DNA of 64,000 nt. Origin: Synechococcus sp. HK01-R. GTDB lineage: Bacteria; Cyanobacteriota; Cyanobacteriia; PCC-6307; Cyanobiaceae. The translations under genes were made by a program, and so were the position numbers. A model generated the notes under the pieces. The model did no database searches. It was given only the letters and a program-made list of their open reading frames with translations, and was not told the DNA's origin. The stretch's first letter is position 1. Each line of letters starts with the position of its first letter. The stretch is taken from positions 496,001-560,000 of the forward strand of contig NZ_CP059059.1 in the NCBI RefSeq assembly GCF_014217855.1, read 5' to 3'. This document shows positions 1 through 64,000 of the stretch, one piece after another.

Positions 1-912
1 GGCCCCGACGCCGAAGCCAAGGTGGGCGCCATGGGCAATGGCGATGTTGTGCTGCTGGAGAACGTGCGTTTCTTCGCTGAAGAAGAGAAGAACGAAGCCG
101 GTTTCGCCGAATCCCTGGCTGGCCTGGCCGATGTGTATGTGAACGACGCCTTCGGCGCCGCCCACCGGGCTCACGCCTCCACCGAGGGTGTGACCAAGTT
201 CCTGAAGCCTTCCGTCGCCGGCTTCCTGATGGAGAAGGAGCTCCAGTACCTGCAGGGTGCCGTGGATGAGCCCAAGCGCCCCCTCGCTGCCATCGTCGGT
301 GGCTCCAAGGTGAGCTCCAAGATCGGCGTGCTCGAAGCCCTGATCGACAAGTGCGACAAGGTGCTGATCGGCGGCGGCATGATCTTCACCTTCTACAAGG
401 CCCGCGGCCTCGCAGTGGGCAAGAGCCTCGTGGAAGACGACAAGCTGGAGCTGGCCAAGGAGCTGGAGGCCAAGGCCGCTGCCAAGGGCGTGCAGCTGCT
501 GCTGCCCACCGATGTGGTGCTGGCGGATAACTTCGCTCCCGATGCCAACAGCCAGGTGACTGCGATCGACGCCATCCCCGACGGTTGGATGGGCCTCGAC
601 ATCGGCCCCGATTCGATCAAGGTGTTCCAGGAGGCCCTGGCCGACTGCCAGACCGTGATCTGGAATGGCCCCATGGGCGTGTTCGAGTTCGACAAGTTCG
701 CCGCTGGCACCAACGCCATTGCCACGACCCTGGCCGAACTGAGCGGCCAAGGCTGCTGCACGATCATCGGCGGCGGCGACTCCGTGGCCGCAGTGGAAAA
801 GGCCGGCCTGGCCGAGAAGATGTCCCACATCTCCACCGGCGGTGGCGCCAGCCTCGAGCTGCTGGAAGGCAAGGTGCTGCCCGGCGTCGCCGCCCTCGAC
901 GAGGCTGCTTGA
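1..912 (+). CDS. pgk: Phosphoglycerate kinase, 5'-truncated by window edge
   Basis: Interconverts 1,3-bisphosphoglycerate + ADP and 3-phosphoglycerate + ATP in glycolysis and the Calvin cycle; cytosolic. The frame is open from base 1, so about 100 N-terminal residues lie outside the window; 303 residues remain of a family length near 400. Visible family signatures include the [15 protein letters not shown] segment of the N-domain, [12 protein letters not shown] at the start of the C-domain, and [17 protein letters not shown] followed by [11 protein letters not shown], the nucleotide-binding end of the protein. In-frame GTG (22) and ATG (31) codons are internal, not starts. A strong hairpin terminator follows the stop codon. 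Confidence 0.97.
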
Positions 913-945
913 GCCAATGAGCTGCTTGAGCAGACAACAGGAGCT

Positions 946-1410
946 TCAGCTCCCCCGCGGGCCGTTCCACCAGGAGCGGCCTTTTTGCTGACGCTGCTCA
1001 GCCCGGCGCCAGCCCTGGTGATCAGGGCGCAGCGGCAGGCCTAGACGGCGACGTTCCGCATTCATCACCTGTCGGCCCTGCGCATGAAGCACCCGACGGG
1101 CCTGGCGCTGGTTCTGCTGGCAACGGCCAAAGGCCTCGGGCGTGCGCGCCTGCTCCAGACAGCGCCGCTGCGAACGCAACAGGGCCAGGCGTTGGTCGTA
1201 GCTGCGCAGCTCCCAGTCGCGGCGGGTCTGGAACAACTGCTGTTTCTGGCTGTCGGTGAGACCCTTGACGTTCTGTTCGTGGGTCGACCAGCGACGCCCC
1301 GGTTCTGGGTCAGCCAAGGCCAGACCTGGTTGCAGGGCAGCGACCGTGAGGGCCGCACAGGCCATCCGCTGAGCCTGCTGCCAACGCGTCGTGAAAGCCA
1401 TGGGATCCAT
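946..1410 (-). CDS. Small exported Arg/Gln-rich protein, unknown function
   Basis: 154 residues from ATG at 1410 (MDPMAFTTRW...). An N-terminal signal peptide is clear: a basic start, hydrophobic stretch at about 12-30 and a probable cleavage after ALA (LALA-DPEP). The mature part is strongly charged and predicted helical, rich in Arg and Gln, with two Cys (RRCLEQ and GRCQQ) that could form a disulfide; its general look recalls small periplasmic helical proteins, but I recognise no family. The frame stays open upstream to 1557 but that part overlaps the next gene's start and reads as non-coding. Its last codons are built from the pgk terminator hairpin, which is odd and suggests that the C-terminus is not under strong constraint. 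Confidence 0.6.
   Translation of the reverse strand: MDPMAFTTRWQQAQRMACAALTVAALQPGLALADPEPGRRWSTHEQNVKGLTDSQKQQLFQTRRDWELRSYDQRLALLRSQRRCLEQARTPEAFGRCQQNQRQARRVLHAQGRQVMNAERRRLGLPLRPDHQGWRRAEQRQQKGRSWWNGPRGS
960..986 (+). terminator. Rho-independent terminator of pgk
   Basis: Nine-bp stem GGCCGTTCC / GGAGCGGCC (one G-U pair) around the loop ACCA, followed directly by TTTTT. It starts 47 bases after the pgk stop codon and lies inside the 3' end of the oppositely transcribed gene at 946-1410. Confidence 0.85.
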
Positions 1411-1477
1411 CCGAAAGAGGACCCGCTCATGCTGCGCCGATCGGCAGGGCAGGATCTGACCGGAACGGCAGCCAACG

Positions 1478-2416
1478 ATGACTGAATCTGACCTGCAGGC
1501 CCCGGCCCCTATCGCCTGCATCGGCCTGGGGGCCCTGGGGCTGCCGATGGCCATCAACCTTCGGCGCGCGGGCTACGAACTGCACGTGCATACCCGGAGC
1601 CGAACCCCCGAGAGCGATCCCGCCCTTCAAGGCGCTCCAGGTGCAGATACCCCCGCCGACACGGTGCAGGGCTGCAGAGCCCTGCTGCTCTGCGTAAGCG
1701 ATGACGCCGCTGTGGAAGCCGTGCTCTGGGGGGAGCACGGTGCTGGGCCGGCCCTGACGACCGGCAGCCTGGTGATCGACTGCTCCACCATCAGCCCGGC
1801 CACATCCCAGGCCATGGCGCAACGCCTGGCGGTGCGCGGTGTGCGCTACCTCGATGCTCCGGTCACCGGCGGCACGGAAGGAGCGAAAGCCGGCACACTC
1901 ACCGTGCTCTGTGGCGGCAGCGCCGCCGATCTGAAACGAGCCCTGCCGGTCTTGGAGGCGATCGGCGGCTCCATTCACCATTTCGGTGCCGTCGGCAGCG
2001 GCCAACAGGTGAAAGCGGTGAACCAGGTGCTGGTGGCTGGCAGCTATGCCGCCGTAGCTGAGGCGATCGCCCTGGGACAGCACCTGCAGCTGCCGATGGA
2101 GCAGGTGGTGAACGCCCTGCAACACGGGGCGGCTGGATCGTGGGCTCTGCAGCACCGCTCCGGGGCGATGCTCGCCGACACCTACCCACTGGGCTTCAAG
2201 CTGGCTCTGCACCACAAGGATCTTTCGATTGCCCTGGAGGCCGCCCAGGCGACCGGCCTGGAACTGCCGATCACGGCAGCCGTGCGCGCCCAGGAAGCTG
2301 AACTGATCGACAACGGACTTGGCGATGCGGATGTATCCGCGCTGCGCCGTGCCCTACCCAGAAATACAAACATGAAAGAAGCACGAAGCCGTCACGAAAA
2401 AGACACGCTCAAGTAA
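1478..2416 (+). CDS. NAD(P)-dependent beta-hydroxyacid dehydrogenase family oxidoreductase
   Basis: 312 residues, the family's usual 290-310. The N-terminal Rossmann motif is IGLGALGLPMAINLRRAGY (residues about 13-31). The substrate-binding signature follows as DAPVTGGTEGAKAGTLTVLCGG, and the catalytic lysine motif as GSGQQVKAVNQVLVAG (about 172-187). This fits the 3-hydroxyisobutyrate / tartronate-semialdehyde / glyoxylate-succinic semialdehyde reductase family. Sequence alone does not settle the substrate. In photosynthetic cells, glyoxylate or succinic semialdehyde reduction is plausible. The C-terminal tail after RRALPRN is Lys/Arg-rich and looks unconserved. The start ATG is 67 bases from the divergent exported gene. 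Confidence 0.9.
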   Translation: MTESDLQAPAPIACIGLGALGLPMAINLRRAGYELHVHTRSRTPESDPALQGAPGADTPADTVQGCRALLLCVSDDAAVEAVLWGEHGAGPALTTGSLVIDCSTISPATSQAMAQRLAVRGVRYLDAPVTGGTEGAKAGTLTVLCGGSAADLKRALPVLEAIGGSIHHFGAVGSGQQVKAVNQVLVAGSYAAVAEAIALGQHLQLPMEQVVNALQHGAAGSWALQHRSGAMLADTYPLGFKLALHHKDLSIALEAAQATGLELPITAAVRAQEAELIDNGLGDADVSALRRALPRNTNMKEARSRHEKDTLK

Positions 2417-2437
2417 CAAAATCGTGCCTGAAGGAGT

Positions 2438-3199
2438 TCAGAGCTGGCTGCGGTCGTTCACCACCCGCACCCGCTTGGTCACGGTGATCACCCCCTCCGG
2501 ATGCACCACCAGGGCGGCCCAGGTCTGAGAACCGGGCTGGAAAGGAGCCTGCACGGATTTGAACAGACCACCACCGCCCAGGGGCTCGAGCTGGATGTCC
2601 GGACTCTGCTGCTCGGCCACCTGCGTCGGGGTCAAACCGATCAGACCACCGGCGAGCAAAGCGTCACCGAGGGGCTGATCCAGCACCACATCCACGTCGT
2701 AACGACTGCCGGTTAGCACCGCATCGGGGATCAGGAGGCTGACGGGCAGGGGCTTGCTGGCACTGGTGAGCACCGACTCCTCCTGAAGGATCTCCTGGCC
2801 GGTGATCAAGCCCCCCTGGGTGCTGACGGCCAGTTGCTGGCTGGCCTTGAGCGTGTAACGCAAGCCATCTTTTTCGCGGGTGCCGCTCACGGCCACGCTC
2901 AACGTCGGGCGACCATCAGCCAGGGGCTGCCCTGCCCGCAAGCTCCAGCGGGCATCAGGGAACTCAGCAGCGAAACGCCGATAGCGACGGCCAATGACCC
3001 CCTGCTGCTCCGGCGCCAAGAGGGCATCAAGCCCGTTCTGCTGCGGAGCATTCAGGGCCTGCTGCAAACGCTGCACCAAACCAGATGCTGGGCTTGCAGG
3101 CTGAGTGGTGCCTGCCGCCAGGGCGGAGCCACTGGCCAACAACAGGGCCGAGAGGGCGGTGAGAGCGGGTCGGAACACGCGGCTGATCCTCGTCGGCAC
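2438..3199 (-). CDS. Exported protein of unknown function
   Basis: 253 residues. A signal peptide is evident (basic start MPTRISRVFR, hydrophobic core ALTALSALLLASGSALAAG, cleavage near residue 29). The mature protein begins with a Thr/Pro/Ser spacer and then a compact domain with alternating beta-like segments (RYRRFAAEFPDARWSLRAGQ, TLSVAVSGTREKDG, YTLKASQQLAV), somewhat like NTF2-type folds, ending in a basic tail. I do not recognise the family; the composition is typical of conserved picocyanobacterial secreted proteins. It is divergent from murG (42-base gap), so the two may share a promoter region. Confidence 0.75.
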   Translation of the reverse strand: MPTRISRVFRPALTALSALLLASGSALAAGTTQPASPASGLVQRLQQALNAPQQNGLDALLAPEQQGVIGRRYRRFAAEFPDARWSLRAGQPLADGRPTLSVAVSGTREKDGLRYTLKASQQLAVSTQGGLITGQEILQEESVLTSASKPLPVSLLIPDAVLTGSRYDVDVVLDQPLGDALLAGGLIGLTPTQVAEQQSPDIQLEPLGGGGLFKSVQAPFQPGSQTWAALVVHPEGVITVTKRVRVVNDRSQL

Positions 3200-3240
3200 T
3201 GCCTTTAAGTTAAGGCGCCTTTTGATCGCCGCCCGCTGCC

Positions 3241-4317
3241 ATGTCTCGGCTTCTGATCGCCGCCAGCGGCACCGGCGGTCATCTGTTTCCCGCCCTGGCC
3301 GTTGCCGAAGCCCTGCCGGACAGCTGGCAGGTGCGCTGGCTGGGGGTGCCCGATCGGCTCGAAACCACCCTGGTGCCGGAGCGCTATGGACTGGAGACCG
3401 TACGGGCGGGCGGCCTACAGGGACGGGGGCTGCGCAAACTGCTGCAACTGGTGCAGCTGCTGGCCGCCAGTGGCGCCGTTCGGCGCCTGATCCGCCGCCA
3501 GCGAATCCGCGTGGTTTTCACCACCGGGGGCTACATCGCCGCACCTGCGATCCTTGCGGCCCGCTGGTGTGGGGTGCCGGTGGTGCTGCACGAATCCAAT
3601 GCGATCCCCGGCCGGGTCACTCGGCTGCTCGGACGCTTCTGCACCCAGGTGGCCGTCGGTCTGCCTGCGGCAGCTGAGCGCATTCCGGGCTGCCGGGCCC
3701 TCGTCACCGGCACACCGGTCCGCAAGGAGTTTCTCTCCCGCCAGACCTTGCCGGACTCGGTCCCCCAAGGTCCTGGCCCGCTCCTGGTGGTGATGGGCGG
3801 CAGCCAAGGAGCCGTAGGCCTGAATCGCATGGTGAGAGCGGTGCTCCCAAGGTTGCTGACGGCAGGGTGCCGCGTGGTGCACCTGAGCGGCAGCAGCGAT
3901 CCGGAATCGGGAAGCCTCCAGCACCCCTCCCTGGTCGAACAGCCCTTCAGCGATGCAATCCCCGCATTGCTGCAACATGCCGATCTGGTGATCAGCAGGG
4001 CCGGCGCCGGAAGCCTGAGTGAACTGGCGGTGTGCCACTCCCCCACGGTGCTCGTGCCCTTTCCCCAGGCAGCAGACCAGCACCAAGATGCCAATGCGGC
4101 CTGCGCCGCTGCCTTCGGCGCCGCCGTGATCGTGCATCAGCACGAGCCGGAGCATCACGCCCTGGCCGACTGCCTCTGGCGGCTGCTTGGCCCACGCCTG
4201 CGGGGCTGTGATCCCGCCGTTGACCCCCTGATCAAGCTTGCTGAGGGGATGGAACGGCTGGAGGTGCGCGATGCCGAGCAGCGGCTGGTGGAGGTGTTGA
4301 TGAGGCAGCTGCGTTGA
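3241..4317 (+). CDS. murG: UDP-GlcNAc:lipid I N-acetylglucosaminyltransferase MurG
   Basis: Adds GlcNAc to lipid I to make lipid II, the last cytoplasmic step of peptidoglycan precursor synthesis, at the inner face of the plasma membrane. 358 residues, normal length. The N-terminal G-loop [16 protein letters not shown] is at about residues 10-25; [10 protein letters not shown] is in the acceptor domain. The donor domain has [10 protein letters not shown] (from about 186), [12 protein letters not shown] (from about 250) and [12 protein letters not shown], all GT28 family signatures. It stands alone on the plus strand and converges on the aminotransferase gene, with only 23 bases between the stop codons. 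Confidence 0.97.
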
Positions 4318-4340
4318 CAGCAGGCTGGTTGCTGCGGTGC

Positions 4341-5480
4341 TCAGATCAAAGGCTGAAGCGCGAGCTGATCACGCAACGCCCGCACAATCCGGCGGTTTCC
4401 GCGTCGATCCTGCAGGCCAATCCGTAACCAACGCTCCCCCAGACCTGCAAACGAACGACAGTCGCGCAACAGCACACCGCGACGCGCCAGGCCTTCCCGC
4501 AGCGCCAGCAACGACGCAGCACCCTCAACCAGGACGTAGTTGGCATGGGAAGGACGAGGGTCCAGGCCGGGCAAGCATCGGAGCTGCTCCTGCAGCCAGG
4601 CACCTTCGCGGCTCACCCAGCGCTGCACGCGCTGCTGCCAGCGGCTGAGCCCCGAGGGATCAGCCATCACAGCGGACCCAGCGGCCAAGGCAAGACCATT
4701 CACTGGCCAGGGATCACGCCACGCACGCCAATCGTGGAGTCGCTCCGGCGCAGCAATCGCATACCCCAGGCGCAATCCCGCCACCGCGAACAGCTTGGTG
4801 AGGCTGCGGATCACCACCAGGTTGGGGTGATCCGTCACAAGCGGGATCAAGGTCTGCTGTTCGCCGTTGGGCACCAAGGGCAGAAAAGCTTCATCGCAGA
4901 TCACCAGGCGATAACGAGCCAGAAGCGGCTCCAAGGACGCGCGGCTCCAGAGCTGACCTGTGGGGTTGTGGGGGTTGGTGATCCAGACAACGGATGCATT
5001 CGCCAGCGAGTCCGGTGCGGTCGGCCAAGGATGGGGACCGCTCTGGTCAGGCCAGGCGAGCGGTAGCGACACAGACACACTGCCGGCGTCCCAGCAACGC
5101 AGGGCCCGAGCGTAATCAGCGAAACCCGGCTGGGGCAGAGCACTGAGCCCGAGCGCGGCCGCATCACGGGCCACCCATGTGAAGAGCTCAGCGGCACCGT
5201 TACCTGGCAACACCTGCTCTGGTGGGACGCCATGCCAGGCAGCGATCGCTTCACGAAGGGCGGTTTGACGGCGATCGGGATAGTCACGCAAGGCACTGCT
5301 GCGGATGGCCTCAGCAAGGGCCTGTCGCAGTCGGCGGGGTGGAGAAAACGGCACCAGTGAGGCGCTGGCGTCAAGAACCCGCCCTGGATTCAGCCCAAAC
5401 CGCTGCGCCTCCTGGATCAAGTTGCCGCCATGGAGAGGTGGTCCGCTGCTCACACCAGACGCCAGCTGCTGTCGCTCCAT
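4341..5480 (-). CDS. PLP-dependent class I/II aminotransferase, CobD/HisC-like
   Basis: 379 residues from ATG at 5480; another ATG three codons upstream (5489) is possible, but the 5480 start has a GGGCAGG purine-rich stretch just before it. The open frame continues upstream to 5999 with low-complexity residues and is not protein-like. Motifs: the N-terminal HGGN box and DASASLVPFSPP, typical of threonine-phosphate decarboxylase (CobD); NPHNPTGQLW; and the PLP-lysine motif RSLTKLFAVAGLRLGY. CobD makes aminopropanol phosphate for cobalamin, while histidinol-phosphate aminotransferases share the fold. The HGGN start favours CobD, but picocyanobacteria make pseudocobalamin, so the exact product is uncertain. 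It diverges from the pentapeptide gene. Confidence 0.85.
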   Translation of the reverse strand: MERQQLASGVSSGPPLHGGNLIQEAQRFGLNPGRVLDASASLVPFSPPRRLRQALAEAIRSSALRDYPDRRQTALREAIAAWHGVPPEQVLPGNGAAELFTWVARDAAALGLSALPQPGFADYARALRCWDAGSVSVSLPLAWPDQSGPHPWPTAPDSLANASVVWITNPHNPTGQLWSRASLEPLLARYRLVICDEAFLPLVPNGEQQTLIPLVTDHPNLVVIRSLTKLFAVAGLRLGYAIAAPERLHDWRAWRDPWPVNGLALAAGSAVMADPSGLSRWQQRVQRWVSREGAWLQEQLRCLPGLDPRPSHANYVLVEGAASLLALREGLARRGVLLRDCRSFAGLGERWLRIGLQDRRGNRRIVRALRDQLALQPLI

Positions 5481-5556
5481 CCTGCCCATGACAGAACGGT
5501 CGACGCCGGCGGGCAGCCCCGATACAACCCAGGAGTTCTTCCCCTGCTCTTCTGTG

Positions 5557-6375
5557 ATGAAGCTGGATCGCGGCTGGGTGCTAGGGGTCTGGATCGGCAC
5601 AGCCCTCGCAGGAGCTCCCGGGGTTGTCGCAGGCGACAACAAAGCTCTGCTGAAACTGCTGCAGACCCGGGAATGCCCCAACTGCCGCCTCGCGGATGCT
5701 GATCTAGTGCACGCCGACCTCAGGGACGCCGACCTGCAGGGCGCCCGCCTGCAACGCGCCAATCTGGGCCAGGCACGTCTCGATGGTGCTGATCTCAGCG
5801 GCGCTGACCTGAGCTTCACCAGCCTGCGCGGCGCCTCATTACGGGGCGCCAATCTTGAGGGGGCACGGCTGTATGGCACCGATCTACGTGATGCCGATCT
5901 CGCCGGAGCGAGGCTGGGCGCCAATGCGCTGGAAGAGGCCCACTGGCAGGGGGCGAAAACCATCACCACCGAAGCACGCAGCCACGCGGCACTGCACAAC
6001 GCGGGGGTGGATGCCGCTCTTGCAGGGCGCTGGCCTCAGGCCGAGGAGCTATTCAACGAGGCGATCGCCCGTCAACCGGACGAAGCCCTGAGCTGGGTGG
6101 CACGGGGAATCAGCCGAAGCGAACAGGCCAAGGATGAGCTTGCGGCCAGGGACTTCCGCTATGCAGGAGCACTGTTTCAGCAAGCCGGCAACCCTGCGAT
6201 TGCAGAACAACTCCAGAAAGCAGCCGTTGCCGTGCAGAAACGCAGAACTGAGCGAACCGATCAACCATCCGGCAACGGCTGGGGAGGTCAAATCCTGAGC
6301 GGCATGGCGGGGGCCGCTCAGGTTCTCGCCCCACTGGCCATGAAAGCCCTGATCCCTCTGGGACTTGGGCTCTAG
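5557..6375 (+). CDS. Exported pentapeptide-repeat protein with TPR-like tail
   Basis: 272 residues. The start at ATG 5557 places a signal peptide immediately (MKLDRGWVLGVWIGTALAGAPGVVAG, cleavage near residue 26). Residues about 45-130 are pentapeptide repeats of the A(D/N)LXX type (ADADLVHADLRDADLQGARL..., continuing to GARLGANALEEAHW), which fold as a right-handed quadrilateral beta-helix. An alpha-helical section follows (about 145-235) with TPR-like periodicity (AALHNAGVDAALAGRWPQAEELFNEAI), then a hydrophobic Ala/Leu/Gly C-terminus (GMAGAAQVLAPLAMKALIPLGLGL) that could anchor or associate with membrane. The CPNC-like Cys pair (ECPNC) at the start of the repeats is conserved in many cyanobacterial lumenal pentapeptide proteins. 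Function unknown; location thylakoid lumen or periplasm. Confidence 0.85.
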   Translation: MKLDRGWVLGVWIGTALAGAPGVVAGDNKALLKLLQTRECPNCRLADADLVHADLRDADLQGARLQRANLGQARLDGADLSGADLSFTSLRGASLRGANLEGARLYGTDLRDADLAGARLGANALEEAHWQGAKTITTEARSHAALHNAGVDAALAGRWPQAEELFNEAIARQPDEALSWVARGISRSEQAKDELAARDFRYAGALFQQAGNPAIAEQLQKAAVAVQKRRTERTDQPSGNGWGGQILSGMAGAAQVLAPLAMKALIPLGLGL

Positions 6376-6398
6376 GCACTCAGACCCTTCCGCTCCGC

Positions 6399-8711
6399 TC
6401 AGGAGCCACTGAGAACCTGCCTCGCAGCAGGCAGGCTGGGCTTGTAGCCATAGCCATAGGTACCTCCCATTTCATCATCAATGATGCGAGGGGTGACCAA
6501 GATCACCAGCTCATTTTTTCTGCGATTACCTCCGGAACTTCGGAAGAACTGCCCAATCAACGGCATATCTCCGAGAATCGGCCACTTGGTGACTGTTTGC
6601 ACATCCTCATCCGAAATCACACCAGTAAGAATCAAAGTCTGACCGTCGCGCACACGGATCTTTCCAGTATCCAGAGACCGACTATTAATGACATTGATCG
6701 ATCCACAGTTGGCAACTTGCTCAGGCCTACCGACCGCAGCAGAGATCTCCGGAGACAAAGCGAATGTAATGAATCCATTATCATCAATTCTGTCAACCCT
6801 CGCTCCAAACGTCAGCCCGGCATTACTGAAGACAGGCTGACAGAAATTATTGCCATTGATGTCCTGCTTGACCTCATAGGACGTCACTAACTGCGTCCCC
6901 ACAGACACAAGGGCTTCATTGGAACGCTCGCGGCCAACCTTGCCATCAGATGAGATCTTCGCAGAATCCGAGCCTTGAGCGGATTCGTCTCCCTCCTGAA
7001 TAATCAGCGTCGGACTGGCCAACACCTTAGTGGATGAAGACTGAATCTGAGCAACGAGGAAATCAAAGAACTGATTGGTGGGGTACTGGAAGCGCGTCGG
7101 TGCCTCATAAGTAATCTTGCCCTCCTCATCAATTTCCGTGACACCAGGCTGCAACGGGTTTTGATAGGTGCCAAAACTGGGCCGATAGGGTCCACCCGGA
7201 TTTGTCTTCGATCCTGGCAATGGATAGGGAGCCTGCGGCTGATCAAGGAATTGCCCCTCCTCCACAATCCTTCCTGTTCCGGAAATCGGCGTTGTGCCTT
7301 CCTGGGCTGTGTATGTACCAGGCAGTCCCCCTTGCGCACTGCCAGGCGGCTTGTAAGCGCCAAAATTGGCCAGCAACTGGCCCTGATCACTCACGATGAA
7401 GGCATTACCAGACCGGAAGGCGAAACTGTTATTGATCTGAGAATCATTAGTCAGTGAAATATCAAGGATCCGCACGTTTAAAGCGACCTGACGCTGACGC
7501 AGATCGATCTGCTTGAGATAGCCCTCAGCGACAGCAACAAGCTGTGAGTCCCCCACCATCGTGACCGTCTGCAAACGGGAATCCGTTGTCACAACAAGGC
7601 CCAGAAGCGGTCCAGAGGAAGCGCCAAAACTCTCACTATTGAGCGTGGTGGTCCTGGTCTGAGAGGTCTGAGTGCTGAGCTGAGCTGTATTTGCAGCGGA
7701 CGGCTCCCCCGAGGTGGTGGTCTTCGTATTCGTGAGGTTGTAAGTGGCGCCAAGATTTCCCAGATATTTGGCTGCTGATTCAGCTGTCACTTGATTCAGT
7801 CGCACCACTTTTGACATCTGGGGGCCAAATGTCTTGGACGCAGCGCTGCTGCCAACCAACAATGTGCGGCCGTCCAGTTTTCCCTGTAAGCCAGAAGCCA
7901 GCAGAACGCCATTGAGAGCTCGGGCATAACTCTCCCCCTGAAAAGCCATCGAGACCGATCGACCGCCAGCGATTCCTGCCCCAGCCGTCCCGGAACTCCC
8001 AGAAGCGCCCCCTTCCTCCCCCACATACACGAATCCATACCCCCCCAGACGAGCCAAGGCCATGAGGGCATCTTTGGCGGGGGCATTGTTAAGGGTCAGC
8101 GTCACCGGCGGACCGCTCACATTCACGAAACTGCGGTTCTGCAGCACCATCGTGCCCACCGCCATGTCACCCAGCGGCGGTGCCACGGCACGCGGACGAA
8201 GGGGCGGCGCATAGCGGGGCTGAGGCACCCGACCGGGGGTGTTGAGATCGAATCGGCCGCTCTGCAACTGCGGCGTGCCAAGGCCGTTGAAGGTGAGAAC
8301 CAGATTGCGGCCATCGGCACTGACCACCGGATCCTGCACAGCCTGACCAGGGAGACGCCTGACCAGGAGCTCGAACTGATCGCCCGAGCCGCGCAGGCTC
8401 ACCGTTTCAATGCCCAGCTCGGGCAATGAGAGCCGCTGCCCACCAGAACCGAGCGCCCGACTCCCCTGAGTGCGCAGACGCCCTTCCCAGCTCGAGCCGT
8501 TCTGACGCTGCTGCAGGACAGGCTGAGCGCCAACCCCCTCAATCACCACATCAAGGGCATTGCTGCGGCGCTGCAGGGTCAACCTCAGGGCCTGGCCCTG
8601 GGCAAGCGCAGCCGAATGTCCTTGCCGTAAACCAAATCCCGAGAGATCCGCGGCTGCCCCCCCGAGCACCAACGCCAAAGCCATTGGCGTCAGACATCTC
8701 GAGGCACCCAT
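6399..8711 (-). CDS. pilQ: Type IV pilus secretin PilQ
   Basis: 770 residues. Forms the outer-membrane ring through which type IV pili (and DNA in competent cyanobacteria) pass. A signal peptide (residues 1-25) is followed by an AMIN-like beta domain (about 30-140), a spacer rich in Pro/Arg, secretin/TonB short N-terminal and N1-type domains (VTLTLNNAPAKDALMALARLGG; QRQVALNVRILDISLTN), a long Gly/Pro-rich insertion, and the secretin C-domain (VLASPTLIIQEGD, IRVRDGQTLILTGVI, WPILGDMPLIGQFFR, ELVILVTPRII). It is last in a minus-strand cluster after the PilO- and PilN-like genes. The region encoding about residues 250-740 is visibly more AT-rich than its neighbours. Confidence 0.95.
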   Translation of the reverse strand: MGASRCLTPMALALVLGGAAADLSGFGLRQGHSAALAQGQALRLTLQRRSNALDVVIEGVGAQPVLQQRQNGSSWEGRLRTQGSRALGSGGQRLSLPELGIETVSLRGSGDQFELLVRRLPGQAVQDPVVSADGRNLVLTFNGLGTPQLQSGRFDLNTPGRVPQPRYAPPLRPRAVAPPLGDMAVGTMVLQNRSFVNVSGPPVTLTLNNAPAKDALMALARLGGYGFVYVGEEGGASGSSGTAGAGIAGGRSVSMAFQGESYARALNGVLLASGLQGKLDGRTLLVGSSAASKTFGPQMSKVVRLNQVTAESAAKYLGNLGATYNLTNTKTTTSGEPSAANTAQLSTQTSQTRTTTLNSESFGASSGPLLGLVVTTDSRLQTVTMVGDSQLVAVAEGYLKQIDLRQRQVALNVRILDISLTNDSQINNSFAFRSGNAFIVSDQGQLLANFGAYKPPGSAQGGLPGTYTAQEGTTPISGTGRIVEEGQFLDQPQAPYPLPGSKTNPGGPYRPSFGTYQNPLQPGVTEIDEEGKITYEAPTRFQYPTNQFFDFLVAQIQSSSTKVLASPTLIIQEGDESAQGSDSAKISSDGKVGRERSNEALVSVGTQLVTSYEVKQDINGNNFCQPVFSNAGLTFGARVDRIDDNGFITFALSPEISAAVGRPEQVANCGSINVINSRSLDTGKIRVRDGQTLILTGVISDEDVQTVTKWPILGDMPLIGQFFRSSGGNRRKNELVILVTPRIIDDEMGGTYGYGYKPSLPAARQVLSGS

Positions 8712-8778
8712 GCGCAGAATCGCTATCGAAGATGGACGGATGGTATCGAGCGCATCCAGCTGGAGCCAGCCTCAAAGT

Positions 8779-9540
8779 TCAGGCGGGCGGACGTCCATCA
8801 GCGCTGCGCACGGGCGAAGAATCATGTGCGGCTTCCGGCCGCTGGTCATAAAAACTGAGCCGCAACTTCAACTGGGTGAGCACCGGACCAGGGGCCGCTG
8901 CCTTGTTGGCATCAGAGCGCTCCACCTCCACACCACGGATCTCCAGATCGCTGGACTGCACCAGCAATTCCAGCGCCTCCATTCGACGCAGAAACGCTTG
9001 AACCGCCTGATACGAACCCCGCAGCTGCAGCAGCACGCTGGTGGCCTCGTAGCCCCGGGCGGCGAGCGGATCCCTGGGGGCCTTGGCCGCGCCTGTGTCC
9101 TTGCCGTTGGCAGCTTTCGTCTTAGCCGGCTTCCCCTTGCCAGTCTTGCCGGACTCGAGAGCGGCCGGCGGAACCGGTTCATAAAGCTCGATCGCCACAC
9201 CGGTGGCCACAGCAATCCGGCTGAGCTGGGCCAGGAAGGTCTGAATCTGGCCCTTGCCGGCCAGCAGCTTCACCAGCAAGGCCTGCTGCTCCTGCATGGA
9301 GCGTTCCTGCTCCTCCGCCTTGGCCAGCTGCCCCTCCAACAGTGGCAAGGTCGCCTGCTTCGCCTTCAGCTCCCCGAGGCGCCTTTGCTGGGCGTTCAGC
9401 CGCTGCCAACGGGGCCAGCCATCCAGCGCCAGCAAACCGAGAGCCACCAGCCCCCCCAGCACAATCGGCGCCCCCAGCAGCAGACGCTTCCGACTGAAGC
9501 CTCTCCTCCAGGTGGGTTGAGTCGAGCTGAGGTTGGTCAC
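8779..9540 (-). CDS. pilO: Type IV pilus inner-membrane platform protein PilO-like
   Basis: 253 residues. One N-terminal transmembrane segment (about 22-44, LLLGAPIVLGGLVALGLLAL), a coiled-coil stretch (about 50-100, rich in Gln/Glu/Lys) and a small C-terminal alpha/beta domain (TSVLLQLRGSYQAVQAFLRRMEALELL), which is the PilO architecture. PilO pairs with PilN to align the pilus machine between the inner membrane and the PilQ secretin. Its GTG start (9540) overlaps the upstream gene's TGA as GTGA, indicating translational coupling. A low-complexity insert (KTGKGKPAKTKAANGK) sits before the ferredoxin-like domain. Confidence 0.82.
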   Translation of the reverse strand: MTNLSSTQPTWRRGFSRKRLLLGAPIVLGGLVALGLLALDGWPRWQRLNAQQRRLGELKAKQATLPLLEGQLAKAEEQERSMQEQQALLVKLLAGKGQIQTFLAQLSRIAVATGVAIELYEPVPPAALESGKTGKGKPAKTKAANGKDTGAAKAPRDPLAARGYEATSVLLQLRGSYQAVQAFLRRMEALELLVQSSDLEIRGVEVERSDANKAAAPGPVLTQLKLRLSFYDQRPEAAHDSSPVRSADGRPPA

Positions 9541-11108
9541 AGCGCCACCCCTGCCTGTTGCAGCAAGCGATAGCGGGCCGCCAGGCCATCAGCGCCGAGC
9601 GCCTCGAGCTCCGCCAGGGACGGCCGGGCCGCCGGGTCCAGGGTCCAGCGGAGCGAGAACGTCAGCGCTGCCGGCCGCTCCTTGTCGGCGTCGGGGCTCG
9701 TGATTTTGGCCACCTCGACCCCATCGGCTGCGCTCATCGGCAGAGCTGCCAGAGCCAGCACCAACGCATTGATGCGCTCCAACGGCCCTGGGGCCATGGC
9801 GGCGGCCACCTCCCCTGAGATCTGGATCGCGTCCCCCTGCACCCGCACCGACTGCAGTTGCACGCCCCCAGGGGTCACCCGGCGCAGTTGCTCCAGCAGG
9901 GCCGATCCGGAACGCACCGCCACCAGCTGTTCCGCAAGACGGGTGTTGTCCTTGCGCAGCGCCGCTGTGCGGGCGCGCATCCGGCGCAGTCGACTCTCTG
10001 CCGCAGTCACCCGTGCTTCCACCGGCAGCAATGCCGCCAAGGCACGGGCCTGCTCAGCCTCACGCCACCCCATCGCTCCCAGCAGCAGCAGCGTCAGCAG
10101 CAGCACACCTCCACCGACCAGCGATCCCCGCAGCAGCAGCGGTCGGGTGGGCAGCTCGCCGGCCTCAGCAACGGCCAGGCCAAGCTCCTGGCGCCGTTCC
10201 TGCAGCAGGTCGATGGATGACGCCGCCGCGGTGATCGGGGCCTGGTCTGGCAAAGCCAGTGCCAGCAACGATGGCTGCCCCTCCCCTTCAGCCATTGGGC
10301 ACCAGGCCAGCTGCTGCTGCCGGGCCTCCTGGGGGGCAGTGATCCACCAGCGAGCGGGCTGCGTCGAGGCTCCCCCCTGGTGCCGCCAGGCCGCCAACAG
10401 CTGCTGCACCTGATGCTCAAGCTCAGCCCCGGCAGGCAAGTAACGATCGAGCTCCGGCAGGCCATGGCGCAGGAGCAGCAACCGCCAGCCGCGGCCCTGC
10501 TGCAGAAGCCAGACCAGGTCCCCGCCAGCCTCCCCTAACCGGACCACCAGTTGCCGACGGGCGGCCGCCAGCAGCCAATCCACCTGTTGCAGGCGCAGAT
10601 CAGCCGCCTCGATCACCGCCACCCAGGCCTGCAGCAGCATCCGCTCGGTACCCACCAGCACCTGCTCGCCTCCGGCTGTCTCCGGAGACTCCAGCGCGAG
10701 GTAGGCCTCTGCAAGAGGAAAGGGCCAGCCGAGCTCAGGCTGAAGCGCGCGCAGATCATCACTGCTGGCCAGGCGCCCAGCAGCAGGCGGCTCCAAGAGA
10801 CGCCACTGGCCAGCCTCCAGGGGCAGCATCAGGTGCAGATCCACAACGGTGGGGGGCAGGCCGCTCTCCAGCAACAGATCAGCGATGAACTCCGCCAGAG
10901 CCTCCCGTTGCAACGGCAGGCCATCTCGACAGATGTCCGCCGGCAAGTTGGCCGCTCGATGGCACCAGGCATCCTGCTGCCACCACATCAATTCCAACTG
11001 ATCGGAAGCCGGTGCCAGCCACACCGCCTGGCGCGCCATCAACGACCGCCATCCGGCCTGGGCCCGCTCCAAAGCGGGAACGCGCTCGATCAGTGCTCCC
11101 AGCTCCAA
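9537..11108 (-). CDS. PilN-like pilus assembly protein with a long PilM-like N-terminal region
   Basis: 523 residues. The C-terminal 225 residues match PilN: a SIDLLQERRQ segment (residues 298-307) resembling the PilM-binding INLLPxR motif, one transmembrane helix (about 325-347), a coiled coil (350-400) and a ferredoxin-like domain (GGVQLQSVRVQGDAIQISGEV). Residues 1-290 are cytoplasmic in character with weak similarity in layout to the actin-like PilM (VVDLHLMLP, LLGEAGGDLVWLLQQGRGWRLLLLRHG), so this may be a PilM-PilN fusion or a degenerate PilM joined to PilN; no separate pilM is seen in this cluster. The start is a TTG at 11108 just after an in-frame stop; ATG at 11039 (MARQAVW) is the alternative. 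It is coupled to pilO by a 4-base overlap. Confidence 0.75.
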   Translation of the reverse strand: MELGALIERVPALERAQAGWRSLMARQAVWLAPASDQLELMWWQQDAWCHRAANLPADICRDGLPLQREALAEFIADLLLESGLPPTVVDLHLMLPLEAGQWRLLEPPAAGRLASSDDLRALQPELGWPFPLAEAYLALESPETAGGEQVLVGTERMLLQAWVAVIEAADLRLQQVDWLLAAARRQLVVRLGEAGGDLVWLLQQGRGWRLLLLRHGLPELDRYLPAGAELEHQVQQLLAAWRHQGGASTQPARWWITAPQEARQQQLAWCPMAEGEGQPSLLALALPDQAPITAAASSIDLLQERRQELGLAVAEAGELPTRPLLLRGSLVGGGVLLLTLLLLGAMGWREAEQARALAALLPVEARVTAAESRLRRMRARTAALRKDNTRLAEQLVAVRSGSALLEQLRRVTPGGVQLQSVRVQGDAIQISGEVAAAMAPGPLERINALVLALAALPMSAADGVEVAKITSPDADKERPAALTFSLRWTLDPAARPSLAELEALGADGLAARYRLLQQAGVAL

Positions 11109-11141
11109 GATCCGAGGAGGCCTTTAACGACACGGTATCGA

Positions 11142-12305
11142 CTAAACCCAGGGCACGCCGCTACCCACCGCCTCGCGGTGATGCCGGAAGCCATGACGAT
11201 CCAGCTGCTGCAGGAGGCCCTCCAAAATGCGTGGCACCAGATCAGGACCCTCAAAAATCCAACCGGTGTAGAGCTGCACGAGAGAAGCCCCGGCCGTAAT
11301 CCGCTCCCAGGCCGCCTCTGGGGAATCGATGCCACCCACCCCGATCAGGGGCAGAGCAGGCCCGGCGGTGGCCCGCAGGCGCCGCATGACCTCCAGAGCA
11401 CGGTGGCGCAGGGGCGCACCGCTGAGGCCTCCGGCCTCTTCCGCCAGGCTGCGACCAGTCTGGGGAAGCAAGCGCTGCTCCAGGCCGAGACGATCCAGAC
11501 TGGTGTTCACGGCGATCACCCCCGCCAGTCCTTCCTCGAAAGCGAGGCGTGCGATGCCATCAATCGCATCGTCTTCGAGGTCTGGGGCGATCTTGACCAG
11601 CAAGGGTGGGCAGGCCGGCAAGCGACGCAGGCGCTCCACCAGCCGACGCAACTGCACCGAATCCTGGAGCTCCCGTAAGCCAGGAGTGTTCGGTGAACTC
11701 ACGTTGATCACCGCATAGTCAGCCAAGGGGGCCAGCAGCTCCAGCGAAGAGGCGTAGTCATCGGGAGCAAGCTCGAGGGGGGTGACCTTCGATTTGCCCA
11801 GGTTGATGCCGAGCACCGCCGGACGCTGACCTGGTGCCGCCAGGGCCTGGCGCTCCAAGGTGCGGAGCATCGCCTCCGCCCCATCGTTGTTGAAACCCAT
11901 CCGGTTGAGAGCAGCCCGTTCCGCCGCTAGCCGGAACAACCGCGGGCGGGGATTACCGGGCTGGCGATGCCAAGTGACCGTGCCCACCTCCGCAAATCCA
12001 AACCCGAAGCGATCCCAGAGCCCAGCAGCCACACCGTTCTTATCGAACCCGGCCGCCAGGCCGACCGGATTGGCGAAGCGACAGCCAAACAGCACCTGCT
12101 CCAGGCGCAGATCGCGCCGTTGCAGTTCGGCCGCAACCCCCTGCAGCACGGTGGAGACCCCTGGCCAGTTGCGACGCAAACTGGCTTGCCCAAGAGCGAG
12201 CAGCGCCGATCGGCTCAACTGCTCCGCATCCACGCCCTCATCGCGGGCAAGCAAGGGACCCAACCAACGTTGGTAGAAGCCTCCCGTAGAGAACGGCTCG
12301 GCCAT
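11142..12305 (-). CDS. pyrD: Dihydroorotate dehydrogenase (quinone), class 2
   Basis: Oxidises dihydroorotate to orotate with quinone as acceptor in pyrimidine synthesis; membrane-associated flavoprotein. 387 residues from ATG 12305 ([16 protein letters not shown]). The N-terminal helical extension typical of the membrane-bound class 2 enzymes is present, followed by [66 protein letters not shown] (catalytic Ser region), KIAPDLEDD and the FMN-phosphate loop [11 protein letters not shown]. The frame is open further upstream to 12398, but that part overlaps rnhA and is low complexity. rnhA ends 8 bases upstream, suggesting a shared transcript. Confidence 0.96.
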
Positions 12306-12313
12306 TGGCCCCC

Positions 12314-13087
12314 TTAGTTCTGTTCTGATCCTGCCTCGGCACGTTGCAAGCGCCAGCGGCGCCCCTCCTCGAGGGGCTCCACCCACCAGTCGCGCCATCG
12401 CCAGGGACCATCCCGATCCTGGAGTCGGGCCAGGGGCTGCTCCACCAGCTGGGCCAGCTCCACCGCTGTGAGGCCATAGCCACCCTGGGCAAGACGATCA
12501 GCGAGCTCCAGGCGACTGAGCAGTCGCTGCAATGAGGCTGGGGCCGGGGCCTCCTCCAAGGCCGCTGGGGCAGAAGCACCTGCAGCAGGAGCGGATCCCG
12601 ACGCGCCGAGCACAGGACGCTCTCCTCGGGAGAAGGCCACGGCGATCTGATCCACGCGGTCGTTATCGGGGTCGCCGCTGTGCCCTTTCACGTAGGCCAG
12701 GGGCACATCCGGCAGCCGGGCGCGATCCAGGGCCTGCCAGAGATCCTGATTGAGCACGGGTTTACCAGCAGCGGTCTTCCATCCCTTGCGTTTCCAGCCG
12801 GCCATCCAAGAGCCGAGCCCATCAATCAGATATTTGCTGTCGGTACGCAAGCGCAGATCAGGGTGGCGGGGCAACTCCTTAAGCCGCTCCAGCACAGCCA
12901 GAGCCGCCTGCAACTCCATCCGATTGTTCGTGGTGGCCGGATCTGAACCGCCGAATTCCTCCACACTGCCATCCTCAAAGCGCAACAGCGCTCCCCAGCC
13001 CCCCGGGCCGGGGTTCCCGCTGCAGGCCCCATCGGTGGCCGCTGCCACCACCCGGCCGCGAGCGTCGCGATCGGTCTTGTCAGCCAT
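12314..13087 (-). CDS. rnhA: Ribonuclease HI with C-terminal extension
   Basis: Degrades the RNA strand of RNA-DNA hybrids. 257 residues, about 100 longer than bacterial RNase HI. The catalytic set is visible: Asp19 ([14 protein letters not shown]), Glu58 (NNRMEL), Asp83 (RTDSKYL), His136 (KGHSGDPDN) and Asp146 (RVDQIA). After residue 155 comes an Ala/Pro-rich linker and a 90-residue domain ([31 protein letters not shown]...[10 protein letters not shown]) rich in Trp/Arg, a lineage-type extension of unknown role that could bind nucleic acid. Upstream of pyrD in the same direction; divergent from the DUF3747 gene. Confidence 0.95.
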
Positions 13088-13149
13088 TGGTTTCGATGCA
13101 AAAGGTTCGGTACAACACGGATTGCGTTCCCACCCAGGAGTTCCCCGCC

Positions 13150-13833
13150 ATGCCGCGAACCTACCCCGGAAGCCTGGTGGCCGGACTGCTGCTCAGCCTG
13201 AGTGGATTGCCGCTGCTGGCGGCGGGGCTCTTCGACAGCCAGCCCCTCAATCAGGAGCGCTTTGCCGTACTGGCGCAGGCAGTGGGACGCAACAGCTGGA
13301 AACTGCTGGTGCTGGAACAGATCCAAAAACGCCCTCTCTGCTGGGAAGAACGCCGCGACGGTCTGGTGAACCCATCCCTGAATGACTTCGATTTCTCGGG
13401 GATCTGCAGCCGCTACCTCGACAGCAACGGCTACTCCCTGAGGGCCGGTGGCGAAGACATGGACAAACGCTTCCGGCTGCGGATTGAAGACGATCGCAAT
13501 GGCTTGGTGCTGTTGGCCATCGACCCGGATCGGGGGGTGCCGATTCCAGTGGCACGCGCCAGCCGCTACCGCCGCGATCGCAATGCCTTTGTGAAGCTGA
13601 ACCTTGAACCTGGCTGGGCTCTAGAGCGACGGGCTTACCAGGGGCGCACCCTCAGCCACGTGTATTTCGCCAATCCCTCTCCCACGAACCGACTTCTGGC
13701 CCTGTCAGGGGAGAGCGACACAACCGGTGGCTTCCGCAGACTGGGCCAACCTTCGGCGCCAGAGGCGCCGAGAATCAGCAGCCTGGCCGGACGTGGCCCG
13801 GTTCGCCTGGAGGTGATTCCTTACAGGCCTTGA
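13150..13833 (+). CDS. Exported DUF3747 family protein
   Basis: 227 residues. ATG 13150 is preceded by CAGGAG at a good distance and begins a signal peptide ([26 protein letters not shown], cleavage near residue 26). An in-frame start at 13087 is less likely. The mature domain has the DUF3747 pattern: [60 protein letters not shown] with two conserved Cys, then [21 protein letters not shown]. The family is cyanobacterial, exported and of unknown function. A low-complexity tail follows (residues about 190-227). Confidence 0.88.
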
Positions 13834-13913
13834 GCGGATCCAATCGCCGCAGCTTGCGATCAGACAGTTGAAAGAGCGCACGATCACAGCAGCGCAGCAT
13901 CCTCCTCCGAATT

Positions 13914-13919
13914 AATTTT
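13914..13919 (+). promoter_or_regulatory. Candidate -10 element of the intergenic small RNA
   Basis: TAATTT within an AT-rich patch (GAATTAATTTTG, 13909-13920) that stands out in GC-rich surroundings, 6 bases before the proposed transcript start near 13925. No convincing -35 box is visible. Confidence 0.35.
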
Positions 13920-13924
13920 GCAAA

Positions 13925-14021
13925 GTGTGAGGAGTGCTGAGCGCCTCTTCAGGGTCGAAACAAGGACAGACTCCTGCAATGCGTTCCACTCAAAGCTCCG
14001 CCTACGGCGGGGCTTTTTTTT
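13925..14021 (+). ncRNA. Candidate Yfr2-like small RNA
   Basis: An intergenic segment ending in a strong terminator. Seen directly: an AGGAGT (13930-13935) / ACTCCT (13970-13975) stem enclosing a loop that contains CGAAACAAGGACA; a single-stranded spacer; then a terminator hairpin (13992-14014) with a run of eight T. The 5' end GTGTGAGGAGT (13925-13935) is an exact complement of ACUCCUCACAC, the unpaired core of the cyanobacterial sRNA Yfr1 as I remember it. Yfr2-family RNAs of picocyanobacteria have a similar length (roughly 65-100 nt), a 5' stem-loop with GGAAACA-type loop motifs and a 3' terminator; the loop here matches that motif only in part. It could instead be the 3' UTR of the DUF3747 gene. 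Confidence 0.5.
13992..14021 (+). terminator. Strong rho-independent terminator, plus strand
   Basis: Eleven-bp stem AAAGCTCCGCC / GGCGGGGCTTT (one G-U pair), loop TAC, then a T-run ending at 14021. It ends either the candidate small RNA or the DUF3747 transcript. Confidence 0.88.
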
Positions 14022-14039
14022 GCCCTTGACTCAGTCATC

Positions 14040-14065
14040 AAAAAGCCGGCCCCAAGGGACCGGCT
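14040..14065 (-). terminator. Terminator of the rplJ-rplL operon
   Basis: Read on the minus strand: AGCCGGTCCC TT GGGGCCGGCT stem-loop (one G-U pair) followed by TTTT, starting about 30 bases after the rplL stop codon. It sits back to back with the plus-strand terminator at 13992-14021. Confidence 0.85.
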
Positions 14066-14096
14066 GTGAAAACGACAGGGGGAAGACCCCTTGCGA

Positions 14097-14489
14097 TCAC
14101 TTGAGGGTGACCTTGCCGCCGGCCTCTTCGATGGCCTTCTTGAGGGCTTCAGCTTCATCCTTGGACACACCTTCTTTGATGGCCTTAGGAGCAGCTTCAA
14201 CCATGGCCTTCGCGTCGCCCAGGCCAAGGCCAGTGGCTTCACGGACAGCCTTGAGGACCTTGATCTTGGCGGAGGCATCGAAACCTTCCAGCACAACATC
14301 AAATTCGGTCTTCTCTTCGGCGGCTTCACCACCGCCACCGGCGGCGGCGCCAGGAGCGGCCATCACCACACCAGCAGATGCGGCAGCGGACACACCGAAG
14401 GCCTCTTCGATCTGCTTGACGAGCTCGGAAGCTTCAAGCAGCGAGAGGGTTTTCAGCGATTCGAGAATTTCGTCGGTTTTTGCAGACAT
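14097..14489 (-). CDS. rplL: 50S ribosomal protein L7/L12
   Basis: Forms the flexible ribosomal stalk that recruits and activates translational GTPases. 130 residues: N-terminal dimerisation domain ([29 protein letters not shown]), an Ala/Gly-rich hinge ([16 protein letters not shown]) and the C-terminal domain ([29 protein letters not shown]...KVTLK). Last gene of the minus-strand r-protein block, 47 bases after rplJ. Confidence 0.98.
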
Positions 14490-14536
14490 GGGTGGGAATC
14501 AGCAACAGATCAAAAAAACAGTCGGGTCGAAGACGA

Positions 14537-15064
14537 TCAGCTGTCGCCGGATTCGGCGTGCTGCTTGAGCGCCCGAGCAAGACCGGAGGGAACCTCGTTG
14601 ATGCCAACAGCCACCTTGGTGGCCACAGCATTGATCGCACCGGCGATCTGGGCCATGAGCACCTCCTTGGAGGGGAGGTCGCCGATGGCTTTGATCTCAT
14701 CCGTGGATAGAAGCTTGCCTTCGAAGAGGCCGCCCTTGGTCTCGGATTTCTTGGTTTCCTTCTGGAAGGCCTGAAGGGCCTTAACAGCACCACCGACATC
14801 GCCCTTGACCAGAACGAAGGCATTGGTGCCGCTCAGAAGAGCGTCGAGATTTGACCAGACACTGTCACCATCAATGGCACGACGCATCAAGGTGTTTTTG
14901 GTCACCTTGCACACACCGTTACTGGCCTGCAGACGGGTCCGCAGATCAGACATCTCCTTGATGGAAAGACCCTGGTAATCCAGGACCAGTGCCATTTCGG
15001 ACTCACCGAGGAGCTGCTTGAGCTCTTCGACGATCTGTTGCTTGCTCTCCAGCGTGCGGCCCAT
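14537..15064 (-). CDS. rplJ: 50S ribosomal protein L10
   Basis: Base of the L7/L12 stalk; binds 23S rRNA and, in many bacteria, its own mRNA leader to repress rplJ-rplL. 175 residues. Family pattern: [36 protein letters not shown] at the N-terminus, then [13 protein letters not shown] and the C-terminal helix carrying L7/L12 binding sites ([21 protein letters not shown]...). Preceded by a 243-base leader with structured RNA. Confidence 0.98.
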
Positions 15065-15307
15065 AGGAATTGGATCGGATCGAGGGGAACAAGCTGGGCA
15101 CGCGGCCGATCAACACTTCCGAAGAAGCGGAGGCCGCGTGTCGATCCAATCCCCGAAGGGACAAAAAACCGTCGCGTCTGCCTCGGCAGGATTTACGAAT
15201 CGCTCGAATGCTCGTTGAGAACGATCGAGTGGTTCACCCGCTGTCTATGGCCGGGCGCGTGCCCGTCTGGCTTTCGCCAGCTCATCAATTTACATCAACG
15301 AGGGGGC
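15065..15307 (-). ncRNA. Ribosomal protein L10 mRNA leader (autoregulatory)
   Basis: The rplA-rplJ gap has no gene but is rich in structure on the minus strand: a GAAA-capped hairpin CTGGCGAAAGCCAG (15267-15280), an adjacent inverted repeat CGGGCACGCGCCCG (15252-15265), and then ATAGACAGCGGGTG just downstream, close to the AGACAGCAGGUG-type conserved core that I associate with bacterial L10 leaders. In those, L10(L7/L12) binds the leader to repress translation or trigger attenuation. The position directly upstream of rplJ fits. Assignment rests on the motif and position; covariance search was not possible. Confidence 0.7.
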
Positions 15308-16015
15308 TTACGCCTCCTGCTTGATGTCTTGGAGAGCGGAATAGTCCACCTGCACCGAGGGGCCCATGGTGGAGGTCACATACAAGCTCTTCCAGTAACG
15401 GCCCTTGGCACCACTGGGCTTGTTGCGATCAATGGTCTCCTGAAGCGTCTTGAGGTTCTCCAGCAGAGCATCGGCCGTGAAGCTTGCTTTGCCGAAACGC
15501 ACATGCACGATGCCGGTGCGATCGGCACGGAACTCGAGTTTGCCGGCCTTGAATTCCTTGATGGCACCTGCAAGGTCAGTCGTCACAGTGCCGGCCTTGG
15601 GGTTAGGCATCAGGCCACGGGGGCCAAGCACGCGACCGAGTTTCGCCACCTTGGGCATCATGTCGGGGGTGGCGATCAGGAGATCGAAGTTCATCTCGCC
15701 CTTGGCGATGGAATCAACGAGATCGTCATCACCAGCAAGCTCAGCGCCAGCAGCCTTGGCTTCGGCGACCTTTTCACCGCGGGTCACCACTGCAATCCGC
15801 ACGGTCTGACCGGTGCCATTCGGCAGCGCGACGGTGGTGCGCAGCTGCTGATCGGTGTACTTGGGATCGATGCCGAGGCGCACATGGGCCTCCATCGTTT
15901 CGTCGAATTTGGCGGTGGCGTTCTCCTTGATCAGCTGAATCGCTTCAAGGGGTTCATAGGCCCGGTCCTCGATCTTCGTGACGAGGCTGGCCAGACGCTT
16001 GGAAAGTTTTGGCAT
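15308..16015 (-). CDS. rplA: 50S ribosomal protein L1
   Basis: Binds 23S rRNA at the mobile L1 stalk near the E site. 235 residues, standard for the family. Recognisable: [61 protein letters not shown] (the L1 signature) and the C-terminal [17 protein letters not shown]. Lies between rplK and the L10 leader. Confidence 0.98.
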
Positions 16016-16098
16016 GACAGGGATGGGGTGCAGGCGACCAATCGGTCTCCCCCGGTAATGGGAACAGTGAAGCTGGAGGTGCGGAGTTGAGCAGCGCG

Positions 16099-16524
16099 TC
16101 AGTCGCTGATGGCGACGCCCATGTTGCGGGCGGTGCCTTCGATGATGCGCATGGCCGACTCAACGCTGGTGCAGTTGAGGTCAGGCAGCTTGGTCTTCGC
16201 AATCTCCTCGAGCTGGGCACGGCTGATGGAGCCAACGCTGCCCTTGGCGGACTGACCGGAACCCTTGTCGATTCCAGCGGCCTTAGTGATCAACACCGAC
16301 GCCGGAGGCGTCTTGGTGATGAAGGTGAAACTGCGGTCCTCGAAGACCGAAATCTCCACCGGAATCACATAACCGGCCTTGTCCTGAGTGCGGGCGTTGT
16401 ACTCCTTGCAGAACGCCATGATGTTGACCCCGTGCTGACCGAGGGCAGGACCCACCGGCGGTGCAGGGTTGGCTTTGCCGGCCTGAAGGGCCAGCTTGAT
16501 CACAGCTACGACTTTCTTGGCCAT
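16099..16524 (-). CDS. rplK: 50S ribosomal protein L11
   Basis: Binds the GTPase-associated region of 23S rRNA. 141 residues. N-terminal [33 protein letters not shown] and the C-terminal domain [37 protein letters not shown] are diagnostic. First r-protein gene after nusG in the block. Confidence 0.98.
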
Positions 16525-16632
16525 CGGCTACAGGAGTTGGACATCTGCGGATCACCTGGCCCTCGGGACAGATGCGGCGGAGTAGCGAACCACCCCTCAG
16601 GCCGCCCTCCGCAGGGAGACGGCCGCCGCTGA

Positions 16633-17295
16633 TCAGTTCTGCTTGCTCACCTGAGAGAACTCGAGCTCGACCGGGGTTTCCCGGCCAAAGATCGACAGCA
16701 GAGCCTTGAGCTTGCTGCGCTCCCCTGCCACTTCGATCACCTCACCCTGGAAGTCTTTGAACGGACCGGCGGTCACCAGGATTTGGTCACCCTCGGTGAG
16801 ATCGACCTTGACGACGGTCTTCTTCTCAGCCGCCCGCTTGAAGATGCGGTCGACCTCCTGACGGCTAAGGGGCCGGGGCTTGATGTGGCCGCGAGCCTTA
16901 CCGGTGGCACGCCGATCTTCTGCACCCACGAAATTGATGACGTTTGGGGTGCTGCGGACCGCCATCATCGTGTCCTCGTCCAGCACCATGCGCACCAGCA
17001 CGTAGCCAGGGAAAACTTTCTCCTCGGTGGACTGACGGCTGCCGTCCTTCTTCACCTTCACCGCAGGAGTTTCGGGAATTTCAATCTCAAGGATGCGAGA
17101 GCTGACGCCGAGGGTGACAGCGCGCTGTTCCAGCGTTGCTTTCACCTTCTTTTCACAGCTCGAGGCCACCTGAACCGCGTACCACCGGGCCACGCTGGTG
17201 CGAGCCGCGGCCGAAGCCGTCCCCTCTTCACCCTCATTCGGTGCTGGCAGATCCAGCACCTCGGAGGTATCAGCTGTGAGGTCGACGTCAGACAC
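16633..17295 (-). CDS. nusG: Transcription termination/antitermination factor NusG
   Basis: Binds RNA polymerase, reduces pausing and links transcription to Rho or to ribosomes. 220 residues from GTG 17295 (VSDVDLTAD), chosen over an upstream TTG (17334) that adds a Pro-rich stretch; neither has a clear ribosome binding site. N-terminal NGN domain (RWYAVQVASSCEKKVKATLEQR ... FPGYVLVRMVLDEDTM, NVINFVGAEDRRATGK) and C-terminal KOW motif (EGDQILVTAGPFKDFQGEVIEV). The first 35 residues are an acidic, Ala-rich extension. It follows secE, as in most bacteria. Confidence 0.97.
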   Translation of the reverse strand: MSDVDLTADTSEVLDLPAPNEGEEGTASAAARTSVARWYAVQVASSCEKKVKATLEQRAVTLGVSSRILEIEIPETPAVKVKKDGSRQSTEEKVFPGYVLVRMVLDEDTMMAVRSTPNVINFVGAEDRRATGKARGHIKPRPLSRQEVDRIFKRAAEKKTVVKVDLTEGDQILVTAGPFKDFQGEVIEVAGERSKLKALLSIFGRETPVELEFSQVSKQN

Positions 17296-17361
17296 GGGCG
17301 AAGGAGAGGGAGGGAAAACGACGGGGGCAATCAAGGGTCCGACAACGGAACCGACGACGCC

Positions 17362-17601
17362 TCAACGGAACACCTGAGAAGCAGCCCAGCCGTAAAAACG
17401 ACTGAGGGCAGCGATGGCCGCAGCAGACAGACTGACCATCAAAATCACAGCGATCGATTCGCTGAAGAGCTGCTGACGACTCGGCCAGACCACCAGCTTG
17501 AGCTCCTCAAACGCGGCCGCCAGAAAGCCACCCTTTCGCCCCTCATCAGAGGGAGCTTGGGGCTGGCTCGCGGTGGTGTCCTCGGAAGTGGGGGTGGTCA
17601 C
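17362..17601 (-). CDS. secE: Preprotein translocase subunit SecE
   Basis: Single-span subunit stabilising SecY in the plasma and thylakoid membranes. 79 residues from GTG 17601 (VTTPTSEDTT); a TTG at 17649 would add 16 residues. The typical motif AAAFEELKLVVWPSRQQLFSESIAVILMVSLSAAAIAAL combines the cytosolic amphipathic helix with the single transmembrane helix. It is followed after a short gap by nusG. Confidence 0.95.
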   Translation of the reverse strand: MTTPTSEDTTASQPQAPSDEGRKGGFLAAAFEELKLVVWPSRQQLFSESIAVILMVSLSAAAIAALSRFYGWAASQVFR

Positions 17602-17678
17602 GGATCGGGGGCCGGAGCTGACACCGGTGCTGTCAGCACCTGCCGGCAAACAGACACCTTACCGGATGCCTGATCGGC

Positions 17679-20507
17679 TCAGGTTTGAGGTTCGAAGCGG
17701 AACGGGTCCAATGCCGTCGCGCCGGGAGCGACCTTCACCGCCTTGGCACCGCGGAAGCGATCCTCCAAAAGTTCCGTAGCCAGAGGATTTTCCAACTGTC
17801 GCCGCAGCACCCGGCGCAGGGGCCTCGCTCCGTACTCCGGTTCAAAGCCCTGCTCCGCCAGGGCTCGCACAACGGCTGGGTCAACGCGCAGCTCCAGGTC
17901 CTGCTCCCGCATCAGTTGGTCCAGCTCAGCGAGCTGTAGATGCACGATCCGCTCAAGATCGTCGATCGCCAGAGGGCGGAAGCGGATTACTTCATCAATC
18001 CGGTTGAGGAATTCCGGCCTGAACTGGCGCGACAGGGCCTCATCCACCTGGGCGGCGAGGGCCTGATCGAGCGCCGCGACATCGGCCTCCGGCTGCTGCC
18101 CCTGACGGGCCCGATCCAGAATGGCGCGACTGGCCAGGTTGCTGGTCATCACCACCACCGTGTGGCGGAAATCGACGGTGCGCCCCTGGGAATCCGTGAG
18201 ACGCCCGTCATCCAGCACCTGCAGCAGGACATTGAAGACATCGGGGTGCGCCTTCTCCACCTCATCGAGCAGTAAGAGCGCATAGGGGCGCCGACGGACG
18301 GCCTCGGTGAGCTGACCACCTTCCTCATAGCCCACATAGCCGGGAGGAGCTCCAAGCAGGCGGGCCACTGCGTTGCGCTCCATGAATTCACTCATATCAA
18401 GGCGCACCAGCGACTCCTCCTCGTCAAAGAGCAGGGCTGCTAAGGCCTTAGCGAGCTCGGTCTTGCCCACCCCTGTGGGTCCGAGGAAGAGAAAGGACCC
18501 CACTGGGCGACGCGGGTCCTTCATGCCGGCCCGGGCGCGTCGGATCGCCGCTGCCACCGCCTGCACCGCTTCGGGCTGACCAATCACACGCTGGGCGAGA
18601 TGGTTCTCAAGCTCCAAAAGCTTCTGACGCTCACCCGCCAGCAGGCGCTGGACAGGGATCCCGGTCCAGCGGGCCACCACATCAGCGATGTCAGCAGCCT
18701 CCACCTGCTCCCTCAGCAGTGCTCTGCCCTCCGCCTGAGCCGAAATCAGCACCTGCTCCAGATCGCGGCGGCGCTGCTGCACGCGATGGAGCTGGTCGTA
18801 TTCCAAACGGGCGGCTTCCTCGAGATCAGCGTTCCGCTCGGCTTCGGCGATGGCATGGCGCAGATCCTCATCGTCCTGCAGGAGCTGACGCAGCTCCGCC
18901 AATTGATCCCGCTCCGCCTGCCAACGCTGACGCAGATCCTCCAGACGAGACGCAGCCTCCAGACGGGATCGCTGCAGCTGAACCCGCTCAGCCTCCGGGG
19001 CCTGCTCAGCCGATAACAGCGCCAGCTCCACCCGGCGAAGCTCCGACTCGGCATCCTCCACCACCTGAGGCTTGGAGGTCACATCCATTTTGAGCTGGGC
19101 GGCCGCCTCATCAATGAGGTCGATGGCTTTATCCGGCAGACAGCGATCACTGATGTAGCGATCCGCCAAACGGGCCGCCGCCGTGAGTGCTTCATCGGTG
19201 ATCGTCACGCCATGGTGCAGCTCATAGCGCTCCTTCAGGCCGCGCAGAATCTCGATGCTGAGCTCGATCGAAGGCTCAAGGATCGGCACCTGCTGAAAGC
19301 GTCGACTCAGGGCCGGATCCTTCTCCACCGTGCGCCGATAGTCCTCCGTCGTGGTGGCAGCGATACAACGCAGATCGCCACGGGCGAGGGCTGGTTTGAG
19401 CAAACTGCCTGCGTCGGCACTGGAGCGGTCGCTGCTGACCACCGTGTGCAGTTCATCGATGAACAGCACCACTCCCGCCTCGGGATCACTGACCTCAGCC
19501 AACACCGAGCGCAAGCGCTCCTCAAACTGGCCGCGGAACTTGGCACCCGCAATCAAGGCGCCCACATCCAGGGCGACCAGCCGCAGACCCAACAGCGAGT
19601 CGGGCACCTCACCGGCAACGATCCGCTGGGCCAGCAGTTCAGCAATCGCGGTCTTGCCCACCCCAGGAGCACCAATCAGCACCGGATTGTTCTTGCCCCG
19701 TCGGGACAGGACCTTGATCAAGCGCCGGATCTCTCCATCGCGACCGATCACCGGATCCAACTGACCGGCCTCCGCCGCCGCCGTCAGATCCCGTCCATAG
19801 AGCTCCAACGCTGAGGGTTCAGCGGGCAGCTCCGATGCCGGGGGCTGAGCCATCGACTCCATCGGCACCTGCCGAGGTGCCGCGGACTGTGGTGGTGCAA
19901 TCGGCGGTTGAGGAACAACGGACTGTTGTTGAAAAGCAGACGGTTTCTGTGCCGCCGAAGCTTGTCGTTCAGCCGATGGCCTGGGCTGAGCAGAACGCTC
20001 AGCGGAGACGGTGGGGACCACCGCCGACCCTGGCGACCAACGACGTAGCTCCGACTCGAGGCGATCGGCCGGGAGGCCTGCACTGTCGAAGAGGTCAGCC
20101 CCGATGCGTGGATCACGTCCGATCGCGATCAGCAGATGGGAGAGCTCGATCTGGCGGGATCCCCAGAGGGCGCGAGAGCGGTCCGCCGCCTCCAAGAGCT
20201 CCTCGAGATCTTCTCCAATAAAAAGATCGTCTCCCCGAGCCATGGGTTGGTCGGCGAGGAAGGCCTCCAGTCGATCCATCAGCCCCGGGACATCGAGCGG
20301 CAAGGCCCGCACCGTCTCCATGAAGCGACGGTCGCTGAACAACACCTGGAGCAAATGCTCCACATCCAATTCGGCATGGCGCCAACGACGGGCCAGATCC
20401 TGCCCAGCCAGCAGCAGATCCCAGGCCTCGTCGCTGAAGCGATCGGGCTCCATGGTGAGGCTGGCCGGTGGATCTGTGGCGGAACGCATCTCGGAAGTCA
20501 TCGTCAC
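17679..20507 (-). CDS. clpB: ClpB-type AAA+ disaggregase (ClpB2)
   Basis: 942 residues; unfolds aggregated proteins with DnaK. N-domain repeats (about 25-155), a Gln/Pro/Ala low-complexity linker (about 158-232) that is much longer than usual, AAA-1 with Walker A GAPGVGKT (279-286) and Walker B VVLFIDE (346-352), a coiled-coil middle domain (about 485-600) and AAA-2 with Walker A GPTGVGKT (676-683) and sensor/Arg-finger segments. The M-domain and absence of a ClpP-binding loop argue for ClpB over ClpC. The D1 pore loop reads AKFRG rather than KYRG. Position in front of secE-nusG is what I recall for the second ClpB of picocyanobacteria. GTG 20507 or ATG 20501 could start translation. Confidence 0.92.
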
Positions 20508-20530
20508 CCTGTTGGCGTTAGGCAGTTGCG

Positions 20531-20929
20531 TTAGGCAGCCGCCTTGGAGGAGAGCTCGATCAGCTCCACCTTGTATCCGTCGGGATCCTCCACAAAGGCG
20601 ATCACCGTGCTGCCGTGCTTCATCGGACCGGGTTCACGCACCACCCGTCCGCCTTTGCCGGCGATGGCCGCGCAGGTGGCCCGGATGTCCTCCACCCCGA
20701 GGGCGATATGGCCATAAGCGTCACCCAGCTCGTAGTGATCGGTATCCCAGTTATGGGTCAGCTCGAGCACCGAGTGCTCGCTCTCATCGCCATAACCCAC
20801 AAACGCCAGGGTGAAACGGCCCGAGGGGTACTCCTTGCGACGCAGAAGACGCATGCCCAGCACCTCGGTGTAGAAGCTCAAGGAGCGCTCCAGATCCCCG
20901 ACCCGGAGCATGGTGTGCAACATGCGCAT
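20531..20929 (-). CDS. gloA: Glyoxalase I (lactoylglutathione lyase)
   Basis: Converts the methylglyoxal-glutathione hemithioacetal to S-lactoylglutathione. 132 residues from ATG 20929 ([17 protein letters not shown]); an upstream in-frame start would add an unconserved leader. Metal ligands expected of the Ni/Zn VOC fold are visible: His in RMLHTML, Glu in SVLELTHNW, His in [10 protein letters not shown] and Glu in GYKVELIEL. Directly upstream of clpB2 and divergent from eno, which makes the methylglyoxal link to lower glycolysis natural. Confidence 0.96.
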
Positions 20930-21001
20930 CAGCGTTGATCCCCCGGTTTCTCCCAGCATGGTGCCAAAGCACACAAAGGAGGGTCAGGGGGCGACCCATA
21001 G

Positions 21002-22321
<1,320 letters not shown>

Positions 22322-22324
22322 GGC

Positions 22325-24004
22325 TCAGGGACCGTTCTGGCCAAGCTGCTCAATCCGTCCATCCCGACGGAGCTTGAGTTGCAGCTTGAGCCAGCCCATG
22401 CCTACAGGAATCCCTGCCGCCACAGGCAGCAGGGCCCACAAAGGCCGAGGTCCCGCACCCAGCAGCGCAGCTGCCAGGGCCAACGAGCCCAACAGCACGG
22501 ATTGTCCGACCGCGTGTTGTGCCGTCACCATGCGCCGGAACTGACGATCGGATTCGCCCATCCGGATCTGCAGTTGCAGATCCCCTTGCTCAAGGCGCTC
22601 CAGGCTCTCGTCAAGACGGCGGGGGATCCCTGCAGCGCGGCTGCTCAGCGCTCCCACCTGACGACCAAGTTCATTGAAGAGATCGTTGGGTCCGGATCCG
22701 CTGGAAGCCATCAAGGGAAGGAGGTAGGGCTTGGCAATCGCCACCAGGCTAAAGGCGGGATCGAGGCTGCGTCCGACCCCTTCAAAGGTGGAGAGAGCCC
22801 GCATCACAAAGATCAACTCCACCGGCAGCCGGAAGGGCTGGCCATACACCAGCTCGTAGAGATCTCCCGAAAGCTTGTCGATCACATTGGCGCTGAAGGG
22901 AGGCGTGAGCGCCTCCTGCAACATCAACCGCACCAAACGCCTAACCGGCCCGATGTCCACATCACGGGCGATCACCCCGGCGGCCTGCATCTCACTGACC
23001 AGAGCCGCCGCATCCCTTGAGGCCGCCGCACGGACCATGGCACCCAGCCGCCGACGTAGGCCATCGGAGAGCAGCCCCATCATCCCGAAGTCGTAATAGA
23101 TCAGGGCGCCATCACTAGCGACAGCGAGGTTGCCGGGATGGGGATCAGCATGGAAAAAGCCAAAGCGCACCAGTTGCTGCAGATAACTGGCCGCTCCGAT
23201 TTCAGCCACAGACGAAGGCTCGATCCCTGCGGCAACAAGGGCAGGGCGATCATTGACCTTGATCCCCGGCAAATAATCCAGGCAAAGCACCCGACGGCTG
23301 CTCAGCTCCCAGATCACCCCGGGCACCCGGATGCGTGGCTCATCGAGAAACTGCTGCCGGAAGCGGGCGGCATGCTGAGCCTCCAAGCGGAAGTCCAGTT
23401 CCCGCAACAACACTCTCCTGCATTCCTGAGCGATCGCGACCCAATCGCGGCCCCGGCCCCAACTGGGATGCCGCTGCAGAACGGCAGCCACCTGCTGCAT
23501 CACCTCCAGATCAAGGCGAAACAGGCGTTCGAGCCCCGGGCGCTGAATTTTGAGCACCACCTGCCGACCGCTTCGCAGGCTGGCGCGATGCACCTGGGCC
23601 AAGGAGGCAGCGCCGAGGGGCTGCTGATCCAGATCGATGATCTCGGCGCAACGGGCTCCGAGCTCGTCCTCCAGCACCGCCTGGGCCCGGTCAAACGAAA
23701 AGGCAGGCACCCGGTCCTGAAGATCAGCCAATTCCGACACCCAACCCGCCGGCAGCACATCGGGCCGGGCCGAAAGCAGCTGACCGAGCTTGATGAAGGC
23801 CGAGCCAAGGGCGAGCAGTTCAGCCGTCAGCCAGCGGGCACGTTGCTGCTGACGGGCCTGACGCCGTTCGGCGCTGCAACCGCCGGGATAGGTCCAGGCG
23901 CAACCATCCCACCAGAGCAGAACGATGAGCGTGAGCACTGCACGCCAGATGCGCAAGGCACGCAGCACACTGCGCAGGGGCATAGGAAGCGCCGGAGCCC
24001 CCAT
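22325..24004 (-). CDS. ABC1/UbiB family atypical kinase
   Basis: 559 residues. UbiB-family proteins support quinone (here probably plastoquinone/tocopherol) metabolism as membrane-linked ATPases. The inhibitory KxGQ helix is present (SAFIKLGQLLSARPDVLP), with the Ala-rich loop GAASLAQVHRASLRSGRQVVLKIQRPG, the catalytic HADPHPGNLAVASDG and the metal-binding YYDFGMMG. The N-terminus has a hydrophobic stretch (AVLTLIVLLWW) and two more near the C-terminus (SVLLGSLALAAALLGAG and WALLPVAAGIPVGMGWL). ATG at 24004 overlaps the upstream gene's TGA by one base, so translation is coupled. Confidence 0.93.
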   Translation of the reverse strand: MGAPALPMPLRSVLRALRIWRAVLTLIVLLWWDGCAWTYPGGCSAERRQARQQQRARWLTAELLALGSAFIKLGQLLSARPDVLPAGWVSELADLQDRVPAFSFDRAQAVLEDELGARCAEIIDLDQQPLGAASLAQVHRASLRSGRQVVLKIQRPGLERLFRLDLEVMQQVAAVLQRHPSWGRGRDWVAIAQECRRVLLRELDFRLEAQHAARFRQQFLDEPRIRVPGVIWELSSRRVLCLDYLPGIKVNDRPALVAAGIEPSSVAEIGAASYLQQLVRFGFFHADPHPGNLAVASDGALIYYDFGMMGLLSDGLRRRLGAMVRAAASRDAAALVSEMQAAGVIARDVDIGPVRRLVRLMLQEALTPPFSANVIDKLSGDLYELVYGQPFRLPVELIFVMRALSTFEGVGRSLDPAFSLVAIAKPYLLPLMASSGSGPNDLFNELGRQVGALSSRAAGIPRRLDESLERLEQGDLQLQIRMGESDRQFRRMVTAQHAVGQSVLLGSLALAAALLGAGPRPLWALLPVAAGIPVGMGWLKLQLKLRRDGRIEQLGQNGP

Positions 24005-24315
24005 CAGGGTGTCTCCTCCATCAAGCGGCTGAGCTCCGCAACCCGCGCACGGAGGCCATCAATCTGCTGCTGGGGATCCACATCCCCAACGGGGCCTGCG
24101 GGCTGTGCGGGGTCAGACGGCTCCTGGCCATCGGAATCCAGTCGTTCCGCTTCCGCCCGCACCTCGTCTTGAAAAAGATCCCATTCTCTGCGCAGCCGCT
24201 CAGGTGCGTCCTGGGCAATCACGGCCACTTCAGCGGCCGCCTCCGCCAAGCCATGGCCAAGGCGAGCGGCCAAGCGGTGCATGGTGGCTCTGATCAGGGC
24301 ATCAGGAGAGGGCAT
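24004..24315 (-). CDS. Small helical protein coupled to the UbiB-family gene
   Basis: 103 residues, strongly helical and acidic, with two heptad-like segments (ALIRATMHRLAARLGHGLAEAAAEVAVIAQDAPERLRREWDLF and the C-terminal QQQIDGLRARVAELSRLMEETP) separated by a Pro/Gly/Asp spacer. The layout (phasin-like helices followed by a short coiled coil) is common in small proteins next to ABC1 kinases in cyanobacteria, but I know no assigned function. Its stop codon overlaps the next gene's start (TGATG). Confidence 0.7.
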   Translation of the reverse strand: MPSPDALIRATMHRLAARLGHGLAEAAAEVAVIAQDAPERLRREWDLFQDEVRAEAERLDSDGQEPSDPAQPAGPVGDVDPQQQIDGLRARVAELSRLMEETP

Positions 24316-24384
24316 GACCTCGACAGAGCTGATGCTGAAACTGTGGCAGATACCCGGCGGAAAGCGCGATCCCCAACCAGCGGC

Positions 24385-24951
24385 CTAGGGGGTCGGGGGA
24401 GCGACCGGCGCCGCCGGGAAGGGAGCGAGAGGAGCGGGCGACGCTGGCTGGGCCTGAACCGGGGCGGGTTCGGCCACAGCTCGCGCTGGCTCAGGCTTGG
24501 GCAGCACAGGCGCGGGAACCACCGGAGTGGGCTCGGCCCAGACCGGCTCAGGCAGCGCCTGCTCTGGCAGCGGGCCAAGGGCAGCCTGCTGCTCTGCATT
24601 GCGCTTGGCTTCAGCAGCAAGGCGCTCCGCCTCTAGGGCAGCTTTCTCGGCTTCACGCTGGCGGGCCAGCTCCGCCTCTTCGGCTGCCACATCAGCAGTC
24701 AATGCCTGATGATCGTCACCGTGGAGTCGCCGCAGATCCTCAAGGGTCTGTCCGGGGAATGGCTGCGCTGCGAACCCCTCACGTTGAGGCTTCTGCAAAG
24801 CACCCTGCATCACGATGATGCGTTGGGTGATGCCGTAGCCCAGGGCAAAACAAGCGCCTGCCACGAGCGGACCCACCCAGAAGCGGGGTCGCGTCGGCCG
24901 CTCAGGTGCTGCCTGGGACGTGGACTCCTTGGCCAAGGGAAAAGCGTCCAA
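24385..24951 (-). CDS. Membrane-anchored coiled-coil / Pro-Ala-rich protein
   Basis: 188 residues from a TTG at 24951. One transmembrane segment (about 26-45, VGPLVAGACFALGYGITQRIIV) is followed by a short conserved-looking part (REGFAAQPFPGQTLEDLRRLHGD), an acidic/basic coiled coil (about 85-120, EEAELARQREAEKAALEAERLAAEAK) and a Pro/Ala/Val tail of low complexity. Function unknown; a periplasm- or lumen-facing structural protein is one reading. Same direction as the two downstream genes, 69-base gap. Confidence 0.65.
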   Translation of the reverse strand: MDAFPLAKESTSQAAPERPTRPRFWVGPLVAGACFALGYGITQRIIVMQGALQKPQREGFAAQPFPGQTLEDLRRLHGDDHQALTADVAAEEAELARQREAEKAALEAERLAAEAKRNAEQQAALGPLPEQALPEPVWAEPTPVVPAPVLPKPEPARAVAEPAPVQAQPASPAPLAPFPAAPVAPPTP

Positions 24952-24984
24952 TTCACAGGTCCATCCTGGCAGCCGCGACTGGGA

Positions 24985-26277
24985 TCAAGTGGTGTAATCG
25001 GCGTTGATGCGCACGTATTGATCCGAGAGGTCACATCCCCAGGCACGGCCACTGCAGGAGCCATCACCCAGCTCCAATCGGATCAAGACGCTGTCGTCCT
25101 GGAGATAGGCCCCTGCAGCCCGCTGCCTCAGATAGCCCGAAGCGGCATCCCGGTCAAAGGGAAGGGGCCGCCCTGCAGCCATCAGCTGATAGGGCCCCAG
25201 CCATAGAGCCACCGCTTCGGGGTCAAAGTCCACACCGGAACGACCGGCAGCCGCCACGATCCGTCCCCAGTTGGGGTCGCGCCCATGCACGGCTGTTTTC
25301 ACAAGCGATGAGCCACAGACCGTGCGGGCGATCAGAAGGGCCTCTGCTTCCGTTGCCGCACCCTGGACCAGCACATCGATCAAGCAGGTCGCACCCTCTC
25401 CATCACGGGCGATGGCGCGGGCCAGATGCTGTGCCACCAGGGTCACACCTTCCTCAAGAGCCGCCAGATCGGCGGGAGCCAGCGGCTCGCCAGCAGCAAA
25501 GGCAAGGAAAGTGTCATTGGTGCTGGTGTCTCCATCCACCGTGATCGCATTGAAGGAGCGATCCACCGCTCGCTTCACCATCGCCTGCCAGACCTCAGCC
25601 GGCACGCCGGCATCACAGGTGAGATAGCCGAGCATGGTGGCCATATCGGGATGGATCATCCCAGAACCCTTGGCCATGCCGCCGATCCGAACGCGACGGC
25701 CGCCGAGGTCCGCCTCAAGGGCGATCTGCTTATCGATTAAGTCGGTCGTCAGGATCGCGGTGGCGGCTGCAGCCCCGCCCTCAGAGCTGAGCGCGTCGAC
25801 CAGGGGATCCAAGCCCGCCAGCAGGGTGTCCATCGGGATCGGCACACCGATCACGCCGGTCGAACAAATCAGCACATCGTCAGCATCCAGGCCCAAACGA
25901 TCAGCCAGCGCCTGCGTAGCCCTCTGGCTATCAATCAAGCCGCGATCGCCGGTGCAGGCATTCGCCTGCCCTGAATTGGTGAGCACGGCCCTGGCCCGAC
26001 CCGAGCTCGCAGCCAACCGCTGCGCGCAAAGATCCACACAGGCGGCACGCACCACGGAGGTGGTGAAAGTGCCGGCGCAAACAGCGCCTTCCGGGGCCAG
26101 CAACAAGGAGAGATCCGACTTACCGGAGGCCTTCAGTCCTGCGGTGATGCCAGCCGCTTCAAACCCCTGTGGTGCGGTGATGCCCCCCTCCAGGGGAGTC
26201 CATGAGATCGATGAGCCGCTGGTAGCCGCAAGCACGTGCGCACGCGAGACACTGGATCCATCCTGACGCCGCGCCAT
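24985..26277 (-). CDS. argJ: Bifunctional glutamate N-acetyltransferase / amino-acid acetyltransferase ArgJ
   Basis: Transfers acetyl from N-acetylornithine to glutamate in the cyclic arginine pathway and can use acetyl-CoA. 430 residues from ATG 26277; the frame remains open upstream but inside coaE antisense. Family marks: GGITAPQGFEAAGITAGLKASGKSDLSLL, LTNSGQANACTGDRG, CSTGVIG, and the self-cleavage site KGSGMIHPDMATMLGYL followed by TCDA, which splits the protein into alpha and beta chains; the C-terminal NADYTT is also conserved. Its start codon overlaps that of the divergent coaE by two bases, so a later GTG such as VSRAHVL may be the real start. Confidence 0.96.
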   Translation of the reverse strand: MARRQDGSSVSRAHVLAATSGSSISWTPLEGGITAPQGFEAAGITAGLKASGKSDLSLLLAPEGAVCAGTFTTSVVRAACVDLCAQRLAASSGRARAVLTNSGQANACTGDRGLIDSQRATQALADRLGLDADDVLICSTGVIGVPIPMDTLLAGLDPLVDALSSEGGAAAATAILTTDLIDKQIALEADLGGRRVRIGGMAKGSGMIHPDMATMLGYLTCDAGVPAEVWQAMVKRAVDRSFNAITVDGDTSTNDTFLAFAAGEPLAPADLAALEEGVTLVAQHLARAIARDGEGATCLIDVLVQGAATEAEALLIARTVCGSSLVKTAVHGRDPNWGRIVAAAGRSGVDFDPEAVALWLGPYQLMAAGRPLPFDRDAASGYLRQRAAGAYLQDDSVLIRLELGDGSCSGRAWGCDLSDQYVRINADYTT

Positions 26278-26872
26278 GCCCAGCCAACGCCGGATTGGCC
26301 TCACCGGAGGCATCGCCAGCGGCAAGAGCAGTGTTGGTCGCTGGTTGGCCGACAGGGGCATTCCACTACTGGATGCCGACCAAATCGCCCGTGACGCCCT
26401 AGTCACCGGAAGCGAGGGTGCCAAACGGGTGCTGGAACACTTCGGAGATCGGGTGCTGGCAAGCGGTTCGACCGTGGTAGACGGGCGCATCGATCGCGCG
26501 GCCCTGGCCCGGATCGTGTTCAGCGACCCAGACGAGCGGCGTTGGCTCGAGCGGCTGGTCCACCCCCTCGTCCGCGATCACTTCGATGGGGAGCTGCTGA
26601 GGCTCGAGCAGGAGCCAATCGTGGTGCTGATGATTCCGCTGCTGTTTGAAGCAGGCCTGGAGAGCCTCTGCACAGAAATCTGGGTTGTGACCTGCTCAGA
26701 ACAGCAGCAACAAGAGCGACTGATGGCCCGAGATGCGCTGACGGCCGAGGAAGCCCGGCTCAGGATCGCCGCTCAGCTGCCCCTCGCCAGCAAATGCGCC
26801 AAAGCAGACCTGGTGATTGACAACGGTGACCGGCCAGAAGCGTGGACCGTGCTGGTCGAATCACAGCTCTGA
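26276..26872 (+). CDS. coaE: Dephospho-CoA kinase
   Basis: Phosphorylates dephospho-CoA at the ribose 3' position, the last step of CoA synthesis. 198 residues. P-loop GLTGGIASGKSSVGRWL (residues 8-24), then LLDADQIARDAL, HPLVRDHF and VLMIPLLFEAGLE; the LID/C-terminal segment is VTCSEQQQQERLMARD. Begins on the CATG shared with argJ. Confidence 0.96.
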   Translation: MPSQRRIGLTGGIASGKSSVGRWLADRGIPLLDADQIARDALVTGSEGAKRVLEHFGDRVLASGSTVVDGRIDRAALARIVFSDPDERRWLERLVHPLVRDHFDGELLRLEQEPIVVLMIPLLFEAGLESLCTEIWVVTCSEQQQQERLMARDALTAEEARLRIAAQLPLASKCAKADLVIDNGDRPEAWTVLVESQL

Positions 26873-26943
26873 GATCCAGTCCTGATCGGGAGAACCTCAC
26901 GAGAAGCGCACCGCACGCTGACAACAACGGCCACCGAACCTGC

Positions 26944-26965
26944 GCCCCGCCCATGGCGGGGCTTA
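26944..26965 (+). terminator. Weak hairpin terminator after coaE
   Basis: Eight-bp stem GCCCCGCC / GGCGGGGC around the loop CAT, followed by only TT before A. Position 70 bases after the coaE stop fits a terminator, but the short T-tract makes it weak. Confidence 0.4.
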
Positions 26966-26999
26966 CCCATCGCCAGGGATTGTCCATCAGAATTCAGGC

Positions 27000-27557
27000 A
27001 TGAACCACCTGCTCCACCTGAGCGCCGTCGGCTTGAGCGCCTTCACCATGGCCGCCGCCAGCATTAGCTGCGGCAACGCTGCCCAAGCACAGGCGATCAC
27101 ATTCCGCTGTTATGACCGTGAATCAGGAGCCCTTGTCGCTGTCAGCGCAATCGACCTGAGCTCATCACAAGTGAGCTGCATGCCGGCTGCCGAGTCGGAG
27201 GGTTGGCCAAATCCAGATCCAGGCGAAGCTCCAGCACCAGGCAACGCTTCAGTCCCTGACAGCAGCCCGAACGATCCCCTCGCCGCACGACGCAGCATCA
27301 ACCTGGCTCGCGATACAGCAATCCGGCTCAACGGTGGGCTCAGCGTCTACAGACCCGCCAGTTGCATGTTCGCCGGCGCCGCGGGCAATCCCTGCCTCAG
27401 CCGGGAAAATGACGACTTCGTCTTCAACATCCCTGGAGGGCCACCGGGTTGGGAGCAGAGCGGTGAAGCCCCCAGCATTCAGACAATTCTGAAAATCGCC
27501 GCCGATGGCCGCTCGGTGCTGAACGAGCTATACAACGGCCCTCCGCAAACCAACTGA
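27000..27557 (+). CDS. Exported Cys-containing protein, unknown function
   Basis: 185 residues. A clear signal peptide (MNHLLHLSAVGLSAFTMAAASISCGNAAQAQA, cleavage after residue 32). The mature part holds CYDRESGALVAV, SSQVSCMPA, a Pro/Asp spacer, then SCMFAGAAGNPCLSRENDDFVFNIPGGPPGWEQSGE and a conserved-looking C-terminus (TILKIAADGRSVLNELYNG). Four Cys in the mature domain could give two disulfides. I do not recognise the family. It converges on gatB, 9 bases apart. Confidence 0.75.
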   Translation: MNHLLHLSAVGLSAFTMAAASISCGNAAQAQAITFRCYDRESGALVAVSAIDLSSSQVSCMPAAESEGWPNPDPGEAPAPGNASVPDSSPNDPLAARRSINLARDTAIRLNGGLSVYRPASCMFAGAAGNPCLSRENDDFVFNIPGGPPGWEQSGEAPSIQTILKIAADGRSVLNELYNGPPQTN

Positions 27558-27566
27558 GACGGAGCA

Positions 27567-29054
27567 TTAGCCCCCCTTCAGTTTCTGAGTGAGGATCTGA
27601 TTCGCCAGCTTCGGATCAGCCTTACCGCCGGTCTTCTTCATCAGCTGGCCCACAAAGAAACCCTGCAGCTTGTTCTTACCGCCGCGGAAAGCTTCCACCT
27701 CCTCAGGGTGAGCAGCCAGGAGCTCTTCGACGATGGCGGTGATCGCGGCCGGGTCGCTGATCATGCCCAGGCCTCGCTCATCGACGATCTTGGCCGGTGA
27801 GCCACCCTGCTCGAGCAACTCAGGAAGGATTTCCTTGGCGATCTTGCCGCTGATCTTGCCGCCATCGATCAGTTGCACCATTTCCGCGAGCTGCTCCGCG
27901 CGGAAGGGCAAGTCCCCGTAGCTGAGACGGTTGCTGTTCACATAGGCGGCGATATCGCCCGTGATCCAGTTGGCAGCAAGCTTGGCGTCAGCACCTGCAG
28001 CCACCACAGCCTCGAAATAATCCGCCATCGGACGTTCGTCGGTGAGCACCCGGGCGTCGTATTGCGACAGACCAAGGGTCTCCGCATAGCGATGGCGCTT
28101 AGCCGCGGGCAGCTCCGGCAGTTCGGCGCGCCAGGCTTCGCGCTGATCCACGCTCACCTCGATCGGCCCAAGGTCAGGATCGGGGAAGTAGCGGTAATCA
28201 CTGGCTCCCTCCTTACCGCGCATGCTCTTCGTGAGCTGCTTGCCCTCATCCCAGAGTCGGGTCTCCTGCACCACGGGTTCGCCGGTTTCATAGGCCTTGA
28301 TCTGGCGCTGAATTTCGTAGTCACAGGCCTTCTGAATCGCCGAGAAGGAGTTCATGTTCTTGATCTCCACCTTGGTGCCAAAGGGGGCATCAGGCCCCTG
28401 GCGCACGGAGATATTGACGTCACAACGCAGGGAACCCTCCTGCATGTTTCCATCGCTCACGCCTAAGTAGCGCATGATCCGGCGGATCTCAGAGGCGTAT
28501 TCAGCAGCCTCGCGACCGGTGCGCAGATCGGGCTTGCTGACGATCTCAGCGAGCGCAACCCCAGCGCGGTTGTAATCCACAAGGGAATGGGTGGAACCCG
28601 CCAGTCGATCGCTGCCGGCATGCACCAGCTTGCCCGCGTCCTCCTCCATGTGCAGACGCTCGATACCGATGCGTTTGAGGTAAGTGTCTTTGCCTTTTTC
28701 TGCCACTTCCACCTCGATCCAGCCGTCCTCAGCGATCGGTTCGTCGTACTGAGAGATCTGGTAGTTCTTCGGCAGATCGGGATAGAAATACTGTTTGCGG
28801 TCGAACTTGCAGTGCTCCGCGATGTTGAGGTTGAGGGCCATCGCCGCCTTCACCGCATACTCGAGCACCTTCTGATTCAGCACAGGCAAGGTGCCGGGCA
28901 AACCGCACACCACCGGGTCGATGTGGGTGTTGGGGTCATCACCGAAGGCCGTGGAGGCGCTGGTGAAGATCTTGCTCTCGGTGCCCAGCTGCACATGGGT
29001 CTCCAGACCGATCACGGCTTCCCAGTTGCCCGTGCCCGCGCCGTTCGCTGCCAT
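27567..29054 (-). CDS. gatB: Asp-tRNA(Asn)/Glu-tRNA(Gln) amidotransferase subunit B
   Basis: Kinase subunit of GatCAB, which turns Glu-tRNA(Gln) into Gln-tRNA(Gln). 495 residues. Signatures: WEAVIGLETHVQLGTESKIF, VCGLPGTLPVLNQKVLEYA, FDRKQYFYPDLPKNYQISQYD, LVDYNRAGVALAEIVSKPD, MQEGSLRCDVNISVR, and KIEIKNMNSF-type EIKNMNSFSAIQKACDYE; the C-terminal helical YqeY-like tail ends in PKLANQILTQKL. Divergent from thiO with a 77-base gap. Confidence 0.97.
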   Translation of the reverse strand: MAANGAGTGNWEAVIGLETHVQLGTESKIFTSASTAFGDDPNTHIDPVVCGLPGTLPVLNQKVLEYAVKAAMALNLNIAEHCKFDRKQYFYPDLPKNYQISQYDEPIAEDGWIEVEVAEKGKDTYLKRIGIERLHMEEDAGKLVHAGSDRLAGSTHSLVDYNRAGVALAEIVSKPDLRTGREAAEYASEIRRIMRYLGVSDGNMQEGSLRCDVNISVRQGPDAPFGTKVEIKNMNSFSAIQKACDYEIQRQIKAYETGEPVVQETRLWDEGKQLTKSMRGKEGASDYRYFPDPDLGPIEVSVDQREAWRAELPELPAAKRHRYAETLGLSQYDARVLTDERPMADYFEAVVAAGADAKLAANWITGDIAAYVNSNRLSYGDLPFRAEQLAEMVQLIDGGKISGKIAKEILPELLEQGGSPAKIVDERGLGMISDPAAITAIVEELLAAHPEEVEAFRGGKNKLQGFFVGQLMKKTGGKADPKLANQILTQKLKGG

Positions 29055-29131
29055 CCGCCCAGATCCCTGCTAGCCGGCCAATCCTATGGAACGACGTCGT
29101 TAAGGTCGGGTGTCTGAACCACAAGGGGGCA

Positions 29132-30256
29132 ATGGCCGACGATCCCGTCGTGATCCTGGGAGGGGGACTGATGGGGCTGGCGGTGGCCCATCAGCTGGCC
29201 CGCCGCGGCCGTCAGGTGACCGTGCTGAGCCGCCGCCGCAGCGAAGCGGCTGGATTCGTGGCCGCCGGCATGCTGGCCCCCCATGCCGAGGGCCTGAGCG
29301 GCACCCAGCTGCGTTTCGGGCAGATCAGCCTGGAGCGGGCCCCAGGGTGGGTCGCCCAGATCGAGGCCGACAGCGGCCTGCCCTGCGGCCTGCGCTCCAG
29401 CGGGATCGTGGTGCCGTTCCAAGGTGCAACGGAACGGGACCGATACCCCACCGCAGCCTGGGGGCAGCCCCTGAACCGCGCCCAGCTCGAGCGGGAGCTA
29501 CCGGGCCTGGCCCCGCAATGGAGCACAGGACTGCTCTTTGCTCAGGACGGCCAGATCGACAATCGCCGCCTGCTGATGCGGGCCCTCGAAAGCGCTTGCG
29601 CCGACCGCGGCGTGCGCTTCCAGGAGGGCTTAGAGGTCCTGGCCCTCGAACAGGACGGCAAACACCTGCAAGGAGCACGAGTCCGTAACGCAGAAGGAAC
29701 GGAATACACACTGGATTGTTCAACGGCCGTGCTCTGCAGTGGCGCATGGAGCGCCCGACTGCTCTCCGCCCTCCCGGTGTTTCCCGTGAAAGGGCAAATG
29801 CTGTCCCTCCAGGCCCCTCGGGGCGCCCTCAAGCGGGTGATCTTCGGCCCCGGCACTTACCTGGTGCCCCGCGAGGACGGACTGGTGGTGGTCGGCGCCA
29901 CCTCCGAACCCGAAGCCGGCTTTGACGAAGGTCTCACCCCCCAGGGACAGCGGACCCTGCAGGACGGCATCGCCTCCCTGCTGCCGCAAGCCATGGACTG
30001 GCCACCGATGGAACGCTGGTGGGGATTCCGACCCTGCACCCCCGACGAGGGCCCGCTGCTGGGGGCAAGCCCGATCACGGGGCTCTGGCTGGCCTGCGGC
30101 CATCACCGCAACGGGGTGCTGATGGCGGGCCTGACCGCAGAGCTGGTGGCGGATGCCGTGCAACAGGAATCCCCCAGCCAGCTCAATGGTGAGCTGCTGG
30201 GGGACTTTCGCTGGGACCGGTTTGAAGTCGGGGCTCTCAGCAAGAACCCTGACTGA
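29132..30256 (+). CDS. thiO: Glycine oxidase-type FAD amine oxidase (ThiO)
   Basis: 374 residues. Oxidises glycine to dehydroglycine/glyoxylate for thiazole synthesis in thiamine production. FAD motif GGGLMGLAVAHQLARRGRQVTVLSRR (about 8-33), then AAGMLAPHAEG, VLCSGAWS, PVFPVKGQMLSL, YLVPREDGLVVVGATSEPEAGFD and the C-terminal WGFRPCTPDEGPLLG ... GHHRNGVLMA, all typical of the DadA/ThiO family. In some cyanobacteria ThiO is fused with ThiG; here it stands alone. Its stop is 9 bases from the convergent ndk stop. Confidence 0.9.
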   Translation: MADDPVVILGGGLMGLAVAHQLARRGRQVTVLSRRRSEAAGFVAAGMLAPHAEGLSGTQLRFGQISLERAPGWVAQIEADSGLPCGLRSSGIVVPFQGATERDRYPTAAWGQPLNRAQLERELPGLAPQWSTGLLFAQDGQIDNRRLLMRALESACADRGVRFQEGLEVLALEQDGKHLQGARVRNAEGTEYTLDCSTAVLCSGAWSARLLSALPVFPVKGQMLSLQAPRGALKRVIFGPGTYLVPREDGLVVVGATSEPEAGFDEGLTPQGQRTLQDGIASLLPQAMDWPPMERWWGFRPCTPDEGPLLGASPITGLWLACGHHRNGVLMAGLTAELVADAVQQESPSQLNGELLGDFRWDRFEVGALSKNPD

Positions 30257-30265
30257 TCGGAAGGA

Positions 30266-30724
30266 TCAGCCCTCGGTGCGCCAGCCCTGATCCGAAGGGG
30301 TCCAGTCGCTCAGCTCGGAAGCCTGGAACCAGAGACCGATCTCGAACTGGGCCGTTTCCGGGGCATCGGATCCATGGATCACATTGCGACCGATATTGAT
30401 CGCCAAATCACCGCGGATGGTGCCGGGCTCGGCCTCCAGGGGCTTGGTCGCACCAATCAGCTTGCGAGCGCTGGCGATCACACCGTCACCCTCCCAGACC
30501 ATCGCCACCACAGGGCCGGACGTGATGAACTCGACCAGGCCGGCGAAGAAGGGGCGCTCCTTATGCACTCCATAGTGCTGCTCTGCCAGCTCCCGGCTGG
30601 GGGTGAGCTGCTTGAGCCCCACCAGCTTGAAACCCTTGCGCTCGAAACGGCCAAGGATCTCGCCAACGAGACCACGCTGGACGCCATCGGGCTTGATGGC
30701 AATGAAGGTGCGTTCGGCAGCCAT
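30266..30724 (-). CDS. ndk: Nucleoside diphosphate kinase
   Basis: Balances NTP pools by phosphoryl transfer through a phospho-histidine. 152 residues from ATG 30724 ([21 protein letters not shown]). The active-site histidine is in [11 protein letters not shown]; the loop [18 protein letters not shown] is also diagnostic. An in-frame extension to 30793 is not conserved-looking. The C-terminal [19 protein letters not shown] matches the usual Trp-containing end. Confidence 0.97.
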
Positions 30725-30838
30725 GAGTAGGAGAAAAACCGCGGTCATCGTCCGTGGCCGACGGCCCGCTTGGCAAGCAAGCCTGCTGCCCAAAGCTGAA
30801 GCTCGTGACCGAGCTGCCTAGATTCCGAGTCTTAAACT

Positions 30839-32767
30839 GTGGCGGAAGCATCGATGCTCAGTGCTCCCTCTGGCACCGACGGCACATGGACTGCCCAGGC
30901 AGGCGCCAGTGTCTATGGGCTCGATCGCTGGGGGGATCCCTACTTCTCCACGAATGCCAGGGGGCATGTGTCTGTGCAACCCAGGGGGGATCGCGGCGGC
31001 AGCATCGACCTGGTGGATCTCGTCACGGGCATGCGGGACCGCGATTTGGCTCTCCCCCTCCTGATCCGCTTCGATGACATTCTTGAAGACCGCCTGGAGC
31101 GACTCCACGCCGCCTTTGACCGCGCCATCGCCCACTACGGGTTCAGAGGTCGTTATCAGGGGGTGTTTCCGGTCAAATGCAACCAACAACGCCATGTGGT
31201 CGAGCAGCTCGTCGAGAGCGGCCAACGCTGGCATTTCGGCCTAGAGGCCGGCAGCAAGGCCGAACTGCTGATCGCACTCTCACTTCTCGAAGACCCGGAC
31301 GCCCTGCTGATCTGCAACGGCTACAAAGATCAGCGCTACATCGAAACCGCCATCCTGGCGAGACGCCTCGGTCGTCAACCCGTGGTGGTGATCGAACAGC
31401 CCGAAGAGGTCAATCGCATCATCAAAGCCAGTCGTGATTTAGGTGCAGCGCCCCTAATCGGAATCAGGGCTCGGCTGTCCACTCGCAGCACGGGACGTTG
31501 GGGGAGTTCCGTCGGCGATCGCGCCAAATTCGGGTTGTCCATCCCAGAACTACTGGACACCGTTCGAGCGCTTGAGGAGGCCGACCTACTCAGCGAACTA
31601 CGCCTACTCCACTTCCATATCGGCAGTCAGATCAATGACATTGCCGTTTTGAAGGATGCACTGCAAGAAGCTGGGCAGATCTATGTGGAGCTCCATCGTC
31701 TGGGTGCTCCGATGGGCTACTTAGATGTAGGCGGTGGACTAGGTATCGACTACGACGGGAGTCGCAGTGCCACCGCTGCCTCCACGAACTATTCCCTTCA
31801 GAACTACGCCAATGATGTAGTGGCGACAGTGCGGGAATGCTGCGAACCCTGCAACGTGCCTGTGCCGACTCTCGTCAGCGAAAGCGGACGAGCTCTGGCC
31901 AGCCATTTCAGTGTGCTGGTCTTCGATGTTCTCGGAGCGGGCACAGCTCCTGATCACGCGCCATCCGCTGCTGAAGATGACCCGCTGATTGTGCGCAACC
32001 TGCAGGAGACCCTCAACAACATCAACCAAAGCAACCTGCAGGAAGCCTGGAATGATGCGCTCAAATTTAAGGACGATGCACTCAGCGCCTTCCGGCTGGG
32101 CTATCTCAATCTTCCCGATCGAGCACGGGCCGAACAGCTCGCATGGGCTTGCGCCCGCAAGATCGCATCGCTCATCCCCCCGGAACACTGCCCTGAGGAT
32201 CTGCGCAACCTCAAGGCCAGCCTGGCCACCACTTATTACGCCAATTTCTCTGTTTTCCGGTCCGCCCCAGACACCTGGGCCATCGATCAACTCTTCCCGG
32301 TGATGCCGATTCATCGCCTGGACGAAGAACCAGATCAACTCGGCAACATTGCTGACCTCACCTGCGATTCAGATGGGAAGCTCGCCCGCTTCATTCATGA
32401 TGGCAAGAGCAAAGCACTGCTCGAGCTCCACCAGCCCAAACCTGGCGAGCCCTACCTGGTTGGCCTCTTTCTCGCCGGTGCCTACCAGGAAGTGATGGGC
32501 AATCTGCACAATCTCTTCGGCAGCACCAACGCGGTGCACATCCGACTGGCCCCTGGTGGTGGCTACCGGGTTGACCATGTCGTGCAAGGAGACACGAACG
32601 CCGATGTGCTCCAGGCGATGGAACACAATCCCGAGCTGATGCTCGAACGTCTTCGCCTGGCCAGCGAACAGGCCATCAGTGATGGGCGACTCTCCGTCAG
32701 CGATGCCCGTCGTCTCATGAGCCACGTGACCACCAGTCTTCGCCAAACCACCTATCTGCAGGAATGA
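30839..32767 (+). CDS. speA: Biosynthetic arginine decarboxylase
   Basis: Decarboxylates arginine to agmatine, the start of polyamine synthesis. 642 residues, usual for SpeA. The start is GTG 30839; ATG 30854 is a close alternative, and neither has a clear ribosome binding site. PLP lysine in GVFPVKCNQQRHVVEQL (about 110-125), AGSKAELLIALSLL, LLICNGYKDQRYI, FHIGSQINDI, YLDVGGGLGIDYDG and VSESGRALASH are family hallmarks; the C-terminal part ends with the helical SDARRLMSHVTTSLRQTTYLQE. Divergent from ndk with 114 bases between. Confidence 0.96.
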   Translation: MAEASMLSAPSGTDGTWTAQAGASVYGLDRWGDPYFSTNARGHVSVQPRGDRGGSIDLVDLVTGMRDRDLALPLLIRFDDILEDRLERLHAAFDRAIAHYGFRGRYQGVFPVKCNQQRHVVEQLVESGQRWHFGLEAGSKAELLIALSLLEDPDALLICNGYKDQRYIETAILARRLGRQPVVVIEQPEEVNRIIKASRDLGAAPLIGIRARLSTRSTGRWGSSVGDRAKFGLSIPELLDTVRALEEADLLSELRLLHFHIGSQINDIAVLKDALQEAGQIYVELHRLGAPMGYLDVGGGLGIDYDGSRSATAASTNYSLQNYANDVVATVRECCEPCNVPVPTLVSESGRALASHFSVLVFDVLGAGTAPDHAPSAAEDDPLIVRNLQETLNNINQSNLQEAWNDALKFKDDALSAFRLGYLNLPDRARAEQLAWACARKIASLIPPEHCPEDLRNLKASLATTYYANFSVFRSAPDTWAIDQLFPVMPIHRLDEEPDQLGNIADLTCDSDGKLARFIHDGKSKALLELHQPKPGEPYLVGLFLAGAYQEVMGNLHNLFGSTNAVHIRLAPGGGYRVDHVVQGDTNADVLQAMEHNPELMLERLRLASEQAISDGRLSVSDARRLMSHVTTSLRQTTYLQE

Positions 32768-32770
32768 GCC

Positions 32771-33240
32771 TCAACCCTCACCCTCTAACAGGCCTCGTTT
32801 GATCAGAGGCTGGGCATCGACAAGGCGCAACTGTCCGTCCTCTTTAACGACGGTGCCTCGACTCCTCAACTTGCTCAGCGTCCTCGACGCCGTTTCATGA
32901 GCCAATCCAGCAAGAAGCGCGATTTCTTTCTGCGCCAAGGGCGGAATCAAAGCCAGGGGATCTTTGGATCCAGAGGATTTCCGAGTAAGTAGGCCAAAGG
33001 ATCGAGCAACTGTGTTGTGGCGTCGGCACTCTGCAGAGCGAAGCGCTGATTCAGATCCCGCAGTCGACTGGCCTCCAATCGAGCGAGAGCAAGGGCGAAT
33101 CGCCACCTAGCGCGGATCCTTGAGGCCCTCCACGCACTGGTCAACATGAATCGCTTCAGTTGGGAACGCAACTGCCAACAGCTCTCCCAGGGGCCACAAC
33201 CTTGAGGCAGGGCGGCTCGGTTGTTGCAAACACTTCACTT
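32771..33240 (-). pseudogene. Remnant of a Crp/Fnr family transcription regulator
   Basis: Two adjacent reading frames together give a Crp/Fnr C-terminus. One carries the dimerisation helix (ARLEASRLRDLNQRFALQSADA) and the next, after a shift near 33018-33028, carries RRHNTVARSFGLLTRK, then PLAQKEIALLAGLAHETASRTLSKL, the winged helix-turn-helix, and RGTVVKEDGQLRLVD. Upstream, a third frame at about 33130-33230 reads LGELLAVAFPTEAIHVDQCVE, like the end of a cNMP-binding beta-barrel, implying another shift. No N-terminal sensory domain is found. It directly follows speA on the other strand. Base composition is more AT-rich than nearby genes, as expected for decay. Confidence 0.65.
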
Positions 33241-33461
33241 GCTCTGTAACGCAACTAACACTTGGGCGGATTTGAACAAGCCATAAAACTCAGCCTTAAG
33301 GAGCGTCTACAAAACCTGAAGCTGGTGGCGAGTCTTGCGACCTTCCTCAAAAACCTGGCTCCCTCGACAGCGTCTTTGCAGTAGGCAACAGCCTTAAGAG
33401 CAGTCCCCTTGGGGAGAAGATGGTGGCTGCCCTACAGGCTAACAGCCACTTCAGAGCCTAA
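33241..33461 (+). other. Intergenic stretch upstream of the Coq4-like gene
   Basis: About 220 bases without a supported gene, more AT-rich than surroundings. It holds decayed sequence beyond the Crp/Fnr remnant and a CCCCTTGGGG self-complementary decamer about 60 bases before the Coq4-like start. No clear promoter or terminator is seen. Confidence 0.4.
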
Positions 33462-33944
33462 ATGGATGAGCGCTGGCGCCCGCAGCCGATCGATCTGAAC
33501 GTTCTGAAGACCCTGCCTGAGGGCAGCCTCGGTCGCATCTACGCCGACCAACTGATCAGCCAGGGAATCACCCCCGACAGCTTGATCGATCCATCCCCAG
33601 TGACCACCGCGCAGGATTTCGTGGTGCACCGACTCAAAGAAACCCACGACATCGTGCACGTCCTGACTGGCTTCGGGATCGATGGGGCCAGTGAACTGAG
33701 GCTCCAGGGGTTCAACCTTGCGCAGAATCGCTCACCCATTGCCGTGATGCTGATCTTCGGCGGGATGCTTTCAGCCCTTCAGAACGACGAACCTCTCGCC
33801 CCGATGCTGCGAGCCTTGGCGCAGGGCTTTCAGATGGGACTTGATGCGGAGCTGGTCATTGCTCGAAAACTCGAAGATGGTTGGGATCGGCCCCTGAGCG
33901 ACTGGCGAAGAGAACTGAAACTTCCCGTCGAGTCCGAGCCATGA
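33462..33944 (+). CDS. Coq4-like protein
   Basis: 160 residues. The core matches the Coq4 family: LKTLPEGSLGRIYADQLISQGI, then RLKETHDIVHVLTGFGIDGASELRLQGFNLAQNRSP and a C-terminal helix LRALAQGFQMGLDAELVIARKLEDGWDRPLSDWRREL. The HDxxH motif (HDIVH) that binds metal/quinone head-groups in Coq4 is present. Coq4 organises or catalyses a step in ubiquinone synthesis in eukaryotes; cyanobacteria make plastoquinone, so the role here is inferred to be in prenyl-quinone or lipid handling. Convergent with alaS. Confidence 0.85.
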   Translation: MDERWRPQPIDLNVLKTLPEGSLGRIYADQLISQGITPDSLIDPSPVTTAQDFVVHRLKETHDIVHVLTGFGIDGASELRLQGFNLAQNRSPIAVMLIFGGMLSALQNDEPLAPMLRALAQGFQMGLDAELVIARKLEDGWDRPLSDWRRELKLPVESEP

Positions 33945-33999
33945 CCAAGACGCTGGGGAGCAATGAGCTCTACAGCGCCAACAGGGTTGAGCCATGGAC

Positions 34000-36678
34000 T
34001 CATGACAACGCTGCATGCAGCTCCTCCCGGGCCGCGGCCAACGCTGCATCCAATGCAGCACCATCACGCCCTCCGGCCTGGGCCAGGTTGGGGCGGCCGC
34101 CACCGCCGCCACCGCAGACCTTGGCGATTCCACCAATGAACTTGCCGGCCTGGAGCTTGGCGGCAATCACCCCCTTACCAAAGGCTGCCACCAGAATCAC
34201 CTTGCCTTGATCAGCTGGATCCGGCAGGCCTCCAAGCACCACGGCAGCCCCATCGCCGAGCTGATCGGCCAGGCTCTGGGCCGCCCCTTGTAGGCCGGCA
34301 CCGTCCACACCATCCAAGCGTTCCACCAGCAGCTGGAAGCCAGCCAAAGCCGTGGCCTTGCCTGCCAGTGCCGCCGACTTGGCCACGGCCAACTCCGCCT
34401 GAGCCGCTGACAGCGCCTTCCCCGTGGCCTTGAGTTCCTCCTGTAGCGCGATCACCCGTTCCACGATCTCGCCGGGCTGGGCCTTGAAGCGCTCACCCAG
34501 CTGTTTCACTACCGCATCGCGCTCATTGAGATACGCCAGCACCGCCGGGCCGGCCACGGCCTCGATGCGGCGGATGCCGGCAGCCACGCCGCTCTCGCTC
34601 ACGATCTTGAACAGACCGATCTCAGCGGTATTGGCCACATGGGTCCCTCCGCAGAGCTCCATCGACACCCCCGGGACATCGACGACGCGCACGACATCGG
34701 CATACTTCTCGCCGAACATCGCCACGGCACCGGCGGCCTTGGCTTTCTCGATCGCCATCTCCTGCACCTCAAGCCGGTGGGCCTCGCTGATCCAGCCATT
34801 GATCAAGGTCTCGATCTGCTCGAGCTCCGCCCCAGTCACCGCCCGAGGGCAGTGGAAATCGAAACGCAAGCGCTCGAAATCCACCAGGGATCCAGCCTGG
34901 CCAATTCCGGGATCCACCACCTGCTTCAGCGCAGCCTGCAACAGATGCGTGGCCGTGTGATTGGCCTGGGCCCGGCGCCGACAGGCGCGATCCACCTGAC
35001 CATGCACCACAGCACCAACGCTGAGGCTGCCGCGCTCCACACGGCCGCTGTGCACGAACACACTGCGGTTCCGCGACACAGCGTCGATCGCCACGATCAG
35101 TCCGTTGCCGTCGGCGCCGTCTCCGGCCAGTACGCCACGGTCTCCCACCTGGCCGCCACCCTCGCCATAGAAGGGCGTGGTGTCGAGCACCACCTGCACC
35201 GCATCACCGGCCACAGCGGTTTGGGCGGGCTCGCCGTTCACCACCAGCGCCTGCACGCTGCTGCTGTGTTCCAAAAGCTCATAGCCCCGGAAGCTTGTGG
35301 CATCGAGTTCAGCCGCCACCTGATCGATCGCATCCTGAAGGGTGAGATCGATGCTCACGGCTGCCGCCTTGGCCCGCTGACGCTGGGCCTCCATAGCCGC
35401 CTCGAACCCCTCAAGATCCACCCTGAGGCCATGCTCCTCGGCAATCTCCTCGGTGAGTTCGAGTGGAAAGCCATAGGTGTCGTAGAGCTCGAAGGCCTGC
35501 TCGCCTGAGATCTGCTTGGGCTTAGCCGCAAGCACATCCGCCAGCAGCTTTTCGCCGCGCTCGAGGGTTTCAAGAAAGCGGGCTTCCTCGCGCTGAAGTT
35601 CGGCAAGGATCACCTCCTTGCGCTCAATCAATTGGGGATGCACCGCCTGCATCAAAGCAATCGACGCCTCACCCATCGCCGTCAGGAAAGGCTTGTCGAT
35701 CCCCAGGAGGCGTCCATGCCGCACCACCCGGCGCAGCAGGCGACGCAGGATGTAGCCGCGGCCAAGGTTGCTGGCGGTCACGCCATCGCAGATGAGCTGA
35801 GTCACGGCTCGGCTGTGGTCACCGATCACTTTCAGGCTCGTCTTGCCCTTGTCATCCAGGGCCTTGTAATCAACTCCTGCAAGAGCAGCCGCCGTTTCGA
35901 TCAGCGGATAGATGAGGTCGGTCTCGTAGTTGTTGGGCACCCCCTGGAGGATCTGGGCCATCCGCTCGAGGCCCATGCCGGTATCGATGTTGCGATTGGC
36001 AAGCGGGGTGAGGGTGCCCTCCGCATCGCGGTTGTACTGCATGAACACCAAGTTGTAGAACTCGATGAACCGGGAGTCGTCTTCGAGATCGATTCCCTCA
36101 TCACCAAGGTCGGGCTTGAAGTCGTAATAGATCTCCGAACAGGGGCCACAGGGGCCGGTCGGCCCAGATGCCCAGAAGTTATCGGCCTCATCCATGCGAA
36201 TGATCCGCTTGGGGTTGACCCCCACCACGTCACGCCAGATCACCTCGGCTTCGTCGTCCTCACGGAACACACTCACCACGAGATTCTTCGGATCCAATCC
36301 GAACACCCCGGTGCTCAACTCCCAGGCCCACTCAATCGCCTGCTGCTTGAAATAGTCCCCGAACGAGAAATTGCCGAGCATCTCGAAAAAGGTGTGGTGC
36401 CGCGCCGTGCGACCCACGTTTTCGATGTCATTGGTGCGAATGCACTTCTGTGAACTGGTCGCACAGGGTGCCGGCCGCTCCTGCTGGCCGAGGAAGACCG
36501 GCTTGAACGGCAACATGCCGGCGATCGTGAGCAACACCGTGGGGTCCTCTGGCACCAGGGAGGCACTCGCCATGCGTGCATGCCCCCGCTGCTCAAAGAA
36601 GCTGAGGAAGGCCTCGCGAATCTGCGCACCGCTGCGGGGACGTGCTTCCTGCGGACGCGACGATCGTGCAACAGCCAT
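34000..36678 (-). CDS. alaS: Alanyl-tRNA synthetase
   Basis: Charges tRNA(Ala) and edits mischarged Ser/Gly. 892 residues from ATG 36678. Class II catalytic domain (GAQIREAFLSFFEQRGHARMASASLVPEDPTVL, TSSQKCIRTNDIENVG), editing domain with HxxxH in ANHTATHLLQAAL (near residue 568) and the third ligand region MELCGGTHVANTAEIG, then the C-terminal C-Ala dimerisation domain ending in CGGGGGGRPNLAQAGG, the conserved glycine cluster. An in-frame start at 36735 adds 19 unconserved residues. Divergent from the next gene by 35 bases. Confidence 0.97.
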   Translation of the reverse strand: MAVARSSRPQEARPRSGAQIREAFLSFFEQRGHARMASASLVPEDPTVLLTIAGMLPFKPVFLGQQERPAPCATSSQKCIRTNDIENVGRTARHHTFFEMLGNFSFGDYFKQQAIEWAWELSTGVFGLDPKNLVVSVFREDDEAEVIWRDVVGVNPKRIIRMDEADNFWASGPTGPCGPCSEIYYDFKPDLGDEGIDLEDDSRFIEFYNLVFMQYNRDAEGTLTPLANRNIDTGMGLERMAQILQGVPNNYETDLIYPLIETAAALAGVDYKALDDKGKTSLKVIGDHSRAVTQLICDGVTASNLGRGYILRRLLRRVVRHGRLLGIDKPFLTAMGEASIALMQAVHPQLIERKEVILAELQREEARFLETLERGEKLLADVLAAKPKQISGEQAFELYDTYGFPLELTEEIAEEHGLRVDLEGFEAAMEAQRQRAKAAAVSIDLTLQDAIDQVAAELDATSFRGYELLEHSSSVQALVVNGEPAQTAVAGDAVQVVLDTTPFYGEGGGQVGDRGVLAGDGADGNGLIVAIDAVSRNRSVFVHSGRVERGSLSVGAVVHGQVDRACRRRAQANHTATHLLQAALKQVVDPGIGQAGSLVDFERLRFDFHCPRAVTGAELEQIETLINGWISEAHRLEVQEMAIEKAKAAGAVAMFGEKYADVVRVVDVPGVSMELCGGTHVANTAEIGLFKIVSESGVAAGIRRIEAVAGPAVLAYLNERDAVVKQLGERFKAQPGEIVERVIALQEELKATGKALSAAQAELAVAKSAALAGKATALAGFQLLVERLDGVDGAGLQGAAQSLADQLGDGAAVVLGGLPDPADQGKVILVAAFGKGVIAAKLQAGKFIGGIAKVCGGGGGGRPNLAQAGGRDGAALDAALAAAREELHAALS

Positions 36679-36713
36679 GGCGGTTTCGGGCTTGAGGAGC
36701 AGGGCCAGCAGCC

Positions 36714-37145
36714 ATGATCGCCCCTGAGCCGCCACTCACCTTGGCCGCCCCACCCACCTCCACCAAGGCACCGGACCCGGACAGCCGTGCTCAGCTGCGG
36801 CTGCGCTCCATGGGCTGGGCGCTGCTCGCGGGACTCTGTGCCGGGTTGATCGGCCTACCCCTCGGGGTGGAACAGGCCGTCCGCGCCACCGGCTGCGGGC
36901 TCTTCTATGGACTGCTGGCCTTCCATCTCGAACGGGTGGACCCGGAGGATTCACACCTGCAGGCCGGGCTTGTTGGCGCGATCTGCGGTGTGCGCAGCCT
37001 GGGGATGGCCCTGCCCTCTCCAATGGGGGGTCTGGACGCCCTGGCATCATTAGGAGAGGAACTCCTTCTGGCGTGGTTGCCGTTGATCGGCAGCGCACTC
37101 CTGCTCCACGGCACCCATCGCATGTTGTCTGCGTCGCGGCCATGA
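36714..37145 (+). CDS. Small membrane protein upstream of the SNF2 helicase
   Basis: 143 residues. After a Pro/Asp-rich N-terminus come hydrophobic segments: about 33-50 (MGWALLAGLCAGLIGLPLG), about 57-70 (ATGCGLFYGLLAFHL) and about 115-132 (LLLAWLPLIGSALLLHG). Gly/Ala-rich helices suggest a polytopic membrane protein. Family unknown. Its TGA overlaps the ATG of the SNF2 gene (ATGA), so the two are translationally coupled although a functional link is not obvious. Confidence 0.72.
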   Translation: MIAPEPPLTLAAPPTSTKAPDPDSRAQLRLRSMGWALLAGLCAGLIGLPLGVEQAVRATGCGLFYGLLAFHLERVDPEDSHLQAGLVGAICGVRSLGMALPSPMGGLDALASLGEELLLAWLPLIGSALLLHGTHRMLSASRP

Positions 37146-40100
37146 GCCTGCTGCACGCCACCTGGCTCCCTGCCATCCGCACTCCGACCAGCTCCGGGCG
37201 ACCGGCCCTGCTGGTGTGGGCAGACACGTGGCGTGTTGCTGAGCCTGCCGGTCCAGGCCTCACGCCAGCGCTTCACCCCTTCACCCTGAGCCCCGATGAT
37301 CTGCGGGCCTGGCTGACCGAACGCGACCTCCTCCCCGAAGGAATCATCGACGCGACCGCCTGCCTCACGCTGCCGAGCCGCAGTCTGAAGCGCCGCAAAA
37401 AACGATCAGACAGCAACGACAGCGAGGAGAACGACGGCTGGACAGGGCTCCCCCTCCAAGCGGGTGAGCCGATTCCCAAGCAGACCGAATGGTGGCCCTG
37501 GCAAGTGCAGGGCCTGGCGATCGAACCCGGTGCAGCCACCAGCTGGCTTGCACGCCTCCCCCTCTCAGGTCGCCACCCTGACCTGGCCGATGAACTGCGC
37601 TGGTGGAGCCACATGCAGCGCTGGGCCCTGAGCCTGATCGCCCGTGGACGCTGGATTCCACAGGTGGAGCAGAGCAAAGGCGAGGGCTACCCCCATCGGG
37701 CCCGCTGGGTGCCGCTGCTCAATCGTGAGGACGATCGCAGACGCTTGGAGGATCTGGCCTCCCGCCTGCCCCTGGTGGCCACCTGCGCCCTGCCCTGGCG
37801 GGAGCCGACCGGCCGGCGCAGCAATCGCACGACCCGGCTCAGGCCAGAAGCCATGCGAGCCGCCAACCCGGTGGCCTGCTGTCGACCTCGCAGCGGTCGC
37901 TTACGCGTGGCAACCCTCCTGGAAGACCTTGTGGATGCCCAGTTGCGCATGGGCTTCACACCCCAAAGCGAGGGGCTCGATCCCCTCCTGACCGCCTGGC
38001 AGGACGCCCTCGGATCCGACACCGGCGTGATCACCCTGGGCGATGAGGAAGCTGAACGCCTGGCGACCGCCAGTCACCACTGGCGAGAAGGAGTGGCCGG
38101 CAATGTGGCCGCTGCCCGCGCCTGCCTGGAGCTGGAAACTCCAGCGGAAGGCGAGGACCTTTGGACCCTGCGGTTCGCCCTGCAGGCGGAGGCCGATCCC
38201 ACCCTGAAGGTGCCCGCAGGGGTGGCCTGGGCCGCCGGTCCCAAGGGGCTGCAGTTGGGTGAGATCGCTGTCGACCACCCTGGCGAACTGCTGCTGGAGG
38301 GGATGGGACGGGCGCTCACGGTGTTCACGCCGATCGAACGCGGGCTCGACAGCGCCACCCCGGAAGCGATGCAAATCACGCCGGCTGAGGCCTTCGTTCT
38401 GGTGCGCACCGCCGCCCGCCAGCTTCGTGATGTCGGCGTCGGTGTCGACTTACCCCCCAGCCTGTCCGGCGGCCTGGCCAGTCGTCTTGGCCTGGCAATC
38501 CAGGCGGAACTGCCCGAGCGCTCCCGCGGCTTCACCCTCGGTGAAAACCTCGACTGGAGTTGGGAACTGATGATCGGCGGTGTGACGCTGACGCTGCGCG
38601 AACTGGAACGACTGGCGGGCAAGCGCAGCCCTCTGGTGAATCACAAGGGGGCCTGGATTGAACTTCGCCCCAACGACCTCAAGAACGCCGAGCGTTTTTT
38701 CGCCGCCAAACCCGATCTCAGCCTCGACGATGCCCTGCGCCTGACTGCCACAGAAGGCGACACGCTGATGCGGATGCCTGTGCACCGTCTGGAAGCCGGC
38801 CCACGGCTGCAGGCGGTGCTGGAGCAATACCACCAGCAGAAGGCCCCCGACCCGCTGCCCGCTCCCGAGGGCTTCTGCGGTCAGCTGCGCCCTTACCAGG
38901 AGCGCGGCCTTGGCTGGCTCGCCTTCCTGCATCGCTTTGACCAAGGCGCCTGTCTGGCCGATGACATGGGCCTGGGCAAGACGATCCAGTTGCTCGCCTT
39001 CCTCCAACACCTGAAGGCTGAGCAGGAGCTGAAACGACCGGTGCTGTTGGTGGCTCCCACCTCGGTGCTGACCAACTGGAAACGGGAGGCGGCCGCCTTC
39101 ACCCCGGAACTGCAGGTCAAGGAGCACTACGGCCCTCGACGCCCGTCGACCCCCGCAGCGCTGAAGAAAGACCTCAAAGATGTGGATCTCGTGCTCACCA
39201 GCTATGGCCTGTTGCAGCGGGACAGTGAACTGCTGGAGAGCATGGACTGGCAGGGAATGGTGATCGATGAAGCACAGGCGATCAAGAACCCCAGTGCCAA
39301 GCAGAGCCAGGCGGCCCGGGACCTGGCCCGCCCCGGACGCGGTAGCCGATTCCGGATCGCCCTGACGGGCACACCGGTGGAGAACCGAGTGAGCGAACTC
39401 TGGGCCCTGATGGACTTTCTCAATCCCAGGGTCCTCGGGGAGGAGGACTTCTTCCGCCAGCGCTACCGGATGCCGATTGAGCGCTACGGCGACATGTCGT
39501 CGCTTCGGGATCTCAAATCCCGCGTGGGGCCCTTCATCCTGAGGCGCCTGAAAACAGACAAAGCCATCATTTCCGACCTGCCGGAGAAGGTGGAACTGAG
39601 CGAGTGGGTGGGGCTCAGCAAGGAGCAGAAGTCGCTCTATGCCAAAACCGTGGAGGACACCCTCGATGCGATCGCCCGTGCCCCCCGCGGCCAGCGCCAT
39701 GGTCAGGTGCTGGGCCTGCTCACCAGGCTGAAGCAAATTTGCAACCATCCGGCTCTGGCTCTCAAGGAAGAGAGCGCCAGCGAGGATTTCCTGCAACGTT
39801 CCGTGAAGCTTCAGCGGCTCGAAGAGATCCTCGAGGAGGTGATCGAAGCCGGCGACCGTGCCCTGCTCTTCACCCAATTCGCTGAATGGGGTCACCTGCT
39901 GCAGGGTTACCTCCAACGTCGCTGGCGCAGCGAGGTGCCCTTCCTGAGCGGCAGCACCAGCAAGGGTGAACGCCAGGCAATGGTCGATCGCTTTCAGGAA
40001 GACCCGCGTGGGCCTCAGCTGTTCCTGCTGTCACTCAAGGCCGGTGGTGTGGGCCTCAACCTCACCCGCGCCAGCCATGTCTTCCATATCGACCGCTGGT

Positions 40101-40330
40101 GGAACCCAGCGGTTGAAAACCAGGCCACTGACCGTGCTTACCGGATTGGCCAGACCAACCGGGTGATGGTGCACAAGTTCATCACCAGCGGCTCAGTGGA
40201 AGAGAAGATCGACCGGATGATCCGCGAGAAATCCAGACTGGCAGAAGACATCATCGGCTCAGGCGAAGATTGGCTTGGTGGCCTCGATATGGGCCAGCTC
40301 AAGGAATTGGTGAGCCTCGAGGACAACTGA
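37142..40330 (+). CDS. SNF2-family DEAD/DEAH-like helicase
   Basis: 1062 residues. The N-terminal 550 residues form the bacterial SNF2-associated region, then the ATPase core: Walker A DDMGLGKTIQLLAFL (near 608), LLVAPTSVLTNWKRE, DEAQ box VIDEAQAIKNP (near 708), LTGTPVENRVSELWALMDFLNP, and the C-terminal lobe with ALLFTQFAEWG, FLLSLKAGGVGLNLTRA, and motif VI QATDRAYRIGQTNRV. Such proteins remodel protein-DNA complexes, often with RNA polymerase or repair factors. Start ATG 37142 overlaps the previous stop; the SWIM-domain gene follows by 9 bases, a common bacterial partner. Confidence 0.95.
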   Translation: MSLLHATWLPAIRTPTSSGRPALLVWADTWRVAEPAGPGLTPALHPFTLSPDDLRAWLTERDLLPEGIIDATACLTLPSRSLKRRKKRSDSNDSEENDGWTGLPLQAGEPIPKQTEWWPWQVQGLAIEPGAATSWLARLPLSGRHPDLADELRWWSHMQRWALSLIARGRWIPQVEQSKGEGYPHRARWVPLLNREDDRRRLEDLASRLPLVATCALPWREPTGRRSNRTTRLRPEAMRAANPVACCRPRSGRLRVATLLEDLVDAQLRMGFTPQSEGLDPLLTAWQDALGSDTGVITLGDEEAERLATASHHWREGVAGNVAAARACLELETPAEGEDLWTLRFALQAEADPTLKVPAGVAWAAGPKGLQLGEIAVDHPGELLLEGMGRALTVFTPIERGLDSATPEAMQITPAEAFVLVRTAARQLRDVGVGVDLPPSLSGGLASRLGLAIQAELPERSRGFTLGENLDWSWELMIGGVTLTLRELERLAGKRSPLVNHKGAWIELRPNDLKNAERFFAAKPDLSLDDALRLTATEGDTLMRMPVHRLEAGPRLQAVLEQYHQQKAPDPLPAPEGFCGQLRPYQERGLGWLAFLHRFDQGACLADDMGLGKTIQLLAFLQHLKAEQELKRPVLLVAPTSVLTNWKREAAAFTPELQVKEHYGPRRPSTPAALKKDLKDVDLVLTSYGLLQRDSELLESMDWQGMVIDEAQAIKNPSAKQSQAARDLARPGRGSRFRIALTGTPVENRVSELWALMDFLNPRVLGEEDFFRQRYRMPIERYGDMSSLRDLKSRVGPFILRRLKTDKAIISDLPEKVELSEWVGLSKEQKSLYAKTVEDTLDAIARAPRGQRHGQVLGLLTRLKQICNHPALALKEESASEDFLQRSVKLQRLEEILEEVIEAGDRALLFTQFAEWGHLLQGYLQRRWRSEVPFLSGSTSKGERQAMVDRFQEDPRGPQLFLLSLKAGGVGLNLTRASHVFHIDRWWNPAVENQATDRAYRIGQTNRVMVHKFITSGSVEEKIDRMIREKSRLAEDIIGSGEDWLGGLDMGQLKELVSLEDN

Positions 40331-40339
40331 GGACAACGC

Positions 40340-41227
40340 ATGACCATCACCCCCACCGGTAACGGCATCAACACCTCCCTGGGCGATGAAGGCCTGGGGC
40401 AGCAGCCCTGGTGGGTCGAACAGTGGATGGAGCTGATCAACTCCTACCGCTTCAAGAAACGCTTGGAGCGGGCCTGGGCCTACGCCCGAGAAGGGCATGT
40501 GACCTCAATCCGCTTCGAGGGGCGACGGGTGCATGCCCGCGTGCAAGGCACCGGTGAAGACCCTTACAAAGTGAAGCTCTGGCTCGATGTGCTTAGCGAC
40601 GAAGACTGGGGCTACGTGCTTAAGGCCCTGACCCAGAAAGCGCGTTGGTCAGCCCAGTTGCTGGCAGGAATCATGCCGTCGGACATCGAACGGGCTTTCG
40701 CAGCCAGCGGCAGGCGTCTGTTCCCCTTCAAACTTCAAGAGGTGCGCAGCGAGTGCAGCTGCCCTGACAAGGCCAACCCCTGCAAGCACATCAGCGCTGT
40801 GTACTTCCTGATGGGGGAGCGCTTCAGCGAAGACCCGTTCGTGCTCTTCCAACTGCGGGGGAGAACCCGGGCCAAGCTTCTGGAAGACCTGGCGGAACAG
40901 CGGCGTGAAGCCCTCGAGGCCATCGCCCAGGACGAGGAGGCGTCCGCCTCTGCAACCAGCGACACCCCCACGACCCTGACCCCACCCCATCCAGCCGTCC
41001 TGGATCCCACCCTTTGGTGGCGCTATGACGCTGCACTGGATGGAGACCTGGTGGTGATCACCCCGGCCATGGAGGGCGACACCGGCCTGGATGCGGCTGG
41101 CGAGCTTCCTCTGGCTGAGGAACCGCGATTTCCCGATGCCAAACAGCAGTTTCTTGCCCATCTGAGGGAGCAGGGTCAAACCCTGGCCCAGCAAGCGATG
41201 CTGGCGGCCATGGCCACCGGTGGCTGA
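40340..41227 (+). CDS. SWIM zinc-finger protein
   Basis: 295 residues. The central SWIM motif C-x-C-x(n)-C-x-H is visible as SECSCPDKANPCKHISAVYFLMGE (about residues 137-160). The N-terminal part (WWVEQWMELINSYRFKKRLERAWAYAREGHVTSIRFEGRRVHARVQGT) is the usual SWIM-protein lead-in. The C-terminal 100 residues are Pro/Thr/Ala-rich. SWIM proteins encoded next to SNF2 helicases probably act with them on DNA or bind zinc-dependent partners. Overlaps the next gene by 8 bases. Confidence 0.92.
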   Translation: MTITPTGNGINTSLGDEGLGQQPWWVEQWMELINSYRFKKRLERAWAYAREGHVTSIRFEGRRVHARVQGTGEDPYKVKLWLDVLSDEDWGYVLKALTQKARWSAQLLAGIMPSDIERAFAASGRRLFPFKLQEVRSECSCPDKANPCKHISAVYFLMGERFSEDPFVLFQLRGRTRAKLLEDLAEQRREALEAIAQDEEASASATSDTPTTLTPPHPAVLDPTLWWRYDAALDGDLVVITPAMEGDTGLDAAGELPLAEEPRFPDAKQQFLAHLREQGQTLAQQAMLAAMATGG

Positions 41228-41765
41228 GCAGACCTCCCAAGAGCACAACAGTGCCAAAGAGCGAGCCCTGCCCCTTGAGGAGGCTCCTTGGCTGAGCCTG
41301 GAGAAACGCGGTCTCGTCAACATCCTGTTGCTCTCCCATCAACGGGCCTTCGGCACTCCGCTGCTGGCCGGCGACCGCACGGGCAGCTCGCGCCGCCTCG
41401 CCTGCCAGGAGCTGTTTGCCGTCGACATGGCTGTACTGGCCCATGACGGTGCTGCGCTCGACTCCAACGAAGGGCCCCGCCTCACCTATGCCAATGCCGC
41501 CGCCCTCAGGCTCTGGCGGCATACCTGGCCCACCATGATCGGGATGCCCTCCAGGCTCACCGCCCCCGCAAACGCCCGCCGAGAAAGGGCCCAGGCTCTG
41601 CAGACCGCCCAACGTCGGGATGCTTACCAGGGCTATCGCGGCATTCGCATCGATCGCGAGGGGCGGCGGTTCATGATCAACAACGCCAGCATCTGGACGC
41701 TCTGGGATGAGGAGGGGCGTGCCTGTGGGCAAGCCGCTGCCTTCTCAGATTGGTGGTGGCTCTAA
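41220..41765 (+). CDS. MEKHLA domain protein
   Basis: 181 residues from GTG 41220. The PAS-like MEKHLA signatures are visible: LLLSHQRAFGTPLL, DSNEGPRLTYANAAALRLWRHTWPTMIGMPSRLTAP and YQGYRGIRIDREGRRFMINNASIWTLWDEEGRACGQAAAF. In plants this domain is fused to HD-ZIP III regulators; stand-alone cyanobacterial versions may sense a ligand or light/redox state, but their role is unknown. Third gene of the coupled SNF2-SWIM-MEKHLA run. Confidence 0.88.
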   Translation: MAEQTSQEHNSAKERALPLEEAPWLSLEKRGLVNILLLSHQRAFGTPLLAGDRTGSSRRLACQELFAVDMAVLAHDGAALDSNEGPRLTYANAAALRLWRHTWPTMIGMPSRLTAPANARRERAQALQTAQRRDAYQGYRGIRIDREGRRFMINNASIWTLWDEEGRACGQAAAFSDWWWL

Positions 41766-41783
41766 GGGCTGCCACTAACCCTG

Positions 41784-41819
41784 TTCGGTTCTTGCGACAT
41801 TCCAGGTGTGACAACCGAA
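41784..41819 (+). promoter_or_regulatory. Inverted repeat upstream of hsp20
   Basis: TTCGGTT (41784-41790) and AACCGAA (41813-41819) form a 7-bp inverted repeat with a 22-base spacer, about 125 bases before the hsp20 start. It could be an operator or chance; no CIRCE element (the HrcA site) is present. Confidence 0.25.
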
Positions 41820-41944
41820 TCAGGTCGTCCAGACCGAACCAAAGAGGGCGGTTCTCCGGCTGTTTGTTCTCAATCGAGCCACGCAGATTAGCGCTGTGGG
41901 TGACAACCAACACCCCAGAACTCCCCCCTTTTGGAGGACCTTTC

Positions 41945-42340
41945 ATGATCACCCTTCGCCAATCCCCCTTCGACCTTTTTGAGCGCCTGGAGCAGCAACT
42001 GGCCCAGGCCGAGCGCGTTCCCGCCGCCGAGATCCGCGACCACGCTGATGCCTATGTCATCCGCGTGGAGCTACCGGGTGTCGAGCGCAACACGATCGAC
42101 GTGCAGGCCACCGATCGCAGCGTGAGCGTGAGCGCTGAGCGCCAGTGCCCTGGCGAAGACAAGGCCGATGACACCGCCCTGTTGAGCGAGTTTCGCTACG
42201 GGACATGGAGCCGCAGCTTTCGCTTTCCCCAAGGCATCGACCGCGAGCAGCTGCGCGCCAGCTATCGCGATGGCGTGCTTGAGATCCGGGCCGGCAAGGC
42301 CCAGACCCGCACGTCCGTGACCGTCGCCCTGGAGGACTGA
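41945..42340 (+). CDS. Hsp20/alpha-crystallin small heat-shock protein
   Basis: 131 residues from ATG 41945, preceded by GGAGGA (41933-41938) at the right spacing, which settles the start; the frame continues upstream but with no homology. The alpha-crystallin domain runs from AEIRDHADAYVIRVELPGVERNTIDVQATDRSVSVSAERQ through RYGTWSRSFRFPQGIDREQLRASYRDGVLEIRAGKAQ, with the conserved GVLEI and IDREQ motifs, and no C-terminal IXI. It binds unfolded proteins at heat or stress, and some cyanobacterial Hsp20 also bind membranes. Strong terminator follows. Confidence 0.95.
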   Translation: MITLRQSPFDLFERLEQQLAQAERVPAAEIRDHADAYVIRVELPGVERNTIDVQATDRSVSVSAERQCPGEDKADDTALLSEFRYGTWSRSFRFPQGIDREQLRASYRDGVLEIRAGKAQTRTSVTVALED

Positions 42341-42376
42341 CCGGGAGACAGCTGCTGAGGAGAGGAACGGAGTCCT

Positions 42377-42406
42377 GGCCCCTGCCGAATCGGCAGGGGC
42401 CTTTTT
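42377..42406 (+). terminator. Rho-independent terminator of hsp20
   Basis: Perfect 11-bp stem GGCCCCTGCCG / CGGCAGGGGCC with AAT loop, followed by TTTTT, 36 bases after the hsp20 stop. It lies between convergent genes but only the plus strand has a T-tract. Confidence 0.92.
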
Positions 42407-42417
42407 CTTGCGTCGCG

Positions 42418-43746
42418 CTAACGGCCCAGACCGAGCAAGTCGTAGCCAATGAACACCAGCGAAAACAGAACGAAAAACGCGAGGCCGATCCAACAGAGCC
42501 CCCGCATCAAGGGGCCATAGCGATGCTCCGCCGGCACGAGGGAACTGTTCATGGTGTCCATCGCCATCCAGGCGAACAAAGGAGCCGTGATGAAGCTGCC
42601 TGCCATCGCACCGAACACGAAATCCTTCACACCGACACCTCCACTGGCGGCCAACAGCAGGGCCCCAACAGAAGCGAGGAAATGGAGCAGAACCCAGAGA
42701 GCCAAGCGCCGGCGCTGGGGCCCTGGTGCAGCGTCACCCCGATCCTTGCCCTGCAGGAGTCCCTGAATCGCCGAAATACTGCGGGGATAGGCATCCAGAC
42801 AGGTGAGGGTGGTGCTGAACATCGCGGAAAAGGCCGCTGGCACGATCACCCAGGCCGCCCAGCCACCCATCGCCTCGGTGTAAAGGCGAATCAGCTTTTG
42901 GGCAAAGGAGACACCACTGCCCGAGAGCATGCCGTCGCCGGTGCCGTACATCGTGTAGGCCCCCAGGATCACGAAAAACACAGCCGTGATCACCGTCACC
43001 CCATAGCCAAGGTTGAAGTCGAATTCCGCCTCGGCCCTGGTCGCTGTGTGCTGGCTATCGCGGGCGCGGGAGAACATCCAAAGAGAGGGCCAGACACACA
43101 TCTCCACGGGCCCTGGCATCCAGCCCATCAGGGGGATGAGGAATCCCAGATTGGCGAGGGTCCATGGGCTGGGATCCGAACGCGTCCAGCTGGCCGCCAC
43201 ATCAGCCACGGGTCCTCGCAGCAACAGGCTGAGGGCGGCAACACCGGTGAGCAGGGTGAGCAGAGCCACCAGCAGCTTGGAGATCCGGTCGAGAGCCCGA
43301 TAGTGACCCACGAGCAGAAGCAGGGCACTCATGACGAGCACAGCGATCGCAAGGCCGTAGGGATCGAGCGTTTGAAGGAGCGGAACATTCGTGAGCAAGA
43401 CCCCCGCCACAAAGCTGACCGCAGCAATCGTGAGCGTCCCCGTCACCAGGCTGACGATCAGATAAAGCGGCAGATAAGCGCGACTGCGGGCCTGAAAACC
43501 CTCGAGCAGCGACTGGCCCGTGACGGCGGTGAAACGACTGCCCACCAACAGGAAGGGGTACTTGAGCAGATTGGTGAGCAGGATCAAACCCAGCAGGGCA
43601 AAACCGAAGCGGGCGCCCGCTGTGGTGGATGACATCAGATGGGAGCCGCCGATGCAGGCACCCGCCAGAAGGATTCCAGGGCCCAGGCTCTGGCGCAGGC
43701 CACTCCAGCCCCGCCCAACGCTTGTGGTCATAACGGCCAGTCGCAC
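42418..43746 (-). CDS. Nramp-like transporter lacking the canonical metal-site motifs
   Basis: 442 residues, about 11 transmembrane helices. The overall pattern and the LLKYPFLLVGSRFTAVTG and VIVPAAFSAMFSTTLTCLDAYPRS segments place it in the Nramp/APC superfamily. In Nramp, TM1 carries DPGN and TM6 carries MPH/MPN as metal ligands. Here TM1 reads GPGILLAGACIGGSHLMSS and TM6 reads GWMPGPVEMCVWP, so the D and N ligands of TM1 are absent. It may carry another cation or have a different role. Start at 43746 or ATG 43731 (MTTSVGRG). Divergent from the flv operon. Confidence 0.85.
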   Translation of the reverse strand: MRLAVMTTSVGRGWSGLRQSLGPGILLAGACIGGSHLMSSTTAGARFGFALLGLILLTNLLKYPFLLVGSRFTAVTGQSLLEGFQARSRAYLPLYLIVSLVTGTLTIAAVSFVAGVLLTNVPLLQTLDPYGLAIAVLVMSALLLLVGHYRALDRISKLLVALLTLLTGVAALSLLLRGPVADVAASWTRSDPSPWTLANLGFLIPLMGWMPGPVEMCVWPSLWMFSRARDSQHTATRAEAEFDFNLGYGVTVITAVFFVILGAYTMYGTGDGMLSGSGVSFAQKLIRLYTEAMGGWAAWVIVPAAFSAMFSTTLTCLDAYPRSISAIQGLLQGKDRGDAAPGPQRRRLALWVLLHFLASVGALLLAASGGVGVKDFVFGAMAGSFITAPLFAWMAMDTMNSSLVPAEHRYGPLMRGLCWIGLAFFVLFSLVFIGYDLLGLGR

Positions 43747-43875
43747 TTCGGGTCATCCTCGACCCCAGCCCGTCACCCGCAGCCCGTCACACGAGAGCCT
43801 GTAACGCCTGAGCGCTCGGCAGGGCTGGACACCTGAGAGTGTTTCTAGAGTCAGGCACCGCCGCGCAATGACGTC

Positions 43876-45618
43876 ATGGCAGTTGCCACCGGCCGACTCA
43901 GCCTGCAGTGTGAGGCGATCGCTGCTGACACCACCACGATCCGTTCCCTCGACTGGGATCGGAGCCGTTTCGATATCGAATTCGGCCTGCGCAACGGCAC
44001 CACTTACAACGCCTTCCTGGTGCGCGGGGAACGCACTGCCCTGATCGACAGCAGCCACGCCAAATTCCGCGAGACCTGGCTGCCACTGCTCCGGGAGCAG
44101 ATCGATCCGAAAGCGATCGATGTGATGATCGTGAGCCATACCGAACCGGACCATTCAGGGCTCATTGGCGACCTACTCGAACTGAATCCCGAGATCGAGA
44201 TCGTGGCCTCGAAGGTGGCCATTCAGTTTCTCGAAAACCAGGTGCACCGACCCTTCCGCTCCAGGGCGGTGAAAAGCGGAGACTGCCTGGATCTCGGCAT
44301 CAATCCCGACACGGGCACGGAGCATCGCTTCGAGTTCCTCAGCGCCCCCAACCTGCACTGGCCGGACACGATTTTCTCCTTTGATCACGGCACCGGCATC
44401 CTCTACACCTGTGATGCCTTCGGATTGCACTACTGCTCCGACGAGCTCTTCGATGTTGACCCAGGAGCGATCGCACCGGATTTCCGTTTTTATTACGACT
44501 GCCTGATGGGACCCAATGCCCGCAGCGTGCTGCAGGCCCTCAAGCGCATGGATGGTCTGCCGGCGATCAACACGGTCGCCGTCGGCCATGGACCACTGCT
44601 TCGCCACCACCTGGATCACTGGATTGAGGACTATCGAGAGTGGAGCGGGCAGCGCAGTAAGGGAGAGACCTATGCGGCCGTCTGCTACCTCAGCCAATAC
44701 GGCTTCTGCGACCGGCTCAGCCAGGCGATCGCCCGGGGCATCGGCAAGGCGGAAGCGCAGGTCCAGCTCGTGGATCTGCGGGCGACGGATGCCCAGGAAC
44801 TCTCCGCCTTGATCGGCGAGGCTCAGGCGGTGGTGGTTCCGACCTGGCCGGCGGAACCCGACAGCGAATTGCAGGCCTCCATTGGGACCCTGCTGGCCGC
44901 CCTGCACAGCAAGCAATGGGTTGGCGTCTATGACGCCTTCGGCGGCAACGATGCCCCGATCGATGCGGTGGCATCCCAGCTGCGAGCTCAAGAGCAGAAG
45001 GAAGCCTTCGCACCCTTGCGAATCCGCGCGCTTCCCAACGGCCAGGACTATCAGCGCTGCGAAGAAGCCGGCACCGACCTCGGTCAGCTGCTCACCCGTG
45101 ACAAGACGATCGCGGCCATGAAGAGTCTGGATGGAGATCTCGACAAGGCTCTAGGCCGACTGAGCGGCGGACTTTATGTGGTGACGGCAAGCCAGGGTGA
45201 AGGAGAGAGCCTGCGCCGCAGCGCCATGGTGGCGAGCTGGGTGAGTCAGGCCAGCTTCACGCCGCCGGGCCTCACGATCGCCGTGGCCCGTGACAGGGCG
45301 ATCGAGGCGCTGATGCAGGTGGGTGATCGCTTTGTGCTCAATGTGCTTCGGGAAAGCAATCACCAGCCCTTACTCCGCCATTTCCTCAAACGATTCCCGC
45401 CGGGTGCCGATCGCTTCGCCGGCGTGAACGTGCTCGAGGGCGTTGCCGATGGCGGCCCGGTGCTTGGTGATGCGCTGGCCTATCTGGGTTGCCGTGTGGA
45501 GCAGCGCATGGAGGGCCCCGACCACTGGATCATTTATGCGGTGGTGGAACAGGGCAACGTGGCGGACGCCGATGCCCGCACCGCAGTGCACCACCGCAAA
45601 GTTGGGAACCACTACTGA
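43876..45618 (+). CDS. flv3: Class C flavodiiron protein, canonical iron site (Flv3-like)
   Basis: 580 residues. With Flv1 it passes photosynthetic electrons from NADPH/ferredoxin to O2, producing water. Metallo-beta-lactamase-like domain with complete diiron ligands beginning HTEPDH (from about residue 86), then SFDHGTGILYTCDAFGLHY and TVAVGHGPLLRHH; flavodoxin domain from about 265 (TYAAVCYLSQYGFCDRLSQAIARGI); C-terminal flavin-reductase domain from about 420 (GRLSGGLYVVTASQG ... ASWVSQASFTPPGLTIAVA). The three-domain layout defines class C. The ATG of the partner overlaps its TGA (TGATG). Confidence 0.93.
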   Translation: MAVATGRLSLQCEAIAADTTTIRSLDWDRSRFDIEFGLRNGTTYNAFLVRGERTALIDSSHAKFRETWLPLLREQIDPKAIDVMIVSHTEPDHSGLIGDLLELNPEIEIVASKVAIQFLENQVHRPFRSRAVKSGDCLDLGINPDTGTEHRFEFLSAPNLHWPDTIFSFDHGTGILYTCDAFGLHYCSDELFDVDPGAIAPDFRFYYDCLMGPNARSVLQALKRMDGLPAINTVAVGHGPLLRHHLDHWIEDYREWSGQRSKGETYAAVCYLSQYGFCDRLSQAIARGIGKAEAQVQLVDLRATDAQELSALIGEAQAVVVPTWPAEPDSELQASIGTLLAALHSKQWVGVYDAFGGNDAPIDAVASQLRAQEQKEAFAPLRIRALPNGQDYQRCEEAGTDLGQLLTRDKTIAAMKSLDGDLDKALGRLSGGLYVVTASQGEGESLRRSAMVASWVSQASFTPPGLTIAVARDRAIEALMQVGDRFVLNVLRESNHQPLLRHFLKRFPPGADRFAGVNVLEGVADGGPVLGDALAYLGCRVEQRMEGPDHWIIYAVVEQGNVADADARTAVHHRKVGNHY

Positions 45619-47459
45619 TGGCCACCGCGATAACCGACAGCGAGAGAGCTGGAGAGCGGCGGGTTGTTCTGCTGCCGATCGCCGAAGGACTGCAAAGCCT
45701 GCGGGGCCTGAGCCCCCAGCGCCTGCGCTTTGAGCTGGAATACGCCCTGGAACGGGGCAGCACCGCGAACAGCTTCCTGTTCGATGCTGGCGTCGATGCC
45801 AGCGGACAGGCACGCCCTGCCCTGCTGGTTCATCCTCCAGGTGCGGCCTACGCCGATGTGTTCTTGCCTGCACTGGCCAGGAGCCTGCCCAGTGACACCC
45901 AGACGCTGCAAGTGGTGGTCGGGCACGTGAACCCCAACCGAGTGGCACTGCTGCGCAGCTTGGCGGAAACCTATGGCGGACTTGAGCTCATCAGCTCCAA
46001 CCCTGGAGCCAAGTTGCTGACGGAGCTCTGGAACCAACGCAAACCGCTACCGCAAGGGGAGCCTGACCTGCGACCACCGCTTCCGGAGCTCCCACCGATT
46101 CAGGTGATCCGTCAGGAGACAACCCTGCCCCTGAGCCACGGCCATCAACTGCAGCTGCTGCCCGCCCCTAGCCCCCGTTGGCCTGGCGGGCTACTGGCCT
46201 TTGAGGAAAGCAGTGGCCTACTGATGAGCGACAAATTCTTCGCCGCTCACATCTGCACGGAGGCTTGGGCCGAAGCAAGCCGCACGGAGACAGAAGAGGA
46301 GCGCCGCCACTTCTATGACTGCCTGATGGCACCAATGGCAGCCCAAGTGGACTCCCTCGTGGAACGACTGGAGCAGCTCGACATCCGCACGATCGCCCCA
46401 GGCCATGGGCCGGCCATCGACGCCAGCTGGCGCAGTTTGCTCAGCGACTACCGCCGCTGGGGGGAAAGCCAGCAGGGCTCAACCCTGAATGTGCTGCTGC
46501 TCTTCGCCAGCGCCTATGGCAACACCGCAGCGATTGCCGATGCCTTGGCCCGCGGAGTCGGGCGCACGGGCGTGCGCGTCAACAGCCTCAACTGCGAGTT
46601 CACCCCCGCCGATGAATTGGTGGCGGCCATCCGCGCAGCAGACGCCATCCTGATCGGCTCCCCCACCCTGGGGGGCCATGCACCCACCCCAATCGTCTCC
46701 GCCCTCGGCACCGTGCTGGCAGAAGGCGACCGCAGCAAGCCTGTCGGCGTTTTCGGAAGCTTCGGCTGGAGCGGGGAAGCCCTCGACCTTCTGGAAACCA
46801 AGCTGCGCGATGGAGGCTTCAGTTTCGGCTTCGAACCGATCCGGATCAAATTCAGCCCCGATGCAGCCACCGTGCGCACCCTGGAGGAAACAGGCACCCG
46901 CTTTGCCCGCCAGCTCCAGCAGGAGCGCCGCAAACAGCAACGGCGCAGCGCCGGTGGCCTCAGCGAAAGCCGCAGTGATCCCTCGGTGCTGGCCCTAGGT
47001 CGCGTGGTGGGCTCTCTCTGTGTGCTGACCGCCCGCAAAGGGAACGGCGACAGCGCCCAGAGCGGAGCGATGGTGGCCAGCTGGGTGAGCCAGGCCAGCT
47101 TCACGCCTCCGGGAGTCACGGTGGCCGTGGCCAAGGATCGCGCCGTTGAAGCCCTGTTGCACAAGGGAGATCGCTTCGCTTTGAACGTGCTGGCGGAGGG
47201 AAGGGAGAGCGGTCCCATGAAACAGTTCCTGCAGCCGTTTGAACCGGGGGCGGACCGCCTGGCCGGCCTCGAACTAGTGAGCAGCCCCGGCGACCAGCCC
47301 TTGCTGCCAGAAGCCCTGGCCTGGCTGGAAGGGGACGTGAAGCAACGGATGGAATGTGGCGATCACTGGCTGATCTATGCGGAGGTGAAGCACGGGGGCA
47401 TCCTTGACAGCGAGGGGGTGACGGCCGTTCACCAGCGACGAAGTGGCGCCAATTACTAA
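45618..47459 (+). CDS. flv1: Class C flavodiiron protein, non-canonical iron site (Flv1-like)
   Basis: 613 residues. Same three domains as its upstream partner: lactamase-like domain (about 20-270), flavodoxin domain from about 290 (LNVLLLFASAYGNTAAIADAL), flavin-reductase domain from about 459 (ALGRVVGSLCVLTARKG). The diiron motif is replaced: where the partner has HTEPDH, this protein has GHVNPNR (near 102), as in Synechocystis Flv1, which acts in a heteromer with Flv3. Coupled to the upstream gene by TGATG. Confidence 0.92.
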   Translation: MATAITDSERAGERRVVLLPIAEGLQSLRGLSPQRLRFELEYALERGSTANSFLFDAGVDASGQARPALLVHPPGAAYADVFLPALARSLPSDTQTLQVVVGHVNPNRVALLRSLAETYGGLELISSNPGAKLLTELWNQRKPLPQGEPDLRPPLPELPPIQVIRQETTLPLSHGHQLQLLPAPSPRWPGGLLAFEESSGLLMSDKFFAAHICTEAWAEASRTETEEERRHFYDCLMAPMAAQVDSLVERLEQLDIRTIAPGHGPAIDASWRSLLSDYRRWGESQQGSTLNVLLLFASAYGNTAAIADALARGVGRTGVRVNSLNCEFTPADELVAAIRAADAILIGSPTLGGHAPTPIVSALGTVLAEGDRSKPVGVFGSFGWSGEALDLLETKLRDGGFSFGFEPIRIKFSPDAATVRTLEETGTRFARQLQQERRKQQRRSAGGLSESRSDPSVLALGRVVGSLCVLTARKGNGDSAQSGAMVASWVSQASFTPPGVTVAVAKDRAVEALLHKGDRFALNVLAEGRESGPMKQFLQPFEPGADRLAGLELVSSPGDQPLLPEALAWLEGDVKQRMECGDHWLIYAEVKHGGILDSEGVTAVHQRRSGANY

Positions 47460-47502
47460 GAAACGCTGAAAACTGAACGACACTCGCAGCAGTCCCGGCA
47501 AT

Positions 47503-47545
47503 CGAACCCTAACTCATACTCGTTATGAGTATGAGTTAGGGTTCG
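47503..47545. promoter_or_regulatory. Perfect 18-bp-arm palindrome before rubrerythrin
   Basis: Arms 47503-47520 and 47528-47545 are perfect inverted repeats around a 7-base centre CGTTATG. The core TACT-N7-AGTA (47517-47531) has the layout of the TACT-N7-AGTA sites described for DUF24/HxlR-family redox regulators such as YodB. It lies 26 bases before the rubrerythrin ATG, so it probably overlaps the promoter and serves as an operator; it could also fold as an RNA hairpin but lacks a T-tract. Confidence 0.6.
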
Positions 47546-47571
47546 CTCAGTTGCGCTCCGCCCACGCATCC

Positions 47572-48285
47572 ATGGATCTGAACAACGCCGCCACCCACGC
47601 CAATCTCGAGGCCGCCTTCGGCGGCGAGAGCATGGCCAACCGCAAATATCTCTTCTTCGCCGACGTGGCCAAAAAGCTCGGCAAGACCGAACTGGCCAAA
47701 CTCTTTCGCGACACTGCCGCCCAGGAAACCGAGCACGCCTTCGCTCACTTCCGCCTGCTCCACCCTGAGCTGGTGATCGACGATCCGGCCAGCCTCAGTG
47801 AAGACGCCAAACAGGCGATGCTGGCTCGCTGCCTGGAACTGGCCATCGAGGGTGAAACCTACGAGTACACCACCATGTACCCCGAGTTCGCCGCCCAAGC
47901 CCGCAGCGATCGCGATGGCGGCGCCGAGGCGGAATTCAACGAACAGATCGACGAGTCCAAGGAACACGCCGGCATCTTCCGCGCCGCTGCCAAGAATTTC
48001 GGCCTGCTCGCACCGATCGAGCAGCATCACGCTGAGCGCTACGGCGTCGCCCTCGAAGCGCTGCAAGGCAAGGGAGAGGCCGGAGAGGCCGATGAGCCGG
48101 TCGCCGGCCTATGGATCTGCAAGGTGTGCTCGATGATCTACGACCCCGCCCAGGGCGACCCCGACTCCGGGATTGCTCCAGGCACGCCGTTTGAAGCGAT
48201 TCCAGACGACTGGACCTGCCCGATCTGCGGCGCCCGCAAAGCCAGCTTTGTGCCCTACCGGGAGGCGGAATTGAAATCCGCTTGA
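47572..48285 (+). CDS. Rubrerythrin
   Basis: 237 residues. Reduces H2O2 at a non-heme diiron site in a ferritin-like four-helix bundle, fed by a C-terminal rubredoxin. The diiron ligands come as [24 protein letters not shown] and [12 protein letters not shown]; the rubredoxin domain has CKVC (from about residue 183) and CPICG. ATG 47572 begins [26 protein letters not shown], the normal N-terminus. Directly follows flv1 with a palindrome between; its 3' end overlaps the convergent HxlR gene by 31 bases. Confidence 0.96.
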
Positions 48286-48608
48286 CGCTCCCCCCAGGCG
48301 TGCAAGGAATTCAGCACTGGCAAAAGCTCATTCCCAAGGTCCGTCAGCGCGTATTCCACGCGCGGCGGCACCTCGGGATGGATCGTCCGATGCACCACAC
48401 CATCGGCCTCTAAATCGCGTAGCTGAGCCGTCAACACTTTCTGACTCACACCATTCAGTGCCCGCTGCAAATCAGAAAAGCGCTGGATACCATCCACTAA
48501 TTCACGAAGGATGAGCAACTTCCAGCGCCCCTGAATCACTTTCAAGGCCAACTCGGCCTTGCAATTGCTGTGATCGTGTCCAGCGCGGAACCCCCCGTCA
48601 TCAGCCAT
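48255..48608 (-). CDS. HxlR/DUF24 family redox-type transcription regulator
   Basis: 117 residues, the family's usual size. Winged helix-turn-helix with the hallmark [22 protein letters not shown], then [35 protein letters not shown] and [16 protein letters not shown]. Cys16 is at the position of the redox-sensing cysteine in YodB/HypR-type members, so it may sense quinones, disulfide or electrophile stress. It is surrounded by rubrerythrin, a CDGSH protein and an FMN reductase, the expected kind of targets. A near-palindrome lies right before its start codon. Confidence 0.93.
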
Positions 48609-48609
48609 G

Positions 48610-48627
48610 GGTTACCTCGAGGTCACC
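48610..48627. promoter_or_regulatory. Near-palindrome at the HxlR regulator start
   Basis: GGTTACCTCGAGGTCACC, an 18-bp inverted repeat with one mismatched pair and a perfect ACCTCGAGGT core, one base from the HxlR ATG and 28 bases before the CDGSH ATG at 48656. A candidate autoregulatory operator covering both divergent genes. Confidence 0.45.
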
Positions 48628-48655
48628 GAACCACTTTGCGGTGCGTCCTTGTGCA

Positions 48656-48859
48656 ATGGCAAGCCATCAGCTGACCATCAAGAAGCCAAAGCACCCCCCC
48701 ATGCCTCAAGCGAGCAACCAGCCAACCGTCCTTGCATTGGACGCAGGAACCCACGCGCTGTGCACCTGTGGGCTCAGCCAAAACGGCGCCTTCTGCGATG
48801 GCAGTCACAGTCAAATCGGCAACACTCAAAGCACACCCTGGTGGAAGTTCTGGGCATGA
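48656..48859 (+). CDS. CDGSH iron-sulfur domain protein
   Basis: 67 residues from ATG 48656; ATG 48701 (MPQASNQPTV) would give 52 residues. Neither start has a strong ribosome binding site. The [2Fe-2S] motif is CTCGLSQNGAFCDGSH, matching C-x-C-x2-(S/T)-x3-(P/A)-x-C-D-G-(S/A/T)-H with three Cys and one His ligand. Related mitoNEET-type proteins transfer redox-labile clusters. Stop overlaps the FMN reductase start (ATGA), indicating one transcript. Confidence 0.85.
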   Translation: MASHQLTIKKPKHPPMPQASNQPTVLALDAGTHALCTCGLSQNGAFCDGSHSQIGNTQSTPWWKFWA

Positions 48860-49383
48860 ACAACGCTCCCAACACAGGCCTACTGGTGATCACCGCCAGC
48901 AACGGCGAAAACCTCAAGCTGGCGGATCGGTTCGCGACGCACGCCAAAGCCTTGGGACAAAACGCCGAGGTGCTGGATCTCACCAGGATCGACCTGCCTC
49001 TCTTCACCCCCAGAGCCCAAGACTGCGGCACTCCAGCGGCGGTCGCTCCTCTGCAAGAGCAGCTCATGAACGCAGCACGCTGGGTGATCTGCGCACCGGA
49101 ATACAACGGCTCGATCCCGCCCTCGCTAACGAACGCGATCGCATGGCTCTCGGTGCAGGGCGAAGACTTCCGCGACCTTTTCAACGGGCGACCCATTGCG
49201 ATCGCCACCTTCTCCGGTGGTGGTGGCATGGAGCTGCTGCTGTCACTGCGGATTCAACTCACCCATCTGGGCGCCCAAGTGGTGGGCCGCCAGCTACTCA
49301 GCAACTACGCCAACCCCCCCAAGGACGAGAGCATCAGTGATCTGCTGAAGCGTCTTCTGCAAATGACACCACTTGCACTCTGA
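48856..49383 (+). CDS. NAD(P)H-dependent FMN reductase (SsuE/ChrR-type)
   Basis: 175 residues. Flavodoxin-like fold; the N-terminal phosphate-binding loop is LLVITASNGENLKLADRF and the diagnostic motif APEYNGSIPPSLTNAIAWLS follows at about 75-95, then FNGRPIAIATFSGGGGMELLLSLR. The family reduces flavins, quinones or chromate with NAD(P)H, which limits semiquinone formation. Translationally coupled to the CDGSH gene; pirin follows 8 bases downstream. Confidence 0.93.
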   Translation: MNNAPNTGLLVITASNGENLKLADRFATHAKALGQNAEVLDLTRIDLPLFTPRAQDCGTPAAVAPLQEQLMNAARWVICAPEYNGSIPPSLTNAIAWLSVQGEDFRDLFNGRPIAIATFSGGGGMELLLSLRIQLTHLGAQVVGRQLLSNYANPPKDESISDLLKRLLQMTPLAL

Positions 49384-49391
49384 GCCGAGCC

Positions 49392-50135
49392 ATGCCCGCA
49401 CCTCTTTCCACCAACAATCCCGGCTTCGTCATCCGCCCAGCCGCAGAACGCTTCCACAGCAGCCATGACTGGCTCGACTCCTGGCACAGCTTCTCCTTTG
49501 CAGGCCACCACCATCCCGACTGGATGGGCTTCGGCCCCCTGCGGGTGATCAACGACGACCTGATCGCCGCCGGACGGGGCTTCGGGATGCATCCCCATCG
49601 CGACATGGAGATCATCACCGTGATGATCGACGGCCAGATCAACCATCGCGACTCCATGGGCAACAGCGGCATGATCCGCGCCGGTGAAGTGCAACGCATG
49701 AGCGCTGGCACCGGCATCGTGCACAGCGAAATCAACGAAGGCGACACGCCCTGTCGGCTCTTACAAATCTGGATCGAACCGACCAGTGCAGGCCTACAAC
49801 CGGCCTATGAGCAACGGCAGATCCCTGCGGGCAACGGCTGGAGCCAAGTGCTGAACCCCGATGCCAGCGAAGGAGCCATGGCTATCGCCCGCCCTGTACG
49901 ACTCTGGCGGGGGCAGATCGAAGCCGGAGCCATGCTGCCCTGGCCAAGGCAGCTCAGCGGTTCCGCCTGGCTGCAAATCATCGACGGACAACTGTTGCTC
50001 GACGCAGCCCATGCCTCAGCCCCCGATGCTCTTGGGCGTGGGGACGGCCTGGGCTTCCCTGGCGACACCCCTCCAGGAGCAGCACTCAAGGCGATCACCA
50101 AGAGCGACGCGCTTCTCTTTGAACTGCTGCACTAG
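49392..50135 (+). CDS. Pirin family protein (YhhW-like quercetinase type)
   Basis: 247 residues. Bicupin fold; the N-terminal cupin has the metal-binding set HPHRDMEIITVMIDGQINHRDSMGN and GTGIVHSEINEG, with FGPLRVINDDLIAAGRGFGMHP as the lead-in typical of pirins. YhhW-like members cleave the flavonoid quercetin with a bound metal; the natural role in bacteria is mostly stress-linked and unsettled. Last gene of the CDGSH-FMN reductase-pirin run. Confidence 0.93.
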   Translation: MPAPLSTNNPGFVIRPAAERFHSSHDWLDSWHSFSFAGHHHPDWMGFGPLRVINDDLIAAGRGFGMHPHRDMEIITVMIDGQINHRDSMGNSGMIRAGEVQRMSAGTGIVHSEINEGDTPCRLLQIWIEPTSAGLQPAYEQRQIPAGNGWSQVLNPDASEGAMAIARPVRLWRGQIEAGAMLPWPRQLSGSAWLQIIDGQLLLDAAHASAPDALGRGDGLGFPGDTPPGAALKAITKSDALLFELLH

Positions 50136-50356
50136 GACCGTCCACCCGAACGACGAGCTCACGCCACAGGTGGTGGCTCGCGCAAAATCCGCAGTCGCGC
50201 AGGATACAAATTCGGGTCACGCCCATGACAATCGCTTAAACCACAAGGCTTTTCGGTACTGGCGATCGCGACCAAGTCAGCCATTGGTAACTCAGCCTTA
50301 ATGCGATCCCGAAGACTTTGGAAATTTGCCTGGCACGCCACATCTGGCGGCCTGAA
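50136..50356 (+). other. Intergenic stretch after pirin
   Basis: About 220 bases with no supported gene. It contains a HIP1 octamer (50262-50269) and a moderately AT-rich part (50205-50240) but no terminator hairpin with a T-tract. Confidence 0.4.
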
Positions 50357-50593
50357 ATGGCTGTGAATCCAAGATTTCCCTCAGAGATGGGACCCGAACA
50401 AGAGCTTCAGCCCGCGGTGCGTTATCGCGGATTTCTTTTGTTGGCGCAAAGCAATCACAGCTGGCTCGTGAGGCCGGAGCGCAGTCCGATGACCCTTCTG
50501 CCATTCCGCACGCCCACCTGCTCGCTGGAGGACGTGAAGGCACTGGTGGACTGGCGCTTGTCTCAGGAAAGCAGCCTGATCGGAGCTGCTTGA
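50357..50593 (+). CDS. Small protein of unknown function
   Basis: 78 residues from ATG 50357 (MAVNPRFPSEMGPEQEL). A compact basic core (VRYRGFLLLAQSNHSWLVRPERSPMTLLPFRTPTCSLEDVKALVDWRLSQ) has alternating hydrophobic and polar residues suggesting a small beta/alpha fold. An upstream in-frame ATG at 50318 is less convincing. I do not know the family, but the predicted core has the composition of a real protein rather than a shadow frame. Confidence 0.65.
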   Translation: MAVNPRFPSEMGPEQELQPAVRYRGFLLLAQSNHSWLVRPERSPMTLLPFRTPTCSLEDVKALVDWRLSQESSLIGAA

Positions 50594-50599
50594 TCAGAC

Positions 50600-50643
50600 C
50601 TGCTTGACTCGACAGCTCTGACTAGGTCTGTTGAGTCAAGCAG
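50600..50643. terminator. Hairpin between convergent small genes
   Basis: Stem CTGCTTGACTC / GAGTCAAGCAG continued by a G-T pair and ACAG/CTGT, 16 pairs in all with a 12-base loop. It starts 7 bases after the stop of the plus-strand gene and runs into the last codons of the minus-strand gene. No T-run on either side, so a terminator or mRNA 3'-end stabiliser is inferred from position. Confidence 0.5.
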
Positions 50644-50878
50644 CCTGGGGAGGAGGCGTGGGAGAGCCAAGGGGCTGGAACGGAAGCACCAACGTCGCCC
50701 AGTGCTCAGGGCAAACGGGGCGTTCCCGCCGAGCCTGACGCACACCGAAAGGCACCCTCACCACATTGGTCCCTTCCACCCGAAGAGTGTGACCTCGCTC
50801 CAGGGCAGATTCCAGACAAGCAGGAAGTTCTGGCTCTTGTGGCTTGAGCGTTGTCTTGGAATTATTTTCGCTGGCCAT
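50636..50878 (-). CDS. Small protein of unknown function downstream of gcvP
   Basis: 80 residues from ATG 50878 (MASENNSKTTLKPQEPELPACLESALERGHTL). A Lys/Glu/Pro-rich start is followed by RVEGTNVVRVPFGVRQARRERPVCPEHWATLVLPFQP, which looks like a compact beta domain with two Cys, and a Pro-rich end. Lies 97 bases downstream of gcvP on the same strand. Family unknown. Confidence 0.6.
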   Translation of the reverse strand: MASENNSKTTLKPQEPELPACLESALERGHTLRVEGTNVVRVPFGVRQARRERPVCPEHWATLVLPFQPLGSPTPPPQAA

Positions 50879-50974
50879 GTCCCCCCGACAAGGTTTGCTG
50901 TTGCCGGCCAGTGTGGAGAAAGCTCCGACACGGCGGTAGAAACCGAACAAAACTTTTTCGATTTCGGTGAAAAT

Positions 50975-53929
<2,955 letters not shown>

Positions 53930-54022
53930 GGCACGCCGGTATGGAGGACTGCGACTTTAGGGAAGTCCTTCCGATGATCGGCGCTACCGGGGATCGGCCA
54001 GCCCTAGGAACGCCTTCAGCAG

Positions 54023-54412
54023 TTAGCTGGCCGCCACCTTGGTGGCGTAGGTGCTGGCATCCATCAGCTCGGCCAGCTGGGTGGGATCGGAAGGACGGAT
54101 CACCAGCAGCCATCCCTCGCCGTGGGGATCGTTCTGCAATTCCTCCGGGCTGGCGAGCACAGCCTCGTTGCGCTGCACCACCTCACCGCTGATTGGTGCA
54201 TACATGTCTTCCACCGCCTTCACCGACTCGACAGAGCCAAAGCCATTGCCCCGATTGAGCACGGCGCCCACATCGGGCAAATCCACAAACACGATGTCAC
54301 CCAGCTGATCAACGGCGAAGGCGCTCAGACCAACCCGCACAAGCTCCCCATCGGCGTGGGCGTACTCGTGACTGTCGGCGTAGCGGAACTGCTCAGGGAA
54401 ATCGAAGGCCAT
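54023..54412 (-). CDS. gcvH: Glycine cleavage system H protein
   Basis: Lipoyl carrier that shuttles the aminomethyl group between P-, T- and L-proteins. 129 residues from ATG 54412 (MAFDFPEQFRYADSHEYAHADGE). The lipoylated Lys65 is in GSVESVKAVEDMYAPI, with the usual downstream GEVVQRNEAV and GEGWLLVI. Upstream is the Mgl-like gene, 23 bases away, so the three minus-strand genes probably form an operon. Confidence 0.97.
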   Translation of the reverse strand: MAFDFPEQFRYADSHEYAHADGELVRVGLSAFAVDQLGDIVFVDLPDVGAVLNRGNGFGSVESVKAVEDMYAPISGEVVQRNEAVLASPEELQNDPHGEGWLLVIRPSDPTQLAELMDASTYATKVAAS

Positions 54413-54435
54413 CGGGCCGGTGGTAGGCGAAAACC

Positions 54436-55770
54436 TCACCCAGTGTGGGGTAGATCCACCAGTCCTGCCGTTTGCAGGGCTGCGAGCGCCCGGATCAGGG
54501 CGAGCTCGATGTGACTGCGGTGGGTGCCGCCCTGCACGTAGAGGTTGTAGGGAGGGCGCAGGGGTGCATCGGCCGAGAACTCGCTGGTGCTGCCATCGAT
54601 GAAAGTGCCACCGGCCATCACCAGATCACTGGCATAACCAGGCATCGCCGCAGGGACAGGATCCAGATAGGAACCGACCGGCGAACAGGACTGAAAGGAC
54701 CTGCACACGACCTTGAGCGCTTCGGGATCGCCCAGCTGGACAGCTTGAATCAGATCGCTACGGGGTGCCTGCGCTGCCGGCTGCACTGAATACCCCAAGG
54801 CTGCAAAGGTGCCAGCCACCAGATCTGCACCGATCAAGGCCTCGGCCACCATCTGCGGCGCCAGAAACAGACCCTGCAGCACCAAGCGATGCAAGTCAAA
54901 ACCGGTCCCCCCCTCGCTACCGATGCCAGGGGCAGTGAGCCGACAGCAGGCCTGTTCCACCAGATCAGCGCGCCCGGCCACATACCCCCCGGTGGGCGCG
55001 ATGGTGCCGCCAAGGTTCTTGATCAATGAGCCAGCGATCAGATCCGCGCCGACCTCGGATGGCTCCCGCTCCTCCACCAACTCGCCGTAGCAGTTGTCAA
55101 CAAAACAGATGCAATCGGGCTGACGGGCGTGAATGTGCTGGCAAACCGCTTCGATCGCAGCGATGGAAAGAGACGGTCTCCAGCTGTAGCCACAGCTGCG
55201 CTGAATCAGGATCAAGCGCGTGGGCTGCTCTAAGGCTTCGTCCAGTGCCTGGAGGTCGACCGAGCCGTCGGCCTTGAGATCCCGCTCGTCGTAACGCACA
55301 CCGAACTCCGCCAGGGAGCCTTGGCCTGCACCGCGCAAGCCGATCACCTCTTCAAGGGTGTCGTAGGGCCGACCGGTGATGGCCAACATGCGATCACCCG
55401 GGCGCAGCACTCCAAACAGAGCTGCCGCGATGGCATGGGTGCCGCTCACGAACTGAAGACGCACCGCAGCCTTGTCTGCCCCCAACACCCTGGCGAAGAC
55501 TCGATCCAGCACCTCGCGACCCTGATCTCCATGGCCGTAGCCCGTGAGCGAGGCGAAGTGCTGGGTGCCGACCCGCTCAGCAGCAAACGCAGCGAGGACC
55601 TTTTCAAGACGGCTTGCCACCCCCGCCGTCCGCGCAGCAGCGGAGGCCGACTGCTGCTCCCGCACGGCCTGAACCACGGCCCTGGCCTGCGCCTCAGCCC
55701 GGTCTCCACTGGGAGAGGCCGCGGACATGGCCGTGGAAGTGGCAGTGGAAGCGGCGAAAGACGAATCCAT
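54436..55770 (-). CDS. Methionine gamma-lyase family / aluminium-resistance-type PLP protein
   Basis: 444 residues. Matches the family annotated as methionine gamma-lyase-like or aluminium resistance protein: TQHFASLTGYGHGDQGREVLDRVFARVLGAD, then VSGTHAIAAALFGVLRPGDRML, FVDNCYGELVEEREPSEVGADLIAGSLIKNLGG with the PLP lysine near 255, and GTGFDLHRLVLQGLFLAPQ. The true reaction is uncertain; a C-S lyase on cysteine/methionine derivatives is the common guess. The N-terminal 15 residues are Ala/Ser/Thr low complexity. First gene of the unit with gcvH-gcvP. Confidence 0.88.
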   Translation of the reverse strand: MDSSFAASTATSTAMSAASPSGDRAEAQARAVVQAVREQQSASAAARTAGVASRLEKVLAAFAAERVGTQHFASLTGYGHGDQGREVLDRVFARVLGADKAAVRLQFVSGTHAIAAALFGVLRPGDRMLAITGRPYDTLEEVIGLRGAGQGSLAEFGVRYDERDLKADGSVDLQALDEALEQPTRLILIQRSCGYSWRPSLSIAAIEAVCQHIHARQPDCICFVDNCYGELVEEREPSEVGADLIAGSLIKNLGGTIAPTGGYVAGRADLVEQACCRLTAPGIGSEGGTGFDLHRLVLQGLFLAPQMVAEALIGADLVAGTFAALGYSVQPAAQAPRSDLIQAVQLGDPEALKVVCRSFQSCSPVGSYLDPVPAAMPGYASDLVMAGGTFIDGSTSEFSADAPLRPPYNLYVQGGTHRSHIELALIRALAALQTAGLVDLPHTG

Positions 55771-55784
55771 GAAACGGTGTCGCT

Positions 55785-55801
55785 CGCTGCATCATGCAGC
55801 G
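55785..55801. promoter_or_regulatory. Palindrome upstream of the first desaturase
   Basis: CGCTGCATCATGCAGCG, perfect 8-bp arms about one central base, between the Mgl-like start (55770) and the desaturase start (55875). A candidate operator for one or both divergent genes. Confidence 0.35.
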
Positions 55802-55874
55802 CTCTCCTACATTCTCTTCTCCAGCCGAACGCCTTCCAGCTCCGGGCTTACCGAAGTCAAAGGCGCACCGGTTC

Positions 55875-56798
55875 GTGGAGTACTCCTTGGTTACAACTGC
55901 ACCGGCCCCTGTCGCCACCGACCGAGAGCTGCGCATGCGCGCTGCGGTCATGTCCCCGCGTCAGCCCCTGCCTCGCCGGCAACGACGCATCAAGTGGGGC
56001 ACCACAAGCTTCATGCTCGTGATGCACGTTCTGGCCACCGTGGCCCTGCTGCCGCGGTTCTGGAGCTGGCAAGGAGTGGCAGCCCTAGCGGTTCTTTATT
56101 GGGCCACGGTTCTCGGCGTCACCCTTGGACTCCATCGCCTGGTAGCCCACCGCAGCCTGGAGGTTCCCCGCTGGCTCGAGAGGGTCCTGATGGTGATGGG
56201 CACCCTGGCCTGCCAGAGCGGACCGATCGACTGGGTCGCTCTGCACCGCCACCACCACAAGTTCTCTGACCAACCCAACGACCATCACGACGCTGGTCGT
56301 GGCCTCTGGTGGAGCCACAGCGAATGGATGCTCCATGAAATCCCCGCCCTTGAGCACAAGGAGCGCTTCGCAGGCGACCTCTTGAGCGATCGCTTCTACG
56401 TGTGGCTGGATCGCTGGTTCCTGTTACTCCAGATTCCCCTGGGACTCGGCCTGTACTGGTACGGCAACGCAGCGCAAGTGCATGGTGGCGGCCTGGGCCT
56501 GGTCCTCTGGGCCATCCCCCTACGCCTGGTGCTCGTCTACCACGTGACCTGGCTGGTGAACTCGGCCACCCATGCCTTTGGCTATCGCAATTTCGACTGC
56601 CCCGACCTTTCACGCAACTGTTGGTGGGTGGCGATCCTGTCCTTCGGCGAGGGCTGGCACAACAACCATCACGCGCACCCTGCCAGCGCTCGTCATGGCT
56701 TGCGCTGGTTTGAGTTCGACATCACCTGGCAGCACATCCGGCTGCTGCGGCGACTGGGGCTGACCCGTCGCATTCGCCAGGCGCGTTACGTGCCCTGA
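55875..56798 (+). CDS. Delta-9-type acyl-lipid desaturase (DesC family), copy 1
   Basis: 307 residues from GTG 55875; an ATG at 55794 adds 27 residues. The shorter start is preferred because its first residues (SLVTTAPAPVATDREL) line up with those of copy 2 ([16 protein letters not shown]). Three His boxes of membrane desaturases: [21 protein letters not shown] and GWHNNHHAH, with four hydrophobic segments. It introduces the first double bond into saturated acyl chains of membrane lipids. Its 3' end overlaps the convergent HTH-like gene by 13 bases. Confidence 0.9.
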   Translation: MEYSLVTTAPAPVATDRELRMRAAVMSPRQPLPRRQRRIKWGTTSFMLVMHVLATVALLPRFWSWQGVAALAVLYWATVLGVTLGLHRLVAHRSLEVPRWLERVLMVMGTLACQSGPIDWVALHRHHHKFSDQPNDHHDAGRGLWWSHSEWMLHEIPALEHKERFAGDLLSDRFYVWLDRWFLLLQIPLGLGLYWYGNAAQVHGGGLGLVLWAIPLRLVLVYHVTWLVNSATHAFGYRNFDCPDLSRNCWWVAILSFGEGWHNNHHAHPASARHGLRWFEFDITWQHIRLLRRLGLTRRIRQARYVP

Positions 56799-57535
56799 GT
56801 CCCGGCAGTCAGCCCCTTGGCCTTCTGCCGCAATTCGGCCAGGAATCCTTCGGCTCCAGAGCGACTCGATCCGCCGAGGGCTTGATGGGTGGCATGCAAG
56901 TCCAGGAGCTCCCCATCGAGATCCTCGGCGCTGTAGTCCCGCAGACCGGCCATCACAGCAGCGAAACGCTCCCGCCGCTGACTCTTGCTGGCTGGATAAG
57001 CAGCCATCACCTGATCGCGGCACTGCCTCCAGGACTGGCCGCCACAAAGATGTTCAGCCAATGCCGCACTCAGCGAAGCCCCCTCATCGGCTTCAATCCG
57101 CCAATCAAACCCGGGCGGCAACGGCGCCAAGCCCACGAAGATCTCGAGAAGATCCCCAGCTCCCAGGGCCTCACCCCGGGCATTGCGAAGCGGTTCAGCA
57201 CCAGCGGCCAGCACCTCCAAAAGCTCGGGGTGAACCTCAGCAAGACGCGCTCGGATTGATTCCAAGCCGGCATGGAGAACTGCATTGGCCTGTCCTAAGG
57301 CAAGGAACACCTCAGGACCGGGAGACGCGAGCTTGCCGTTGCGCAGGTTGGAGATCTGGGAGTTATGCACACGGCCGAGATCCAGGGTTTCGGCGAGGGC
57401 GGGCAACACCCTGTGCGACCAGCCATTGCGCTCATGCCAGACGTGCACGAGATGGGCCATGGCCCAACGGCCCTCGGCGAGGCGCTCCCGGTAACCCTTG
57501 GTCACAGAATCAGCCTGGATATTGAACTCAGCCAC
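56786..57535 (-). CDS. XRE-like HTH protein between two desaturase genes
   Basis: 249 residues from GTG 57535. Residues about 40-70 contain ALAETLDLGRVHNSQISNLRNGKLASPGPEVFLALGQAN; the SQISNLRNGK part resembles the recognition helix of Cro/CI-type HTH proteins (S-Q-x-S-x-x-x-x-G-K). The remainder is helical and acidic with LLEIFVGLAPLPPGF and a repeat-like C-terminal domain. No effector domain is recognised. It is divergent from desaturase copy 2 and convergent with copy 1, so a role in regulating them is plausible but inferred. Confidence 0.62.
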   Translation of the reverse strand: MAEFNIQADSVTKGYRERLAEGRWAMAHLVHVWHERNGWSHRVLPALAETLDLGRVHNSQISNLRNGKLASPGPEVFLALGQANAVLHAGLESIRARLAEVHPELLEVLAAGAEPLRNARGEALGAGDLLEIFVGLAPLPPGFDWRIEADEGASLSAALAEHLCGGQSWRQCRDQVMAAYPASKSQRRERFAAVMAGLRDYSAEDLDGELLDLHATHQALGGSSRSGAEGFLAELRQKAKGLTAGTQGT

Positions 57536-57541
57536 TTGATA

Positions 57542-57579
57542 CGGATCCTTATCGCTTATAGTTTATCGATAGTTATCCG
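57542..57579. promoter_or_regulatory. AT-rich inverted repeat upstream of desaturase copy 2
   Basis: CGGATCCTTATCG (57542-57554) and CGATAGTTATCCG (57567-57579) form an imperfect 13-bp inverted repeat (three mismatches) around CTTATAGTTTAT, which includes the TATAGT -10-like hexamer (57558-57563). It lies between the divergent HTH-like gene and desaturase copy 2, and could be an operator of that HTH protein. Confidence 0.5.
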
Positions 57580-57588
57580 GATCGAGCC

Positions 57589-58521
57589 ATGGTTTCAAGC
57601 GTGATCACGGCACCATCGCCACCCAGCAGGCCGACAGACTCGCACAGGGCCCTGGAGCGGGCTCAAGGGCTGCACAAACCCCGCCAAGGCGAAACCTATG
57701 TGCCCCTGGATCACGGACGGCGCTGGGGAACCATCGGCTTCATGATCGCGATCCATGGGCTGGCCTTGGTCGCCTTGCTGCCGAGCTTCTGGAGCTGGCA
57801 GGCCGTCACCAGCCTGCTGGTTCTCTACTGGGTCACCGCCTGCCTGGGGGTGACGATCGGGTATCACCGCCTGCTCTCACATCGATCCTTCCAGGTGCCC
57901 CACTGGCTCGAGCGCTTCTTCGCCACCTGCGGCGCGCTCAGCTGCCAGCACGGACCCATCGACTGGGTGGGTCTTCATCGGCATCACCACAAGTTCTCTG
58001 ATACGGATGCAGATCACCACAACAGCCACCGCGGATTCTGGTGGAGCCACATGGGCTGGATGTTTGAACCCATTCCAGCCATGCAGGCCGTCCCGCGCCT
58101 GAGCGGGGATCTGGCCAGGGATCCCTACTACCGCTGGCTCAACAACAATTTCCTGCTGCTGCAGTTGCCCCTTGCGGGACTGCTCTTCTGGATCGGCACC
58201 GTCACTGGCGCAGGCGGCTGGGCACTCTTGCTCTGGGGCATCCCTCTACGCCTCGTGCTCGTCTATCACGTCACCTGGCTGGTGAATTCGGCAACCCACT
58301 GCTGGGGTCAGGTGGTGTACGAAAGCGGCGATGCCTCCCGCAACAACAAGTGGGTCGCAGCCCTCACCTTCGGCGAAGGCTGGCACAACAACCATCACGC
58401 TTTCCCCCATTCCGCCCGCCATGGACTTCAGCCCCGTCAGATCGACCTCACCTGGGAGCACATTCGTCTGATGCGGGCGCTGGGACTGGCCAGCAAAGTG
58501 CGCCTACCCGTCGCATCGTAA
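57589..58521 (+). CDS. Delta-9-type acyl-lipid desaturase (DesC family), copy 2
   Basis: 310 residues from ATG 57589 ([22 protein letters not shown]). His boxes [23 protein letters not shown] and GWHNNHHAF; hydrophobic segments near residues 50-75 and 180-220. It is close to copy 1 (the C-terminal thirds share [20 protein letters not shown]), so the two arose by duplication. AT-rich inverted repeat and TATAGT immediately upstream suggest regulated transcription, for example by temperature. Confidence 0.93.
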
Positions 58522-58562
58522 AATTCTCGATCGCTCCATCGTCGTCGTCAGGAAGCAACCCC

Positions 58563-59021
58563 ATGGCCAAGCGCGTACAAGTCGTTCTGAATGAGGACGT
58601 TCTCAGCCTCGGCCGGGATGGCGATCTGGTTGAGGTGGCTCCGGGCTACGCCCGCAACTTCCTGCTCCCCTTCGGCAAGGCTGTTCCCGTCACTCCTGCC
58701 GTGATGAAGCAGGTGGAGCACCGCCGGGCCAAGGAGGCCGAGCGCCAGGCCGCCCTCAAGCAAGAGGCCCTGGCCTTCCGCACCGCCCTCGACACCATTG
58801 GCCGCTTCACCGTCAAGAAGCAGACCGGTGACGACGACGTTCTCTTCGGCACCGTCACCAATGGGGATGTAGCCGAGGTGATCGAGGAAGCCACCAAGAA
58901 GGAAGTCGACCGGCGCGACATCACCGTGCCCGACATCCACCGCACCGGCTCTTACAAGGTCAGCGTCAAGCTGCACAGCGAAGTCACTGCTGAAATCAAT
59001 CTGGAAGTGGTCAGCTACTGA
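58563..59021 (+). CDS. rplI: 50S ribosomal protein L9
   Basis: 152 residues from ATG 58563. N-terminal rRNA-binding domain [39 protein letters not shown] followed by a long helix and C-terminal domain ([46 protein letters not shown]). Perfect hairpin terminator follows. Confidence 0.98.
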
Positions 59022-59050
59022 TCCCTCAACTCAAGGGTTTCTTCCGTCAC

Positions 59051-59094
59051 AACCCACTCTGGCGCCTGCCCAAGGGTGCGCCAGAGTGGGTTTT
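59051..59094 (+). terminator. Rho-independent terminator between rplI and dnaB
   Basis: Perfect 15-bp stem AACCCACTCTGGCGC / GCGCCAGAGTGGGTT with a 12-base loop, followed by a short T-tract (TTTT overall). It starts 29 bases after the rplI stop and ends 20 bases before the dnaB start. Confidence 0.85.
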
Positions 59095-59114
59095 CGCTTG
59101 CAGCCAACGACTCC

Positions 59115-60533
59115 ATGGTGACCGTCCCCTTCAGCGATCAGGGCGGCGAGGCCGCTGAGGGGGGACGCCGGGGTTTCGGTCAGGGCCGCCGCCGAGATGA
59201 GCCCAATTTCGAAGCCTTACCGGACTCGATTCCCCCTCAGAACCTGGAGGCGGAAGAGGCGGTGCTGGGCGGCATCCTGCTGGACCCCGATGCCATTGGC
59301 CGCGTCGCCGATGTGCTCCAGCCGGAAGCCTTTTACCTCAATGCCCACCGGGAGATCTTCCGCACCGCGGTGATGCTCCACAGCCAGGGCAAACCCACCG
59401 ACCTCACGGCCATGACCGCCTGGCTGGCCGATACAGGTGCCTTGGAGAAGGTGGGGGGAAGCAACCGGCTTATGGAGCTGGTGGAACGGGTGGCCTCCAC
59501 CGCCTCGATCGAGCAGGTGGCCCGCCTGGTGATGGACAAATTCCTGCGCCGTCAGCTGATCCGCTCTGGCAACGAGGTGATCCAACTGGGCTTTGATCAG
59601 AGCCTGCCGATGGAGCAGGTGCTCGATAAGGCCGAGCAGACGATCTTCGCCATCAGCCAGGAGAAACCCACCAAAGGCCTCACTCCCACGGCTGAGATTC
59701 TCACCAGCACCTTCAACGAGATCGAGAGCCGCTCGCTCGGCACCTCCGTGGCAGGCATCCCGGTGAACTTCTACGACCTGGATGCGATGACCCAGGGCCT
59801 GCAACGCAGCGACCTGATCATCGTGGCGGGCCGGCCAGCCATGGGCAAAACCTCGATCGTGCTCAACCTGGCCAAGAACGTGGCTCAACTGCACAACCTG
59901 CCGGTGTGCGTGTTCTCCCTGGAGATGAGCAAGGAGCAGCTCACCTACAGGCTGTTGTCGATGGAAGTGGGCATCGAAGCCGGGCGCCTGCGCACGGGCA
60001 GGCTGCAGCAGGAGGAATGGCCCTTGCTGGGCCAGGGCATCAACACCCTGGGGCAGCTGCCGATCTTCATCGACGACAAACCCAACTCCGGCGTGCTGGA
60101 AATGCGCTCCCTCTGCCGGCGCCTGATGGCCGAACAGGGCAAGGAGCTCGGCCTGATCGTGATCGACTACCTGCAGCTGATGGAGGGCTCCACCCCAGAC
60201 AACCGGGTGCAGGAGCTGTCGCGAATCACCAGGGGCCTCAAAGGCATGGCCCGAGAGTTAAACGTGCCGGTGATCGCCCTCTCCCAGCTCAGCCGTGGCG
60301 TGGAATCGCGCACCAACAAGCGCCCGATGCTGAGCGACCTTCGCGAATCGGGCTCCATCGAGCAGGACGCCGACCTGGTGCTGATGATCTACCGCGACGA
60401 GTACTACAACCCAGAAACCCCCGACCGGGGCATCACCGAAGTGATCGTGACCAAGCACCGCAACGGACCGGTGGGCACGGTGAAGCTGCTGTTCGAGCCA
60501 CAGTTCACCCGCTTCCGCAACCTGGCGGCCTGA
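59115..60533 (+). CDS. dnaB: Replicative DNA helicase DnaB
   Basis: Unwinds DNA ahead of the replication fork as a hexamer. 472 residues from ATG 59115 (MVTVPFSDQGGEAAEG). N-terminal domain (IPPQNLEAEEAVLGGILLDPDAIGRVADVLQPEAFYLNAHREIF); RecA-like core with Walker A AGRPAMGKTSIVLNLAKNVA (near 238), FSLEMSKEQLTYRLLSMEVGI, LGLIVIDYLQLMEG and KHRNGPVGTVKLLFEPQFTRF at the C-terminus. No intein is present. Confidence 0.97.
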   Translation: MVTVPFSDQGGEAAEGGRRGFGQGRRRDEPNFEALPDSIPPQNLEAEEAVLGGILLDPDAIGRVADVLQPEAFYLNAHREIFRTAVMLHSQGKPTDLTAMTAWLADTGALEKVGGSNRLMELVERVASTASIEQVARLVMDKFLRRQLIRSGNEVIQLGFDQSLPMEQVLDKAEQTIFAISQEKPTKGLTPTAEILTSTFNEIESRSLGTSVAGIPVNFYDLDAMTQGLQRSDLIIVAGRPAMGKTSIVLNLAKNVAQLHNLPVCVFSLEMSKEQLTYRLLSMEVGIEAGRLRTGRLQQEEWPLLGQGINTLGQLPIFIDDKPNSGVLEMRSLCRRLMAEQGKELGLIVIDYLQLMEGSTPDNRVQELSRITRGLKGMARELNVPVIALSQLSRGVESRTNKRPMLSDLRESGSIEQDADLVLMIYRDEYYNPETPDRGITEVIVTKHRNGPVGTVKLLFEPQFTRFRNLAA

Positions 60534-60554
60534 GTCGTTTCCGATACTGGTGGG

Positions 60555-62534
60555 ATGACACCCAGTCCAACCCCCACTGAAGTCTTCGACGTGATCGTCG
60601 TGGGGGGTGGCCATGCCGGCTGTGAAGCCGCCATCACCGCCGCCCGGCTGGGCCTGAGCACCGCCCTGTTCAGCCTCAATCTCGATCGAATCGCCTGGCA
60701 GCCCTGCAACCCTGCCGTCGGCGGCCCCGCCAAAAGCCAGCTGGTGCATGAAGTGGATGCCCTCGGTGGAGTGATCGGCCGCCTCGCCGATGCCACCGCC
60801 ATCCAGAAGCGGATCCTCAATGCCAGCCGCGGACCTGCGGTGTGGGCCCTGCGCGCCCAGACCGACAAGCGCCAGTATTCACGCCAGATGCTGCAGCTGC
60901 TGCAGCACACCCCCAACCTGGCCCTGCGTGAGGCGATGGTCACAGGGCTGGAAATCGAAGGCGATCCCAGCGGCGGTGGTGAACGGTGGGATCCCAGCCA
61001 AGGCCCAGCCTCACGGATCACAGGCGTACGCACCTATTTCGGCAGCATCTACGGCGCCAAGGCCGTCGTGCTCACCGCCGGCACCTTCCTGGGGGGGCGC
61101 ATCTGGGTGGGCCATCAATCGATGGCGGCAGGCCGTGCCGGCGAGCAGGCCGCCGAAGGCCTCACCGAAGCCCTGCAACAGCTTGGATTCCATACCGACC
61201 GTCTCAAAACCGGCACCCCGGCGCGGGTCGACCGGCGCAGCCTTGCCCTCGATCAACTCGAAGAGCAACCCAGCGACGCCGCCGATCGCTTCTTCTCGTT
61301 TGACCCCGCCGCGTGGAGCAGCGGTGAACAGATGAGCTGCCACATCACACGCACCACGGCAGCAACCCATCAACTGATCAAAGACAATCTGCATCTCACC
61401 GCCATCTACGGCGGCGTGATCGACAGCAAGGGGCCGCGCTACTGCCCCTCAATCGAAGACAAGATCGTGCGCTTCGCCGATAAAGACAGCCACCAGATCT
61501 TCCTCGAACCGGAAGGGCGCGACACGCCCGAGATCTACGTGCAGGGCTTCTCCACGGGCCTGCCCGAACCGATCCAGTTGCAACTGCTGCGCAGCCTGCC
61601 TGGCCTGGAACAAGCCGTGATGCTGCGGCCGGCCTACTCCGTGGATTACGACTACCTGCCCGCCACACAACTGTTGCCATCGCTGGAAACCAAACGGGTG
61701 CAAGGGCTCTTCAGCGCCGGCCAGCTCAATGGCACCACCGGCTACGAGGAAGCCGCGGCCCAGGGACTGGTGGCTGGCCTCAATGCCGCCCGCCGCATCC
61801 GCGGCCAGGAGCCGGTGCATTTCCCCAGAGAAGGCAGCTACATCGGCACGATGATCGACGATCTGGTGAGCAAGGATCTACGCGAGCCCTACCGGGTGCT
61901 CACCAGCCGCAGTGAATACCGCCTGGTGCTGCGGGGCGATAACGCCGACCGGCGACTGACGCCCCTGGGACGAGAGCTGGGGCTGATCGACGACCGTCGC
62001 TGGCGCTTGTTTGAAGACAAACTCCAGGCGATGGAGGCCGAAAAGCAGCGGCTGGAAACCGTGCGCCTCAAGGTGAGCGATCCGGTGGCCCCTGCGGTCG
62101 AAGCAGAGACCGGTGCGCCAATTAAGGGCTCCATCACCCTGGCGGATCTCCTGCGACGCCCGGGGATGCATGCCGCCGATCTGGTGCGCCACGGCCTGGC
62201 CGATGCCGACCTCCCCCTGCCGGTGCGCGAAGGCGCCGAGATCGACATCAAATACAGCGGCTATTTGCAGCGCCAACAGCAGCAGATCGATCAGGTGAAG
62301 CGCCAGGGCCAGCGCAAATTGCCTGCCACCATCAACTACACCAACATCAGCACCCTCTCCCGGGAGGCGCGCGAAAAGCTCACGGCCGTTCGCCCGTTCA
62401 CCCTTGGGCAGGCCAGCCAGATCCCCGGGGTCAGTCAGGCCGACCTCACCGCTCTCCTGGTGTGGCTGGAGCTCCAGCAACGGCGTCGCCAATCCGGCGA
62501 GTCAGAGCTCGCCCCCCTGGGCCAAGCTCGATAG
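60555..62534 (+). CDS. mnmG: tRNA uridine-34 5-carboxymethylaminomethyl synthase MnmG
   Basis: With MnmE it modifies the wobble uridine of several tRNAs using FAD and methylene-THF or glycine. 659 residues, slightly longer than usual. FAD motif [20 protein letters not shown] (near 14-33), then [78 protein letters not shown] and [19 protein letters not shown], plus the C-terminal helical domain [22 protein letters not shown]. Follows dnaB by 21 bases. Confidence 0.97.
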
Positions 62535-62558
62535 CGTTGCAGCAGACAACGGCCTGCG

Positions 62559-63296
62559 GTGCCACCACGCCTTTCCACATCCCGGGCCTACTGGAACCTG
62601 CGCGCAGAGCAGGTGATGGATCGGGTGTTCAGTGATGGCGAACATCGGCTTGAAGCCGTCACTGTGCAGGTGGAACCGGCCTCAGCGCCTGCCGCCCCCC
62701 GAGCCACTGCAGCTGCACCAGAGCGTCAGCCTCGAACCCTCCGCTGGATGCTGGCGTTGATTGGCATGCCAGCCCTGATCAGCATGGCCATGAGCATCTG
62801 GCTGGCGCGCAACTGGCAGGCCTCCCAACGGGCCCTCAGCCGCGAGCGTGACCTCCAGCTGATCGAACGGGTGCGCCGCCTGCCCCCTCCAGAACCTGCC
62901 AAAACCACAGACAACTCAGCCGCAACAGGCCCGTCAGCCGCCCAAACCCGCGACAGCGAGATCCGGCTCCCCACCAGCCTTGAACCGGTGGTGGTGCCCT
63001 TGCCTGCCATCCCCCGAATCGATGGGGCATCAGCGAACAGCGCCGGATCAGCAGCGCCGGTGAATGCTCCAACCCCTCAAGCGCCTGCTGGGTCTGACCC
63101 CCTACTGGTGGGAGTCGTTCATGCCGGTGGAGGCAAGGGCTCGGCGATCTTCCGCCTCGATCAGCTCTCCCTCTCCGCCAGCCCGGGGGAGATGATCGGC
63201 AACAGCGGATGGCGGCTTCACTCGGTTGAAGCGCAAGGAGCGGTCATCGAGCGCCAGGGTCAGCAGCGCCAGCTCTCGGTGGGAGGCGCCTTCTGA
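62559..63296 (+). CDS. Membrane-anchored GspC-like protein
   Basis: 245 residues from GTG 62559. One transmembrane segment (about 65-84, WMLALIGMPALISMAMSIWLA), a helical stretch, a Pro/Ala/Ser-rich region and a C-terminal module (DPLLVGVVHAGGGKGSAIFRLDQLSLSASPGEMIGNSGWRLHSVEAQGAVIERQGQQRQLSVG) that reads like the homology region of GspC-type proteins, which connect the inner membrane to secretins. A secretin partner is plausible, though none is adjacent (PilQ is 54 kb away in this window). The stop overlaps a CTG that may start the next gene. Confidence 0.7.
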   Translation: MPPRLSTSRAYWNLRAEQVMDRVFSDGEHRLEAVTVQVEPASAPAAPRATAAAPERQPRTLRWMLALIGMPALISMAMSIWLARNWQASQRALSRERDLQLIERVRRLPPPEPAKTTDNSAATGPSAAQTRDSEIRLPTSLEPVVVPLPAIPRIDGASANSAGSAAPVNAPTPQAPAGSDPLLVGVVHAGGGKGSAIFRLDQLSLSASPGEMIGNSGWRLHSVEAQGAVIERQGQQRQLSVGGAF

Positions 63297-63892
63297 ACGA
63301 CGTTCCCTCAGCCCTCTTCCCTTCACCCGAGCCCCTCTGGCAAGCCGCAAGCGCCTCGGTGATCGGTGCCGAAAGCCCTTGGTCACTGCCAGGCCCCTGG
63401 AGGCTGATGCTGCTGGGGGATGGCAGCCCCACCCGACACCTGCGGCTGCTCACTGGCCATCCCGCGGCCGTGCGCCTGATCGCCATGGAAGCCGACAGCA
63501 CCATGGAAGGAGCACCTCGAGAGGTGCGGGAACTGGACCATCCGCTCCTCCGCCGGCAAGTCTGGCTGGAGTGCGGCGGAATCACGCTGGCTTGGGCAGA
63601 AAGCTGGTGGAACCAGACGGAAGCGGAACAGCATCTGCAAGACAGGAATCTGCCGATCTGGCTGAGCCTGACCCAGGGCCGTTCGGAACTGTTCCGGGAG
63701 GTGGATGGCCTGGCGCTTGTTCAGAGCCATTGGCTTGAGGAAGGCTTCCAGGCCACTGGTCCGTTTTGGAGTCGTCACTACCGCTTCTTCCGTCAGGGGC
63801 GGGAGTTGACCGTGATCCGGGAGGTGTTCAGCCCCCGATTGGAGGACTGGCTGGGCCCAGCTCCTCGACAAGCGCTTCACCTCCCGTCATGA
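63293..63892 (+). CDS. Chorismate lyase-like protein
   Basis: With a CTG start at 63293 the product is 199 residues; a conventional GTG at 63359 gives 177. The core (LPGPWRLMLLGDGSPTRHLRLLTG, then LIAMEADSTMEGAPREVRELDHPLLRRQVWLECGGITLAWAESWW and SRHYRFFRQGRELTVIREVFSPRLEDWL) fits the chorismate lyase/DUF98 family that forms 4-hydroxybenzoate from chorismate, the head-group precursor of plastoquinone in cyanobacteria. The CTG is preceded by GGAGG at 6 bases and overlaps the upstream TGA as CTGA; the codons before 63359 read as normal protein (NDVPSALFPSPEPLWQAASA). Start therefore undecided; the family call is firm. Confidence 0.85.
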   Translation: MNDVPSALFPSPEPLWQAASASVIGAESPWSLPGPWRLMLLGDGSPTRHLRLLTGHPAAVRLIAMEADSTMEGAPREVRELDHPLLRRQVWLECGGITLAWAESWWNQTEAEQHLQDRNLPIWLSLTQGRSELFREVDGLALVQSHWLEEGFQATGPFWSRHYRFFRQGRELTVIREVFSPRLEDWLGPAPRQALHLPS

Positions 63893-63953
63893 AGGAAGCA
63901 CTCGGATTGTCCCGTTTTCCACTTGACAACTTGCTATTCAATGTGCTCTCCCC

Positions 63954-64000
63954 ATGATGGCTGCACTGGAACTCCACTCCAATGGCAAACCACTCCTGGC
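63954..64000 (+). CDS. Start of an unidentified gene cut by the window edge
   Basis: An ATG-ATG pair at 63954 opens MMAALELHSNGKPLL in a frame without stops to the end of the window. Too little sequence remains to assign a family. No good ribosome binding site is visible; a TTGACA hexamer lies at 63923-63928 but lacks a matching -10 at normal spacing. Confidence 0.4.
   Translation, partial: MMAALELHSNGKPLL

Follow-up and report, generated by a model that had tools for sequence, protein, structure and literature searches.

The question raised by this locus was what is encoded in the 263-base gap (13834-14096) between the stop of a DUF3747 gene and the stop of rplL, in the 64,000-nucleotide stretch of Synechococcus sp. 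HK01-R DNA analysed here (the window). The earlier note, which had given the gap the same length, had placed in it a Yfr2-type small RNA able to pair with the small RNA Yfr1. The gap encodes a new member of the known Yfr2 family, the mode of action of which has already been published. The features of the locus are collected in Table 1.

Table 1. Features of the Yfr2 locus and its neighbours (window positions).
Feature	Position	Strand	Basis
Yfr2-family sRNA, ~95-97 nt	13925..14021	+	RF01701, model R1; predicted 5' end 13925-13927
GUGUGAGGAGU, exact complement of the Yfr1 core ACUCCUCACAC	13925..13935	+	sequence match; own Yfr1
Central hairpin (stem CAGGGUC/GACUCCUG, base 13972 bulged, 12-nt loop GAAACAAGGACA)	13950..13976	+	predicted fold, covariation
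Intrinsic terminator, 11-pair stem and T run	13992..14021	+	predicted stem, covariation
Putative -10 element TAATTT	13913..13918	+	T13913, A13914 and T13918 each conserved at >=90% across 27 aligned upstream rows
Promoter box GACAGTTGAAAGAGCG, conserved, its CAGTT ~62 bases before GTGAGG	13863..13878	+	conservation in relatives
DUF3747 gene, upstream neighbour	13150..13833	+	Pfam PF12565, 182.3 bits
rplL (ribosomal protein L7/L12), convergent neighbour	14097..14489	-	Pfam PF00542, PF16320

A covariance-model search of the gap and its homologues, which had been suggested as a check, gave a match to the Rfam family RF01701 (Cyano-1) at 13921-13990 on the plus strand, scoring 49.4 bits (cut-off 41), with an E-value of 1.5e-05 when all 4227 Rfam families are searched against the window. 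Together with the matches of R1, a model trained on the window and its relatives, this bore out the assignment to the Yfr2 type, and the 5' motif and the hairpin were kept in the relatives. R1, which has the window sequence among its training set, scored 97 bits over 13921-14021. No Rfam family other than RF01701 was matched above its cut-off across the 64 kb window, and nine matches under cut-off near the gap were weak and were read as chance. Cyano-1 is the printed name for the Yfr2 motif, by which the Yfr2 family is characterised (PMC8400943). RF01701 was matched at E <= 0.001 in 113 of 121 family genomes and, among 14 control genomes, in the one cyanobacterium alone. As a cross-check in genome G071, the Yfr1 match (1220973-1221029) had the same coordinates as published for Prochlorococcus MIT9313, and an RF01701 match (1667332-1667396) fell on the published MIT9313 yfr2 (complement 1667304..1667390, PMC1242208).

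The RNA shared with Yfr2/RF01701 the 5' GUGUGAGGAGU motif, a bulged central hairpin with a 12-nt loop of the GAAACAAGGA type, an intrinsic terminator and the occurrence of several copies per genome. The conserved 5' sequence of Yfr2/Cyano-1, GUGUGAGGAG, was found exactly at 13925-13934. A 12-nt central loop on a bulge-interrupted stem is a feature of Yfr2 (PMC2662882) and was present here in both the predicted fold and the pair counts, and the predicted length of 95-97 nt, closed by the terminator, compares with 89-95 nt in MED4 (PMC1242208). This copy differed from the Rfam RF01701 consensus in its stem, AGGGUC/GACUCCU instead of GGGGUG/CACUCCC, and at the end of its loop, GGACA instead of GGAAA. 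The RF01701 match, the fold z-score and the conservation in relatives, taken in combination, led to the rejection of a chance origin.

The RNA folded with a z-score of -2.84, and 2 of 200 shuffled sequences folded equally well. The loop GAAACAAGGACA occupied 13957-13968. The 11-bp terminator with eight T that had been described was found, with its stem at 13992-14016 and its T run at 14014-14021, three of the eight T lying inside the stem. In the fold ensembles of RNAs starting at 13921, 13923, and 13925, positions 13925-13931 were unpaired at 0.96-1.0, while positions 13932-13935 were paired with 13988-13991 at a probability of 0.99-1.0. With 13932-13935 paired, the unpaired 5' nucleotides numbered 11, 7, and 5 for starts at 13921, 13925, and 13927, respectively; the first 8-13 nt of Yfr2 RNAs are described as single-stranded (PMC2662882).

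The earlier note had drawn a different 5' stem, closed by AGGAGT/ACTCCT, and AGGAGU and ACUCCU are indeed perfect complementary hexamers in this copy, which could make them a self-switch in competition with Yfr1 binding. However, pairing of 13930-13935 with 13970-13975 never reached a probability of 0.05 at any of the three start sites, and the ACUCC strand was base-paired to GGGU within the loop hairpin, a helix with compensatory changes in relatives. The AGGAGT/ACTCCT stem was rejected in view of the fold probabilities and the covariation of the competing hairpin, and a self-switch of this kind is given hardly any weight. Of the proposed two-RNA switch, the predicted pairing with Yfr1 stood and the self-fold fell away.

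Covariation was evaluated in an alignment of 27 rows (the window and 26 named loci), with the structure taken from the fold of the window. In this alignment 89.5% of the cells were paired and changes on both sides occurred at 11 of 26 pairs. Among 500 shuffled controls, the percentage paired was reached by none, the covariation score by none, and the count of doubly changed pairs by 4, in a test that kin sequences may pass even without a structure; slid controls scored far lower. The central hairpin had 96.8% of its cells paired, with compensatory changes in four of its eight pairs and the other four invariant, and the terminator helix had 96.3%, with four of eight counted pairs compensatory. 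Both elements are well supported by covariation in the relatives. Support was lower for the outer helix, which includes 13932-13936 (78.3% of cells paired), and the pair at columns 13-73 formed in 8 of the 27 rows. Of the hairpin and the 11-mer, a lack of which in related genomes had been named in advance as evidence against the RNA, the hairpin was kept in the alignment, and the 11-mer was kept exactly in 13 of the 27 rows and in large part in the others.

The 11-mer GTGTGAGGAGT at 13925-13935 had no second match in the window, where 0.09 matches were expected. Across the genome it was found three times, the same count as that of its reversed control (3), and one of the three copies lies inside a coding frame that we take to be rpsA. 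On these counts the 11-mer alone is weak evidence, and its significance by itself was rejected. As a separate observation, a match to the cyano-S1 leader (RF03151, 53.4 bits) was recorded at L119:519-601 (+), upstream of a frame that is presumably rpsA.

The genome's own Yfr1 was found as a sole RF01116 match of 66 bits at L120:1509-1565 (-), with an exact ACTCCTCACAC core, and comparison with this Yfr1 confirmed that the 11-mer is an exact complement of the core, as had been stated. The gap containing this Yfr1 sits between two frames that we take to be guaB and trxA, and it is between these two genes that yfr1 is placed in print (PMC6778093). Co-folding of the two RNAs, another suggested check, gave a predicted interaction energy of -14.9 kcal/mol, which was reached by none of 200 dinucleotide-shuffled Yfr1 sequences (mean -6.2 kcal/mol) and by none of 200 in which the 19-nt single-stranded stretch of Yfr1 alone was shuffled (mean -5.2). 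When the Yfr2 side was shuffled, the value was reached by 1 of 200 for the first 30 bases (mean -5.2) and by 2 of 200 for the first 11 bases alone (mean -8.6). With Yfr1, the genome's other two Yfr2 copies gave -14.7 (0 and 0 of 200 controls) and -12.4 (2 and 1 of 200). In the RNA by itself, the lower part of the motif, 13932-13935, is predicted to lie in a helix, which counts against free pairing.

Pairing with Yfr1 had been offered in the earlier note as an inference; it is supported by these predictions, but it is not novel. It was proposed in 2008 (PMC2518516) and shown in 2019-2020 in other cyanobacteria (PMC6778093, PMC6974561). Expression of a reporter repressed by Yfr1 in E. coli was restored by Yfr2, binding and relief being reported for the MED4 RNAs (PMC6778093), and a gel shift was reported for Yfr1 and Yfr2 of Nostoc (PMC6974561). 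Both RNAs have been called almost universal in cyanobacteria (PMC6778093). The locus resembles the sponge pairs of MED4 and Nostoc PCC 7120 in the combination of a complementary 5' motif with a Yfr1 core, this genome having one Yfr1 match. The MED4 pairing contains a bulged C and a mismatch (PMC2518516), whereas the 11 bases here are an exact complement in a pairing that is predicted only.

The reading favoured here, to which a probability of about 0.85 is assigned, is that the gap holds a stand-alone gene for a Yfr2-family sRNA of ~95 nt whose 5' bases pair with the Yfr1 core, titrate Yfr1 and relieve its target mRNAs, and whose loop is a second contact site. The unpaired GUGUGAG, together with GAGU after the short stem opens, would pair with the Yfr1 core ACUCCUCACAC. 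The Yfr2 copy would thereby titrate Yfr1, and the repression of Yfr1 target mRNAs would be relieved, while the conserved GAAACnAGG loop would form the second, separate contact site. The sequence, family, structure, conservation, rplL linkage and predicted pairing were established in this analysis, and expression and sponge action would be expected by analogy with the publications on Prochlorococcus MED4 and Nostoc.

The pairing stretch was conserved in the relatives. Columns 7-12 and 14 were invariant in the 27 rows, and all 27 sequences could form at least 9 of the 11 pairs with the Yfr1 core: the exact 11-mer was present in 13 rows, a single A-to-G change that keeps a wobble pair in 4, and 9 or 10 pairs were kept in 10. 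The commonest change within the core was A to G at 13933 (5 of 27), by which a wobble with Yfr1 is kept. The rows were chosen by a pattern holding most of GTGAGG, so that the conservation of GTGAGG is partly built in; a model made from the 27 rows, run against the same 80 loci, recovered the same 26 and no extra locus on that strand. The best 30 of the 150 listed R1 matches, all of them linked to rplL, are less affected by the choice of pattern, but R1 was trained on those rows. Among these 30 the exact 11-mer was found in 14 and the wobble form in 11, and the first two bases varied in 5, one of which also had the wobble. The Yfr1 core was exact in the best 30 of 96 RF01116 matches (95 genomes).

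With strict filters, RF01116 found no Yfr1 in 26 of the 121 family genomes, some of which are incomplete assemblies. Twenty-four of these 26 carried Yfr2, and at least 11 carried the rplL-linked copy. Yfr1 may therefore not be the sole reason for the conservation, and Yfr2 might work mainly through its GAAACnAGG loop, on mRNAs or a protein, with Yfr1 pairing as a secondary function. This persistence of Yfr2 speaks for such a role, as does the conservation of the loop and stem, which was as strong as that of the 5' motif. It is nevertheless held to be unlikely, if still to be reckoned with: columns 7-12 of the 5' motif were invariant, the commonest core change retains its wobble with Yfr1, and binding of Yfr1 has been reported in two published systems (PMC6778093, PMC6974561). 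Pairing with Yfr1 remains the preferred main function. In genomes where RF01116 finds no Yfr1, Yfr10-type RNAs may act as a stand-in, by analogy with SS120, for which a Yfr10-type RNA serving for Yfr1 has been argued (PMC6778093). A test of whether the Yfr2 5' motif has decayed in genomes that lost Yfr1 proved uninformative: all 10 tested of the 26 genomes kept ACTCCTCACAC at near the control rate (17 matches versus 13 for the reversed control), and many of these matches are attributable to chance on that comparison. One match in each of G008, G063, and G091 was the complement of Yfr2 itself.

The 5' coordinate published for MIT9313 yfr2 is the G of GTGAGG, the homologous base of which is 13927 here (PMC1242208); with this 5' end, 9 of the 11 complementary bases lie inside the RNA. 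The AT-rich promoter-like patch noted before was present, but a simple sigma-70 scan found no promoter upstream of the sRNA. The spacing of the -10-like element is compatible with a start at 13925 or 13927, and transcription would probably start at 13925-13927 from a promoter with the CAGTT box. CAGTT was located 60-63 bases upstream of GTGAGG at 23 of 27 distinct loci, versus 0 of 27 in the interval -160..-95. Further controls were run on 30 rows, in which L042, L044, and L090 are counted twice and CAGTT was found in 25 of 30; they gave one occurrence in -225..-160, and in the same interval three of the reverse complement and two of the reversed letters. The box GACAGTTGAAAGAGCG was kept in three genus-mates and in G071. 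In MED4, the GntR regulator PMM1637 binds yfr2 promoters at the CGRE1 motif (PMC6778093), and one match to the GntR domain PF00392 was found in this genome, in an open frame of 451 aa. By analogy, a regulator of the GntR type may bind at the CAGTT box. The box was also observed upstream of many other Yfr2 copies, in 17 of 29 upstream regions taken from the best Cyano-1 loci (L009-L038), whereas two control intervals held it in 0 and 6 of 29.

Upstream of the sRNA, on the same strand, is the DUF3747 gene, and a DUF3747 homologue adjoins the sRNA at 18 of 26 named rplL loci, an arrangement in which the sRNA could be a 3' UTR fragment or read-through of the DUF3747 mRNA rather than a separate gene. 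At the other 8 of the 26 loci, however, the sRNA was present with no DUF3747 homologue in the examined flank (at L048, a flank of 1209 bases only), which argues against a 3' UTR origin. The conserved CAGTT box and the TA...T element precede the sRNA, and elsewhere Yfr2 genes have had their transcription starts mapped, with Yfr2a starting from a site of its own behind another gene (PMC2662882). An origin from the DUF3747 mRNA is accordingly judged very unlikely, and a free-standing gene is preferred.

The neighbour on the other side, which had been named as rplL, was borne out by its two Pfam matches. An rplL match was found in 107 of the 121 family genomes (the window's own included), and in at least 77 of the 107 a Yfr2 copy was encoded on the strand opposite rplL and at most 800 bases downstream of it, a lower bound given by the 150 R1 matches listed. 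The distance was within 300 bases in at least 75 of these linked genomes, and 30 of the 107 genomes had no linked copy among the R1 matches listed. In G071, presumably MIT9313, the rplL-linked copy was placed at 2204927-2205028. Yfr2 loci have been described as not fixed (PMC1242208, PMC6778093), whereas one copy here keeps its place in convergence with rplL in most of the family genomes with an rplL match. The convergent sRNA was present at 26 of 80 named rplL loci, all of them among 52 records of Synechococcus, Cyanobium, Prochlorococcus and relatives grouped by record title, a group in which L054 (Microcystis elabens) and L085 (Cyanobacteria bacterium) were placed partly because they carry the sRNA. 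The 26 records of this group without a linked sRNA were all titled Prochlorococcus, and an rplL-linked sRNA was found at none of the 28 remaining named loci (Nostoc and others).

No mention of the linkage between Yfr2 and rplL was found in the papers searched. The link could be explained by plain inheritance. The rplL linkage, the promoter box and the two-core neighbours described below are modest comparative additions to a known system. With its fixed neighbour, this copy can be told apart from the Yfr2 copies that move and followed as one orthologue through Synechococcus, Cyanobium and part of Prochlorococcus, which suits it to deletion and target studies.

A second Yfr2 copy of the genome was found at C1:1397062-1397127 (-). 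Adjoining it, a Yfr10-like element with two Yfr1-type cores was observed at L121:1430-1513 (+), which corresponds to C1:1396929-1397012 (+). One core lies mostly in a predicted hairpin loop and the other is unpaired, followed by a terminator; the fold z-score was just -1.54, and 16 of 200 shuffles folded equally well. This element may be the WH8102 Yfr10 that is mentioned in PMC6778093. In the window, no ACTCCTCACAC belonging to another element was found elsewhere. A model of six two-core sequences found 14 copies (L223-L236), the six training sequences among them, in 4 of the 121 genomes, all of the window's genus. Thirteen of the 14 had a listed Yfr2 copy no more than 1 kb away, 19 of 22 Yfr2 matches being listed for this comparison. 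Eleven of these 13 were divergent from Yfr2, nine of them with a gap of 72-79 bases, and in two cases two elements shared one Yfr2. The genome's own two-core element is one of the two convergent cases. RNAs with Yfr1-type cores are likewise encoded beside Yfr2 copies in MED4, where Yfr10, Yfr12, and Yfr18 lie beside Yfr2, Yfr4, and Yfr5 (PMC2518516); the neighbours in this genus differ from these in being two-core and mostly divergent from Yfr2.

A tentative scenario, which we put at clearly less than even odds, is that a founder Yfr2 copy, its RNA starting with the Yfr1 complement, was vertically inherited at rplL, and that extra copies spread in the genus in company with two-core Yfr1/Yfr10-like RNAs, forming divergent pairs whose gap is often a near-constant 72-79 bases. 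Sponge and anti-sponge transcribed from one promoter region would then tune free Yfr1. The divergent pairs of the genus make this idea directly testable. A third Yfr2-like copy was observed at C1:2206841-2206907 (+) (L003), with 37.1 bits, under the Rfam cut-off, and 56.6 bits for R1.
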